IMG/VR virus record: IMGVR_UViG_3300046477_000127
Span: 1 to 39,679 of that record
From: a virus
Length of the DNA: 39,679 bases
Direction: 5' to 3' (one strand)
Shown: in pieces, positions 1 to 39,679 of the stretch
How the letters are laid out: each line of letters begins with the position of its first letter
How positions within the stretch are numbered: the stretch's first letter is position 1
Translations under genes and position numbers: made by a program
Notes under the pieces: model-generated
Seen by the model: the letters and a program-made list of their open reading frames with translations, nothing else
Told to the model about the DNA's origin: nothing
The model's database searches: none

Positions 1-126
1 AGCATCAACGAACGCCTTGCTTACCAGCAGGGTCATCGCGATGCACGCCATGCGGCGGCTGATCTGGCAAACGCCGCACCTCTCGCACAGTCCGCAGAGC
101 AAGACAGGATTGATTGCGGTGAATGT
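1..126 (+). repeat. Terminal overlap, copy 1 (identical to 39554-39679)
   Basis: The first 126 bases are identical to the last 126. Because a gene reads through cleanly when one copy is removed, this is most simply the overlap of a circular or circularly permuted assembly, giving a unit length of 39,553 bases. A true short terminal repeat is the alternative. Confidence 0.9.
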
Positions 127-306
127 GCATGTCTGCCCGGAATCTGCGACAAAGAGCAGGCGCTCGACCTTCAGTCGCTTCTTGATGACGTTACGGCCAT
201 TGATACATGGCATCGTGGTTCGCCTTCTTACGAGCACGATGCCGGATGGTTTAAGGATCGCGTGGTGCGGTTGATTGAAGAACGGATCAAGGGAGCGAGC
301 AAATGA
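1..306 (+). CDS. 3' part of early hypothetical gene split by the circle junction
   Basis: The frame beginning at base 1 is open to a TGA at 304-306. It is the continuation of the gene that starts at 39350: joining base 39553 to base 1 keeps the frame exactly and gives a protein of about 169 aa. This part encodes residues 69-169, including a short cysteine cluster (DCGECACLPGICD) and a Trp/His-rich acidic tail. I recognise no domain. Its stop overlaps the next start (ATGA at 303-306), the coupling used throughout this operon. It is probably an accessory early phage protein of unknown function. Confidence 0.75.
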   Translation, partial: SINERLAYQQGHRDARHAAADLANAAPLAQSAEQDRIDCGECACLPGICDKEQALDLQSLLDDVTAIDTWHRGSPSYEHDAGWFKDRVVRLIEERIKGASK

Positions 307-713
307 CCGACAAAGACATTCGAGACTTGGCAGCACAGTTCTTTGGCCGTCCAGTGAGTGAGCATATCGCTTTCGCCCGCGCCCTCGAATCCCGCGTATT
401 GGCGGAGAGGAAAGAGCCGCGTAAAGGCGAGTGGGTCGAGATTGAGGCGAAAGGGCTTAAAGAGTTGTGCGCGGCCCTGGAGCGCGCTGAATCGAAGGGT
501 TATCTGCCGGATGCCATCTGTGACGAGTGGCAGGCTTTCGACTTTAACTATCTCGCCCACCCCACGCCGGATGATGCAGACGAGCTTCGTGGTCTTTTGG
601 TTGAGTGTAGAGAGCACCTAGATCGTTTGACGCAGGGTGGAATTCGGGATCGTATCACTGCACGAATCGATGCCATCGACCGAGCAAGGCAATCCGGGGA
701 GGAAGGGAAATGA
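303..713 (+). CDS. Early hypothetical protein, 136 aa
   Basis: This is a soluble, highly charged, mostly helical protein with no signal peptide or membrane segment. The N-terminus (MTDKDIRDLAAQFFG) and the acidic/Arg-rich helical body resemble small phage early accessory proteins, but I cannot name a family. It starts with an ATGA overlap on the preceding gene and ends with an ATGA overlap on the next, so it is translationally coupled on both sides. Function unknown. Confidence 0.8.
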   Translation: MTDKDIRDLAAQFFGRPVSEHIAFARALESRVLAERKEPRKGEWVEIEAKGLKELCAALERAESKGYLPDAICDEWQAFDFNYLAHPTPDDADELRGLLVECREHLDRLTQGGIRDRITARIDAIDRARQSGEEGK

Positions 714-940
714 GCAGCCGCGAAGCATTCGAAGCGTGGGCTAAAGGTGCGAAGCTGTACGGAAGAGATATGGCGCCCGGAGCATGGGATGCATGGCAAG
801 CCGCCGAGCGCCAAGCGCTGGAGATGGCAATAGACTTCTTGCCGCTCATGATGGAACACGAGTCGTATAAGTTGGCAGTTAAGACCATCCGCGCCCTGAT
901 AGACGCGCAGAGCAGAGAGGAACAGAAAGATGGCCGGTAA
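710..940 (+). CDS. Small early protein with REAFEAW / AWDAWQAA motif, 76 aa
   Basis: A 76-aa protein with the pattern REAFEAW near the start and AWDAWQAAERQAL at about residues 25-37. This pattern is common in small phage proteins of unknown function. A second, diverged member of the same type lies at 2389-2562 (REQFEAF then WRTWLAAQDALL). The start ATG overlaps the previous stop (ATGA) and the 3' end overlaps the next gene by 11 bases. No catalytic residues are apparent. It may be an adaptor-like or host-interaction peptide, but that is speculation. Confidence 0.8.
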   Translation: MSSREAFEAWAKGAKLYGRDMAPGAWDAWQAAERQALEMAIDFLPLMMEHESYKLAVKTIRALIDAQSREEQKDGR

Positions 941-1451
941 TCGCAAACCACGTAAGAAATACGTCCCGAAGTTTGACGCATTCGTAAAGGGGCAAGACAC
1001 CATAACGTCTCTGTTTGACAGTGACAAACCGCTACAGGGAGAACTGCGAGACAAGGTACTTCTAACGGTCCACATCGCAGCACAGAACCTAGCACGCGGA
1101 CAGTCCGAACACGACGATTGGGGCGCCCTGGTAACCGCGATGAACGTATGTCTTATCTTGTGTGAAAAGGCCAACAATAAGAACATCGGACTTCAGGCAG
1201 TATATGACGCATGCAACGCGCTGATCGAGGTACAGGAACGGTTCTTCGCCAAGGGTAGCCGAGTATGTACTGGCGCAGAACTGACAGCGATCAACGGCGG
1301 AATCCATGTGTTCGAAGAGATCGTTGATACTGTAACCAAACGCCAGTACGTTTGGGCGTCGGATCAGATCGAGAAGCGCATGAAGGAAGGACGGTCTGTG
1401 GGCGTTGGACCGGGTAAGAAAACTGAACGATATGTATTGAGGGCGGCGTGA
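930..1451 (+). CDS. Early hypothetical protein, 173 aa
   Basis: The protein has a basic N-terminus (NRKPRKKYVPK), a helical middle (about residues 40-130) and a basic C-terminal tail. I recognise no enzyme motif. The start is the first ATG inside the end of the preceding gene (11-base overlap). The stop overlaps the next start as TGATG at 1449-1453. The lysine/arginine-rich ends could bind nucleic acid, but nothing specific supports that. It lies among early genes before the helicase. Confidence 0.8.
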   Translation: MAGNRKPRKKYVPKFDAFVKGQDTITSLFDSDKPLQGELRDKVLLTVHIAAQNLARGQSEHDDWGALVTAMNVCLILCEKANNKNIGLQAVYDACNALIEVQERFFAKGSRVCTGAELTAINGGIHVFEEIVDTVTKRQYVWASDQIEKRMKEGRSVGVGPGKKTERYVLRAA

Positions 1452-1630
1452 TGAACGAAGAGGATGCGTTTCGAGTCGCGAGGTTCGTTTTTCGAAGTTC
1501 GCTGGAAGCATGTCATCATGTGGCTAGAATGCACGAAGGTGAAAAGAGGGACATTGCCTTGCAATGCATCGAACAAATCTTAAAAGTAGCCAGCGCTCAA
1601 CTCGGTGAGCATTGGCAATGGAGGCAGTGA
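1451..1630 (+). CDS. Small early hypothetical protein, 59 aa
   Basis: Starts at the ATG in the TGATG overlap with the previous stop; a GTG three bases upstream is less likely. The sequence is helical with paired histidines and cysteines (EACHHVARMHEGE, IALQCIEQI) but no complete metal site. It ends in another TGATG overlap with the following DNA-binding-like gene. Function unknown. Confidence 0.7.
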   Translation: MNEEDAFRVARFVFRSSLEACHHVARMHEGEKRDIALQCIEQILKVASAQLGEHWQWRQ

Positions 1631-2193
1631 TGGGCGGAAGAAATTGGACGCCGGAAGAAGATGATCTTCTGCGCAAGCTGTGGAACGAGCGAGGCAGTCT
1701 CAAGGTTCATGCAAAACGATTCCAGGACAGAAACAACAATGCCCTGCATATCAGGGGCAAAGTTCTTGGATTGCCAAACCGTATGCACCTTTCGTCGGAT
1801 CGGTACTCAGTAGTTAGAGAGAGGGTAGCCGAAGCCTTCGAGAAGGGATTTGTAGGAACTGTGAAGGATCTAGCATCAGAACTTGGCGAGTGTGAGCGTG
1901 AAGTTCTGCGACGCGTCAGAGAGGGCCACGGCGAAAAGTACCGCATCTCGAACTGGACGCGCAAGAAGGCGTTTATGGAATGGGTTGCCGTGTACTCGAT
2001 GGGAGCGGAGCCTGACGCGCCGAAGCCACCTACGCAGACGGATCGAGAGAAGAAGAGCCGCTACAACGCCAAGCGGCGCCAGAAAACGAGGAACTTCAAC
2101 CCCTTCGCAACCGCGATTTTGAATGTAACAGGTGTTGAGAATATCTCACCGAAAGGGCAATATAAGAGCCGTGTTTATCGGGAGGCAGCGTGA
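1630..2193 (+). CDS. Putative Myb/SANT-like DNA-binding protein, 187 aa
   Basis: The N-terminus reads RNWTPEEDDLLRKLW, the tryptophan/acidic start of a SANT/Myb-like or GcrA-like helix-turn-helix. It is followed by a second helical pair with basic residues (about residues 30-55). A second helix-turn-helix-like stretch (VKDLASELGECEREVLRRV) lies at about residues 78-96, and the C-terminal third is very basic. The start at 1630 is chosen because it overlaps the preceding stop (TGATG); earlier in-frame ATG and TTG codons lie inside the previous gene. It is probably an early transcription regulator. Near its 3' end the DNA carries a copy of the recurring palindrome (2135-2149). Confidence 0.75.
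   Translation: MGGRNWTPEEDDLLRKLWNERGSLKVHAKRFQDRNNNALHIRGKVLGLPNRMHLSSDRYSVVRERVAEAFEKGFVGTVKDLASELGECEREVLRRVREGHGEKYRISNWTRKKAFMEWVAVYSMGAEPDAPKPPTQTDREKKSRYNAKRRQKTRNFNPFATAILNVTGVENISPKGQYKSRVYREAA
2135..2149. promoter_or_regulatory. Operator-like palindrome copy inside an early gene (2135)
   Basis: TTGAGAATATCTCAC, with a perfect 13-bp TGAGA-ATA-TCTCA core, near the 3' end of the Myb-like gene. Two mismatches to consensus. Confidence 0.5.
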
Positions 2194-2264
2194 AACTACC
2201 CGCAGACTTTGACCCGTGGCATGCAGTGATGGGCGTTCCTAAGCGAGACTGGACGAAGAAATGA
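2190..2264 (+). CDS. Very small ORF, 24 aa, coupled to neighbours
   Basis: A GTG start at 2190 overlaps the preceding TGA (GTGA), and the TGA at 2262-2264 overlaps the next ATG (ATGA). The peptide is VKLPADFDPWHAVMGVPKRD plus four residues. The double coupling fits operon habit, but the length gives little statistical support, and it may only be a translational bridge. Confidence 0.4.
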   Translation: MKLPADFDPWHAVMGVPKRDWTKK

Positions 2265-2392
2265 AGCCGCATATCTACATGCAGTCCGGAAAGTGGACTG
2301 TCAACGCTAAGAACTGGCCGATCTTCGGATTCTGCCTACAGGCTAGTGCTTACACGTATGCGCGGTCGATTTGGCATCGGAGGAAGGTATGA
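2261..2392 (+). CDS. Small early protein, 43 aa
   Basis: The frame begins MKPHIYMQSGKWTV and ends with a basic tail (SIWHRRKV). An N-terminal (M)xPHIYxxxGxW pattern is typical of tiny conserved phage proteins of unknown role. ATGA overlaps at both ends (with 2190-2264 and 2389-2562) support it as a real cistron. Confidence 0.65.
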   Translation: MKPHIYMQSGKWTVNAKNWPIFGFCLQASAYTYARSIWHRRKV

Positions 2393-2562
2393 CAGGACGC
2401 GAACAGTTCGAAGCGTTTTACGAGTCCGTCAACGGATGCCTTCTGTCTACCGTGAAGGAATTGCACTGGCGAACGTGGCTGGCAGCTCAGGATGCGCTTC
2501 TGTCTGCGCATGGGCCGGCCGTTGAAATCAAGGTTCTAAACGATGCTGACACTCCGACCTGA
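2389..2562 (+). CDS. Small early protein, REQFEAF/WLAAQDALL type, 57 aa
   Basis: Starts at ATG 2389 in an ATGA overlap; an in-frame upstream TTG would lie inside the preceding gene. It contains REQFEAFYESVNG followed by WRTWLAAQDALLSAHG. That is the same arrangement as the protein at 710-940 and suggests an old duplication. The last 20 bases overlap the helicase gene. Function unknown. Confidence 0.75.
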   Translation: MTGREQFEAFYESVNGCLLSTVKELHWRTWLAAQDALLSAHGPAVEIKVLNDADTPT

Positions 2563-3919
2563 CCAAGAAGAAGCCCTTGAAAACGTTCGCGCGCATCTCC
2601 GAAGAGGGAAGCGTCGCGTACTTCTTCAGGCGCCGACAGGGTTTGGAAAAACCGTAGTCGCGTCCACGATGGCTAAGACGGCGGTAGAGAAGGGTAAGCG
2701 GGTTTGGATGCTTACACACAGGCGAGAACTCGTGAGGCAGGTATCCAAGGCATTCACGAAGTGTGATCTACAGCACGGCATCGTGAGCGCTGGATATCCG
2801 TCGAATCGGTTCCATGCCGCGCAGGTTTGCTCTATCCCTACGCTCGTCAACCGCCTGGATATGTACCAAGCGCCAGACGTGATTATTTTCGATGAGGCGC
2901 ACCATGTATCAGCAGGATCCTGGGCAAAAATCGCACATGCCTATCCGGACGCGGTACACATCGGACTATCCGCAACCCCAATTCGGCTTGACGGCGTTGG
3001 GTTGGGGGAATTCTTCGATGAATTGGTTGAAGGTCCGCCGGTACGATGGCTCATCGAGAACGGCGCTCTGGCATCTTATCGCCTGCTTGCTCCAGCAAGC
3101 AACCTTAACCTTTCATCCGTACACAGGATTGGTGGTGACTACAACGGAAGGGAGTTGGACGAAGCAGTGGCTTCTTCAACTATCACCGGGGACGCGCTTG
3201 ACCATTACATCAAGCATGCTAGAGGAACTAAGGCGCTTATGTTCCACGTCAGCATTGCACGTTCAATTGAGGCCGTGGAGCGATTCAAAGCCGCTGGCAT
3301 CCGTGCTGAGCATGTGGACGGAGACACCGATTCGGGGATACGGGATGCCGCTATCGAAAGGTTCGAAAATGGCGACCTAGAAGTACTTTCAAATTGCGAT
3401 TTGTTTGGTGAAGGTACAGATCTTGCCGGAGTCCAAACCCTGATAGATTGCGCTCCATCGATGGCACTTGGAAAGGTGATGCAACGATGGGGTCGAGTGC
3501 TTCGTCCTTCTCCGGGTAAAGTTGCGCTGATCCTGGATCACGCGGGGAACAGTGGCGAGAAGCATGGATATCCGGATACGCCGCGCGAATGGTCGTTGGA
3601 AGGCCGCACGAAGCGCAAGAAGAAAGATCCGGAGGACGTGACGCTGCGACGTTGCCCTGTCTGCATGGCGACGCTGATGGGATACGTCTCGAAATGCGAT
3701 GCTTGCGGGCATGTGTTCGAACGTGAGGGGCGCGCGGTTGAAGAGGTAGCGGGGGAGCTAACCGAAGTCGATACTGCTGCAGTCGTCCACCAGCGCAAGG
3801 AAGAACAGCGCAAGGCAAGGTCGGAGGATGAATTGATCGCTATGGGGCGAGCTCGCGGATACAAACGCCCGGAACTTTGGGCGCGGCATGTGACTAGGGC
3901 TAGAAGGAGAACGGCGTGA
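2543..3919 (+). CDS. Superfamily II DEAH-type DNA helicase with C-terminal zinc finger
   Basis: An ATP-dependent SF2 helicase/translocase of 458 aa. Visible motifs: Q-like N-terminus (LRPDQEEAL, 4-12), Walker A PTGFGKT (31-37), motif Ia THRREL (58-63), motif II DEAH (117-120), motif III SAT (143-145) and motif VI QRWGRVLRP (314-322). After the second RecA-like lobe come CPVC (371-374) and CDAC (385-388), a four-cysteine zinc site. The C-terminus is basic. The family (UvsW/RadD/ResIII-like) remodels forks or recombination intermediates, which fits a place upstream of nuclease, exonuclease and RecT genes. The gene overlaps the previous one by 20 bases and the next by GTGA. The exact substrate is not evident. 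Confidence 0.93.
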   Translation: MLTLRPDQEEALENVRAHLRRGKRRVLLQAPTGFGKTVVASTMAKTAVEKGKRVWMLTHRRELVRQVSKAFTKCDLQHGIVSAGYPSNRFHAAQVCSIPTLVNRLDMYQAPDVIIFDEAHHVSAGSWAKIAHAYPDAVHIGLSATPIRLDGVGLGEFFDELVEGPPVRWLIENGALASYRLLAPASNLNLSSVHRIGGDYNGRELDEAVASSTITGDALDHYIKHARGTKALMFHVSIARSIEAVERFKAAGIRAEHVDGDTDSGIRDAAIERFENGDLEVLSNCDLFGEGTDLAGVQTLIDCAPSMALGKVMQRWGRVLRPSPGKVALILDHAGNSGEKHGYPDTPREWSLEGRTKRKKKDPEDVTLRRCPVCMATLMGYVSKCDACGHVFEREGRAVEEVAGELTEVDTAAVVHQRKEEQRKARSEDELIAMGRARGYKRPELWARHVTRARRRTA

Positions 3920-4266
3920 CTGAAGCCTCCCTAATGCGCCGAATCATGCTCGCCCTGTCCAAGCGCTGCATCCTGTTTCGAAATCAGAGCGGTTTCTATA
4001 TTCAGGATGGGCGCCCGATCCGTTACGGAATCGCTAACCCGGGCGGCGCAGACCTGATCGGCTGGACTCCGATAGAGATCACGCCCGATATGATCGGCCA
4101 GCGAGTCGCCATTTTCACAGCGCTAGAAGTGAAAACAGAAAAAGGCCGCCCGACGAAAGAGCAACTAGCCTTCATCGAGGCAGTGAAGCGAGCTGGCGGT
4201 ATCGCTGAGATTGTGCGATCAGAGGATGATGCTAAAAATACTGTTGACGTTTTCACAACGCGATAG
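3916..4266 (+). CDS. VRR-NUC domain nuclease, 116 aa
   Basis: A small single-domain PD-(D/E)XK nuclease of the VRR-NUC type. The core is visible as GGADLIG (43-49) and LEVKTEKGRPTKEQ (70-83), followed by a helix and AGGIAEIV. The aspartate of GGAD and the E-x-K of LEVK are the expected metal-binding residues. It starts at GTG 3916 in a GTGA overlap with the helicase. Phage members of this family are thought to cut branched DNA, possibly substituting for a Holliday-junction resolvase. Pairing with the adjacent helicase is plausible. Confidence 0.9.
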   Translation: MTEASLMRRIMLALSKRCILFRNQSGFYIQDGRPIRYGIANPGGADLIGWTPIEITPDMIGQRVAIFTALEVKTEKGRPTKEQLAFIEAVKRAGGIAEIVRSEDDAKNTVDVFTTR

Positions 4267-4272
4267 TATTCT
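4244..4272 (+). promoter_or_regulatory. Possible internal sigma70 promoter
   Basis: TTGACG (4244-4249), a 17-base spacer and TATTCT (4267-4272) lie at the end of the VRR-NUC gene, followed by the only real gap in the early operon (4267-4300). This could boost the exonuclease/RecT module. The -10 match is modest. Confidence 0.35.
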
Positions 4273-4300
4273 CTAGCCATACCAACACACCGAGCACGAA

Positions 4301-4399
4301 ATGACCGAAACCATCATGTACTGCGCCGCTATCTGGTTCGGAGTCTGTGCCGGCGCAATTATCGTAACCGTTCCGCAACTGTTGAGGAAAAGCAAATGA
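4301..4399 (+). CDS. Tiny single-span membrane protein, 32 aa
   Basis: The frame MTETIMYCAAIWFGVCAG continues through a hydrophobic run to a basic end (LLRKSK), giving one predicted membrane span with an inside-positive C-terminus. It ends in an ATGA overlap with the next gene at 4396. It has no strong Shine-Dalgarno. Such tiny membrane ORFs are common in phage early operons; the role is unknown. Confidence 0.6.
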   Translation: MTETIMYCAAIWFGVCAGAIIVTVPQLLRKSK

Positions 4400-4686
4400 C
4401 GAAATATACGCCGGGACCGTGGGAATTCGACGACAAGCATTCGTCCGGCTTTCCGCTTCTCTGCTTGTATGCAGCAGATAACAGGAACCCTTTTCACGGG
4501 TCGCGAAGCGACGACGAGCAGAACGCTAACGCCCGTCTAATCGCAGCCGCTCCTGAGTTGCTGGAAGCGCTTCGGGCCATTACAGACCAGTTGGAGCGAA
4601 TCGGCGACACAAGATATGACAAGGACGGCCAGTATATTGATGCCGCCCGCGCCGCAATCGCAAAAGCAACCGGAGAACAACAATGA
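4396..4686 (+). CDS. Phage protein of the NARLIAAAPELLEAL type, 96 aa
   Basis: The N-terminus TPGPWEFDD and the motif NARLIAAAPELLEALRAI (about residues 45-62) mark a widespread small phage protein family of unknown function, often found near recombination genes. The C-terminal part is a helix ending AARAAIAKATGEQQ. It overlaps the exonuclease start by ATGA. No catalytic residues can be named. Confidence 0.85.
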   Translation: MTKYTPGPWEFDDKHSSGFPLLCLYAADNRNPFHGSRSDDEQNANARLIAAAPELLEALRAITDQLERIGDTRYDKDGQYIDAARAAIAKATGEQQ

Positions 4687-5606
4687 CCCGAGTCAGCATC
4701 ATCCCGGAATCTGAAGAGCACTGGCACAAGCTCCGCGCTCAAGACGTGACTAGCACCGAGTCTCCCGCGCTGTTCGGACTCTCGCCCTATATGACGAAGT
4801 TCGAACTGTGGCATCGCAAGAAGTCCGGCGAGGTCTACAGCATCAAGGATAACGAGCGCATGTTTTGGGGGCGAAAGTTGCAGGATGCGATTGCAAGCGG
4901 GATCGCGGAACAAAATAACTGGAAGGCCGGCCCGCGCCCGGAGTATGAGCGGCTTACGAATGTGCGGATGGGGTCATCTTTCGATTATTGCGCGATCCCT
5001 GACGATATAGGCGCCCTCATTGGCATGCTCGAAATCAAGAACGTAGATTACCTTGCGTTCCGCGATAACTGGACCGTAGGCGAGGATGGCGAGATCGAAG
5101 CGCCGCCGCACATTGAGATCCAACTTCAGCACCAGCTCCACGTCTCAGGATACACATGGGGCGCAATCGGCGTGCTGGTAGGAGGCAACAAGCCGCACGT
5201 TCTGATCCGCGAATATGACCCGAAAGTAGGGAAGGGCATCGAGAACAAGATTCGGGAGTTCTGGCTGAGCATCGAGGCCGGCAGAGAGCCGGAACCGTTC
5301 TATCCCGATGATTCGAAGTTCGTTCAGTCGCTCTACGGATACGCTGAGCCGGGTAAAATTCTTGATGCTCGCGATGATGACGAAATCGCAACGTTGTGTC
5401 ATGATTACGCTGAGGCGTCGAAGCGTGAAAAGCTCGCCAAGGAAGATAAGGATATCGCCAAGGCCAAGCTGCTTGAGGTGATCGGCAACGCGGAGAAGGT
5501 GATTGCTAGCGGGTTCAGTATCAGTTGCGGGATCGTAGCGCCGTGTGAGCTTAGTTATACGCGGGATGGCTACAGGCTGTTCAAAGTTACGAAGAAGAAA
5601 TCATGA
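4683..5606 (+). CDS. YqaJ / lambda-type recombination exonuclease, 307 aa
   Basis: A PD-(D/E)XK exonuclease that should resect double-stranded DNA ends to feed the RecT annealase. Family marks: TSTESPALFGLSPY (23-36, conserved early Glu/Ser), FWGRKLQ (61-67), GSSFDY with D101 and LEIKN with E117-x-K119 (metal site), and the glutamine-rich helix EIQLQHQLHVSG (145-156). A C-terminal helical extension follows from about residue 230 (KREKLAKEDKDIAKAKLLEV). It starts in an ATGA overlap and ends in an ATGA overlap with the HNH gene. Confidence 0.93.
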   Translation: MTRVSIIPESEEHWHKLRAQDVTSTESPALFGLSPYMTKFELWHRKKSGEVYSIKDNERMFWGRKLQDAIASGIAEQNNWKAGPRPEYERLTNVRMGSSFDYCAIPDDIGALIGMLEIKNVDYLAFRDNWTVGEDGEIEAPPHIEIQLQHQLHVSGYTWGAIGVLVGGNKPHVLIREYDPKVGKGIENKIREFWLSIEAGREPEPFYPDDSKFVQSLYGYAEPGKILDARDDDEIATLCHDYAEASKREKLAKEDKDIAKAKLLEVIGNAEKVIASGFSISCGIVAPCELSYTRDGYRLFKVTKKKS

Positions 5607-6205
5607 AGACTTCGCTTGATAGGTTCATGGAGAAGGTTGAGATAATCCCAATCGCAGGATGCTGGATCTGGATGGGTGCGACGGATCAGCATGGATACGG
5701 CTGCATGACCGTGAACCGAAAGAACGTAAGAGCGCACCGCTTTTCCCTCGGTGTTCTTGGGGGCGTTGATATTGAGACAGAAAAACTAGACGCTCTGCAT
5801 AGATGCGATAACCCATCTTGCGTGAATCCTCATCACTTGTTCGCCGGAACCGCTCAAGTGAATGTTGACGATATGTGGTCGAAAGGGCGAAATCGGAATC
5901 GTCCGATTCAGGACTATTGCAAAAGGGGCCACGAACTGTCCGGAGATAACGTGTACGTTTGGCCTAGTGGCAAAGGTAGATCATGTAGAAAATGCAATAA
6001 CGAAAGAGCAAGAGAATACACAGCAGCAAAGCCGAAATCGCCGCCTAAGCCGCTATCTAAGTTTTGCGGAAAGGGTCACGAGTTCACGGAAGAAAACACC
6101 TACTACCCAAAGCGAGGAAGTAGGCAATGCAAAGAGTGCATGCGTGAAATAGGGCGCAGACACGACATGAAACGAAGATCTAAACCGGAGATTCAAAATG
6201 GCTGA
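5603..6205 (+). CDS. HNH endonuclease with two C-terminal zinc knuckles, 200 aa
   Basis: A homing-type HNH nuclease. The core is CWIWMGATDQHGYG (20-33), then HRCDN (66-70) and CVNPHHLF (73-80), followed by NVDDMWSKGR. Two Cys/His repeats come after it: C106/H110 with C128/C131, and C155/H159 with C176/C179. Each reads C-x3-H-E, then N-x-Y, then C-x2-C, and probably contacts DNA. The gene sits between the exonuclease and RecT genes, which normally adjoin, so it looks like a mobile insertion now embedded in the operon (ATGA overlap upstream, 8-base overlap downstream). Confidence 0.9.
   Translation: MKTSLDRFMEKVEIIPIAGCWIWMGATDQHGYGCMTVNRKNVRAHRFSLGVLGGVDIETEKLDALHRCDNPSCVNPHHLFAGTAQVNVDDMWSKGRNRNRPIQDYCKRGHELSGDNVYVWPSGKGRSCRKCNNERAREYTAAKPKSPPKPLSKFCGKGHEFTEENTYYPKRGSRQCKECMREIGRRHDMKRRSKPEIQNG
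5637..5651. promoter_or_regulatory. Operator-like palindrome copy inside the HNH gene
   Basis: TTGAGATAATCCCAA, two mismatches to consensus (one at the central base), within codons 12-17 of the HNH gene. It could be chance. Confidence 0.4.
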
Positions 6206-7040
6206 AAACGCAGTAGCAACCAAAACGCCGCAAGAAATCGTGCGCATGCAGTTGAACAAGATGGAGCCGGAGTTCAAGCATGCCTTGCCCGCACATGTGC
6301 CCGTCGAGAAGTTCGTTCGCGTAACGATGACGGCCGTTCAGACAAACCCAAGTCTGCTTGATGCAGATCGACGTACGCTGTTTGCTGCTGCAACTCGCGC
6401 AGCTCAGATGGGTTTGCTTCCGGATGGTCGAGAGGGGGCAATCGTCACGTTCAAGGGCCAATGCCAGTTCATGAGCATGACCGCTGGCCTCCTGAAACTC
6501 TGCCGAAATTCTGGCGAGATTTCATCGATTGACGTTCAGATTGTCCATGCCAATGACAAATTCACGTACCGCCCAGGAATTGATCTTGTGCCGGTGATGG
6601 AGTGCGATTGGTTTGGCGAACGCGGCGACATGGTTGGCGTTTTTGCTGTGGCAAAAATGAAGGACGGCGCAGCTTATGTCGAGATCATGAGCAAAAAGCA
6701 GGTCGATAAGGTACGTTCCGTCAGCCGCTCTAAGGATGGTGGCCCTTGGTCGCAGTGGTACGATGAAATGGCGCGGAAGACTGTTATCAGACGCCTCGCG
6801 AAACGCCTTCCGATGTCTACCGACCTGGATGGGCTGGCGATTCCTGACGAAGATGAGGTTGCCGCGCCTCAGCAGGTCCAAGAATATCAAGAAGAGGTCA
6901 AACCGAAGTCTGACGGCGTGAAGCGTCCGCGAGGTCTGCAAGCCGTTGTCGATGCACAGCCTGATGCTGACGGCGTGATTGACGTTTCCTCAACGGAACT
7001 CGAACCGATGCCGGAGGAACAGTATGAATCGCCAATTTGA
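6198..7040 (+). CDS. recT: RecT-family single-strand annealing protein, 280 aa
   Basis: Anneals complementary single strands during phage recombination, working with the exonuclease encoded just upstream. RecT-family marks: AATRAAQMGLLPDG (64-77), AIVTFKGQCQFM (81-92), GLLKL (97-101), and MARKTVIRRLAKRLPMS (191-207). The C-terminal 60 residues are acidic and low in complexity, as in other members. The start overlaps the HNH gene end by 8 bases, so expression is coupled. Confidence 0.94.
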   Translation: MAENAVATKTPQEIVRMQLNKMEPEFKHALPAHVPVEKFVRVTMTAVQTNPSLLDADRRTLFAAATRAAQMGLLPDGREGAIVTFKGQCQFMSMTAGLLKLCRNSGEISSIDVQIVHANDKFTYRPGIDLVPVMECDWFGERGDMVGVFAVAKMKDGAAYVEIMSKKQVDKVRSVSRSKDGGPWSQWYDEMARKTVIRRLAKRLPMSTDLDGLAIPDEDEVAAPQQVQEYQEEVKPKSDGVKRPRGLQAVVDAQPDADGVIDVSSTELEPMPEEQYESPI

Positions 7041-7143
7041 AGCCGTTATCTCAATCCTGAACTTCGCTCAGGGCGCATCGGCTGGCGGGATTCTCGCCGT
7101 GATTCTGTTTCTTTGCTGGCAAGTGGGGAGCGGACACGTATGA
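7024..7143 (+). CDS. Tiny membrane protein overlapping recT, 39 aa
   Basis: An ATG at 7024 lies 17 bases inside recT. The frame reads MNRQFEAVISILNFAQ, then a hydrophobic stretch (GGILAVILFLCW), and stops with an ATGA overlap on the next gene at 7140. One transmembrane segment is predicted. Position and coupling support it; no homologue is recognised. Confidence 0.55.
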   Translation: MNRQFEAVISILNFAQGASAGGILAVILFLCWQVGSGHV

Positions 7144-7367
7144 GCGACTATCTGATCGAGCTATGCTCATGCTTCGGCAAGATCGCGTTCGATTCATACG
7201 CCATCGCGAGCAAAGCCGTTCAGAGAGGCAGGAAGGGGCGGAACTCTGTCAAGCGTGATGTCTACCACTGTAGCGCGTGTGGCAAGTATCATGCTGGACA
7301 GAGAAGCCCTGAAACGAAGGCAAAGAAGATCCTCAGAAAGCGGAAATCTGAGGATTACTTTACATAA
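7140..7367 (+). CDS. Small zinc-ribbon-like protein, 75 aa, last early gene
   Basis: Start chosen at ATG 7140 because of the ATGA overlap with the preceding membrane ORF. It contains CSCFGKIAF near the N-terminus and HCSACGKYHAG (about residues 42-52), followed by a very basic tail. Cys/His spacing suggests a single metal site, as in small phage proteins ending in CGxxH. It is the last gene of the rightward early operon and lies 9 bases from the convergent late gene. Confidence 0.75.
   Translation: MSDYLIELCSCFGKIAFDSYAIASKAVQRGRKGRNSVKRDVYHCSACGKYHAGQRSPETKAKKILRKRKSEDYFT
7329..7355 (+). terminator. Weak terminator-like hairpin at end of early operon
   Basis: A perfect 9-bp stem, ATCCTCAGA (7329-7337) with TCTGAGGAT (7347-7355), lies in the last codons of the final early gene, followed by only a broken T tract. 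It is the only hairpin I see between the convergent transcription units, so it may terminate early transcripts inefficiently. Confidence 0.35.
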
Positions 7368-7376
7368 CGCGAATAA

Positions 7377-7742
7377 TCAACTTTTCCAGTGCGAAGCGCC
7401 GCCGACTCTTACGCCGGCCCACATAAGCCAGCGGCGCCAGCCTGGAACGCCTGTAACGGCGGATGCCTCGCGCAGAACTGCATCCGCCATCTCACGCGTT
7501 ACGGGATGCGTGCTGTACAAAAAGTCATGCAACGCCGCAGCCTTAGAACTCGTATCCCCGCACAGATCGTAGACGATCGGAATCCGAGGAACCGACGCTA
7601 GATCGGTCTTGAACCCTGCTGGCACAACGAAAACAGTGTCCGCGACATCGGATTGATAGACGAGAGCGGATCCTAGAATCCACTCCCCATCATCAAGCCC
7701 ATCCGCCTCTTTGAGCACTAGCTCTGTGAGGAACTTTGCCAT
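7377..7742 (-). CDS. DUF1353-family protein, 121 aa
   Basis: Last gene of the late block. FKTDLASVPR, AALHDFLY and the C-terminal MADAVLREASAVTG are the recognisable core of the DUF1353 family. This small domain is found beside lysis or tail-end genes of many phages. The conserved Asp and His-Asp pair suggest a metal site or hydrolase, but no activity is established that I know of. It lies 6 bases downstream of the lipoprotein gene, in the lysis region. Confidence 0.85.
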   Translation of the reverse strand: MAKFLTELVLKEADGLDDGEWILGSALVYQSDVADTVFVVPAGFKTDLASVPRIPIVYDLCGDTSSKAAALHDFLYSTHPVTREMADAVLREASAVTGVPGWRRWLMWAGVRVGGASHWKS

Positions 7743-7748
7743 CGCTAC

Positions 7749-8177
7749 TTAGACACCCGATGCAGGAGCTGCAGGAGCAGCCGGCAGCGCATTGCCATAT
7801 GCCGCAAACGCGTTCGTGATCGTCAGCTGGAAAATACCAAGCGCAGCAGCAATCAAAGGCTTCTGATTCGCAGGGATGAACGTCGATGCCGTCACTGCCT
7901 GCTGGATTGACGGAATTCCAGTGCCGATGAGCGACTGAACGGACGTAATCGTAATCGCGCCGGCGCTAGCACAGAACAGGCCGTTAGCCGTCGCTGCCGT
8001 GGCTACAACCGGATCAAGCGCTGCAACTGCAACAAGCGTAGGTTGAACAACCGCGCAGCCGCTCTGCACTTCGGTCTGAAGCTTGGCGAGGGCATTAACT
8101 GCGGAAGTCTGTTGAGCCGTCGAGCAGCCAAACAGGGCCATTGAGAAAACAACAATACTGAGGGCAAGCTTTTTCAC
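7749..8177 (-). CDS. Small lipoprotein, 142 aa
   Basis: Starts at GTG 8177 in a GTGA overlap with the preceding membrane protein. The N-terminus MKKLALSIVVFSMALFGCS is a lipoprotein signal peptide with lipobox LFGC (cysteine 18). The mature part is Ala/Val-rich and ends in a Pro/Ala tail. Position after lysozyme and a small membrane protein suggests an outer-membrane-stage lysis factor such as an o-spanin-like partner, but it is long for one and that role is inference. Confidence 0.8.
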   Translation of the reverse strand: MKKLALSIVVFSMALFGCSTAQQTSAVNALAKLQTEVQSGCAVVQPTLVAVAALDPVVATAATANGLFCASAGAITITSVQSLIGTGIPSIQQAVTASTFIPANQKPLIAAALGIFQLTITNAFAAYGNALPAAPAAPASGV

Positions 8178-8365
8178 GGTGCATCCTTTGAAGGGTTTTG
8201 AGGTACGCGCTGAAGATTGGTACAGCCATGTACGACGCCGAGCGCGACCAGCATCGCCTTAATTTCGCTGACGAGTTCTACATCGGCATGACCGGTCCAT
8301 ACCAGGACGGTCCACAGAATGATCAGAAACGCCGCAGCTACATAGGTCACATATTCACCTTTCAT
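8174..8365 (-). CDS. Small one-span membrane protein, holin-like, 63 aa
   Basis: Start at 8365 is supported by a strong upstream GGAGGG and a 4-base overlap with the lysozyme stop; the frame extends further upstream but only inside the lysozyme gene. One span (YVAAAFLIILWTVLVW) follows a short N-terminus, then a charged segment and a second weakly hydrophobic helix (IKAMLVALGVV). This is a candidate holin or pinholin, judged by its place between lysozyme and lipoprotein. Confidence 0.7.
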   Translation of the reverse strand: MKGEYVTYVAAAFLIILWTVLVWTGHADVELVSEIKAMLVALGVVHGCTNLQRVPQNPSKDAP

Positions 8366-8787
8366 TGTCCCTCCGCCAGCGCTACGCCCTGCTCTATCAA
8401 CTGATCCGGATACGGCTGCTGGCCGTTCTCGTGCTGGATAATCGCTTTCACCAACGAGCACATTACCGGCTGCACATGCACGTCGATCTGATCTGCAGGC
8501 CCCACGCCCATCGAGCGCGCCACAGATAGAACATACGATGCCGTGTTGTTCTCGTTCGGGGGCGCCCATCGTCCGATCACTCCTTGAACGGTCCGCAGAT
8601 TGTACGCATCGGCATACGTGAGCATAATCTTCGCAATCGCCCGGATGCCGTACACCGGATCAACGAACTGGCAGAACGACGGGTCTGTGCGTTCAGCCGG
8701 AGCCTTGAGGCCCTGCCATGCGCTGCCCCATCGGATATTTCCGGGATTAGCGTTCCTGATGCCTCGCGGTACAGTTGGCGTACTCAT
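8362..8787 (-). CDS. Phage lysozyme/structural-type endolysin, 141 aa
   Basis: The sequence RGIRNANPGNIRWG, then FVDPVYGIRA, then RWAPPNENNTASYV (about residues 73-86) and a GVGPADQIDV segment are the hallmarks of a small phage protein family. That family is variously annotated as virion structural protein or peptidoglycan-degrading enzyme. Its place between membrane proteins of a lysis cassette favours a cell-wall hydrolase role here. It overlaps both neighbours by 4 bases. Catalytic residues are not certain from sequence alone. Confidence 0.8.
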   Translation of the reverse strand: MSTPTVPRGIRNANPGNIRWGSAWQGLKAPAERTDPSFCQFVDPVYGIRAIAKIMLTYADAYNLRTVQGVIGRWAPPNENNTASYVLSVARSMGVGPADQIDVHVQPVMCSLVKAIIQHENGQQPYPDQLIEQGVALAEGQ

Positions 8788-9143
8788 TTTCTCTCCAGTG
8801 ATGCAAGTAATATTTCGTCCTGCGCCTTGATAGCCCTAAGCAATTCAGCCTGAGAGCGCATGGCGTCCTGCTCTGCCTCTGCCATCGATACAAGCGCCTC
8901 AAGCATGCGCCCCTGAGCTGCTACGGTCGTCCGCTGGAGTTCTGCCGACTCTTCCGCCACCACCATCAGCACAGCACCCGCAATAGTCGCCTCGACGGAT
9001 AGAGACAGGTTCGTGATGCCGAATTCGACGTCGTATCCTAGAAACGCATGGGCCATGAGCGAGCAGGCTACAAACACAATCAAGATCACCAGGAAGTTTC
9101 TAGGCTTCCTGACAGTCAGATAGATGCGCAGAATCTTATCCAT
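8784..9143 (-). CDS. Two-span membrane protein with C-terminal coiled coil, 119 aa
   Basis: Two hydrophobic segments (FLVILIVFVACSLMAHAFLG at about 18-37 and TIAGAVLMVVAEES at about 53-66) are followed by a long charged helix (67-119) likely to form a coiled coil. It lies directly upstream of the lysozyme with a 4-base overlap, so it is a second holin-type candidate. It could also be an anchor for the preceding coiled-coil protein. Confidence 0.7.
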   Translation of the reverse strand: MDKILRIYLTVRKPRNFLVILIVFVACSLMAHAFLGYDVEFGITNLSLSVEATIAGAVLMVVAEESAELQRTTVAAQGRMLEALVSMAEAEQDAMRSQAELLRAIKAQDEILLASLERK

Positions 9144-9474
9144 GCCTTACGATGTTCAGAGCCAGGGTAACCGCAGCCAGAAGGAACATGCCGGCCGCGC
9201 AGACAGCTGCGAACTTAGCAGGGATCGAGTTATGAGCATCGGTCAGGCGCTTATCGAATTTCTCATTGATGTCGCGCCGAAGGTCGGAGATATCATCCTT
9301 CCTCGCCACTGTCATAAGACCTTCCCGGAGCATTACGACGGTTTCATCAAGCTTTGCGAGATGGCGCTCATGACGTTCCAAGATATCGTCATGATTCCCG
9401 ATTCGCGCTCTAAGTTCGGCAATTGCCATTGCATGCCCCTGGTCCGCCGCGTGAAGTTCTTCAAAGGTCGGCAT
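9136..9474 (-). CDS. Coiled-coil protein with C-terminal membrane anchor, XhlA/Rz-like, 112 aa
   Basis: About 80 residues of heptad-like charged helix (ERHERHLAKLDETVVMLREG and onward) are followed by a C-terminal hydrophobic segment (KFAAVCAAGMFLLAAVTLAL). This layout is typical of XhlA-like hemolysin-associated proteins of phage lysis loci. It overlaps the next gene by 8 bases and heads the lysis cassette. Confidence 0.65.
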   Translation of the reverse strand: MPTFEELHAADQGHAMAIAELRARIGNHDDILERHERHLAKLDETVVMLREGLMTVARKDDISDLRRDINEKFDKRLTDAHNSIPAKFAAVCAAGMFLLAAVTLALNIVRHG

Positions 9475-9505
9475 AGTTACCCCGTATCGATTGGCCGTTT
9501 ATGTT

Positions 9506-10246
9506 TTAGCGAACGCGCCGCGCTCGGATGAAGCCGGTTGCTGAGAGTGTGCCGCCTGAAAAAATTGCCAAGCCAATAGCATTTACTGTCGTGGTTGACG
9601 AGAGACTGTATCGGGTGACCGGGCCAGCGATATTAACCGCGCCGATGCCGCTACCAATAGACACGCCAGCTAGTGAATGACTAGTGGGAAATGTGGAGGT
9701 CGTACCGGTAGACGTTCCGGTAACGAGCGCCGTGGCTGTGGTTCCCGCTGCCGCAACATAGCTAATAACAGCTTGAACATCCCAATCTCCAGCCGTAAGG
9801 CTTACGGACGTAAGCGTTGTCGATGTCGTTGTAGTCAGGCCGGTTGAAGATCCAGTTGCAGTAACATACTCGCCAACGATGCCTGCCGCCGCGCTGCTGT
9901 TCGTGGTTACCCCGACGATGCCAGAAGTGGGCGTAAAGGTGCTCAGGATATTCAACGCACCGCCATCAGTCAGCGTGAAAAGCTGCGTGCTGGCATTGCT
10001 AGAGTAAATCGTGAAGCCACCATTCAGAACGCCCAGGAACTTATTGGGCGTCGTCGCGCCGTTACCCGTAAGTTTCAGGACGCTACCGCCTGCTGCGGTA
10101 TTCTGAAGCGTGGTCGTACCGTTGGACGTCAAACTTTGAACGCTGTTGCTCCATGAAGGCGCCGAAGATGGCCCCTGAGAGACAACCATCTGGCCCGCAG
10201 TCGAGCCGGTCGGATCGACCAATTGAACAGGTACTTTCGTGGTCAT
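9506..10246 (-). CDS. Tail fibre-like structural protein, 246 aa
   Basis: A Ser/Thr/Gly-rich beta-type protein (TSNGTTTLQNTAAGG, then FTPTSGIVGVTTNSSAAAG) typical of phage fibre or appendage proteins. It starts one codon-step from the tailspike stop (shared base 10246), so the two are coupled. The C-terminus ends IRARRVR. It is probably an accessory fibre or adhesin. Confidence 0.65.
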   Translation of the reverse strand: MTTKVPVQLVDPTGSTAGQMVVSQGPSSAPSWSNSVQSLTSNGTTTLQNTAAGGSVLKLTGNGATTPNKFLGVLNGGFTIYSSNASTQLFTLTDGGALNILSTFTPTSGIVGVTTNSSAAAGIVGEYVTATGSSTGLTTTTSTTLTSVSLTAGDWDVQAVISYVAAAGTTATALVTGTSTGTTSTFPTSHSLAGVSIGSGIGAVNIAGPVTRYSLSSTTTVNAIGLAIFSGGTLSATGFIRARRVR

Positions 10247-12144
10247 TATGCAGTCCCCTGGCGGATGCCATTCATCCAGATTCGATATTGAGATGCCGTG
10301 GCGGGAGAGCCACCAACGTTAAAAATTAGGTTCGTTGTTCCTACCGTGAGGTCGGTATTGCCCCGGAAAATGTTATTGAAGAACGGGACTGGAACCGAAG
10401 CCGTCATATTGAAGAACGCACAGTTAGCCGTGTTCGCTGTGTCGTAGTAGAAATTGCAATTCGTGATCGCGTTCATCGTCGGCAACACACCTACCGTCGC
10501 ATACAGATAGTTGGCGTTCGGATACGAGCCAATCGGAATAACGTTGAAGTTGCACTTCTTGACGCTCGTACCGTTGAAAAAGCCAACTGCTGGAGACTGA
10601 GCCGGGACGGTCGTTGGGCCGGCGTATGTGATGCCGTCAATGGTCACGCCGAGGTTATCGCCTTCCATCCAGAACATGAACGGGAAGTAATCCTGCTCGA
10701 TCTTCATCACCACATCGGTACAGTTCTTGATGTAGATCGCGTAACCAGGACCGGGATAAGGAGACGTTCCAGCGCCGCCAGCGTAATTCACATACGTTTG
10801 ATCGATGGTTAGATCGTTCGCCTGCTCAAGATACAGAACCGGGTTTTGACCGTAGCCGGTGAAGAATCCGCCGGCGATATAGTTCCCGTCGCTAGCAGCA
10901 AGAGGGCCGAACGTCGTGTACGGAGGAACCGCCATCAACGGGTTATTCTGAGTCAGGCAGAATCCATATCGACCAAGGGTATTGACGTTGATGAACTTCC
11001 CAAGGTTGCCGTTGTTAATGTAGATCGGGACCGAACTTCCGGAATTCGGCGTAGCAACTGTGATATTTTCGAAGAAATACCCACTACCGCCAGGACTGCC
11101 AAGGCGCGACGCATCAGACGAAGTGCCGCCGACGATGCCGACAATGGAAGGATTCGGGCAAACAGACGGGTTAATCTCAAACTGAGACGTGATGACGAAA
11201 TCGCGCAGCGTGACGTTGTTCGATCCGGTGATATCGAGAACGTAACCTCCGGTATTCCCAATAATCACGCTTCCGGTGCGCGGGAGTTCATACGCGAGGC
11301 CGGTTTGCTGTGCCGCATTGCCGACGCCTTCGATGGTCAGGAAATCAAGGTTCGTCGCGTTTAGCGCCGTGTTGATCTTGTAGCCGCTTGAGCTGTACGG
11401 GATCCGCACTACGCCGTAGTTGATCGCCTTTTGGAATGCCGCCGTATCGTCAGTGACGCCATCGCCCTTAGCGCCAAAATCCTTGACCGTCAGGAAGTCG
11501 GTCAACTTGGACTGCATGTTGACGGGAACCGTGCCAGTAGCGCTTCCGGTAAACGATAGTTTCGAGGATTGAATGGCCGCGTTCGATGCTACGGTCGCAT
11601 CCGTCACAGTGCCGTTACCGGGCGTCCCGATGGCTACCGTGCTTCCGACCTTTACGTTGACTTCCTGCGTGCCGATTGGGATAGGCGCCGTGAAGGTGAC
11701 AGTCGATCCGGAGATCGAATACTGGTCCGGCATCTGGTAGACGCCATCGAAGAAACACCACGTATTGTTGGCGGATCCAGGCTGACTAGACAGAGTGAGC
11801 GTGGTTGTCGTACCCGGCGTGAAGCCAGTTCCAGACAGGTACAGATTGTCAACCATGTTGCCGAGGATGCCGCCGCTCGTATCCTCAGTGATCTGATCCC
11901 AAATCAGATTCCCAAATTGATCGTAGAGCACCTGACGGTAAGCGCCGTTACCCCAAATCTGCGCGCGCCCTGCTCCATCGAGAACGACAGGATTCGTGTT
12001 CAGGATGGTTTGTCCAGCGTCCTGCCACGTATTCTTGAACGTGGTCGTTTGCGGGATATAGAAATAGACGCTGCCGCCTGCATACGGTTTTCCGTTGCCA
12101 TCTACGAATTGTTGTTCTGCGTTCGGCAGCAGAGTTGCACTCAT
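10246..12144 (-). CDS. Tailspike with pectate-lyase-like beta-helix, 632 aa
   Basis: A receptor-binding or depolymerase spike. The N-terminal virion-anchoring part (LPNAEQQFVDGNGKPYAGGS, residues 6-25, then VVLDGAGRAQIW) resembles other phage spike anchors. A small domain at about 100-169 (LSGTGFTPGTTTTLTL and CFFDGVYQ) recurs in the protein at 18276-18812. The beta-helix begins with VKDFGAKGDGVTDDTAAFQKA (220-240). The leader carries two copies of the recurring palindrome (12162-12176, 12202-12216). The substrate is presumably a surface polysaccharide. Confidence 0.88.
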   Translation of the reverse strand: MSATLLPNAEQQFVDGNGKPYAGGSVYFYIPQTTTFKNTWQDAGQTILNTNPVVLDGAGRAQIWGNGAYRQVLYDQFGNLIWDQITEDTSGGILGNMVDNLYLSGTGFTPGTTTTLTLSSQPGSANNTWCFFDGVYQMPDQYSISGSTVTFTAPIPIGTQEVNVKVGSTVAIGTPGNGTVTDATVASNAAIQSSKLSFTGSATGTVPVNMQSKLTDFLTVKDFGAKGDGVTDDTAAFQKAINYGVVRIPYSSSGYKINTALNATNLDFLTIEGVGNAAQQTGLAYELPRTGSVIIGNTGGYVLDITGSNNVTLRDFVITSQFEINPSVCPNPSIVGIVGGTSSDASRLGSPGGSGYFFENITVATPNSGSSVPIYINNGNLGKFINVNTLGRYGFCLTQNNPLMAVPPYTTFGPLAASDGNYIAGGFFTGYGQNPVLYLEQANDLTIDQTYVNYAGGAGTSPYPGPGYAIYIKNCTDVVMKIEQDYFPFMFWMEGDNLGVTIDGITYAGPTTVPAQSPAVGFFNGTSVKKCNFNVIPIGSYPNANYLYATVGVLPTMNAITNCNFYYDTANTANCAFFNMTASVPVPFFNNIFRGNTDLTVGTTNLIFNVGGSPATASQYRIWMNGIRQGTA

Positions 12145-12161
12145 TTACTAACCCCTAAATA

Positions 12162-12176
12162 TTGTGATTTTCTCAA
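12162..12176. promoter_or_regulatory. Operator-like palindrome copy (tailspike leader, proximal)
   Basis: TTGTGATTTTCTCAA, 18 bases upstream of the tailspike start, differs from the consensus TTGAGATTATCTCAA at two positions. Confidence 0.6.
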
Positions 12177-12200
12177 CAGCGCTTGCAAGAAAAATTAGGC

Positions 12201-12217
12201 ATTGAGATTATCTCAAT
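12201..12217. promoter_or_regulatory. Operator-like palindrome copy (tailspike leader, perfect)
   Basis: ATTGAGATTATCTCAAT is a perfect 17-bp palindrome around a central T, between the transglycosylase gene stop and the tailspike start. It defines the consensus of a motif found about 14 times in this genome. Confidence 0.75.
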
Positions 12218-12219
12218 TA

Positions 12220-14754
12220 TCACCGTAACCGGTCCAGACCTTTTGTGCTCAGTCCTGCCCCGAGTTCTAGAGAACGTCCGACTTTTACCGCATTCGCGCG
12301 ATTAGCAAGCGCTTCCCTGCCCCACGTACCGAGTTGCGCACCCGGCACAACTACATTCCCGCCGCGTTCCGCAAGGGATTTAACGATATTCGCACCGTGC
12401 CCGAGCAGAGTTACTGCAGTATTGCTGTTATTCACGTAGCTTCCGCGTGGTTGCTCTTGTGTATATCGCGCAACGTTTCCGAGTTTTTCGAGCGTTTGCG
12501 ATGCTTCAGGTCCGAGAACCAGACGGAGTTTATCGCCTTGGTTGAGAATCGCCTTGTTCAATCCAGCCTGACTGATATTCCCCGTGCCGGTGCGCAAATC
12601 GACGCCTGCTTGCGCGCGGATATGGTCCATCAGTGCCGAGGCCACAAGCTGCGAATTTTCAGGCGTATTCGACAGGTTTTGAATCATGTTCTGCACGTTG
12701 GCAGTCTTGCCGCCAGCGACATACTTCTTCACGAAGTCATCAGCCAGGGAGGAAGGCTCCCCGACATTGGCGCTATCTCCTACTGACGCCTTGTATGCGG
12801 GGTCTGCATCCATTGCCTGAAACCGCGTGCGCGCTGCTGCCTGCGCATCTTTGTACGCCTGAAATGCGTCCTTACCCGCCGAAGAAGGATTCAGATCGGA
12901 ACCGACGATCCTATCTCGAAGCATACCGATGTCATGGCGGACAGAGCCATCTTTCACGCCAGCCAAGGCGCCTGAGAGCGTCTTGTCGATATCCATAAGA
13001 TCCGAGACGTTCATCGGACGCGCAGACCCAGCATTATCGAATCCATCAGGAATCGTCACTTGATTCCGCTTTGCGTCAAGGAAAATCTGTTTCACCTCAG
13101 CCGGGAGTGCCTTAAACCGCGTAGGTCCAATTGCACTCTCAAACTGAGCCATCTGAGGCGCCGCATCTACCAGCGCCGGCGCACCATCAGCCCCGCGTGC
13201 CTTCGCGTACAGTTCGGAGATGTTCTGCCGTATCGGCGCATCCATTTCCTTATATGCATCGACAATCGCCTGCCCGGTGGGAGCGCCTGACGGGATCGTA
13301 ACGTCCGGAGAGACGCTATCGCGCAATGCCGTGAGGTTGTCGTTAATCTGCCCGTTCTGCGCGTTGAACCGATTGGCGATTTCCGGATTCTTAGCGCGAG
13401 AGTTCAATTCATTCGAGAGCAAATGAATATCACCCGTTGCCTGCCCCGCTGTGAGTTCCACAGGAACAGGAAGCGAACCGGCTTCGATGTGTCGCCCCGC
13501 TGCCGTCGCGTTGATCGTGCCTGCCTTTTCAGCCGCCGCGATCTTCTGCACGATTGCATCAGGGACACCCTCAGCCGCTGCTTGCTGCGCGAAGTTAGTG
13601 CCAGCCGCACCGACGCTACCGCGCCCGCCAGCAACGCCAGCCGTTGCCCCACCAGGGGCCGCGCCAGGAGGAACTCCAGCCGAAGGGGCCGCTGCTGCCG
13701 CGGCATCGTCGCCAAGTCCAACATACTTACCAAGCGGCTTAGCAAGAGCTCCAATTCCCTTTACAGCAAGGCCGCCGCCTAGACCAATACCAGCGCCTAA
13801 GGCCGCATTTTGAACCGTCTGTGCGCCAGTGTCGCCATTCGCAATAGACGGGATAGCACCGCCCACAGCACCGCCAAGCATCGCGCCGGGAATCGAAGCT
13901 CCGCCCATCGCGGCATATGGAGCCGCTTGTCCGACAAATCCCGCTACATTCCCCGCCATGCTATTGTTCGTGCCGGCTGCAATCTGCTTATCGATTTGCG
14001 CATGCGCTGCCTTCGCCTGATCCGCGAAATCATTAGCGCCGATAAGGCGAGCGCCAGCACCAGCGAGGTCAAGGAGGCTTCCGGCATACTTGCCGACACC
14101 CTTCTGCGCTATGTCAGACCACGTAGAGCCGTTCTGCGATGCCGTAACAGGCGTCATCGGCTTAGTCGGCATCCCAGGAGCAGGAGCCGTTTGCGCCGGC
14201 GCAGGAGTCGCCGCTTGCGTCTGAGTGCCAGCCTGAAGCGTCGAGAAAAGGTCCGACATCGGCCCTTGGTCTTTCGGCGCTTGCTGACCAACGTTGGATT
14301 GCCCCGGCGTCGTGCCAACGCCCTGCATTACCTTGTTGATGTACTGAGTCGGATCTTGCTTGACGAAGCCGCCATACGCCTTCAACGCACCCTGATACGT
14401 TCCGCCATTCTGCTGCTTGAGCTGCTGAATGTAGTAATCGGCCGCATTGCGTGCCTGTACCGGGTCGAACGGATCGAACTTGATCCCCTGCTTACGCATC
14501 ATGGCGAGCGTAGAAGGCATGAACTGATACGGGCCCATCGCGCCAGTGGTTTTATTCACGGCGAGAGGGTTCTTGCTGCTTTCCGTCATCGTCAGATTGT
14601 CGAGCAGTTTAGCCGGCGTGCCATAGCTCTTGTTCGGATCGAACCCGGACGGCGATGGCGCGCTTGCTTGCTGAGCAGGCGCCGAAGGAACAGCCTGCGT
14701 AGGCGCAGCGCCGCCCTGAGTCGCACCTTGAAGCGTGGCGAAAAGGTCATCCAT
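12220..14754 (-). CDS. Injection (ejection) protein with lytic transglycosylase domain, 844 aa
   Basis: A virion internal protein expected to enter the cell envelope with the DNA. An SLT-type domain spans about residues 45-145: probable catalytic Glu58 in MTESSKNP, GAMGPYQFMPSTL (71-83) and ALKAYGGF (123-130). A long Ala/Gly-rich, partly hydrophobic body follows (about 210-400) and then helices, as in P22 gp16-like or T7 gp16-like ejection proteins. The first residues (DDLFATLQGAT) recur at about residue 167 (SDLFSTLQAGT), bracketing the SLT module. It is coupled to the preceding gene by a shared base at 14754. Confidence 0.88.
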   Translation of the reverse strand: MDDLFATLQGATQGGAAPTQAVPSAPAQQASAPSPSGFDPNKSYGTPAKLLDNLTMTESSKNPLAVNKTTGAMGPYQFMPSTLAMMRKQGIKFDPFDPVQARNAADYYIQQLKQQNGGTYQGALKAYGGFVKQDPTQYINKVMQGVGTTPGQSNVGQQAPKDQGPMSDLFSTLQAGTQTQAATPAPAQTAPAPGMPTKPMTPVTASQNGSTWSDIAQKGVGKYAGSLLDLAGAGARLIGANDFADQAKAAHAQIDKQIAAGTNNSMAGNVAGFVGQAAPYAAMGGASIPGAMLGGAVGGAIPSIANGDTGAQTVQNAALGAGIGLGGGLAVKGIGALAKPLGKYVGLGDDAAAAAAPSAGVPPGAAPGGATAGVAGGRGSVGAAGTNFAQQAAAEGVPDAIVQKIAAAEKAGTINATAAGRHIEAGSLPVPVELTAGQATGDIHLLSNELNSRAKNPEIANRFNAQNGQINDNLTALRDSVSPDVTIPSGAPTGQAIVDAYKEMDAPIRQNISELYAKARGADGAPALVDAAPQMAQFESAIGPTRFKALPAEVKQIFLDAKRNQVTIPDGFDNAGSARPMNVSDLMDIDKTLSGALAGVKDGSVRHDIGMLRDRIVGSDLNPSSAGKDAFQAYKDAQAAARTRFQAMDADPAYKASVGDSANVGEPSSLADDFVKKYVAGGKTANVQNMIQNLSNTPENSQLVASALMDHIRAQAGVDLRTGTGNISQAGLNKAILNQGDKLRLVLGPEASQTLEKLGNVARYTQEQPRGSYVNNSNTAVTLLGHGANIVKSLAERGGNVVVPGAQLGTWGREALANRANAVKVGRSLELGAGLSTKGLDRLR

Positions 14755-16301
14755 TACTCGATGCTCCCCGTGTTAGAGAGGCTTTGCAGATTCTTAGCCT
14801 TCTGCATCATCTTTTTGTAGGCGTCCGAGTTCGTGCCGCCAAGTTTCTTGATGATCGCTGCCTGTTCTCCCGCATCGCCGCTCTTGATAGCGTTGTAATA
14901 CTGGAAGATCGTTGGATCGAAATTAGCGCCCCACTGCTGATCGAACTGGCGTTTAGCGAATACGCCGGCCGAAGGATTGGCAGAGATGGCGCGTTCCAAG
15001 CCCGGCTGATACGACTGCGAGCCGGTCACGATGGCATCGTTCAATTTGGCAATTTCCTTGATTGCTGCAGGCGTGTAAGCCGTCGATCCGTTTGCAGCAA
15101 CCTGAGCGGAAAGGCCCGCGTTAGTCTGTGGTCCCATCGATTGAGCAGCCTGGAGCGCTGAACGTTCAAGACCCTTGCCAACGAGGTCATAAGCCGTTGC
15201 CGGGTCAAACTTCCCGTTCTTATCCGCATCGCCCGGGTTGAAGCCAAACCCGCTGGCGATATTCCGGAACCAGTTGCCTGCCTTGCCAGTAGCCCCAACG
15301 CTATCGATGTTTTGCAGGATGATCTGGTTATTCGTGTGCTGAAGCCCTGCATTGTTGTACGTCGCGCGTGCCGCATCGCGCTCTGCCTGCAAAACGGGAA
15401 GTGCCTGAGCATCGCCCGGTTGAGGAACATACACACCCTGAGTAGGCGCGTTCGTGACCCCAACGACGTTCCCGTTTGCGTCTTTCGTTGTAACGGTAGG
15501 GCCGCCAGTAAGCGGATTCTGTCCGACCTGTTGCCGAGAATCCGGACCAAGCTGATTAGGGATTCCCGGCGTGCCGGTGAGCGTTCCGGGAGCCTGACCG
15601 AATTCGCCATTCATCGCTACCGGAACCTGCATCGCCCCGTTGTTCAGGATGCCAGTAGCGCCCTGAAGCTGCGTTGCTTGCGTAGAAGGTGCGGTCGTAT
15701 CGCGCGAAAGCTGACCAAGCGCGGTTTGCAGGTTCTGCGGCGTGTCGGAATGGCTCTGAATGCTCTTGATAGCCGCGTCAACATATCCAGCGCCAGGTCC
15801 GCTAAGCGTCCGCTTGATGTTGTTAAGCTGGCTAATCATGCTGTTCGGGTCTGTAATCGGCGTGCCGTTCGGCCCCATGAACGAGTGCATAACAGCGTTG
15901 ACGCGATCCATGTCGCTATTCGACATGCTGCTCAGCGTCGTCTTATATTGGTTGACGTTCTGCGCTGCCTGCTGGATTTTGTCCGCGTACTGAGTGCCAA
16001 TCAAAGGCGTATTCTGAGCCGCCCAATTTTGCAGTTTTCCGTAATCAATCGTCCCGTCCTCATTCTTGAACGGAGCACTGGGATCCTGCATTGCGGACGT
16101 GAGTTTGCTGCGCTCGCCCATCAACTGAGAACTCAATTGGGCGTCGTTCTGCGTGCTCTGAAGTTGAGCCTGTCCGATCTGGTTTTGCAGTCGCGAATTC
16201 TGAAGCGCCTGAAGCCCCGTAGCCGTCTGGATTGCCTGACCAAAAGACTGGTTAAAGTCAGGAGACTTTGCTTGTAGAGCGATATTTGCGTCGAGCGGCA
16301 T
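14754..16301 (-). CDS. Putative DNA injection protein, 515 aa
   Basis: A Gln/Asn/Ala-rich, mostly helical protein starting PLDANIALQAKSPDFNQSFG, with an early coiled segment (NSRLQNQIGQAQLQ). Size, composition and place between the gp7-like and transglycosylase ejection genes match the P22 gp20-type injection proteins, though I see no diagnostic motif. A clear GAGGAT ribosome site lies 5 bases before the start. Confidence 0.7.
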   Translation of the reverse strand: MPLDANIALQAKSPDFNQSFGQAIQTATGLQALQNSRLQNQIGQAQLQSTQNDAQLSSQLMGERSKLTSAMQDPSAPFKNEDGTIDYGKLQNWAAQNTPLIGTQYADKIQQAAQNVNQYKTTLSSMSNSDMDRVNAVMHSFMGPNGTPITDPNSMISQLNNIKRTLSGPGAGYVDAAIKSIQSHSDTPQNLQTALGQLSRDTTAPSTQATQLQGATGILNNGAMQVPVAMNGEFGQAPGTLTGTPGIPNQLGPDSRQQVGQNPLTGGPTVTTKDANGNVVGVTNAPTQGVYVPQPGDAQALPVLQAERDAARATYNNAGLQHTNNQIILQNIDSVGATGKAGNWFRNIASGFGFNPGDADKNGKFDPATAYDLVGKGLERSALQAAQSMGPQTNAGLSAQVAANGSTAYTPAAIKEIAKLNDAIVTGSQSYQPGLERAISANPSAGVFAKRQFDQQWGANFDPTIFQYYNAIKSGDAGEQAAIIKKLGGTNSDAYKKMMQKAKNLQSLSNTGSIE

Positions 16302-16309
16302 TTTTATCC

Positions 16310-17116
16310 TCAGCTACCGGAGGGGGTCCATCCAACGATGCCTTGATCTGGCGACCCGTAGATATTTCCGTTTGAATTCGTGTTGTTCATCAGCGAGTAC
16401 AGCAAGCCACTACTGCCGACAGAGCCTAGACCTTGATTGATCGCGTTGGATGCGCCGACCGTGCCGGCCGCTTGCGCATTCGCGCCTTGCGTAAGATAGT
16501 TGCCAGCCTGATTAGCCGTCTGCAAACCAGCGTTACCGACGCCAGCCGCCGCATTCTCGCCAAGACCAATCAATCCCTGGTATCGATTCGCTTGATTCGA
16601 TGCCATGTTGTAATTGGTGTTGTAGTTATTAAGCGCCGTCTGGTAATTCGTGTTGTAGTTCTGAAGCGCGTTCTGATACTGCTGCTGGTACGTCTGATCC
16701 GCGAGGCCGGTCGTGTAGTTCGCCAAGCCCTTCGCCTGAGCACCAGACAGATTCAGACCCTTCGCCGCAAGAGCATTGTTCGTATTCTTCATGCCCTGCT
16801 GAAGCGTGAATTGGTATCCAGGCGTCTGCTGGAGCTGCTGCTCAGTCGGATTGAAGTTGAACGAGCCATAAGAAAACGGCGTGTTCAGATAGCCGCCGTT
16901 CATGATCTGAGCCAAACCCTGGATTCCGGTCTGCCCTAGATCCTGATACGGCTGCAGGTTCTGCTGGAGTTGCTGGAATTGCTGCCATTGCAGTTGCGAC
17001 GCCTGATTAGCTGCATCGGCTTGAGTATTAGCGGCAGATTTCGCCCCTGAAGCCGAAATAGCCGAACCGGCAACACCTGCAACTGCTGCACCACCGATGG
17101 CTGCTGCGACGCACAT
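16310..17116 (-). CDS. Putative internal virion / injection protein, 268 aa
   Basis: An N-terminal Ala/Gly hydrophobic stretch (VAAAIGGAAVAGVAGSAISA) is followed by a Gln-rich helix (LQWQQFQQLQQNL) and Asn/Tyr-rich repeats (LQNYNTNYQTALNNYNTNYN). This composition is typical of podovirus head proteins ejected with DNA (P22 gp7-like). A good AAGGA site precedes the start at 17116. It is the first of three consecutive ejection-type genes. Confidence 0.7.
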   Translation of the reverse strand: MCVAAAIGGAAVAGVAGSAISASGAKSAANTQADAANQASQLQWQQFQQLQQNLQPYQDLGQTGIQGLAQIMNGGYLNTPFSYGSFNFNPTEQQLQQTPGYQFTLQQGMKNTNNALAAKGLNLSGAQAKGLANYTTGLADQTYQQQYQNALQNYNTNYQTALNNYNTNYNMASNQANRYQGLIGLGENAAAGVGNAGLQTANQAGNYLTQGANAQAAGTVGASNAINQGLGSVGSSGLLYSLMNNTNSNGNIYGSPDQGIVGWTPSGS

Positions 17117-17118
17117 GG

Positions 17119-17610
17119 CTAATCCTTCTTAATGTCTTTGAGTTTGAGTTCCATCACCACGTCATCAGCGATATATCCGCGACGCTGTAGAATCTCGAAC
17201 AATTTTCCGGTCATCGTGACCGGCCACCCGATGATGCTTACGCCTCGTTCCCGCAGTGTTTCTTCGATAGCCGACATCATGCGAGGCATAGACCGCCTAT
17301 AATCCGGCTGCACATAGAACGTATCGACGTTCGCGCACAACTCGGTTTTCAGGTGCAAACTGTGATAGAGAATAATCAGCGCATACCCTCTCAACACATC
17401 GCCATCGTCACGAAGCGTCATCGCGATAAGAGACTGGTTCTCATACAGGAAAAGGTACTTATCGATATCAGGATCAATCGGTAGCCCGCGTTGACCGTGA
17501 TAAGCACACGTATCCTGCTTAATTTCTGAGCATTCGTCCCAACTTTGCTGACCAAGAGGGGTAATCTCGTCCGCAAGTACTCGCGTGAAAGGTTCGATGG
17601 CGATGTTCAT
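17119..17610 (-). CDS. GNAT-family N-acetyltransferase, 163 aa
   Basis: A GNAT-like fold is suggested by the central strands (YLFLYENQSLIAMTLRDDGD, then LRGYALIILYH), VDTFYVQPDYRR before a helix (MPRMMSAIEETLRERG), and a C-terminal MELKLKD strand. The acetyl-CoA loop is degenerate. Such proteins appear among tail genes of some phages; the target is unknown. The start codon lies within a copy of the recurring palindrome (17610-17624), and the ribosome site is poor. Confidence 0.7.
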   Translation of the reverse strand: MNIAIEPFTRVLADEITPLGQQSWDECSEIKQDTCAYHGQRGLPIDPDIDKYLFLYENQSLIAMTLRDDGDVLRGYALIILYHSLHLKTELCANVDTFYVQPDYRRSMPRMMSAIEETLRERGVSIIGWPVTMTGKLFEILQRRGYIADDVVMELKLKDIKKD

Positions 17611-17624
17611 TGAGGTTTTCTCAA
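17610..17624. promoter_or_regulatory. Operator-like palindrome copy at GNAT start
   Basis: TTGAGGTTTTCTCAA touches the first base of the GNAT start codon and the end of the preceding gene. Both halves TTGAG and CTCAA are intact. Confidence 0.6.
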
Positions 17625-17920
17625 TTGCCGATGATGCGAATTACGCCGATCTGGTACGTCTCGCTTGCGGTCGGAACAATCGGGCTAGCCGTGTTGTTCG
17701 AAAACGTGATTGCGATTTGGTTGTTCGCGCTGATGCGAACGCCGACGATACCCAAACCAGCCTGCGCGGTAGGCTTATTCACGAAGGCGACGCCGCCAAG
17801 CGTGAGGCCGGGAACCGTGAAAGTCTGCTCTGCGGTCGTGTTAGCTGCCACCGATGCCGGCGAGAGAACCACTGCATGCTGGAAAGTAATTTCTGTCGCA
17901 ACGCCCGTATATCGTGCCAT
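17621..17920 (-). CDS. Small virion-associated hypothetical protein, 99 aa
   Basis: A beta-rich protein (FTVPGLTLGGVAFVNKPTA, then RISANNQIAITFSNNTAS) that looks like a small structural or decoration protein. An AGGAG site lies 6 bases before the start. It is similar in length and style to the next upstream gene (17934-18275). Function unknown. Confidence 0.7.
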   Translation of the reverse strand: MARYTGVATEITFQHAVVLSPASVAANTTAEQTFTVPGLTLGGVAFVNKPTAQAGLGIVGVRISANNQIAITFSNNTASPIVPTASETYQIGVIRIIGN

Positions 17921-17933
17921 TTTTAGCTCCTAA

Positions 17934-18275
17934 TCAAGAACCGCTAGTTTCGTAGACGCCGCCCTGAATATTCACAACTGCTCCAGTAGCGGCCAAAGCC
18001 TGAAGCGTAGCGCCTGGAGCCATCGTGAGTCCGATAGCTTGAGGCGGAACGTAACTCTGCCCTGCCGCCAGCGAATAAGCCGGGACAAGGATATTTCCCG
18101 TGCCTGCCGATCCAGCGCTAGGCACGTTATAAACCGTTACCGAAACCGGCGATGCGCTCGTGTTCGAAAGCGAAAGATTCGCGATAGTCGATTGCGTACC
18201 CGATGGAACTGTGTAATACGCGACCGCCGATGTCGTCAGGCTCTGCGCGTTGATAGCCTTTGGAATGCGTTGCAT
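17934..18275 (-). CDS. Small virion-associated hypothetical protein, 113 aa
   Basis: A beta-rich, Ser/Thr/Ala-rich protein (VAYYTVPSGTQSTIANLSLS, PAYSLAAGQSY) resembling short fibre or decoration domains. The start region carries a degenerate copy of the recurring palindrome (18270-18284). It is tightly packed between tail genes, so it is probably a structural or tail accessory protein. Confidence 0.7.
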   Translation of the reverse strand: MQRIPKAINAQSLTTSAVAYYTVPSGTQSTIANLSLSNTSASPVSVTVYNVPSAGSAGTGNILVPAYSLAAGQSYVPPQAIGLTMAPGATLQALAATGAVVNIQGGVYETSGS

Positions 18276-18284
18276 TTATCTCAA
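18270..18284. promoter_or_regulatory. Degenerate operator-like motif at start of 17934-18275
   Basis: TTGCATTTATCTCAA keeps TTG and TATCTCAA but differs at positions 4-6. It overlaps the start codon of the gene. Confidence 0.4.
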
Positions 18285-18812
18285 TCCTTTGACGTAGACA
18301 TTGACGACGCCGACAGGAATCGCGCTGGTAAAGGTCAAGGTAGTACCGGTTAGCGAATACGTGTCATCGCCCTGGAACGCACCATCGAAAAACACCCAAA
18401 GCTGCGCGCCATTTGAGAACGAATTGGCGAGGGTGAGAACCGTTGTAGTGCCCGGCGTAAAGTCCGTACCGCCTACAAATATCTGATCAGCAATACTACC
18501 ACTTCCGCCAGTTGCTGCGGCATTCACAGGCGCAAAAACCATATCTGATAACGGTTCTTGCCGTGAAGGAGTGGCAATTGACATCTCCTGAGCGAGAAAT
18601 TCCTTTACGCTCGTCGGCGCCTTATAACCAAACGTCTGCTCGACAGAAAACACATCATCAAGCGTAATCCCTGTAGGCGTGTCGCCACCGCCGCCACCAG
18701 TGCGGCGCCAAAGCTGAATCAGGAAGATGAACCATGATTCAGTGATATTCCCGGTCGTCGGATCAACGAATTTTTCCGTGACGAGCGGGACATTGGTAGC
18801 TAGGTTCGCCAT
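18276..18812 (-). CDS. Tail accessory protein sharing a domain with the tailspike, 178 aa
   Basis: The N-terminus (VTEKFVDPTTGNITESWFIF, then LIQLWRRTGGGGG) is of a type seen in podovirus tail proteins. Residues 108-178 (FVGGTDFTPGTTTVLTL, WVFFDGAFQ, YSLTGTTLTF, IPVGVVNVYVK) match a domain at residues 100-169 of the tailspike at 10246-12144. It lies between the gp10-like gene and small decoration-like genes, with a TAATG coupling at 18812. It may be a needle- or adaptor-type tail component, but this is inferred. Confidence 0.7.
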   Translation of the reverse strand: MANLATNVPLVTEKFVDPTTGNITESWFIFLIQLWRRTGGGGGDTPTGITLDDVFSVEQTFGYKAPTSVKEFLAQEMSIATPSRQEPLSDMVFAPVNAAATGGSGSIADQIFVGGTDFTPGTTTVLTLANSFSNGAQLWVFFDGAFQGDDTYSLTGTTLTFTSAIPVGVVNVYVKGLR

Positions 18813-20239
18813 TACTGATTATTCGACTTAGCATCGACCCATGCACCAAGCAAGGCCGTTTTAACCGGAGCGGACCACGAGATTTCGAAAACGCGGTCCC
18901 GCGCCATGCCGAGGCGTTGCCACTGCACAGAAGTCAGATACTCGCCTTCCCTGCCGATGGACTTCTTGACCGGATTTCCCCACGATGCGCCGCGCGTGTT
19001 GCTCCAGCGCAGAAATACGGGAACCTCAGAGTTATCTCCGACGCCGTTCCCTACTTCCATGTTGGCGATGAACTCGCGATAGTGGATCCGGTTGCTTGCA
19101 TCGTCAACGCCATGCGGGAAAGAGCGAATGCGCGGGATTGGGTTACCGTTGTCCGTGTAGGCGTTCTGATCCCACAGGTACAGATTCCCGTTCTCCCAAT
19201 CGCCCACTACCGGAGAGCCATAGGCGTTCGCGTAGCAGTTTGCCCGGTGCCGATGCAGGTTGCCGTTACCATCGATCCACGCGAGCTGGTTCCATTGCTG
19301 AGTGCTCAGATCGAATTGCCATGTGATGTCAGACTCAGGGAAAATCAGGACGTAGAAAAAGTGCCCTTCGATCTGGTAAGTAAAGCCAATCGCCTGATCC
19401 AGATCGGGATAAGACTGCATCTCGTTATCGAGCGCGAACGTGCTGATCTGCTGCGCGCTGAACTGCTGAGAACGCACGACGAACGCCTTGCCCTGCGGCG
19501 ATTGCGCCATCCAGTACAAATCCCCGTCCATCTGCGCGATAGAGGCATACGAGGCGCATCCGTACTGCATGAACACACCAGGGAGCCGATCGAACGGAAA
19601 AGGCGTGTCGCCAGCATCAAACCATACTTCGGTCGTCTGCTGACCGAACAGGTACACATAGCGCTTGGTTACGCCTATGCCGGCGAGAAGGTCGGAATAG
19701 CCCGATTTCGTCGCGAAGTCCGTTGCATCGAAGTTAATCTCGTTGACAAGCGAGATGTACCATTCCTTCGTGCCCGGAGAATTGAACACCAGATAGCCGT
19801 CCACGAATCCTAGCGTATTCGATCCGAGGAACGCAGAATCCGTAATCGCGTTGAACGTGTTATCCGCGAGTTTGACAGTCCATCCGAACGCGGAGCCGTC
19901 CACGATGACGAGGTAATCCCCGTTATCGATCATCGCTACATATCCAGACGTGGACTGAATCTCACCAAGAAACGAGAGTGCCCACGCGCTACTGATCGCG
20001 TAGACGCTCGCGCCACAGACCCCGTAGAGTTGGTTATTCGACGCGTACCAGAGTTGCCGCCAGCCGTTTCCGAGCGCCGGCGCCGCTGTAGCGAGCAGCG
20101 TCAGGCCAGGAGTCGGGTAATAGGTGTACGGGAACGGGGAATCTTCGGGGTTCTTCTCCCCGTACAGATTCACGCATCGCTGCGCTTCAGAAACGAGCGA
20201 TTTAGCCTCGTAAGCGCCTGTCGTAAGCGGCATCTTCAT
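18812..20239 (-). CDS. P22 gp10-like packaged-DNA stabilisation / tail hub protein, 475 aa
   Basis: The opening MPLTTGAYEAKSLVSEAQRC and VNLYGEK is the conserved start of the P22 gp10 family, which closes the portal channel after packaging and forms the tail hub. Length matches P22 gp10 (about 470 aa). The body is full of Trp/Tyr/Gly repeats consistent with a propeller fold. It is adjacent to the gp4-like gene, the same order as in P22-like phages. Confidence 0.9.
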   Translation of the reverse strand: MKMPLTTGAYEAKSLVSEAQRCVNLYGEKNPEDSPFPYTYYPTPGLTLLATAAPALGNGWRQLWYASNNQLYGVCGASVYAISSAWALSFLGEIQSTSGYVAMIDNGDYLVIVDGSAFGWTVKLADNTFNAITDSAFLGSNTLGFVDGYLVFNSPGTKEWYISLVNEINFDATDFATKSGYSDLLAGIGVTKRYVYLFGQQTTEVWFDAGDTPFPFDRLPGVFMQYGCASYASIAQMDGDLYWMAQSPQGKAFVVRSQQFSAQQISTFALDNEMQSYPDLDQAIGFTYQIEGHFFYVLIFPESDITWQFDLSTQQWNQLAWIDGNGNLHRHRANCYANAYGSPVVGDWENGNLYLWDQNAYTDNGNPIPRIRSFPHGVDDASNRIHYREFIANMEVGNGVGDNSEVPVFLRWSNTRGASWGNPVKKSIGREGEYLTSVQWQRLGMARDRVFEISWSAPVKTALLGAWVDAKSNNQ

Positions 20240-21001
20240 TTACGGGATGCTCCCGATCATGAAGTCCCCGTATATGTTGTACGTGCTGCCGCGATTGTTC
20301 TTCAGGGCCGGAGGCATCGAGAGTTGCGGGATCTGAACGTTCGCCTCTTCGATGATCCGCAGCGACGCCTCAGCCTTCCCGACAACCACCGGATTAACAG
20401 GCAAGCCATAGAACGGATACAGCTCCAGCACGAGATTCCACATCAGCGCAGCGAAGTATTCCGGAGGCAAAACAATCGTGTCTGCCGGGGTCGCGAACGA
20501 TTGAATCTGCGTGATCGTGCTGATGAAAATAGTGTACGTGTTGTTCGGCACAGGCCAAACGAACAGATTGCCAAGCGGATACGCCATATCGTAGAAGGCG
20601 TAACGCGGGAAAGCGTTCAGCGTCTTGAGGCTGATCCGGTTGTAATCCTCCTGTGAACGCAGGATTTCCAGCGGATAATCGACCGGGTACGAGGTCGTAT
20701 TGTTCTGGCGGAAGAACGCGGATTCGATCTTAGCCGGCCGTGGCATGTCGAAGTCGCCAGTCGGACCAACCGTGTACGAAACAGAGTTGTTCGCCTGCTT
20801 GCTCGAAGTAGTCAGCCCATAGACGAAATACCGGCGCCGTTGAAGTTGCGCCAGCAGCATGTTCAGAAGGCGCAAAGAATCATTTACGTCCTCAGCTTCA
20901 GGCGTTTGCCCGACACCAACCACGTTAGCCGTTTTAAGGGCCAACGTGATGATGTCTAGCACGGTGCTCTGCGGCGGTATCGTTGTTAGAGAGACTGTCA
21001 T
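20240..21001 (-). CDS. P22 gp4-like head-tail connector protein, 253 aa
   Basis: Features of the gp4-like tail accessory family: the N-terminal helix DIITLALKTANVVG, EDVNDSLRLLNMLLAQLQ, and the later LPPEYFAALMWNLVLELYP. These proteins ring the portal and start tail assembly. It is longer than P22 gp4 (166 aa), as in many non-enteric relatives. It is followed directly by the gp10-like gene (stop and start adjacent). Confidence 0.88.
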   Translation of the reverse strand: MTVSLTTIPPQSTVLDIITLALKTANVVGVGQTPEAEDVNDSLRLLNMLLAQLQRRRYFVYGLTTSSKQANNSVSYTVGPTGDFDMPRPAKIESAFFRQNNTTSYPVDYPLEILRSQEDYNRISLKTLNAFPRYAFYDMAYPLGNLFVWPVPNNTYTIFISTITQIQSFATPADTIVLPPEYFAALMWNLVLELYPFYGLPVNPVVVGKAEASLRIIEEANVQIPQLSMPPALKNNRGSTYNIYGDFMIGSIP

Positions 21002-21035
21002 GATCCTTTTCTATGAAGGCGGGAGCTATTCGAGG

Positions 21036-23366
21036 TCAGTTCGCCATGAGCGTGACCCAGTTTGTTCCGTCTGACTGAAGCACTGCCCATTTTCCAGCGG
21101 TAGCAGAGAGTATCGACGTTCCTGCCGTTGCTGAGCCGATTGGAACGACATTTGCCGACGCGCTATTGACTGCGAATGCGGCGAGGTTCTTGACGTTGAC
21201 TGTCTGCCCCGGAACAGTCGCGGGAGATAGCAGCGTCACGGTCTGTGTAGCGGTTCCGTTAAAGATCAACGCCGAATCCTGCGCTGCCTGCGTGTAAGCC
21301 ACTCCAGTGACCGCTTTCGGAACCTGCGCCGTAGGTGCCAGCATGCTATTTGTCGATCCTTGAATCTGATAGCTTGCAGTTGCGCCGAATACGTCGTTCG
21401 CGCCGATGGTGACGTTGGAGCACGTCGAAGTCACCTGAATTCCATACGGGTTCTTTAGCGCCGCGCCCGCGTCTATAACCTTGTTGCCTGAAATATGGCC
21501 GTTCTTCGCGCTACTGTTTGCGGTGATACCCTGCCCGGTTCCAGTTGACATAGCGACTGCGGACAGCAGGTTGCCAGTGATCGCGAAGCCACTAGCTGGG
21601 CCACCTATGTTTATCCCAGACGATCCGATGTTTTTTGCAATGTTGCCGGAGACGGTGATATTTGCGGTCAAGCCTTGTCCACCGAATGTCGTTTCCGTGT
21701 TTTCGTACACGTAAAAGAAATTCGTCGCCACGTTGTCAGCGGTGTTGCCTGAGAACGTCACGTTGTCGCAGAACCGCGCCTGCATGGCGTATTTGACGTT
21801 GTTGAACGTGTTTCCCGTCACCGTCACATAGGACGCCCATCGAGCATCAACTGCAGCATTCGTCGTGCCGTCGAAATTATTGCCAGTGATCGTTACATGC
21901 TTGACCTTTGCATAGTTTGTATCGACGAACGTCGGCGCAGCGATAAAAACGCCGATGTCAGTCAGGTTCAAGAAGTCATTGCCTGAGATCCGGTAATGCG
22001 AGCCACACTGCGGCAGGTTCGTCTGGACGCCGTTTGCATCAATGGCGCCGTCTTGCCCCGGTGATACCGGCGTAATGTGCACCCCTCGGACGCAAGCATT
22101 GAACGTGTTTCCCTGAACGGCAACATCAATCCACTTATAGGCCCGCACACCAGCGAAGCCGCACTGGTCGAAGTAGTTGCCGACAATCTTAACGCCGGTC
22201 TGATAGCGGTTCGCCACCGCACCGTGGCCGCCAATACCAGCGCCGAACGAGCCGAAGCGCGAATCGGTATTGTCCGGGTTCGGTCCTACGTAGTTGTCAC
22301 GGAACACAATGTTCAGGTCGATGGTGCGGTCTAGCGCCCCATAGCTGAATGAACCTTGCACGTTGTGATCGAGTTGCACCGCCTCGACATAGGTCCGATC
22401 TGATCCGAGCGTGTCAGCGCGATCCGTATTCGGATCACTTGCGTAGCCGATGAACCGGCAGCCTGCAATTTCCACATCGCGACTGGCCGACAGGTCTAGG
22501 CAGTGCGCCCGAACCAGATTCATGGACGTCAGATTAAGCAACTTGATATTCCGCGCGTAACCAATCTCGAAGCAGTTCGTCGCGCTATAAAAGTTCTGGC
22601 CGTTACAGTCCCATACCCCGCCTTCGATGATGATGTTGTTGTTGCCGTTATAACCGCCAACCGAAGACGTAATGCCCAAATCGTTGGCTAGCAATCGCCC
22701 AATGTATGCGCCGCGACGAATGACGGTGTTTTTCGAGAACCGGATATGAGTGTTCGCACCAACATGCAGGTTCGACTTGAGAAGTGCGACACCGGGACCG
22801 CCGTCCACAAGAATGCCGCCGCCAATGGACGCGACGTAGGCAAGCGCAGCATTTATCGCGGGCGCGTCGTCCGTCACGCCATCAAGAGCCGCGCCGAAGT
22901 CACGAATACTGACGAATTCGCGCTGCTTATCCTGCACCGTCCGCGCTACTGCTCCCGTACCGCTCTGCGTGAAGCCCTGATACGTCTGGATGACCCACTG
23001 CGCAATCTTCGTGAGCGTGGTTTGCAGCAGGCCGGAGCCGCGCGACATCGGGATCGTTTCTGATCCTGTCAGCGCTCCGGCATCCGGTGCTGTCCCGTTC
23101 GTGAACGACGTTTCATCGAAGATTTGAACATTCGTGATCGTGCTCAGAACCGTGCCAGCAAGCACATATTGCAGGGTGTAAATCCCATCCGCCACATAAA
23201 ACGAGTAGAACCCCGTCCGATCAGTCGTTACGGGGTTCGTAATCGACGTAATGCCGTTATCCGAGAACAGAGGAACACGGTTACCATACGAATCGAGCAC
23301 GTACACATACGCCCCCGCAGCCGGGATGCTCGTCGTCAGGAATACTACGTCGAAGTATTTGCGCAT
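21036..23366 (-). CDS. Second tailspike with pectate-lyase-like beta-helix, 776 aa
   Basis: Start at ATG 23366 (MRKYFDVVFL); the frame is open further upstream only across the neighbouring gene. The N-terminal domain (YVYVLDSYGNRVPLFSDNG, then TDRTGFYSFYVADG) is an Ig-like virion anchor. The beta-helix begins FVSIRDFGAALDGVTDDAPA (151-170) with many right-handed helix repeats (VTITGNNF, VTVTGNTF, VTFSGNTA). The C-terminus (WAVLQSDGTNWVTL) is a typical spike tail. It is probably a depolymerase or receptor-binding spike with different specificity from the one at 10246. Confidence 0.88.
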   Translation of the reverse strand: MRKYFDVVFLTTSIPAAGAYVYVLDSYGNRVPLFSDNGITSITNPVTTDRTGFYSFYVADGIYTLQYVLAGTVLSTITNVQIFDETSFTNGTAPDAGALTGSETIPMSRGSGLLQTTLTKIAQWVIQTYQGFTQSGTGAVARTVQDKQREFVSIRDFGAALDGVTDDAPAINAALAYVASIGGGILVDGGPGVALLKSNLHVGANTHIRFSKNTVIRRGAYIGRLLANDLGITSSVGGYNGNNNIIIEGGVWDCNGQNFYSATNCFEIGYARNIKLLNLTSMNLVRAHCLDLSASRDVEIAGCRFIGYASDPNTDRADTLGSDRTYVEAVQLDHNVQGSFSYGALDRTIDLNIVFRDNYVGPNPDNTDSRFGSFGAGIGGHGAVANRYQTGVKIVGNYFDQCGFAGVRAYKWIDVAVQGNTFNACVRGVHITPVSPGQDGAIDANGVQTNLPQCGSHYRISGNDFLNLTDIGVFIAAPTFVDTNYAKVKHVTITGNNFDGTTNAAVDARWASYVTVTGNTFNNVKYAMQARFCDNVTFSGNTADNVATNFFYVYENTETTFGGQGLTANITVSGNIAKNIGSSGINIGGPASGFAITGNLLSAVAMSTGTGQGITANSSAKNGHISGNKVIDAGAALKNPYGIQVTSTCSNVTIGANDVFGATASYQIQGSTNSMLAPTAQVPKAVTGVAYTQAAQDSALIFNGTATQTVTLLSPATVPGQTVNVKNLAAFAVNSASANVVPIGSATAGTSILSATAGKWAVLQSDGTNWVTLMAN

Positions 23367-23376
23367 TACGCGGGCC

Positions 23377-23787
23377 TTAGTGGTTCGTCCAGTTGGTACC
23401 GTTGCACAGGACTTCCACCACCACCGAACCACCGCCAGTTGCCGTAGCGTTGTAGACAGGCGTAGCGGCGCCGTCCGTTTCGGTCGCGATCAGACCAACG
23501 CTGGACGAGTTGCAGGCCGGCAGAGTGGCATTCGTGAATTTGGCAGGGACCATGAGAACCGATGCCGCGTTTTGCGTGCTCAGCGAGCCAGCGCAGAACG
23601 GGAGCGACGAGCCAATCGATACGCCCTGACCGTTGTAGTACGTGCTGCCCTGGAGGAAGTACGTGCCGCACTGGTTATTGATCGTCTGGAAACCGTTGCT
23701 CGGATTGAACTGAGCATGGGCGGGAAGCGAGAACACCGCCGCAAGGCAGGCAATCGCTGAGAAAACAGCAATGAGGGACTTACGCAC
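23377..23787 (-). CDS. Exported protein with Sec signal peptide, 136 aa
   Basis: GTG start at 23787 with AGGAG 8 bases upstream. MRKSLIAVFSAIACLAAVFS plus LPAHA is a textbook signal peptide with cleavage after AHA, leaving a mature protein of about 111 aa (QFNPSNG...). It has four cysteines after cleavage that could form disulfides, and it ends with VVVEVLCNGTNW. Export is unusual inside a virion gene cluster. It may alter the host surface or exclude other phages; that is inference. Confidence 0.75.
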   Translation of the reverse strand: MRKSLIAVFSAIACLAAVFSLPAHAQFNPSNGFQTINNQCGTYFLQGSTYYNGQGVSIGSSLPFCAGSLSTQNAASVLMVPAKFTNATLPACNSSSVGLIATETDGAATPVYNATATGGGSVVVEVLCNGTNWTNH

Positions 23788-23822
23788 GGTTGAAACTCCT
23801 AAAGTGTAAAGGGGTACAGCTA

Positions 23823-23837
23823 TTGAGATTTTAACAA
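23823..23837. promoter_or_regulatory. Degenerate operator-like motif upstream of the exported protein
   Basis: TTGAGATTTTAACAA lies between the glycosidase stop and the exported-protein start. The left half is perfect and the right half keeps only CAA. Confidence 0.45.
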
Positions 23838-23841
23838 TATT

Positions 23842-25116
23842 CTAGGCAGTCTGATGCAGTTTTACGTAATTCTGAAAGTCTGTGAACCTGCCCTTCTTGG
23901 TCACGCCGTCATTAGCCATCATGCCGTATGCCATTTCATCGCCAGTCACGCCAGCCGAAGCCGCGTCGAAGAGCTGATAAAGCGAAACGTGCTTGATGTT
24001 GTATGTGTTTCTGACGTTCCAGAAGCGTTGCAGCAGGTAGTTCCCAGTAATCGCTTGACTGATCTGCATTTCGTTATTGCTGTACTTGCTCGAAACTGCA
24101 CCACATTCAGTGATGTAGATCGGCTTACCCCACGAAGCCAAGTGCGCGAGCAGATTGAAGCCGCCCTGATCGCTCATGACTTCGATATCGTCGTTACCTG
24201 CCCAATTGTTCAAATACCAGTGCCACGAGGTAAGATCCCAATCGAAAACCTGATTGCCGGTAGATCCATCCGGACCACGCCCGAGCAAAAGATTGTCATA
24301 AAATCCGGTACGCATCCAAGTGCCACCCGGCATCATGATTGGCGTTACGGTATCAACCGACTTGATGCCAGCCTTCATCCCGCACAGCATGCCGCGCTGA
24401 ATGACGAACTTCGCATTAACGTAGTCCTGCCACCAATTACCCTGTCCTGACGTAAGCCCCCACGTTTCGAGCTCGTTTCCGAGTTCGTACCAGGGTACTA
24501 GCCCCTTCAGTTTTCCTGCCGCTTCAGCGCCCCGGGCAAAGCCGAAGTTATAGGCCAGCGTTTCAGTCGTAAGCGAGGGGTGCGAATACGTCGCCATCAG
24601 CACCGGATGAACCTGGATGCCGCACGGCTGAGCGTAGTTTTGGATGAAGTCAAGGAACGTCGCGCCGTCCGAGCCGGTAATAGCGCCGGTCGTAGCATCT
24701 TCAGTCCAAGCGTAGGCGTTACGGTAGACACGCACGCCCATTTCCATCATCCGCAGGCAGGCATTCGCCCAATTCGCCTTCAGATAGCCCTGAGCGTTCG
24801 GAGTCCAGTTCCACGTAATGTGACCGTTGATGCCCCAAAACGTAGATTGTGCGCCCGAGTTTTGCGGGATCGTGAAGTCTAGGACTGCATCCTTAGACGT
24901 GCCAGAATTGACCACCGAAGGCATCGAGCCAGGAGCTCCGACCATCACCTTACCGACCGATACAGAGGCCGCAGACGAAGGGATATTAACGGTCGGATCG
25001 TAACCAAGCGCTTGCAAGTTACGGTCAAAATAAGCCCCGTTTTGCCGGAAGAAGATACCTGTCGGGAGATACAGTGTATCGAACGATTGATTCTGCTTCC
25101 ACAAAACGAGCGCCAT
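23842..25116 (-). CDS. Tail-associated clan GH-A glycoside hydrolase, 424 aa
   Basis: A likely polysaccharide-cleaving virion enzyme. The N-terminal part is a short fibre-type segment (FFRQNGAYFDRNLQALGYD at 22-40, GAPGSMPSVVNSGTSKDAVL at 60-79). From about residue 93 a TIM-barrel glycosidase follows: acid/base in ELGNELETW (N214-E215), SWHWY (297-301), and probable nucleophile Glu337 in YITECG. This resembles GH39/GH5-type clan GH-A enzymes. The gene is near the coat gene rather than with the spikes and is preceded by a good AGAGG site. Confidence 0.82.
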   Translation of the reverse strand: MALVLWKQNQSFDTLYLPTGIFFRQNGAYFDRNLQALGYDPTVNIPSSAASVSVGKVMVGAPGSMPSVVNSGTSKDAVLDFTIPQNSGAQSTFWGINGHITWNWTPNAQGYLKANWANACLRMMEMGVRVYRNAYAWTEDATTGAITGSDGATFLDFIQNYAQPCGIQVHPVLMATYSHPSLTTETLAYNFGFARGAEAAGKLKGLVPWYELGNELETWGLTSGQGNWWQDYVNAKFVIQRGMLCGMKAGIKSVDTVTPIMMPGGTWMRTGFYDNLLLGRGPDGSTGNQVFDWDLTSWHWYLNNWAGNDDIEVMSDQGGFNLLAHLASWGKPIYITECGAVSSKYSNNEMQISQAITGNYLLQRFWNVRNTYNIKHVSLYQLFDAASAGVTGDEMAYGMMANDGVTKKGRFTDFQNYVKLHQTA

Positions 25117-25117
25117 T

Positions 25118-25393
25118 TCAGCCTCTTGCTTCCGCTATAAGTTGACGTAACTTCTCTTCGCCAGTCTTGTGATGCGGATTCAGACCGAGGGCTTGCGCCT
25201 CTGCCATCAACGCATCGCGGAGGTTGTCAGGCTTTCCAACTGCAGCCTGTTCCTCTTCGGCGCCATGCACGAGGATTTGCGATCCGTCCGCGAGAGATAC
25301 CCATTTCGGGTACTCGTGATAGACGTACTCAGACGCGTAGTTCCACTTGTTCTCTTGCTTTGGTTCCCACGCGGTTTTAAACGTGTTACCCAT
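25118..25393 (-). CDS. Small virion-region hypothetical protein, 91 aa
   Basis: The start is probably ATG 25393, 6 bases after an AAGGGGGAA ribosome site; ATG 25396 is an alternative. The protein is acidic and soluble (YVYHEYPKWVSLADGSQILV) with a C-terminal helical HeH/LEM-like tail (LRDALMAEAQALGLNPHHKT, then GEEKLRQLIAEARG). That tail resembles the short terminal motif of some phage head-completion proteins. It lies just after the coat terminator. Function unknown. Confidence 0.75.
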   Translation of the reverse strand: MGNTFKTAWEPKQENKWNYASEYVYHEYPKWVSLADGSQILVHGAEEEQAAVGKPDNLRDALMAEAQALGLNPHHKTGEEKLRQLIAEARG

Positions 25394-25406
25394 CATTTCC
25401 CCCTTC

Positions 25407-25434
25407 AAAAAACCCCCTGGAATTACCCAGGGGG
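25407..25434 (-). terminator. Intrinsic terminator after the coat gene
   Basis: On the minus strand an 8-bp perfect stem (CCCCCTGG at 25434-25427 pairing with CCAGGGGG at 25420-25413) with a 6-base loop is followed by TTTTTT (25412-25407). It sits 23 bases after the coat stop, so it would set the high coat level relative to downstream tail genes. Confidence 0.85.
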
Positions 25435-25456
25435 AAGGTCACGCACCGGAGGAAAC

Positions 25457-26650
25457 TTAGAGAACGTCTGCGACAACCACGGCCCATTCCGGACGGATGG
25501 CCGCGTAGCCGTACAGCAGGTCGAGACGGGTGATGAGGTTATCGCTCATGATGTCGTATGCCGTAATCATCCGCATAGAGACGCCATCGAACGAGGCACG
25601 AGCCGCTTCAACAACACCGGAGGTCGGCATTTCGAGGTCAGCAGTCGCCAACGTGAAGGCTTCCGGGTAGTACGCCAGATTCTGGCGATACGAAGTCGAA
25701 GCCGGGATCACGAGGCTGATTGCTGCCGAGTTAGCAGGCGATGCCGTGACGGTGTTGAAAGCAGCCGGAGCCGGCGTGATAGCCGGGTAGATCGGGATCG
25801 ACGTAGCGCCGCTATTCACGTTCGCGGTAACCACGAACTGAGCAAGCGTTCCGTACGATTGACCGGTCAGGCGGTTGATCGCGTTGACGCCTGCGATATT
25901 GATGATGTCGCCCTTGTTCAGCGTGCCGGTGATGGCGTTGACCGTCAGGGTGTTACCCGTTTGGTTTGCGCCGTTGACCGTACCCGCCGAGAACGTACCG
26001 ACCGTATGAACTTGGGTCGTCTGATCCGAGAGCCAATCGAAGCCGAGGGTATCGGTCGTCAGCATGCCCGATTCGAACTGGTCGCTGATCTTGCGTTGCG
26101 GGTTGAACAGGCCAGCGAGGCTCGAAACCGTGCGCGCTTGCGTAAGCGGATCCATGATGATCTTGCGATCCATCTTGGGCGACAGGTTCTGATCGAGAAT
26201 CGCGCCAGCTTGCAACCACGTACCGGCATCAGGCGATGCAGTTGCGTTCGACTTGGCAACGATATTGCAGCTCGAAGCCGCCACGTTCATCAGGTCGTTA
26301 GCCACGTATGCAGCCAGACGATTGACTGCCGGCGCGAGAATGCGCTCGCTGTAGTCATCGAGGGACATCGTGCGCTCAGCCGTACCAAACGAGACCGGAA
26401 CGTTAGCCTGGGTTGCGACCGAGAGAGTCGTGTTCTGCTCGCTCGTGCCTTGCGGGGTGATTGCCGGGCCAGTGTTGACCACGTAATCGTTCGGCAGGCG
26501 GATGCGCAGCGTGTTGCCGATCTTGGCGCCGCTACGTGCGAATTGGTCGTCGTATTGACGATTGACGGAACGAAGGAACGCGTTGGTCTGCGTGAACAGA
26601 CGAACGGCTTCGTTGGTAATCATGTTGATTGTGAGAAGCGAGTTAGCCAC
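25457..26650 (-). CDS. P22-type major coat protein, 397 aa
   Basis: Start chosen as GTG 26650 with GGAG 8 bases upstream. The opening (ANSLLTINMITNEAVRLFTQ) and FARSGAKIGNTLRIRLPNDY (about 40-60) are characteristic of the P22 coat family. A beta-rich insertion domain follows in the middle (VNGANQTGNTLTVNAITGTL). It builds the procapsid on the scaffold encoded upstream. An intrinsic terminator follows. The long opposite-strand frame over this gene is a shadow. Confidence 0.93.
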   Translation of the reverse strand: MANSLLTINMITNEAVRLFTQTNAFLRSVNRQYDDQFARSGAKIGNTLRIRLPNDYVVNTGPAITPQGTSEQNTTLSVATQANVPVSFGTAERTMSLDDYSERILAPAVNRLAAYVANDLMNVAASSCNIVAKSNATASPDAGTWLQAGAILDQNLSPKMDRKIIMDPLTQARTVSSLAGLFNPQRKISDQFESGMLTTDTLGFDWLSDQTTQVHTVGTFSAGTVNGANQTGNTLTVNAITGTLNKGDIINIAGVNAINRLTGQSYGTLAQFVVTANVNSGATSIPIYPAITPAPAAFNTVTASPANSAAISLVIPASTSYRQNLAYYPEAFTLATADLEMPTSGVVEAARASFDGVSMRMITAYDIMSDNLITRLDLLYGYAAIRPEWAVVVADVL

Positions 26651-26725
26651 GTTTGGCACTCCAATAGGCGAAAACAAGGAATGGCATTGCTGCCGGTTCT
26701 TTGTCCCTGCCCTACGGAGACTTGC

Positions 26726-26872
26726 TTAACGGGCCATGCGCACGATTGACGGTTCGGCTAGACCTAGGTCCCTGATATCGGACGGTTGAAAGACGCACAT
26801 GGTGCCGGTGGACACCTTGAGTCCGGGGAGACCCTTCGCACGAACGCGCCCGATATCAGGTACTGCAACCAT
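26726..26872 (-). CDS. Small ORF upstream of the coat gene, 48 aa
   Basis: The frame MVAVPDIGRVRAKGLPGLKV continues to FQPSDIRDLGLAEPSIVRMAR and a TAA. The composition is ordinary protein. It lies between the coat gene and the oppositely oriented membrane-gene island. No clear ribosome site precedes the ATG; instead a palindrome copy (26881-26897) ends 9 bases before it. It could be a small head protein or a leader peptide. Confidence 0.5.
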   Translation of the reverse strand: MVAVPDIGRVRAKGLPGLKVSTGTMCVFQPSDIRDLGLAEPSIVRMAR

Positions 26873-26880
26873 ACACTAAG

Positions 26881-26897
26881 ATTGAGGAAATCTCAAT
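26881..26897. promoter_or_regulatory. Operator-like palindrome copy between coat block and membrane-gene island
   Basis: ATTGAGGAAATCTCAAT, both 6-base arms intact, lies between the leftward 48-aa ORF and the rightward promoter at 26910. It could act on either direction. Confidence 0.7.
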
Positions 26898-26909
26898 AGC
26901 GAAATTTCA

Positions 26910-26938
26910 TTGCGCATCTCTTATGAATGTTGTACATT
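26910..26938 (+). promoter_or_regulatory. Promoter of the rightward island, overlapped by an operator copy
   Basis: TTGCGC (26910-26915), a 17-base spacer and TACATT (26933-26938) precede the first membrane gene by 24 bases. The -10 lies inside the motif copy TTGTACATTTCTCAA (26930-26944). Confidence 0.5.
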
Positions 26939-26944
26939 TCTCAA
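26930..26944. promoter_or_regulatory. Operator-like motif overlapping the island promoter -10
   Basis: TTGTACATTTCTCAA keeps the TTG and TCTCAA ends; the centre is degenerate. Binding here would block the promoter at 26910-26938. Confidence 0.5.
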
Positions 26945-26962
26945 CATCAACCGGAGACAAGA

Positions 26963-27124
26963 ATGACGCTTATCCTGAAATTCCTCGGCGCCTGCGTGCT
27001 GCTCTATTGGGCGGTATGCCTTGGTCGCTTGCTCATCAACATTGCCGCCATCGTTCTTGTGTTTATCGCAGGCGTCATTGGATTCGTGCTTACGGCTATC
27101 TTCTCCCGCAAGGATGCAAAATGA
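26963..27124 (+). CDS. Small two-span membrane protein, 53 aa (reversed island in late block)
   Basis: A good CGGAGA ribosome site precedes ATG 26963. The protein is almost all hydrophobic: ILKFLGACVLLYWAV and LLINIAAIVLVFIAGVIGFV are predicted spans, ending with a basic SRKDAK. It is transcribed against the surrounding late genes, has its own promoter and ends in an ATGA overlap with the next gene. This is the profile of a moron, perhaps a superinfection-exclusion or membrane-modifying protein; the function is not shown by sequence. Confidence 0.7.
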   Translation: MTLILKFLGACVLLYWAVCLGRLLINIAAIVLVFIAGVIGFVLTAIFSRKDAK

Positions 27125-27336
27125 AAACCCTCGCTATGTGGCTGTACGGAATCGGCGCCCTTGGATCGGTCTGCCTCATCGGTCCCGCTGGCTTGCTCTA
27201 CGTGTTCCCGTTCGCGGCTTTTATCATCACGGTATTTCTCGCACTCTTCGCCTTGTTTGACGTGCTGTTTCGCGGCGTGAAGGTCGTTCGTGAGCAGCAG
27301 AAGGAGCAGCGCGAGCACAGGAGTTGGATTCTGTAG
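27121..27336 (+). CDS. Small membrane protein, 71 aa, second gene of reversed island
   Basis: Start in an ATGA overlap with the preceding gene. Two hydrophobic segments (LYGIGALGSVCLIGPAGLLY, FPFAAFIITVFLALFALFDV) are followed by a charged cytoplasmic tail (REQQKEQREHRSWIL). The pair with 26963-27124 forms a two-gene operon that runs into a structured RNA region and a terminator. Function unknown. Confidence 0.7.
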   Translation: MKTLAMWLYGIGALGSVCLIGPAGLLYVFPFAAFIITVFLALFALFDVLFRGVKVVREQQKEQREHRSWIL

Positions 27337-27340
27337 TATC

Positions 27341-27640
27341 CTGTCACTGGGTCGAGACTACGCGGCCGAAAAAATACGCCTGTACACTTAACCGTGTCTT
27401 TTCCCTCTGAGCCGGACAGAGGCAGGCGAAATAGTCCGGCACTCTCACGCATGAAGACTGGCTTGGGCTGCGCACTGGCAGGACCAGTTAGGCGGGCGCC
27501 ATGCAGACGACAGGGGACGTGCACGAAACCTGTCTCAGTCTTCAGCCGTGAGAGTGAAGGACGAAGACCTACCTCGGTGGAATCGGCCAACGGGCGGCAC
27601 CACACTCTCAAACACTAAGGCCCCTTTCGGGGCCTTTTCT
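27341..27640 (+). ncRNA. Candidate structured RNA with pseudoknot and long stem
   Basis: A 300-base non-coding stretch follows the membrane genes and ends in an intrinsic terminator. Visible pairings: hairpin CCTCTG (27404-27409) with CAGAGG (27417-27422); its loop GCCGGA (27411-27416) pairs with TCCGGC (27435-27440), an H-type pseudoknot with loops of 1, 0 and 12. Then a long stem of 10 bp (27440-27449 with 27547-27556), a 2x2 internal loop and 9 bp (27452-27460 with 27536-27544). Inside it are hairpins ACTGG/CCAGT (27474-27488) and GACAGG/CCTGTC (27509-27534). TGAGAGTG (27549-27556) can instead pair with CACTCTCA (27603-27610). I cannot match it to a known RNA family. Confidence 0.65.
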
Positions 27641-27643
27641 TTT
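27617..27643 (+). terminator. Intrinsic terminator ending the reversed island
   Basis: AAGGCCCC (27617-27624), loop TTTC, GGGGCCTT (27629-27636) and then TTCTTTT. The T tract is on the rightward side only, so it ends the membrane-gene/RNA transcript and is a poor terminator for the leftward late transcript. Confidence 0.85.
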
Positions 27644-27749
27644 ACCGCATCATTTTTTTGCAGTATAAATTGCATCCGGCTAAAACTATTGCCTGGACCA
27701 ATGCGCAAATTGCTACCATCGAAGCGGCTTCGATCAGTACATCGCTCAT
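27642..27749 (-). CDS. Tiny membrane protein after scaffold, 35 aa
   Basis: The ATG at 27749 overlaps the scaffold stop (ATGA). The frame MSDVLIEAASMVAICALVQA continues to VLAGCNLYCKKMMR and stops just before the terminator hairpin. One hydrophobic helix with a basic end. The coupling makes it plausible; no family recognised. Confidence 0.55.
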   Translation of the reverse strand: MSDVLIEAASMVAICALVQAIVLAGCNLYCKKMMR

Positions 27750-28471
27750 CGCTTGCTCTTCCTGCTGCTGCTACGCCACTTCATCCACGCAGCAGTGTCA
27801 GACGGGTCAGGCTCTCCGCCACCACCACCGCCACCACCGTCGATAGTCGATGCAGGAGGGGGCGCCTTACTGATCTGCTTGCTGAACGCCTTCGCCGCTT
27901 TCGGCTGCATCTTTGCCAACTCGATCCCCATCTGTACCGGATCCATCGTCGCGACGCGCATGGCATCGTTAAGATTTTCCGTCTTACCCAAGAACGTAAC
28001 GAGTTTGTGAGCGCCATCACCAAGCGAGGTGAGAACTTTCAGGAACTCAGGACCACCAACGCCCGCCATCTGCAGGTTCTGAACGGACTTCTCGAAGTCG
28101 TCGCCAAATTCCTTCGCGCCAGCCTCGTTGATCGCCTGGATACGGCTGTTCATCGTGCCCTGCTCTTGCTGCTCTCTCACCATGCGCGCGGCATATTCGC
28201 GCGCGAGCTGGTCCATCGATTGATTCGTATTCGCCTGCTCGGACTCTTGCGAACCAGCGCCGCCGCGGAGTGCTGCCAGTTCCGCTTCGGCACGTTGCGC
28301 ACGCTCTTCCGCCGCACGACGAGCTGCCGTGATTTCGCTGATCCGCTTCGGAACCCAGGAAGTATCAGGCTGCTTTGGTGCTTCTTGCTCAGAAGCCTGC
28401 GACTCGCCCGCATCGACCTGCGATTCTTCGGCCGGCGTATTACCCAGTTCGGTTCCCTGTACATCGCTCAT
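27746..28471 (-). CDS. Scaffolding protein, 241 aa
   Basis: An acidic Gln/Glu-rich N-terminus is followed by a coiled-coil segment (ARRAAEERAQRAEAELAALR, about 50-69), helices, a poly-Gly linker (about 210-218) and a basic C-terminus (RSSSRKSKR). Basic C-terminal helices bind coat in the P22 scaffold. Its place between portal and coat, the P22 order, supports the call. GGAG lies 7 bases before the start. Confidence 0.85.
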   Translation of the reverse strand: MSDVQGTELGNTPAEESQVDAGESQASEQEAPKQPDTSWVPKRISEITAARRAAEERAQRAEAELAALRGGAGSQESEQANTNQSMDQLAREYAARMVREQQEQGTMNSRIQAINEAGAKEFGDDFEKSVQNLQMAGVGGPEFLKVLTSLGDGAHKLVTFLGKTENLNDAMRVATMDPVQMGIELAKMQPKAAKAFSKQISKAPPPASTIDGGGGGGGGEPDPSDTAAWMKWRSSSRKSKR

Positions 28472-28493
28472 ATTTTCTCCGGTACGTGTGGTT

Positions 28494-30707
28494 TTATTGG
28501 CCCTGCTGCTGCGGTGCTGCCGTTTGCTGCAATTCCTTCTCTTTCAGCGCATCGATAGGCTGAAGCACGTTGCCGATGCCGTATGCATACGTGTTAGCCG
28601 GGTCTGCTTGATCCGGTTCCACGTTCGCATCCGGGTTGTACGCCCCCATCGTCTCCGCAATTAGCTTGCGGATGATCGGCTCCAGCGCCTGCTCAGACAT
28701 CATCGGAGCCATTGCCTTGAGTCGATCCGTCTCAGCCTTGAACGAGTCCAGAACCTGCTTATTATCGTTCTCCATCCGGATAGCCAAGTGGTTCAGCGCA
28801 TCCATATCCACGCGCTTCTGTTCAAGCTGGCGTTGGATCGTCTTGTCCTTCAACTCTTCCATCAACTGCTGGTTATGCTGCATGAGAACCTGATTCTGCT
28901 GCATCAGTTGCTGCTCTTGCGGGCTAGGACCGTTACCCATGATTCCCGGATTCATCCCGGCAATCCAATTGCGCATACGCTCCTGGAGCTCGTCCGCGTT
29001 CGGGAAGTCTGCCGCGCCCATGTACAGGTCACCGATGACAGGTGCGAGCGACATATTGCCCGCAAGCAGGTCCGTCATCGCTGCGAATGCTTCCTTGCGG
29101 CGCGTCTCGTAGTTCGGTCCGACTGTCGCAACCACGTCATACTGACCAACAGACGGATTGAATACTGCCTGGACCTTCGCATCCTGCTCCTGCTCGACCT
29201 GCGTAAGCGCTTGCTTGGCTTGCGGATCGATCTGGATAGCCTGTTCCGTTCCCGACTCGCTCATGATCCGGATAACGCGCTTGGTGTCGTAGATCTTCGG
29301 GATCAGATCGATGATGATCTTGCCCGTGTATCGAATCGACTTAGCCAGCGAGTCAGGATAGTGGAACGTGACGCGCTCGCCCTGCTTTTGACGCTGCTCG
29401 ATGGACCGGCCGGAGATTTCGTTACCCTGAGCGGAGAACGTCGCCTCATACTGGCCGGAAGCCATCATCATCTCGTGCTCTGCCGTCTGCATGCCCTCTA
29501 GGAATACCGGCGCACTGGTCGGCGGCTGGCTGCGTTGAGGCGGCGGGACTGGCTGGCCGGATTCGTCTGCGTGGTTATATGGTAGGTACGCGTGATTTTG
29601 CGAGTTTGCGGTTGCCCAAAAGTCTTCCAAGCCTTCGATAGCTTCCACCGGCGCGAGGTACGGAGACTTGCTCTGTAGAGCGCCGTACTCAAGAGCAGCC
29701 GACGCATTGTAGTTATACGCACGTTGCGGATCCTTCAGGTATCGCGTGAGGCCCTTCCGATCCAGGCGCCCGTCCATGACGATTTCCTCGCCAACGCAGC
29801 GCACAATCGGAATGTATTTGCCGGGCCATATTGTGGTTTCCGCAATACTATCGCCAACAATGAGATGATGCAAGACGCTGTACTTCGGCACCTTGCGGCG
29901 CATCACGTCGTCGCGCTCTTCATATGCCTGCTTCATCAGCTTGGCGCCTTCCGGGCCTAGTTCCGACTCACGCGCGAGCGTCGTTGAGCCATCGTCAGCA
30001 GGCAGCGCGTACAGCCATTCCTTGGATTCCGAGCGCTCGTAATACTCTGCGATGCGCACCTTGTCCGTGCTCATCCAGTTCTCGGCCATGTCACCGAAGG
30101 ACGAGCTCATCTGCGCTACCTTGCCGTATTTCGCTTCAGCGTCCTTGCGAGGGATCTCATCGAATACGAACGCAAATTTAGCGTCCGAGCCATCCTGCAT
30201 CTTGATGTTTGGGTCGAGGTAGACCGATAGAGGGTCAGGAATCTGTCGGATAAAAATGTCTTGGTCGAAACTGTCCTGATCTGTGTAATCAGTGACAACC
30301 CGCCAGTAGCCGATACCACCCCCGACCATGAATTGCGTCGCGATGTCATAGGCGCTTTCCGCGTCGCTAATATATTCAATGCGACGAATGACTTGCTCCA
30401 GGATTTGCGCGCTCTCATACGTGCTCTGATCCCCAGTAGGACTCACCGACACCTGCGGCCGGTTCATCTTGACCTGATTGACCACATGCAGCCAGTGCGT
30501 GTGCGTCTTGTTGATCGTCACCATTACCTGACCGGCGAGGTTGCGCCCTGCCCTTACAGACGCATTCCATTGGTCCTGGTTGTCCGAGTCAGCGTAGAGG
30601 AATCGCATGTCCTCTTTGAAACGCTGGCGGAATGGGCCTTCCCAGTCTACGCATTTGGTAAAGCGCTCTTTCGCCCGATTCAGGATCGTTTTATCGCGTT
30701 CGGCCAT
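28494..30707 (-). CDS. P22-type portal protein, 737 aa
   Basis: The dodecameric DNA gate of the head. Family features: the N-terminal DWEGPFRQRFKEDMRFLYAD, NAGQV-like NLAGQVMVTINKTHTHW, and long helical regions, with Gln-rich C-terminal helices that would form the barrel. Length is close to P22 gp1 (725 aa). It is followed by the scaffold gene and preceded by the terminase. The start codon abuts a palindrome copy (30707-30721), leaving no evident Shine-Dalgarno. Confidence 0.93.
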   Translation of the reverse strand: MAERDKTILNRAKERFTKCVDWEGPFRQRFKEDMRFLYADSDNQDQWNASVRAGRNLAGQVMVTINKTHTHWLHVVNQVKMNRPQVSVSPTGDQSTYESAQILEQVIRRIEYISDAESAYDIATQFMVGGGIGYWRVVTDYTDQDSFDQDIFIRQIPDPLSVYLDPNIKMQDGSDAKFAFVFDEIPRKDAEAKYGKVAQMSSSFGDMAENWMSTDKVRIAEYYERSESKEWLYALPADDGSTTLARESELGPEGAKLMKQAYEERDDVMRRKVPKYSVLHHLIVGDSIAETTIWPGKYIPIVRCVGEEIVMDGRLDRKGLTRYLKDPQRAYNYNASAALEYGALQSKSPYLAPVEAIEGLEDFWATANSQNHAYLPYNHADESGQPVPPPQRSQPPTSAPVFLEGMQTAEHEMMMASGQYEATFSAQGNEISGRSIEQRQKQGERVTFHYPDSLAKSIRYTGKIIIDLIPKIYDTKRVIRIMSESGTEQAIQIDPQAKQALTQVEQEQDAKVQAVFNPSVGQYDVVATVGPNYETRRKEAFAAMTDLLAGNMSLAPVIGDLYMGAADFPNADELQERMRNWIAGMNPGIMGNGPSPQEQQLMQQNQVLMQHNQQLMEELKDKTIQRQLEQKRVDMDALNHLAIRMENDNKQVLDSFKAETDRLKAMAPMMSEQALEPIIRKLIAETMGAYNPDANVEPDQADPANTYAYGIGNVLQPIDALKEKELQQTAAPQQQGQ

Positions 30708-30721
30708 TGTGATTATCTCAA
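30707..30721. promoter_or_regulatory. Operator-like palindrome copy at the portal start
   Basis: TTGTGATTATCTCAA differs from the consensus at one position. It spans the last codons and stop of the terminase gene and touches the portal start codon. Confidence 0.65.
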
Positions 30722-32104
30722 CATCCAGTTACCGGCTTGCGGACGTAGCGCGCCTCTGCGCGGCTTCACGCCCGTATCAAGGTTTTCGTTCTGCTTCTTC
30801 GATTTATCGCGCACCAAGCCCGGAAATAGCTCAGTCAGTGCCCAAATGAGCGCATCGGCGCGGTTTGGCGAGCCTTCGCCAGTATATCCGACCGTTGAGA
30901 ATGCCGTAAGCTCTGATTCAAGCTGCCTGAACTCGTGAATATCGCCAACGTGACGCACTTTTCCCTGCTCATATAGCGCTGAGAATGGCTCTGCTCGAAC
31001 GTGCTTGCCGCGCGATGCAGTGACCATCTTAAACGGCGTGCGCGGGCGAGCTGTGCGAATTACGTGCTCTACCATCGCCCCTCCGTAGTTAGACTCGCCA
31101 ATGACGATATCGGCCGCGTGCCGGTCAAATGCTGATGCTGCTACCGCGCCCCACGTCGCCGGCCCTGCCTTAACGGTGCAATCCTGGAGCACGTATGCGT
31201 TTCCGTCTGTTCCGAGTCCCGCCGCCACGATACCAATTTCATCGTTGTCAGCGTTATCAACGTCACCAGAGCCGCTAGGATCCACAGCAATGACAACGCG
31301 AACAAAATCGGGAAGCCGACCATCCAAATGACGCCATTTATCAATAGTCTCATCAGCAAATAGCTGGTTCGGCGTAGCATCGGCGAAATCACCATCAAGA
31401 AAACGCTTACGCAGACGAGCAGATAGACCTTCGAGGGTGTTGAGATACTCATCGGAAAGGTTCTCTGCGTTGTCTTGCGGGTTGATCTTGAAGTAGGCGT
31501 AGTCCTGCGTGTCGCGCAATGGCTCGTCCGTCTCCGGATCGATGCGCTTAACGAACACCTTGTAGGTCCAATGGGCCTTGTTCGGGGGGTTGCAGTCGAA
31601 CCAGAAGCGGATCTTGAGATACCCTGCTTCCTTGCCATCGATGACCTGCATCACCTTCTGAGCGAGACGCGTCTTGACGATGCCTACGCTGCTCCAAGGG
31701 ATCTGGCTGGACTCGTTGAGGTACGCCGTGGCGAACTCCATACCAAGAATCTTTTCGATCCGAGGGCCGTCATCGAGGCCGCCAAACCAGATTTGAGACT
31801 TCTCGCCGTTGACTTCGAATTCAGCGAACCATGACATTTTGTCGATTCGGTACGGGACGCCTGGGAACGCGATTCGCATCACCTTCGGGAATGTGTCCGA
31901 TACAACCGAGTTCAGAACCGCATTGAAACGGAACCGCAGGATGACGTGGCGGCTTCCTGGTGCCTTAAGAGCACGCATGACGATGTTGCGCACCAAGAGG
32001 AACGTCTTGCCGCTACGCGAGCCGCCAAAGAGCATGGAGTGCATTGCATCGGATGCAAGCACGTCCTGCGCTTCTGTCTGCTTGGCGGTTAGACTGAAGC
32101 TCAT
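30713..32104 (-). CDS. Terminase large subunit, 463 aa
   Basis: The ATP-driven packaging motor and nuclease. Start at 32104 in an ATGA overlap; the frame extends further upstream inside the preceding gene. Walker A is FGGSRSGKT (26-34), Walker B with catalytic Glu is ATAYLNES (125-132), the coupling motif is CNPP (171-174), and the nuclease domain starts VVIAVDPSGSG (270-280) with Asp275. Length and motif set fit a headful-type terminase, consistent with the circular assembly. Confidence 0.94.
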   Translation of the reverse strand: MSFSLTAKQTEAQDVLASDAMHSMLFGGSRSGKTFLLVRNIVMRALKAPGSRHVILRFRFNAVLNSVVSDTFPKVMRIAFPGVPYRIDKMSWFAEFEVNGEKSQIWFGGLDDGPRIEKILGMEFATAYLNESSQIPWSSVGIVKTRLAQKVMQVIDGKEAGYLKIRFWFDCNPPNKAHWTYKVFVKRIDPETDEPLRDTQDYAYFKINPQDNAENLSDEYLNTLEGLSARLRKRFLDGDFADATPNQLFADETIDKWRHLDGRLPDFVRVVIAVDPSGSGDVDNADNDEIGIVAAGLGTDGNAYVLQDCTVKAGPATWGAVAASAFDRHAADIVIGESNYGGAMVEHVIRTARPRTPFKMVTASRGKHVRAEPFSALYEQGKVRHVGDIHEFRQLESELTAFSTVGYTGEGSPNRADALIWALTELFPGLVRDKSKKQNENLDTGVKPRRGALRPQAGNWMLR

Positions 32105-32343
32105 TCGCCCTCGTATTCTTTCATGTACCAATCAATCCACGCTTTCACCTTGCGGCGCTGCTCGTAGTGAAAACGGTATGCGCAGAATGTCGCAGGCATT
32201 GCGCCGCTGAAGTCATCGAAGCGGAAGCCCTCTTCAAGTTGCGCCATCGGACCATATTTGAAGTCGCCGTTGATTACCCGCGCTCCATATTTCCGCTGCC
32301 AATGCTCCGGAACTTCGCCGATATTGAAATTGAATTCGCTCAC
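32101..32343 (-). CDS. Hypothetical protein between terminase subunits, 80 aa
   Basis: A soluble acidic protein (NFNIGEVPEHWQRKYGARVI, then YRFHYEQRRKVKAWIDWYMK) overlapping the small subunit stop and the large subunit start by 4 bases each. The tight coupling suggests a packaging-related role. No family recognised. Confidence 0.75.
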   Translation of the reverse strand: MSEFNFNIGEVPEHWQRKYGARVINGDFKYGPMAQLEEGFRFDDFSGAMPATFCAYRFHYEQRRKVKAWIDWYMKEYEGE

Positions 32344-32663
32344 AGCTTGTCATCCTTCGGCAGTGTCGTAACCTGAATGCCAACGTCCGCCTTTACGTTC
32401 GCCTCGACGTTCGCCAATCGCGGGTGCATGTAGGGCGCGGCCTTGACAGCCGCATCCGTTGCCTGCTGCTTTAGTGCCATGCGCTGGCCCGGATCTTCCG
32501 CCTCTTCAGCCTGCTCCCACAATTCGCGCATTGTGCCGATCATGACTTCCAAAGGCGTAATGCCGCTCTTCATAGCGGCTTCTGCGACTTCCTTAGTTTT
32601 CGTATTGAGCGAACCCGGTTTGCGACCTGCGCCCGCTCTCTTTCCACCGTGCGCTGTTGTCAT
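32340..32663 (-). CDS. Terminase small subunit, 107 aa
   Basis: The N-terminus HGGKRAGAGRKPGSLN with a basic helix-turn-helix-like start is typical of phage small terminase proteins of this type. Central helices (PLEVMIGTMRELWEQA) are followed by AAVKAAPYMHPRLANVEA. It should recognise the packaging site, often inside its own gene, and bring DNA to the large subunit. Confidence 0.82.
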   Translation of the reverse strand: MTTAHGGKRAGAGRKPGSLNTKTKEVAEAAMKSGITPLEVMIGTMRELWEQAEEAEDPGQRMALKQQATDAAVKAAPYMHPRLANVEANVKADVGIQVTTLPKDDKL

Positions 32664-32690
32664 GATCTTTCTTGAAATGTTTCAACTACC

Positions 32691-32873
32691 CTACTTGCCC
32701 CGCCAAGCGTCCTGAAACGTCCTGATGATGCGCGCCCGTTCATAGTCTGCCGTAGCCCTCACCATCACCGTCCTGCAATCTTCTGTTACTCCGAATGCCT
32801 TTTTGGCTACCCTGAGTTCATCGGGCGATTCCGGCATGAGTTCGATGTAAAACGGGTGATCGACGTATTGCAT
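32691..32873 (-). CDS. Small hypothetical protein, 60 aa
   Basis: Start at ATG 32873 in a TAATG overlap with the preceding stop. It encodes MQYVDHPFYIELMPESPDEL, then a charged alpha/beta body ending RIIRTFQDAWRGK. It is a late-block leader gene upstream of the terminase. Function unknown. Confidence 0.7.
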   Translation of the reverse strand: MQYVDHPFYIELMPESPDELRVAKKAFGVTEDCRTVMVRATADYERARIIRTFQDAWRGK

Positions 32874-33058
32874 TACTTGCCTCGAATATCCACCACGTTC
32901 GAGCTGATGCGGCTGCTGAGCACCTTCCAATGAATCTCACGCGCCTGCATGCGGTGGATCTCCTGGCGCTCCATTTTCGCGATGAGCTCGTCCAAATCGG
33001 ATTTCATAAACGCTTTCAATTCTGCGCGTCGTTTAATCTCTGATTCTCTTCGAGACAT
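32873..33058 (-). CDS. Small charged helical protein, 61 aa
   Basis: The sequence RRESEIKRRAELKAFMKSDL, then DELIAKMERQEIHRM, is a long charged helix, probably a coiled coil. A GGAG site lies 8 bases before the start. It is coupled to the next gene by TAATG. Function unknown. Confidence 0.7.
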   Translation of the reverse strand: MSRRESEIKRRAELKAFMKSDLDELIAKMERQEIHRMQAREIHWKVLSSRISSNVVDIRGK

Positions 33059-33084
33059 TATTATTTACTCCGGTGCGCGAGTAA

Positions 33085-33255
33085 TTATTTTACGTGACTG
33101 GTTTTCGGCGGATTAACGCCATTCAGTTTAACCGGTTCCGGTTTCGGTCCGGCCGGCGGTTTGCCGCCATCGAACATACCAGCTCGCGCGGTACGCGAAT
33201 TCTTAGCGCAGTTTGCTGCGTATCCCGGATTACCTGCATCGAGTTTCGTTGCCAT
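33085..33255 (-). CDS. Small Pro/Gly/Lys-rich protein, 56 aa
   Basis: Start at ATG 33255 with AAGGGG upstream; the frame extends further but would overlap the preceding gene heavily. It contains LDAGNPGYAANCAKNSRTAR and a Pro/Lys-rich tail (PPAGPKPEPVKLNGVNPP). It looks disordered and basic. Function unknown. Confidence 0.6.
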   Translation of the reverse strand: MATKLDAGNPGYAANCAKNSRTARAGMFDGGKPPAGPKPEPVKLNGVNPPKTSHVK

Positions 33256-33257
33256 AC

Positions 33258-33422
33258 CTACCCCTTGTGAATAAACGTGAGACACGTATCGCAGACGACC
33301 GAAAGAACGGGCGACTCTTCGACACGAACCAAATGAAACCTGAAAGACCCGCAGCCGCATGAATACGCTTCGTTGACACCGGGGAGCGCTTCCTGCACCG
33401 CCCTACCCCACCCGTGATGCAT
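33258..33422 (-). CDS. Small zinc-ribbon protein, 54 aa (66 aa if started at 33458)
   Basis: Contains CGC then, about 25 residues on, CDTC, a plausible four-cysteine metal site. Start at 33422 (MHHGWGR) has GGGGA at a fair distance; the alternative ATG at 33458 has no better site. It is the first gene of the leftward late block next to the putative origin. Confidence 0.6.
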   Translation of the reverse strand: MHHGWGRAVQEALPGVNEAYSCGCGSFRFHLVRVEESPVLSVVCDTCLTFIHKG

Positions 33423-33555
33423 CGGTTCCCCGACGTTCAAGCAATCGTTCTGAAGCATCCTGGCCCCGTCTTTTCTTGTTTGTTCAATCGCAACATGAAG
33501 GGTACACCTTACCGGTCGATTTGTCTACTGTTGCAAAGATTACGACGCATGACAG

Positions 33556-33637
33556 ACTCCTCACGCGTTTTAGACTCCTCACATGAACTTCTCACGCGCT
33601 AACCTCATGATCCGTAAGGAAAAACAAGACTCCTCAC
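33556..33637 (+). repeat. Iteron-like repeats, left cluster
   Basis: ACTCCTCAC at 33556-33564, 33574-33582 and 33629-33637, and ACTTCTCAC at 33587-33595. The first three are spaced 18 and 13 bases apart. Partial copies (GACTCACGG, GCTCACGG) follow at about 33639-33655. Confidence 0.75.
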
Positions 33638-33721
33638 GGACTCACGGCTCACGGGGGCACTGACAGACATCCAGCGGAAAACGCCTAAAAACATATAGGG
33701 GGGTGTCTATGTCTGTGAGTC

Positions 33722-33829
33722 GTGAGAAGTATATATGTATCTCTATATATATTCTTTAAATTCAACTACTTAGGCCATCTTAGACTTCTCACACATTGGC
33801 GTGAGAAGTACGTGAGAAATGCGAGAAGT
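33722..33829. repeat. Iteron-like repeats, right cluster (mostly inverted)
   Basis: GTGAGAAGT at 33722-33730 and 33801-33809, GTGAGAAAT at 33812-33820, GCGAGAAGT at 33821-33829, and one forward copy ACTTCTCAC at 33784-33792. They flank the AT-rich tract 33727-33770. Confidence 0.75.
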
Positions 33830-33859
33830 CACGATATTTTATTGCGACACAAATAGCGC

Positions 33860-33889
33860 TTGACAGTCATGTTTCCTACTGAGTATGAT
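33860..33889 (+). promoter_or_regulatory. Strong sigma70 promoter of the replication operon
   Basis: TTGACA (33860-33865), an 18-base spacer and TATGAT (33884-33889). This is the closest consensus match in the window. Transcription would begin near 33896, inside an operator-like motif copy. Confidence 0.8.
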
Positions 33890-33903
33890 TGATTCAATCT
33901 CAA
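33889..33903. promoter_or_regulatory. Operator-like motif at the replication-operon start site
   Basis: TTGATTCAATCTCAA covers the end of the -10 and the predicted start site of the promoter at 33860-33889, an ideal position for repression. Confidence 0.6.
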
Positions 33904-33917
33904 CACAGGGGTAAAAA

Positions 33918-34127
33918 GTGGCTAAGCTACCGGAGAACGTCACGCCGCTTCGGCGCCGGAAGGGCAGGAAGGTCGAGGTTCCGGACGGCATCCGCCTGAC
34001 GGTTTTCATCGGCCCTGAGCACGTACAAGCTGCGGAGCGTGCGGGGGATGGAAACATCAGCAAAGGCATCCGAGACCTGATCGACAAAGCGCTGAACTTC
34101 GAGCACGAGCACGAGCGCGCGATCTAA
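33918..34127 (+). CDS. Small ribbon-helix-helix-like DNA-binding protein, 69 aa
   Basis: GTG start with AGGGG 7 bases upstream. A basic N-terminus (LRRRKGRKVEV) is followed by a short strand (IRLTVFIG), a helix (PEHVQAAERAG) and NISKGIRDLIDKAL, the layout of a ribbon-helix-helix repressor. It is the first gene after the strong promoter with an operator copy, so it is a candidate autoregulator of that operon. It might also be an initiator accessory protein. Confidence 0.65.
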   Translation: MAKLPENVTPLRRRKGRKVEVPDGIRLTVFIGPEHVQAAERAGDGNISKGIRDLIDKALNFEHEHERAI

Positions 34128-34145
34128 CTAGAACTGGACGACGGC

Positions 34146-36656
34146 ATGAACAAGGCCAACTTGAGTGGCATGGATAACTATTCGCCGAAAGATGGAATCG
34201 AGGAGTTCAGGAGCCATCTAGCGGCTCAGGGGCTATTTCCGCCGACACTGCTGGCTGATGGGAAGATACATCGGTTTTCTGTGGGCGAAGGCCGGAAAAA
34301 CGACCACGGTTGGTATCTTCTCCATGAATTGCCCAACTGCGTTGGCGTGTACGGTAATTGGGCTGAGAGCGACGAGGCGCACAAATGGAGCGCGCGGCGC
34401 CGTAATACCTTCACGCAGGAAGAACGTGATGCATACCGCGAGCAGATGCGAAAGGCGTCTGAACAGCGGGAAACTGAGCGCGCCAGAAATGCGGCTGCGT
34501 GCGCGGAGCGTGTTAAGGATCAGTGGAAGGTAATTAAGGGCGCGACACAGGATAATCGATACGCTGAGCGAAAAGGGATTAAGCCGTATGGCGCGCGTCA
34601 GATGGCAGGTAATCCGAATGGCGCGCTGATGATCCTGATTCGTGATGCGGATTCGAATATCACGAGCGCTCAGTTTATTAATGCGGACGGATCGAAGAAA
34701 TTTGCGACTGGCGGTAGGGTAGGGGGCTGTTATTTCGGACTGAAAGGTAAGGGGTTTGAATCCGGAAATACGGTCCTGATTTGCGAAGGGTATGCGACGG
34801 CGTGCTCTATTTTCGAGGCGTTTAAAGAGCGCTTTACCGTGGTCGCAGCTCTGAGCGCGAAAAATATCGGGCCGGTAGCGAAAATAATGCGCGGTAAGTT
34901 TCCGGATGCGCGCATCGTAATTTGCGCTGAAGATGACTGGAAAAAGGCCGATAACGTAGGTTTGGTCTGTGCGCGTGATGCTGCTCTGATGATCGGGGCC
35001 GCGTTCGCAGTTCCGGAATTTGGCGCGGACCGAAAAGAGAAGGATACGGATTTTAACGATATGGCGAACGCTGTCGGCATGGATGCCGTAGTGCGCGTCA
35101 TCGAGCAGGCAAAACCACTCCACGAGGAAACAGACCATGAGCACGAACCACAGCGAAGCCCGGAAGTATTTTCAGGCGCAGATTCAGATCGCACACCTGG
35201 AATCGAGACTGAGCCGGGTATTCCGGGAGGAACAGGAGACGAAGAAGCAGATCGAGGAAATCACGCAGCGCCTGGAGACGTTGAAAGCGATCCGGGATTC
35301 GCAGCAGACGATCTGATCCCGCTCACGGCATACCACGAGGAAGGGTCTGGGGAGTCTCAGTATATCGAGCCGTTTGACGGCGTCATGGAGGAGCTTTTCA
35401 GGGCCGCAATGCCACGCCAGATTCGTCCCCAGCCGGCGCTTACCGTGGCTGCGATTTTGGCCGGAATGTCTGCATGCATGCATGGGAAATATGCGCTGCC
35501 TGATGGCATGCGGGGCAATCTGTATGTTGTCGGCCTAGCAGGTTCTACGGCTGGTAAGAGCCTTCCTCTTAGCATCGTGAAGTGCATGGTTCGCGCAGCC
35601 GGAGGAACGGCTTACTCGAATATCGCATCCGGACAGGGCGTCGAGGAGGCATTGATTCGCTCCGACAATGGGCGCCTGAGCGTTGCAATTGATGAAGTAG
35701 GGCAGTTGATTGGGTCTTTCTCGGACAAGAACGCGGCTTCGTATCAGAAGTACACGAACAAGATGATGCTTGAACTGTTCTCAGATCATGAGTTCACGTC
35801 TCGTTTGCTGGCAGATACGTCGATGAAGCCGAAAACGATCTTTAACCCGTACTTCACGATGTATGGAACGACAACGCACGCGGATATGCGGAATCTTCCC
35901 GCCAGTCTCATCTCGAAGGGAACGATAGGTCGATGCCTGTTCGTGAACGGTGAGGATTTCGTTGATCTTCAGCGCGTGAACGTACCGGGAAACCTTTTCG
36001 GAGACGTGAACCGGATCATTGGCGATGCAGCAAAAAGGATCTACGAATTCGGGAATCCGATCCAGTACCCTGGGCATGAACAGATTGAGATAAAGGTTTC
36101 GCCTGAAGCCGATGAAATGCTTTGGGATATCGGCGTGAATTTCGACAGTGAGCGCCGGAACATCGAAGGGCCTGCGCATACGCTGCTTGGCCGAGCCTGG
36201 GAGCAGGTGAAGCGGATTTCATTGGTGCTTGCTGTATGGGACATCAACCACATGCCGAAGGCCCGTGCAAACCGCGTTGAGGTTCGACACGTCGAGTGGG
36301 CGCTTGCTTTTGTGCGCAACAGCAATAAATGCCTGATCGGGTTTATGGAAAACATGACCGACGACCCGATTGTTGAGGCTGCAGAAAAGGCATCAAAGAT
36401 CATGCACGATGCCGTGAACGGTAGGCGCCCGTTCGGCGGGGCTGATAAGGTCTACAACACGGTCGCTGAGATTGATGGACTCGTGAACAGAACGGCGCTC
36501 CTGAGAAAGATGCGGGTCAAGTCCGCCTTGATGAACGAGATCGTAAAACACATGATCGATGCCGGCATGGTTCAGGAAGAGAAGATAGACCGCGAAGGCG
36601 TTCACGGGCCAAAGGGGACCATGGCGCTTAAATTACTGAAGAGGGGAAAGCGATGA
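34146..36656 (+). CDS. Primase-helicase, 836 aa
   Basis: A replication protein with an N-terminal primase/toprim half and a C-terminal P-loop helicase half. The toprim core shows GNTVLICEGYATA (207-219, Glu214) and RIVICAEDD (256-264). A low-complexity linker (about 321-390) follows. The helicase-like half has Walker A GLAGSTAGKS (463-472), VAIDEVGQLIGSF (Walker B region) and AHTLLGRAWEQVKRIS, similar to DUF3987-type domains. The linker is encoded over a second, overlapping gene (35137-35316). It is the likely initiator/primase at the adjacent origin. Confidence 0.88.
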   Translation: MNKANLSGMDNYSPKDGIEEFRSHLAAQGLFPPTLLADGKIHRFSVGEGRKNDHGWYLLHELPNCVGVYGNWAESDEAHKWSARRRNTFTQEERDAYREQMRKASEQRETERARNAAACAERVKDQWKVIKGATQDNRYAERKGIKPYGARQMAGNPNGALMILIRDADSNITSAQFINADGSKKFATGGRVGGCYFGLKGKGFESGNTVLICEGYATACSIFEAFKERFTVVAALSAKNIGPVAKIMRGKFPDARIVICAEDDWKKADNVGLVCARDAALMIGAAFAVPEFGADRKEKDTDFNDMANAVGMDAVVRVIEQAKPLHEETDHEHEPQRSPEVFSGADSDRTPGIETEPGIPGGTGDEEADRGNHAAPGDVESDPGFAADDLIPLTAYHEEGSGESQYIEPFDGVMEELFRAAMPRQIRPQPALTVAAILAGMSACMHGKYALPDGMRGNLYVVGLAGSTAGKSLPLSIVKCMVRAAGGTAYSNIASGQGVEEALIRSDNGRLSVAIDEVGQLIGSFSDKNAASYQKYTNKMMLELFSDHEFTSRLLADTSMKPKTIFNPYFTMYGTTTHADMRNLPASLISKGTIGRCLFVNGEDFVDLQRVNVPGNLFGDVNRIIGDAAKRIYEFGNPIQYPGHEQIEIKVSPEADEMLWDIGVNFDSERRNIEGPAHTLLGRAWEQVKRISLVLAVWDINHMPKARANRVEVRHVEWALAFVRNSNKCLIGFMENMTDDPIVEAAEKASKIMHDAVNGRRPFGGADKVYNTVAEIDGLVNRTALLRKMRVKSALMNEIVKHMIDAGMVQEEKIDREGVHGPKGTMALKLLKRGKR
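35137..35316 (+). CDS. Overprinted coiled-coil protein inside the primase gene, 59 aa
   Basis: In the +1 frame relative to the primase, an ATG preceded by GAGGA at about 9 bases opens a 59-codon frame: STNHSEARKYFQAQIQ, then AHLESRLSRVFREEQETKKQ and IEEITQRLETLKAIRDSQ, a clear heptad coiled coil. Counting by eye, roughly four-fifths of its third positions are G or C, as in other genes here, while the primase frame over the same bases has far fewer. So the small frame looks like the ancestral coding frame. Function unknown; it may act with replication proteins. Confidence 0.7.
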   Translation: MSTNHSEARKYFQAQIQIAHLESRLSRVFREEQETKKQIEEITQRLETLKAIRDSQQTI

Positions 36657-36883
36657 GCCGAGATTGCAGATATATAAACTACAAAGAGAACGAAGGATTT
36701 CTCTTCGTGACGTTTGAACCCCACGGATGCATGTCGTTCAGAGGGGTTAGCTACGCAACATACATCGACGCTACAGAAAACTTCGAATGCGAAGCAGTTC
36801 TGTACAGGGGAGACGGGGAAATATATGCGTTCCCGAGTGAAGATGACCTTGCCGAAGCAGTTAGAACTTGGCTCAAGGACTAA
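36653..36883 (+). CDS. Small hypothetical protein after the primase, 76 aa
   Basis: ATGA overlap with the primase stop. The sequence (SRDCRYINYKENEGFLFVTF, then FECEAVLYRGDGEIYAFPSE and DDLAEAVRTWLKD) is alpha/beta and acidic. It is the last gene of the replication operon, followed by a terminator. No family recognised. Confidence 0.75.
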   Translation: MSRDCRYINYKENEGFLFVTFEPHGCMSFRGVSYATYIDATENFECEAVLYRGDGEIYAFPSEDDLAEAVRTWLKD

Positions 36884-36884
36884 C

Positions 36885-36907
36885 AAAAACGCCCCTTTCG
36901 GGGCGTT
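36885..36907. terminator. Bidirectional intrinsic terminator between replication operon and repressor
   Basis: AACGCCCC (36888-36895), loop TTTC, GGGGCGTT (36900-36907). The leftward side has a run of five T (36889-36885) and the rightward side has TTT. It separates two convergent genes. Confidence 0.85.
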
Positions 36908-36914
36908 TCGCATT

Positions 36915-37181
36915 TCACAGATCACGAATTTTGTGCTCCCTGAGACTAGGACTCTCACCAGGGCCTAGGCCGCGCACGCCGGCATGAAACAGAACTTCAT
37001 CCACACGCACGTTTAGCTGCCTCGCTAGCAGCTCAGCGTCCTGCAGATGCATCTTGCGCTTACCGCGAAGCATCAGGCTCATAGAGGCCGGATCCATGCC
37101 CATCTTGAATGCTAGTTGACGCTGGCTGATCTGCCGATCATGAAGTAAGCCCTTGAACCATCCGGTGTCTATTGCTTTCAT
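36915..37181 (-). CDS. CI-like XRE-family repressor, 88 aa
   Basis: The helix-turn-helix lies at about residues 19-40 (SQRQLAFKMGMDPASMSLML then RG), followed by LQDAELLARQLNVRVDEVLF, a typical XRE pattern. It is short and lacks the C-terminal cleavage/dimer domain of lambda CI. It is transcribed divergently from a Cro-like gene across a 155-bp control region, and is a candidate master repressor. It may be the protein that reads the dispersed palindromes, but none of the clear copies lies in its own control region. Confidence 0.85.
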   Translation of the reverse strand: MKAIDTGWFKGLLHDRQISQRQLAFKMGMDPASMSLMLRGKRKMHLQDAELLARQLNVRVDEVLFHAGVRGLGPGESPSLREHKIRDL

Positions 37182-37336
37182 CTAATGATTTCTCCGTTGG
37201 ATAGGTTAGTTGGTGTTGCGTAGTAAACTACACTACCGTTCGTATTGACGCAACCCCAACACTTGTGACAAACTGTTTTTGGTCGGACAAGCAGCATTGT
37301 CCATTCCTGAGAAATAGAACGAGGGGTTTAAAACAC
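37182..37336. promoter_or_regulatory. CI/Cro divergent control region
   Basis: For the repressor, TTGCGT (37253-37248), a 17-base spacer and TAGTTT (37230-37225) form a leftward promoter candidate. Its -10 lies inside the inverted repeat GTAGT-AA-ACTAC (37220-37231). GTTGCG (37215-37220) and CGCAAC (37249-37254) form a wider inverted repeat. A further inverted repeat GGACAA-N6-TTGTCC (37285-37302) lies in the Cro-side leader. I cannot fix the rightward promoter with confidence. Confidence 0.6.
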
Positions 37337-37549
37337 ATGACACCGGCCAGCATCGTAGTTAAGGAATTTGGCGGCGTACGTGCGACGGCGCGCAAACTTG
37401 GCGTGAATCCGTCCACCGTCTGCCGATGGGGGAAGTCGAAGGAAGATGGCGGTACTGGCGGGAATGTCCCGCAGGACTACTTCAAGCCTATTCTTGCCCT
37501 GCTTGGTGAGAAAATCTCATTACAGGAGCTGTGCTTTGGAACGGACTGA
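37337..37549 (+). CDS. Cro/YdaS-like DNA-binding protein, 70 aa
   Basis: A helix-turn-helix at about residues 13-33 (GVRATARKLGVNPSTVCRWG) followed by GGNVPQDYFKPILALLG, the layout of Cro- or YdaS-type phage regulators. The ATG at 37337 follows GAGGGG at about 10 bases. It is divergent from the CI-like gene, so it is the expected opponent in a lysis/lysogeny-style switch. Its 3' end contains a palindrome copy (37506-37520). Confidence 0.82.
   Translation: MTPASIVVKEFGGVRATARKLGVNPSTVCRWGKSKEDGGTGGNVPQDYFKPILALLGEKISLQELCFGTD
37506..37520. promoter_or_regulatory. Operator-like palindrome copy in the 3' end of the Cro-like gene
   Basis: TGAGAAAATCTCA (37507-37519) is a perfect 13-bp core, 16 bases before the TTG start of the next gene. 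The outer TT/AA are missing. Confidence 0.5.
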
Positions 37550-37748
37550 ATGCCTGAAGCAGTTCATCAAGGCCGCGACTGACGCGCGTAACGGCGAATA
37601 CGGGCGCGCCAAGGCGCTGGTAGACACGATCCGTCGCGAGGATGGCGATAGGGAGGCGAACGCCATGCGGCAGGAGATTTGGCGGTTTGCGAACATGTCA
37701 GAGGAAGAGTGGACCCGTAGCACCGAAGAAATTGAGGAAGAGACGTGA
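37536..37748 (+). CDS. Small helical protein with TTG start, 70 aa
   Basis: No ATG or GTG fits. TTG 37536 has AGGAG 8 bases upstream and overlaps the Cro-like stop by 14 bases. The protein (ERTECLKQFIKAATDARNGE, then SEEEWTRSTEEIEEET) is helical and acidic at its end. It is coupled by GTGA to the methyltransferase. Function unknown. Confidence 0.65.
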   Translation: MERTECLKQFIKAATDARNGEYGRAKALVDTIRREDGDREANAMRQEIWRFANMSEEEWTRSTEEIEEET

Positions 37749-38416
37749 AAAAAGAAATCATAGGCGACGCGACGCTGTATTTAGGGGATTGCAGCGAAAT
37801 CCTGCCGACGCTTGAGCGCGTCGATTGCGTCATCACCGATCCGCCGTATGGGATCAATCGGGACGGGGCGCGCAAATCGACGTCTAGACACGGAGGACGA
37901 AAAGCATACGAATTCCTCGGGTGGGATAGTGAGACGCCCGATGCATCTGTGTTCGATTTGATTATGAAGAAAAGCGATTCACAGATTATATGGGGCGCGA
38001 ATTACTTCCCCCATCATCTCCCCCCGTCTATGGGGTGGCTCTTTTGGGATAAGGGACAACGAATCGCCCAGTCTGATGGCGAACTTGCATTCACGAGTTT
38101 CCAGAAGGCGCTTCGCGTGTTCACACTGAATCGGGCAGTACTTGCAAGCGATGGCGCCGTTCATCCGACTCAGAAGCCGGTAAGGCTTATGGAGTGGTGC
38201 ATCGAGCAAGCCGGGATGCCCGAGACGATCCTAGACCCTTTTATGGGTTCGGGATCGACCGGCGTCGCTGCGGCGCGTCTTGGACGATCGTTCATCGGCA
38301 TTGAGCGTGAGCCGAAATACTTTGAGATCGCGTGCAAGCGAATCGAGGATGCGCAGCGACAAGATGATATGTTCATCAAGTCGCCAGCGAAGGCTGAACA
38401 AGCGGAATTCTTTTGA
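37745..38416 (+). CDS. DNA adenine/cytosine-N4 methyltransferase, 223 aa
   Basis: An AdoMet-dependent DNA methyltransferase of the beta-type order: catalytic motif IV DPPYG (32-36) comes first, then HPTQKP (140-145), then the AdoMet loop DPFMGSGSTG (164-173) and FIGIEREP. No restriction enzyme gene is adjacent, so it is an orphan, probably protecting phage DNA from host restriction or marking it. The GTG start overlaps the preceding stop. The recognition site cannot be read from sequence. Confidence 0.93.
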   Translation: MKKEIIGDATLYLGDCSEILPTLERVDCVITDPPYGINRDGARKSTSRHGGRKAYEFLGWDSETPDASVFDLIMKKSDSQIIWGANYFPHHLPPSMGWLFWDKGQRIAQSDGELAFTSFQKALRVFTLNRAVLASDGAVHPTQKPVRLMEWCIEQAGMPETILDPFMGSGSTGVAAARLGRSFIGIEREPKYFEIACKRIEDAQRQDDMFIKSPAKAEQAEFF

Positions 38417-38424
38417 AATAGGTG

Positions 38425-38439
38425 TTGCGGTTTTCTCAA
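38425..38439. promoter_or_regulatory. Operator-like motif on the early promoter
   Basis: TTGCGGTTTTCTCAA matches the copy at 17610-17624 except for one base. Occupancy would hide the -35 element. Confidence 0.55.
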
Positions 38440-38453
38440 TGGAGCGCTATAGT
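38425..38453 (+). promoter_or_regulatory. Early-operon promoter overlapped by an operator copy
   Basis: TTGCGG (38425-38430), a 17-base spacer and TATAGT (38448-38453). It lies 42 bases before the first gene of the long early operon. The motif copy TTGCGGTTTTCTCAA covers the -35 and spacer. Confidence 0.65.
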
Positions 38454-38495
38454 TAAGTCATGCGCTGAACGACGCGCACCAACCGGAGAGAAGAA

Positions 38496-38756
38496 ATGAA
38501 CGAAGCCCGCGCAATCGAATTCGCCAGCGTCAACGGAATCAGCGTTTCGACGGATAGCGTCAGGCGCTTTCAGAAGCGCGGTAAGTGGGTTCGCAACACG
38601 GCGTTTAAGGTCGGCGCGTACACGGTCATGCGTCTCGGCGATGCGCGCGAGTGGCAAGTCTACGACGAGCACGCGCAGCGCTTTGAAGGCCGTCGCGGTG
38701 ACTGCATCGAATTTTGCGTGCGCGCAACGCTCGCGCGTCGTTCGGACGAATCCTAA
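38496..38756 (+). CDS. First early-operon protein, 86 aa, basic
   Basis: GGAGAG precedes the ATG. A basic alpha/beta protein (NEARAIEFASVNGISVSTDS, then VRRFQKRGKWVRNTAFKVG and VMRLGDAREWQVYDEHAQRF). The first half could be a winged-helix-like DNA binder, but I cannot confirm it. It is followed by a gap with a GCCCGG-TACG-CCGGGC hairpin (38766-38781). Confidence 0.7.
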   Translation: MNEARAIEFASVNGISVSTDSVRRFQKRGKWVRNTAFKVGAYTVMRLGDAREWQVYDEHAQRFEGRRGDCIEFCVRATLARRSDES

Positions 38757-38765
38757 CAACACCGC

Positions 38766-38781
38766 GCCCGGTACGCCGGGC
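38766..38781 (+). other. GC-rich hairpin before the second early gene
   Basis: GCCCGG-TACG-CCGGGC, a perfect 6-bp stem with a 4-base loop, sits directly before the AGGAG site of the next gene. It has no T tract, so it is not a standard terminator; it may affect mRNA stability or processing. Confidence 0.45.
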
Positions 38782-38793
38782 TAGGAGACCGAA

Positions 38794-38934
38794 ATGAGCA
38801 CATTGGCGCAAGACCTGATCGAACTGGTGAGATTATCTCAAGGAGGCGCCGGTGCTCTTGTTGAGCACCTTTTGCAAGAGGTCGCGCTTAACCTGATCGC
38901 GCCTGGAGTAGAGGATTTCCGTAACGGGGGATGA
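38794..38934 (+). CDS. Small acidic helical protein, 46 aa
   Basis: AGGAG lies 7 bases before the ATG. The peptide is STLAQDLIELVRLSQGGAGA, then LVEHLLQEVALNLIAPGVED. The codons for VRLSQ carry a palindrome copy (38827-38841). Function unknown. Confidence 0.65.
   Translation: MSTLAQDLIELVRLSQGGAGALVEHLLQEVALNLIAPGVEDFRNGG
38827..38841. promoter_or_regulatory. Operator-like palindrome copy inside an early gene
   Basis: GTGAGATTATCTCAA differs from the consensus at the first base only. It is inside coding sequence 400 bases downstream of the early promoter, a position expected for a stoperator rather than a promoter block. Confidence 0.6.
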
Positions 38935-38935
38935 G

Positions 38936-39184
38936 ATGCGGTATTACGATTACGATTGCGAGTATGACACTCCTGATTATGATCAGGAATCCGAAGTTGG
39001 TTACTGCAAGGAATGCCGCAAGAACGTCGGGACGAAGAAGATGGACTTCGGCATCGGCGCCTATGAGTACTGGGGAAGCAAGGAAGTACATACGGATATC
39101 AGATCCGTTTGCGTATCCTGCGAAAGTGACGTTGGCCCGGAGCGAGAACTAGAGGAAGAGGGGGAATACGAAGATGAAGAATAA
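38936..39184 (+). CDS. Acidic zinc-binding-like protein, 82 aa
   Basis: A Tyr/Asp-rich N-terminus (RYYDYDCEYDTPDYDQESEV) is followed by CKECRKNVG (C-x2-C) and, about 30 residues later, CVSCESD (C-x2-C), a four-cysteine zinc ribbon. The tail is almost all Glu/Asp. The strongly acidic ends suggest a DNA-mimic or an adaptor that binds basic proteins; this is inference. Confidence 0.72.
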   Translation: MRYYDYDCEYDTPDYDQESEVGYCKECRKNVGTKKMDFGIGAYEYWGSKEVHTDIRSVCVSCESDVGPERELEEEGEYEDEE

Positions 39185-39353
39185 ACACGAGATGGAAGCG
39201 TTGCTGGAAGCGCTGGAAATGGCATACGATGCGCTTACCGTGAAGGTTAGCGAGGGCGAGATGAAGGCAACTAAGGCCGTTGTTAGGCTTAGAATCGCTA
39301 CTCTGCGCTCCGATCTGCGTATGCTCGAAACACCTATTGCGAGAGAGAAATGA
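39174..39353 (+). CDS. Small helical protein, 59 aa
   Basis: The ATG at 39174 lies inside the end of the previous gene and the TGA overlaps the next ATG at 39350. The sequence (KNKHEMEALLEALEMAYDAL, then ATKAVVRLRIATLRSDLRML) is an amphipathic two-helix protein. Function unknown. Confidence 0.65.
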   Translation: MKNKHEMEALLEALEMAYDALTVKVSEGEMKATKAVVRLRIATLRSDLRMLETPIAREK

Positions 39354-39679
39354 CTGACGAACAGATTCTTGACGAATTCGAGCGCCGAGCAATGAAGCTG
39401 CGTGACTTCATGGGCTATCCGACCGTTGACGGCGTGCGCGTCATCGAAGGTGTCCGCGCCCTTCTCGCCACCCCCGCCCCTCTCTCAGATGAACCGGTGG
39501 CGAATCTGCATGGCGAGATTATGAATATTCGGTGCGAGACTCCGAAGGCACTGAGCATCAACGAACGCCTTGCTTACCAGCAGGGTCATCGCGATGCACG
39601 CCATGCGGCGGCTGATCTGGCAAACGCCGCACCTCTCGCACAGTCCGCAGAGCAAGACAGGATTGATTGCGGTGAATGT
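39350..39679 (+). CDS. 5' part of early hypothetical gene split by the circle junction
   Basis: Starts in an ATGA overlap with the preceding stop and is open to the end of the window. Residues 1-68 come from 39350-39553, after which the sequence repeats 1-126 in the same frame. The N-terminus (TDEQILDEFERRAMKLRDFM) and ALLATPAPLSDEPVANLHGE are of a type common in Burkholderia-type phage accessory proteins. Whole protein about 169 aa; function unknown. Confidence 0.75.
   Translation, partial: MTDEQILDEFERRAMKLRDFMGYPTVDGVRVIEGVRALLATPAPLSDEPVANLHGEIMNIRCETPKALSINERLAYQQGHRDARHAAADLANAAPLAQSAEQDRIDCGEC
39554..39679 (+). repeat. Terminal overlap, copy 2 (identical to 1-126)
   Basis: Second copy of the 126-base terminal redundancy. 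Confidence 0.9.

Follow-up and report, generated by a model that had tools for sequence, protein, structure and literature searches.

A P22-type phage has a non-coding stretch at 27341-27640, in the gap that separates its scaffold and coat genes. What kind of RNA does it encode, and to what does this RNA belong? The window, by which we mean the whole stretch of DNA that was analysed (39,679 nucleotides), is a 39.7 kb viral contig with the P22-type terminase, portal, scaffold and coat genes on the minus strand. The gap between scaffold and coat genes measures about 1.07 kb compared to 145-250 bp in most relatives, and is laid out rightward as two small hydrophobic-protein genes, the RNA and a terminator. 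ORF1 (26963-27124, +; codon score 0.33) encodes a hydrophobic protein of 53 aa and is 98% identical in L003; ORF2 (27121-27336, +) encodes a membrane-like protein of 71 aa that is 96% identical in L003 and has counterparts with 46-48% identity in the same slot of L005 and L018/L020. Neither protein has a Pfam match. The putative promoter of the cassette, TTGCGC-17-TACATT (26910-26938, +), is weak by consensus and was unreported by the promoter scan; judged by eye, its position is kept in L003 and L020, and the version in L005 (TTGACA-17-TAGAAT) is stronger. The RNA begins about 10 bases past the ORF2 stop codon. Downstream a rightward rho-independent terminator with a U-rich tail was called at 27617-27641 (+), and it is retained in L003, L005, L020 and L010 with stem or loop altered. 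The insert thus has the attributes of a moron: it is absent from most relatives, has its own orientation and terminator as well as a putative promoter, and varies in content. The RNA stretch closes this two-gene cassette within the late genes.

The closest relative, L003, has a coat protein that is 97% identical. It carries the cassette with the same two genes and terminator plus an additional first gene, and has about 90 unrelated bases at the position of the RNA. Since the closest relative does without it, the RNA is dispensable to the phage. L005 has an ORF at this position, and L020 has no counterpart of the RNA and an insertion sequence that splits the rightward terminator of its cassette.

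The original prediction described a structured, apparently untranslated RNA, and both fold statistics and codon usage support this. All the pairings it named are present, including the inner hairpins and the terminator. The long interrupted stem (27440-27460 with 27536-27556) is far beyond chance, with a best ungapped inverted-repeat score of 20 compared to at most 14 in 200 dinucleotide shuffles. The stretch as a whole folds with -126.5 kcal/mol (z -4.0), and none of 100 shuffles reached an equally low energy. As the fold of the reverse strand is better still (z -5.65), the folding energy does not tell the strand. The strand is given by the terminator, which is called on the plus strand, is kept in relatives and bears out the predicted orientation antisense to the late genes. 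The 74-codon ORF scored -0.37 in codon usage, where the 5th percentile of in-frame sequence is 0.11 and the 95th percentile of out-of-frame sequence is -0.225; coding readings of 27394-27618 and of the reverse strand were both ruled out on this basis.

The original prediction had been unable to name a known class. We compared the RNA with Rfam 15 and found no matching family at the gathering threshold; at relaxed thresholds the best matches owe their scores mainly to the terminator. The RNA does not fit the tRNA and tmRNA models of ARAGORN. Type III toxin-antitoxin RNAs are marked by pseudoknots repeated in tandem ahead of a toxin gene, and the region has no tandem repeats. A blastn search of the whole RNA against phages and plasmids returned terminator or chance matches only, and the exact-stem pattern had no match in viral contigs.

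The feature that was originally taken to define this RNA fares less well. The letters of the possible H-type pseudoknot (27404-27440, +) are where they were said to be, with CCTCTG (27404-27409) facing CAGAGG (27417-27422) and the loop GCCGGA facing TCCGGC (27435-27440). By itself the pseudoknot is only weakly significant: a 6+6 bp H-type pseudoknot is present in 3 of 1000 shuffles, under looser rules 5 of 300 reach the score, and the whole window holds two such motifs with about 0.6 expected. Two other pairings compete with it, a 7-bp hairpin (GCCGGAC/GUCCGGC) and GUCC/GGAC, which closes the long stem, and it was not found in the homologues described below. Its pattern has no match in viral contigs and one in genome contigs, a chance match inside a long ORF of Actinomadura. 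A frameshift pseudoknot was ruled out, as no coding frame runs through it. The original prediction was right about an unusual structured RNA and wrong about its defining feature. In the same slot before the terminator, L003 has a different H-type pseudoknot (L003:3740-3860) that pairs CGTCC/GGACG with TGCTCAA/TTGAGCA; none of 300 shuffles was as good.

The long stem, by contrast with the pseudoknot, recurs in distant homologues and covaries there. The original prediction had named a lack of compensatory changes in relatives as a refuting outcome, and for this stem that outcome did not occur. It forms a conserved hairpin domain (27438-27560, +) with an internal loop CA/GC (CACGCATG ... CAGCCGTG), and homologues with compensatory changes were found in L136, L250, L255, Burkholderia phage CSP3 and the related phage G012. 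A single-sequence covariance model built on the window hairpin (27430-27566) and run on 0.69 Mb matched L136 with E 1.5e-6 and L250 with E 0.06. With a descriptor that kept the loop letters open we obtained three matches in 2.15 Mb of sequence other than the window, each of them containing CACGCATG; six shuffled copies gave no match. In four aligned hairpins 97.4% of the cells pair and 8 of the 19 pairs are changed on both sides, and pairing falls to 35-46% if the partners are slid against each other. The internal loop is the same throughout the alignments (CACG-CA-UG against CA-GC-CGUG, with CA-GU-CGUG in L250), and the inner stem changes in a compensatory manner from AAGACUG/CAGUCUU to GCGAUCG/CGAUCGC. 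A model of all four sequences matched CSP3 (E 1.4e-9) and G012 (E 7.6e-8); because of their long loops it misses the plus strand of the window and L250, whose homology rests on the single-sequence model, the open-letter descriptor and the covariation of the four sequences. The surroundings of the hairpin fall into two kinds. In L136, CSP3 and G012 it is followed directly on its 3' side by a second structured domain, which we call the kissing-loop RNA. L136 has a tRNA just upstream of the hairpin, and the near-identical sequence of G012 indicates one there as well. L250 and L255 are of a reduced kind like the window and both have a GACTACGCGGCC hairpin in addition, the motif by which these two, and not L136, CSP3 and G012, were retrieved.

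The outer part of the stem has a second partner, which the original prediction overlooked together with the two-gene cassette upstream. The 5' arm CACTCTCA (27440-27447, +) pairs with the middle arm TGAGAGTG (27549-27556, +), and an exact repeat of the 5' arm forms a 3' arm, CACTCTCA, at 27603-27610 (+), so the middle arm can pair with either. The 3' arm alone has a p of about 0.036 in shuffles, and the arrangement is repeated in homologues. In a comparison of seven phages the middle arm keeps both of its pairings, with 94.6% and 89.3% of cells pairing and changes on both sides, counts that are inflated as the arm sets were picked by eye for complementarity. The comparison of the window with G012 is the most telling one: the three arms are all changed at their second position (CAC/GTG/CAC compared to CGC/GCG/CGC). 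In several members of the wider group described below (L136, L143, L144, CSP3 and L148), and likewise in the window, the 5' hairpin has a 3' arm that overlaps with the 5' arm of the outer helix; in others, for example L141 and L152, the best upstream helix ends before that arm. The alternative fold reaches -63.9 kcal/mol compared to -71.5 kcal/mol for the hairpin fold. It is about 7.6 kcal/mol less stable, and an unaided switch is therefore not expected.

The wider family became visible through L131, a related prophage fragment that we reached via 90 loci with the coat and scaffold proteins and 44 contigs with the coat leader motif. The scaffold-coat slot of L131 encodes an RNA of about 290 nt that is non-coding, points rightward and has a terminator. 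This is a kissing-loop RNA in the slot and orientation of the window RNA, with TTCACGCATG in its 5' arm. About 120 phage records match its centre (L131:2966-3079), for the most part at places where no gene is annotated. Copies were assigned in L131, L141, L142, L143, L144, L145 (P1), L146, L147 (PY54), L148, L150, L152 and L153, and named phages of the group are P1, PY54, PAJU2, HC6, Schitoviridae phage ZC08, CSP3, AP1 and P7869 (L144), among others. Many copies are found near tRNA genes or in late leaders. The RNA lies next to tRNA genes in P1 and HC6, within a tRNA array in ZC08, and ahead of the lysis genes and behind a late-region gene in PY54, PAJU2 and a Klebsiella prophage. In an alignment of 13 copies the outer helix covaries, with 5 of 6 pairs changed on both sides, and there is likewise support for the hairpins GCGCA-GGCUGA-UGCGC and GCCGG-AGAUCAGCA-CCGGC, whose complementary loops GCUGA/UCAGC are invariant and 98.5-100% paired. 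No entry of Rfam 15 matches this RNA either.

The window RNA shares two characters with this group. It has the CACGCATG/CAGCCGTG-type hairpin that stands 5' of the kissing domain in L136, G012 and CSP3, and its middle arm is able to pair with the 5' or the 3' arm. Kissing hairpins with loops GCUGA and UCAGC were found neither in the window RNA nor elsewhere in the window, and for this reason we file the RNA as a divergent relative and not as a full member. Judged by its sequence, the window hairpin corresponds to the 5' domain of the kissing-loop RNAs, here without the kissing hairpins. Further likenesses are the 5' hairpin that shares its 3' arm with the outer helix, a non-coding length in the range of a few hundred nucleotides and, in L131, the same slot; the differences are that GCGCAGGCUGAUGCGC / GCCGGAGAUCAGCACCGGC kissing hairpins are not recognisable in the window and that its second domain is only 46 nt long.

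On balance we lean towards the following reading. The stretch would be the non-coding 3' part of the moron transcript, and its core (27438-27610) a divergent relative of the phage RNA group that works as a two-state RNA. We infer a rightward transcript, inserted between the P22-type scaffold and coat genes, that would run from the two small genes through the RNA to the terminator. The core would consist of the 5' hairpin with the fixed CA/GC internal loop and a bistable middle arm. The hairpin with the 5' arm would form first during transcription and be the more stable state; moving the middle arm to the 3' arm would require a partner, which may be a protein, a tRNA, the ribosome or a further RNA, and this second pairing would close a second domain. 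Fixed loops and competing arms would then predict two folds that share one arm.

The main rival, which we consider unlikely, is a plain and stable 3' UTR of the moron mRNA that protects it from 3' exonucleases and stops transcription antisense to the scaffold gene, the additional pairings having no role. The start of the RNA directly behind ORF2, the terminator kept in relatives at its end and the free exchange of the contents of the slot (L003 has different bases there, L005 an ORF and L020 nothing) agree with it, whereas other phages have the fixed internal loop and the third arm at sites where ORF1 and ORF2 are absent. We regard as improbable a stand-alone regulatory sRNA that is cut from the cassette transcript and pairs in trans with host or late phage mRNAs. 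Lambdoid prophages do encode sRNAs at moron sites (PMC4104026), and the site, the U-rich tail of the terminator and the rightward orientation would fit; however, those sRNAs are 51-60 nt long and differ in anatomy, and in the window RNA we found neither a conserved single-stranded seed nor similarity beyond the hairpins. A DNA element, either a MITE or a recombination site that exchanges moron contents through inverted repeats acting in DNA, is very improbable: the slot is a hot spot with contents that differ per phage, including the insertion sequence of L020 and, seen by eye, HNH-homing-endonuclease-like ORFs on the late strand in the scaffold-coat gaps of L008, L009, L057 and L101, but the G-U pairs and the conserved internal loop argue against it, as do the borders with L003, at which neither terminal repeats nor a target duplication can be clearly made out, and the homologues, whose sites are unrelated and not repeated and in two cases adjoin tRNA genes.

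If the two-state reading is right, a structured RNA common to P1, PY54, ZC08 and relatives of a P22-type phage is unnamed in Rfam 15 despite decades of study, and its siting beside tRNA genes and late operons would point to a role in lytic gene expression. A bolder version, possible and in our judgement doubtful, is that the window RNA and the kissing-loop RNAs form one unrecognised phage RNA class. It would occur in temperate and lytic phages alike, near tRNA genes, downstream of Q or ahead of terminase, would switch between two folds that exclude each other, and would have a conserved target in the host (the ribosome, a tRNA or RNA polymerase) on which it acts in lytic growth. Among described systems, GOLLD and ROOL are likewise non-coding RNAs encoded by phages; they have kissing loops and are often located close to tRNA islands (PMC12286853). 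They are much larger, many GOLLD RNAs exceeding 800 nt, whereas the RNA studied here has no Rfam match and gives no evidence of multimers. The P22-type ant moron with its sar antisense RNA (PMC2629481) is similar as an independently transcribed insert in the late operon, but the window insert lies at the scaffold-coat site and has other genes and no immI genes.

Upstream of the core lies a further 5' hairpin, GGUCGAG-ACUA-CGCGGCC with one A-G mismatch (27347-27369, +), which agrees in 21 of 23 positions with non-coding sequence of Pseudomonas phage P7869 (L144). The match was noticed post hoc and has a blastn E of about 0.45 in 2.2 Mb, or about 0.004 as scaled by us for the 13 loci where it was seen. 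Kinship with a recurrent motif is suggested by sequence likeness: the hairpin GGUUGCG-ACUA-CGCGGCC recurs outside genes, often just before a terminator, at L144:381-398 and L250:1031-1048, in L150, L161, L167, L183, L255 and Pseudomonas phage D3, and in others. There are 117 viral contig stretches with GGTYGNGACTACGCGGCC; most of these are non-coding, and in many cases a terminator follows at a short distance. About 40 P. aeruginosa phage records contain GGTTGCGACTACGCGGCC, for the most part where no gene is annotated. The put RNA of HK022, like the window RNA a phage-encoded RNA with stem-loops (a leader with two that acts in cis; PMC9378689), was ruled out as the counterpart of the 5' hairpin; the motif is absent from HK022 25000-40700, and antitermination has no support here. 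In the non-coding stretches of four P. aeruginosa phages (L166, L176, L188, L244) we noticed by eye a hammerhead-like core, CTGATGAG...CGAAAC, downstream of a GACTACGCGGCC hairpin.

A conserved pseudoknotted RNA does exist in this region, 640 bases leftward on the opposite strand, where the original prediction had overlooked it. It is the leader of the coat gene (26698-26767, -), identified by alignment and model search. In 34 aligned phages four helices form two pseudoknots, one with GGY/RCC inside the loop of hairpin P1 and one that combines GCCC/GGGC with GUCUC/GRGAC. Of all cells 94.1% pair, compared to 27-41% in the slid control, and 12 of 17 pairs are changed on both sides. The model matched once in each of 57 sources out of 58, and in the phages this match sits at the coat leader; Pseudomonas phage PAE2 is the only source without one; carriers are the window, L003, L005-L012, L014-L092 and others. 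The exact leader motif was found in 44 contig stretches of IMG/VR, 41 of them 50-74 bases before a coat gene and the remaining three at a contig end beside a scaffold gene. Rfam 15 contains no match to the leader. On the simplest reading it is probably autoregulatory for the most abundant virion protein, or protects or stabilises its mRNA.

Two further inverted repeats lie in this part of the locus. A second large inverted repeat (26768-26863) lies just upstream of the coat leader and shows, by eye and uncounted, compensatory changes in L005 and L018/L020. The palindrome ATTGAGnAAATnTCAAT (26880-26896), between the coat leader and the cassette promoter, is kept in L003, L005 and L020; it is operator-like and adjoins a minus-strand promoter match at 26896-26868.

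Follow-up and report, generated by a model that had tools for sequence, protein, structure and literature searches.

A probable small gene nested out of frame between the two halves of a phage primase-helicase

The linker joining the two halves of a phage primase-helicase is very probably the out-of-frame reading of a small gene, one that is real, independently started and written in the primary frame of the segment. This judgement concerns the gene and its frame, not the function of its product or the route by which it arose. The window analysed is IMG/VR virus record IMGVR_UViG_3300046477_000127, a stretch of 39,679 nt from a phage termed P22-like. In IMG/VR exactly this primase-helicase was found in three lineages: the window, L006 and L001. 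A further record, L002, overlaps L001 with a protein identity of 100%, which leaves three distinct lineages in all. The features of the locus, in window positions, are as follows.

34146-36656, plus strand: long gene, encoding an 836-aa fused primase-helicase (Toprim_3 + DUF3987; PHROG primase families)
34773-35081, plus strand: Toprim_3 domain of the long protein (residues 210-312; 29.8 bits against a cut-off of 27.2)
35116-35330, plus strand: linker between the two domains of the long protein, in essence an alternative-frame reading of the small gene; the corresponding stretch shows a gap in fused relatives that lack this gene
35122-35320, plus strand: island nearly identical to L006 (199 bp, 7 mismatches; surroundings about 50% identical)
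35124-35128, plus strand: Shine-Dalgarno site GAGGA of the small gene, 8 nt before its ATG; also present in L006 and L001
35137-35316, plus strand: nested small gene with an ATG start (59 aa, predicted coiled coil), in the +1 frame of the long gene over residues ~331-391
35628-36317, plus strand: DUF3987 helicase-type domain of the long protein (residues 495-724 matched; 39.3 bits against a cut-off of 27)

Both Pfam domains of the long protein exceed their curated cut-offs, which marks it as a Toprim_3-DUF3987 primase-helicase, and the small ORF sits between them. The initial annotation had described a 59-codon ORF in the +1 frame, a GAGGA ribosome site, a position over the linker and a contrast in G+C content, and every detail was confirmed in the sequence. 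Third-position G+C over the shared span is 0.80 in the small frame versus 0.34 in the long frame, with the genes of the genome at about 0.56-0.71. By eye, the long gene has a poor ribosome site (ggacgacggcATG, window 34120-34146), weaker than that of the nested gene, and its start may depend on coupling to an upstream 69-aa gene.

The long proteins of L006 and L001 are 48-50% identical to that of the window. In all three lineages the small ORF occupies the same place and the same frame, and the long frame is open across it. The small proteins of L006 and L001 share 97% and 45% identity, respectively, with that of the window, and the block QIQIAHLESRL is unchanged across all three. The ATG and the GAGGA site are also retained throughout, at a spacing of 5-8 nt, and in each lineage the start region of the small gene ranks among the least structured ~1% of the 60-nt mRNA windows of the gene. 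The pattern that would have spoken against a small gene, with homologues conserving the long-frame linker and lacking the small frame or its start, came out the opposite way: the small frame, ATG and ribosome site are retained, whereas the long-frame linker is not.

ORF length was rejected as evidence for the gene. In synonymous resampling, where the long-frame proteins were held fixed and codons were redrawn (4000 draws), the +1 frame stayed open in the window and L001 jointly in 58% of cases, so that length proves nothing alone. Another +1-frame ORF of the same long gene (91 codons, 34258-34533) is not conserved. The small ORF is more than chance because it is conserved: 0 of 4000 resamplings made the small frames of the window and L001 as similar as they are. 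A resampling scan along the gene gave z=9.0 (window-L001) and z=9.2 (L006-L001) at the small ORF, with no comparable peak elsewhere in the gene in either forward frame. In the reverse test, with the small proteins fixed, long-frame similarity was near expectation (p=0.045), and an open long frame was expected in only 4% and 18% of draws. The long frame is therefore kept open.

The comparison of synonymous changes proposed in the initial annotation pointed the same way. The window and L006 differ at seven sites inside the small gene; five are silent and two replacing in the small frame, which is thus spared, and every one of the seven alters the long protein. Small-frame identity between the window and L001 at the three codon positions is 0.50/0.62/0.39, and 14 of the 25 residues identical between the two small proteins are encoded by different codons. 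What is conserved is therefore the protein and not the DNA, a pattern at odds with a DNA element or an RNA structure. As judged from these substitution patterns, purifying selection is shown to act on the small frame. The residues of the long-frame linker have no conservation of their own beyond the constraint imposed by the small frame, and the openness and rough length of the long frame seem to be under selection.

Codon usage supports the view that the segment was coding in the small frame before it was coding in the long one, as had been suggested from the G+C contrast. Polarity was assessed by the correlation of codon usage with phage genes, with Hotelling p values, a method used for viral overlaps (PMC8227390). 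In the window the small frame correlates with the genome at 0.52 and the long frame at 0.06 (p=0.02). In L001 it is 0.44 versus -0.20 (p=0.014), and the pooled value is p=0.014. Raw codon counts give the same difference more weakly (window p=0.11, pooled p=0.045), and log-likelihood codon scoring agrees in direction with the small frame. The test covers 55-59 codons per sequence, and the polarity rests on these because the distinct lineages found number three. Overprinted genes, if old, may gain genome-like codon usage (Sabath et al., to the extent described in PMC8227390).

The small gene also has a history of its own. Along the long gene about half of the sites differ between the window and L006, except at 35122-35320, and the edges of this island lie 2 nt 5' of the ribosome site and 4 nt 3' of the small-gene stop. 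Constraint as the sole cause of the near-identity was rejected; the same region is widely diverged in L001, which shows that it tolerates large divergence, and constraint is therefore insufficient. The toprim tree groups L006 with L001 and leaves the window outside (support 99/97), whereas the small gene pairs L006 with the window. This conflict indicates that the small gene was exchanged between lineages, and the close fit of the island, which overshoots the ribosome site and the stop by only a few bases, means that the gene recombines as a unit. The same phage encodes YqaJ and RecT recombination genes, whose products are a plausible means of the exchange. Between these two genes lies a possible HNH-type endonuclease that scored below the Pfam cut-off (window 5603-6205). 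Window segments 30590-30708 and 32692-33536 are 97% identical to L006 in phages that are otherwise diverged, marking recent mosaic exchanges. The island exchange is part of this general mosaicism, and its notable point is the fit to the gene.

The product of the small gene is predicted to be a single long helix (residues 3-57, mean pLDDT 93.6), and it is probably a coiled-coil oligomer. A 4-3 hydrophobic pattern is common to both diverged small proteins, but in a permutation test of heptad a/d hydrophobic contrast it is significant in the window protein alone (p=0.005 in the window, 0.12 in L001). Together with the retained GAGGA and ATG, the predicted helix upholds the earlier reading of a coiled-coil gene with its own ribosome site. 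The structure model of the long protein was uninformative (mean pLDDT 32.5) and lends no support to disorder of the linker.

Searches with the small protein revealed few relatives. No Pfam family scored above the cut-off and no PHROG match was convincing; across Pfam, PHROG and solved structures all matches were to coiled coils and sub-threshold. No match was found in isolated-phage records at E<=1, and in IMG/VR the protein was found in the three lineages only. A small-protein profile detected only weak coiled-coil segments in 398 Pseudomonadota genomes, mostly in far longer proteins. A free-standing homologue of the small gene was thus found in none of the phage records, IMG/VR or the 398 genomes. 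The linker DNA had no match in plasmids, and the helicase half had none in 369 genomes at 1e-8. The likeliest guess at a function, and a tentative one, is a partner of the phage replication machinery that would be made in step with it; this guess leads because the product would be made from the primase-helicase mRNA. Otherwise the protein may serve in interaction with the host.

Among related Toprim primases some stand alone and others are fused to VapE-like, DUF3631, AAA_25, DUF5906, PHROG-1139-type or DUF3987 partners. Six fused Toprim-DUF3987 proteins lack the small gene (L018, L024, L025, L026, L042, L054). Aligned with such relatives, the window protein faces a gap at the position of the small gene, their linkers being shorter by roughly 40-60 residues. 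In two loci (L041 and L050) a free-standing Toprim gene abuts a separate DUF3987 gene with nothing between them, which makes these loci a handy reference for the unfused state in the evolution of primase-helicases. The two domains can therefore occur together, fused or not, in the absence of the small gene. In the fetched free-standing Toprim loci the primase gene is followed by a helicase or other gene, or by the contig end, and a small coiled-coil gene was seen in none. The small gene is present in all three lineages of the window primase-helicase clade and absent from distant fused relatives only, a pattern drawn from three lineages. The backbone of the toprim tree is poorly resolved, leaving the window clade unplaced relative to the other helicase partners, and the ancestral state likewise.

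The most likely origin, somewhat above read-through fusion and overprinting, is insertion of a cassette at the domain junction. Ribosomes would start at the GAGGA/ATG of the small gene on the primase-helicase mRNA and produce a 59-aa wholly helical protein, a probable coiled-coil oligomer. The same DNA, kept open in the long frame, would supply a putatively flexible linker joining the Toprim and DUF3987 halves, whose sequence follows as a side product from that of the small gene. The gene would have arrived as a cassette and would still pass between phages by recombination. Against this origin, a free-standing homologue of the small gene would be predicted to exist somewhere, and none was found.

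The initial annotation had instead proposed that the primase, small and helicase genes once lay separately side by side, and that loss of the primase stop extended the long frame across the small gene to join the helicase. This account is possible, though doubtful. It agrees with the greater age of the small frame; free-standing Toprim genes end soon after a D(F/W)ND motif, near the position of the small-gene start here; the DUF3987 half of the window lineage diverges from those of other fused relatives, so that an independent fusion could have occurred; and the spacer of the hepatitis B polymerase is a direct precedent (PMC8227390). However, phages with the three as separate genes were looked for and the order was found in no genome, while fused proteins without the small gene and abutting Toprim and DUF3987 genes indicate that fusion does not need it. 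This part of the initial annotation is therefore not borne out. Cassette insertion and read-through fusion alike predict a linker made of the small gene, so no sequence found separates these two. Overprinting in the usual direction, with a long disordered linker present first and its +1 frame becoming a gene later, is rather unlikely. Disordered linkers tolerate overprinting, the searches gave no homologue of the small gene standing by itself, and the new frame is at +1 in most internal viral overlaps (Willis and Masel, so far as summarised in PMC8227390). Yet codon usage and codon-position G+C suit the small frame and not the long one, the fused relatives without the gene have linkers roughly 40-60 residues shorter, and long-frame linker residues are not conserved.

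The remaining explanations are far less probable. Programmed frameshifting into the +1 frame, which would give the primase a coiled-coil tail instead of its helicase half, is very improbable. A shift just upstream of the ATG could be accommodated, since the +1 frame has no stop over the preceding 15 codons in the window, 6 in L006 and 8 in L001. By eye, however, no slippery site was shared, and what has been conserved is an ATG in a stretch of little structure with a ribosome site 5-8 nt before it. Least probable of all is that there is no gene, and that the ORF arose by chance or the segment is conserved as DNA or RNA, for example as a replication origin within a replication gene. Origins located within initiator genes are familiar from lambdoid phages, and resampling showed that alternative-frame ORFs of such length are not rare in the long gene. 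Nevertheless, identity rises and falls with the codon positions of the small frame, many of the differences are silent, and the coding test gave z=9. The repeats of the region are imperfect heptad-like pairs, direct repeats are lacking in the L001 region, and iteron-like repeats lie elsewhere (33555-33830).

These iteron-like repeats, just upstream of the replication operon, are eight copies of GACTYCTCACR (both strands, <=1 mismatch). All window matches to the motif fall within 33555-33830, with 2.4 expected by chance in the whole window, and the cluster is a candidate set of replication-origin iterons or repressor operators. An ORF at window 37745-38416 matches the C-terminal quarter of the N6_N4_Mtase profile only (positions 160-219 of 221), and its product may be a truncated or divergent DNA methylase. 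In L001, a 243-aa ORF at 4757-5488 contains a long run of near-perfect ARDAA-type repeats, and 28 bp just downstream of it (L001 5502-5529) are nearly identical to window 39326-39353.

With its strong comparative support, clear polarity and an exchange island that fits the gene, the nested gene is a compact test case for the acquisition of a linker by a fused enzyme. It bears on whether small genes tend to land in disordered linkers and whether an accessory gene is guarded against loss by sitting within an essential one. A broader and more speculative proposal, considered possible but not probable, is that the small coiled-coil gene serves as a movable linker, which phages acquire and swap whole where the halves of a fused replication enzyme meet. 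It would act as a flexible linker in one frame and encode a separate protein for replication or host control in the other; its loss would break an essential enzyme, so that a non-nuclease element would protect itself by being embedded. Nested genes in dsDNA phages are probably undercounted because automatic annotation likely misses genes that lie wholly inside longer ones.

Among known systems, other fused Toprim_3-DUF3987 phage primase-helicases have both domains in the same order; those fetched differ in their shorter linkers and in having no conserved small gene at the junction. In the lambda spanin genes Rz/Rz1 a small phage gene is likewise nested out of frame, and both genes act in lysis; the pair described here differs in involving a replication gene and a small gene of another kind. 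No account of overlapping genes in T7 gene 4 turned up in the literature searched. The published arrangements that come nearest are ShiLan-type insertions and the hepatitis B polymerase spacer. ShiLan-type insertion elements in phage methylase genes (PMC11855218) also place a small complete gene out of frame inside a larger phage gene, leave the host frame open to be read as a loop predicted not to interfere, and behave in a patchy, mobile manner. The ShiLan gene, however, encodes a 195-aa HNH homing endonuclease and has a GTG start with no detectable ribosome site (PMC11855218), whereas the nested gene here encodes a 59-aa coiled coil, has a ribosome site and specifies no nuclease, and therefore cannot home by itself. 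An empty site in a close relative was not found. In hepatitis B virus the surface gene (pre-S) overlaps the disordered spacer that joins the polymerase halves, and it has been suggested that the spacer frame is the newer one by codon usage and acted as a linker (PMC8227390, PMC9093120). The register is also the same, with long-frame position 1 over small-frame position 3. Hepatitis B is an animal reverse-transcribing virus in which an essential envelope protein is encoded in a 1200-nt overlap that reaches into an enzyme domain, while here a 180-nt coiled-coil gene of a tailed phage matches the linker end to end. The nested gene thus resembles the ShiLan and hepatitis B cases in part and belongs to neither.
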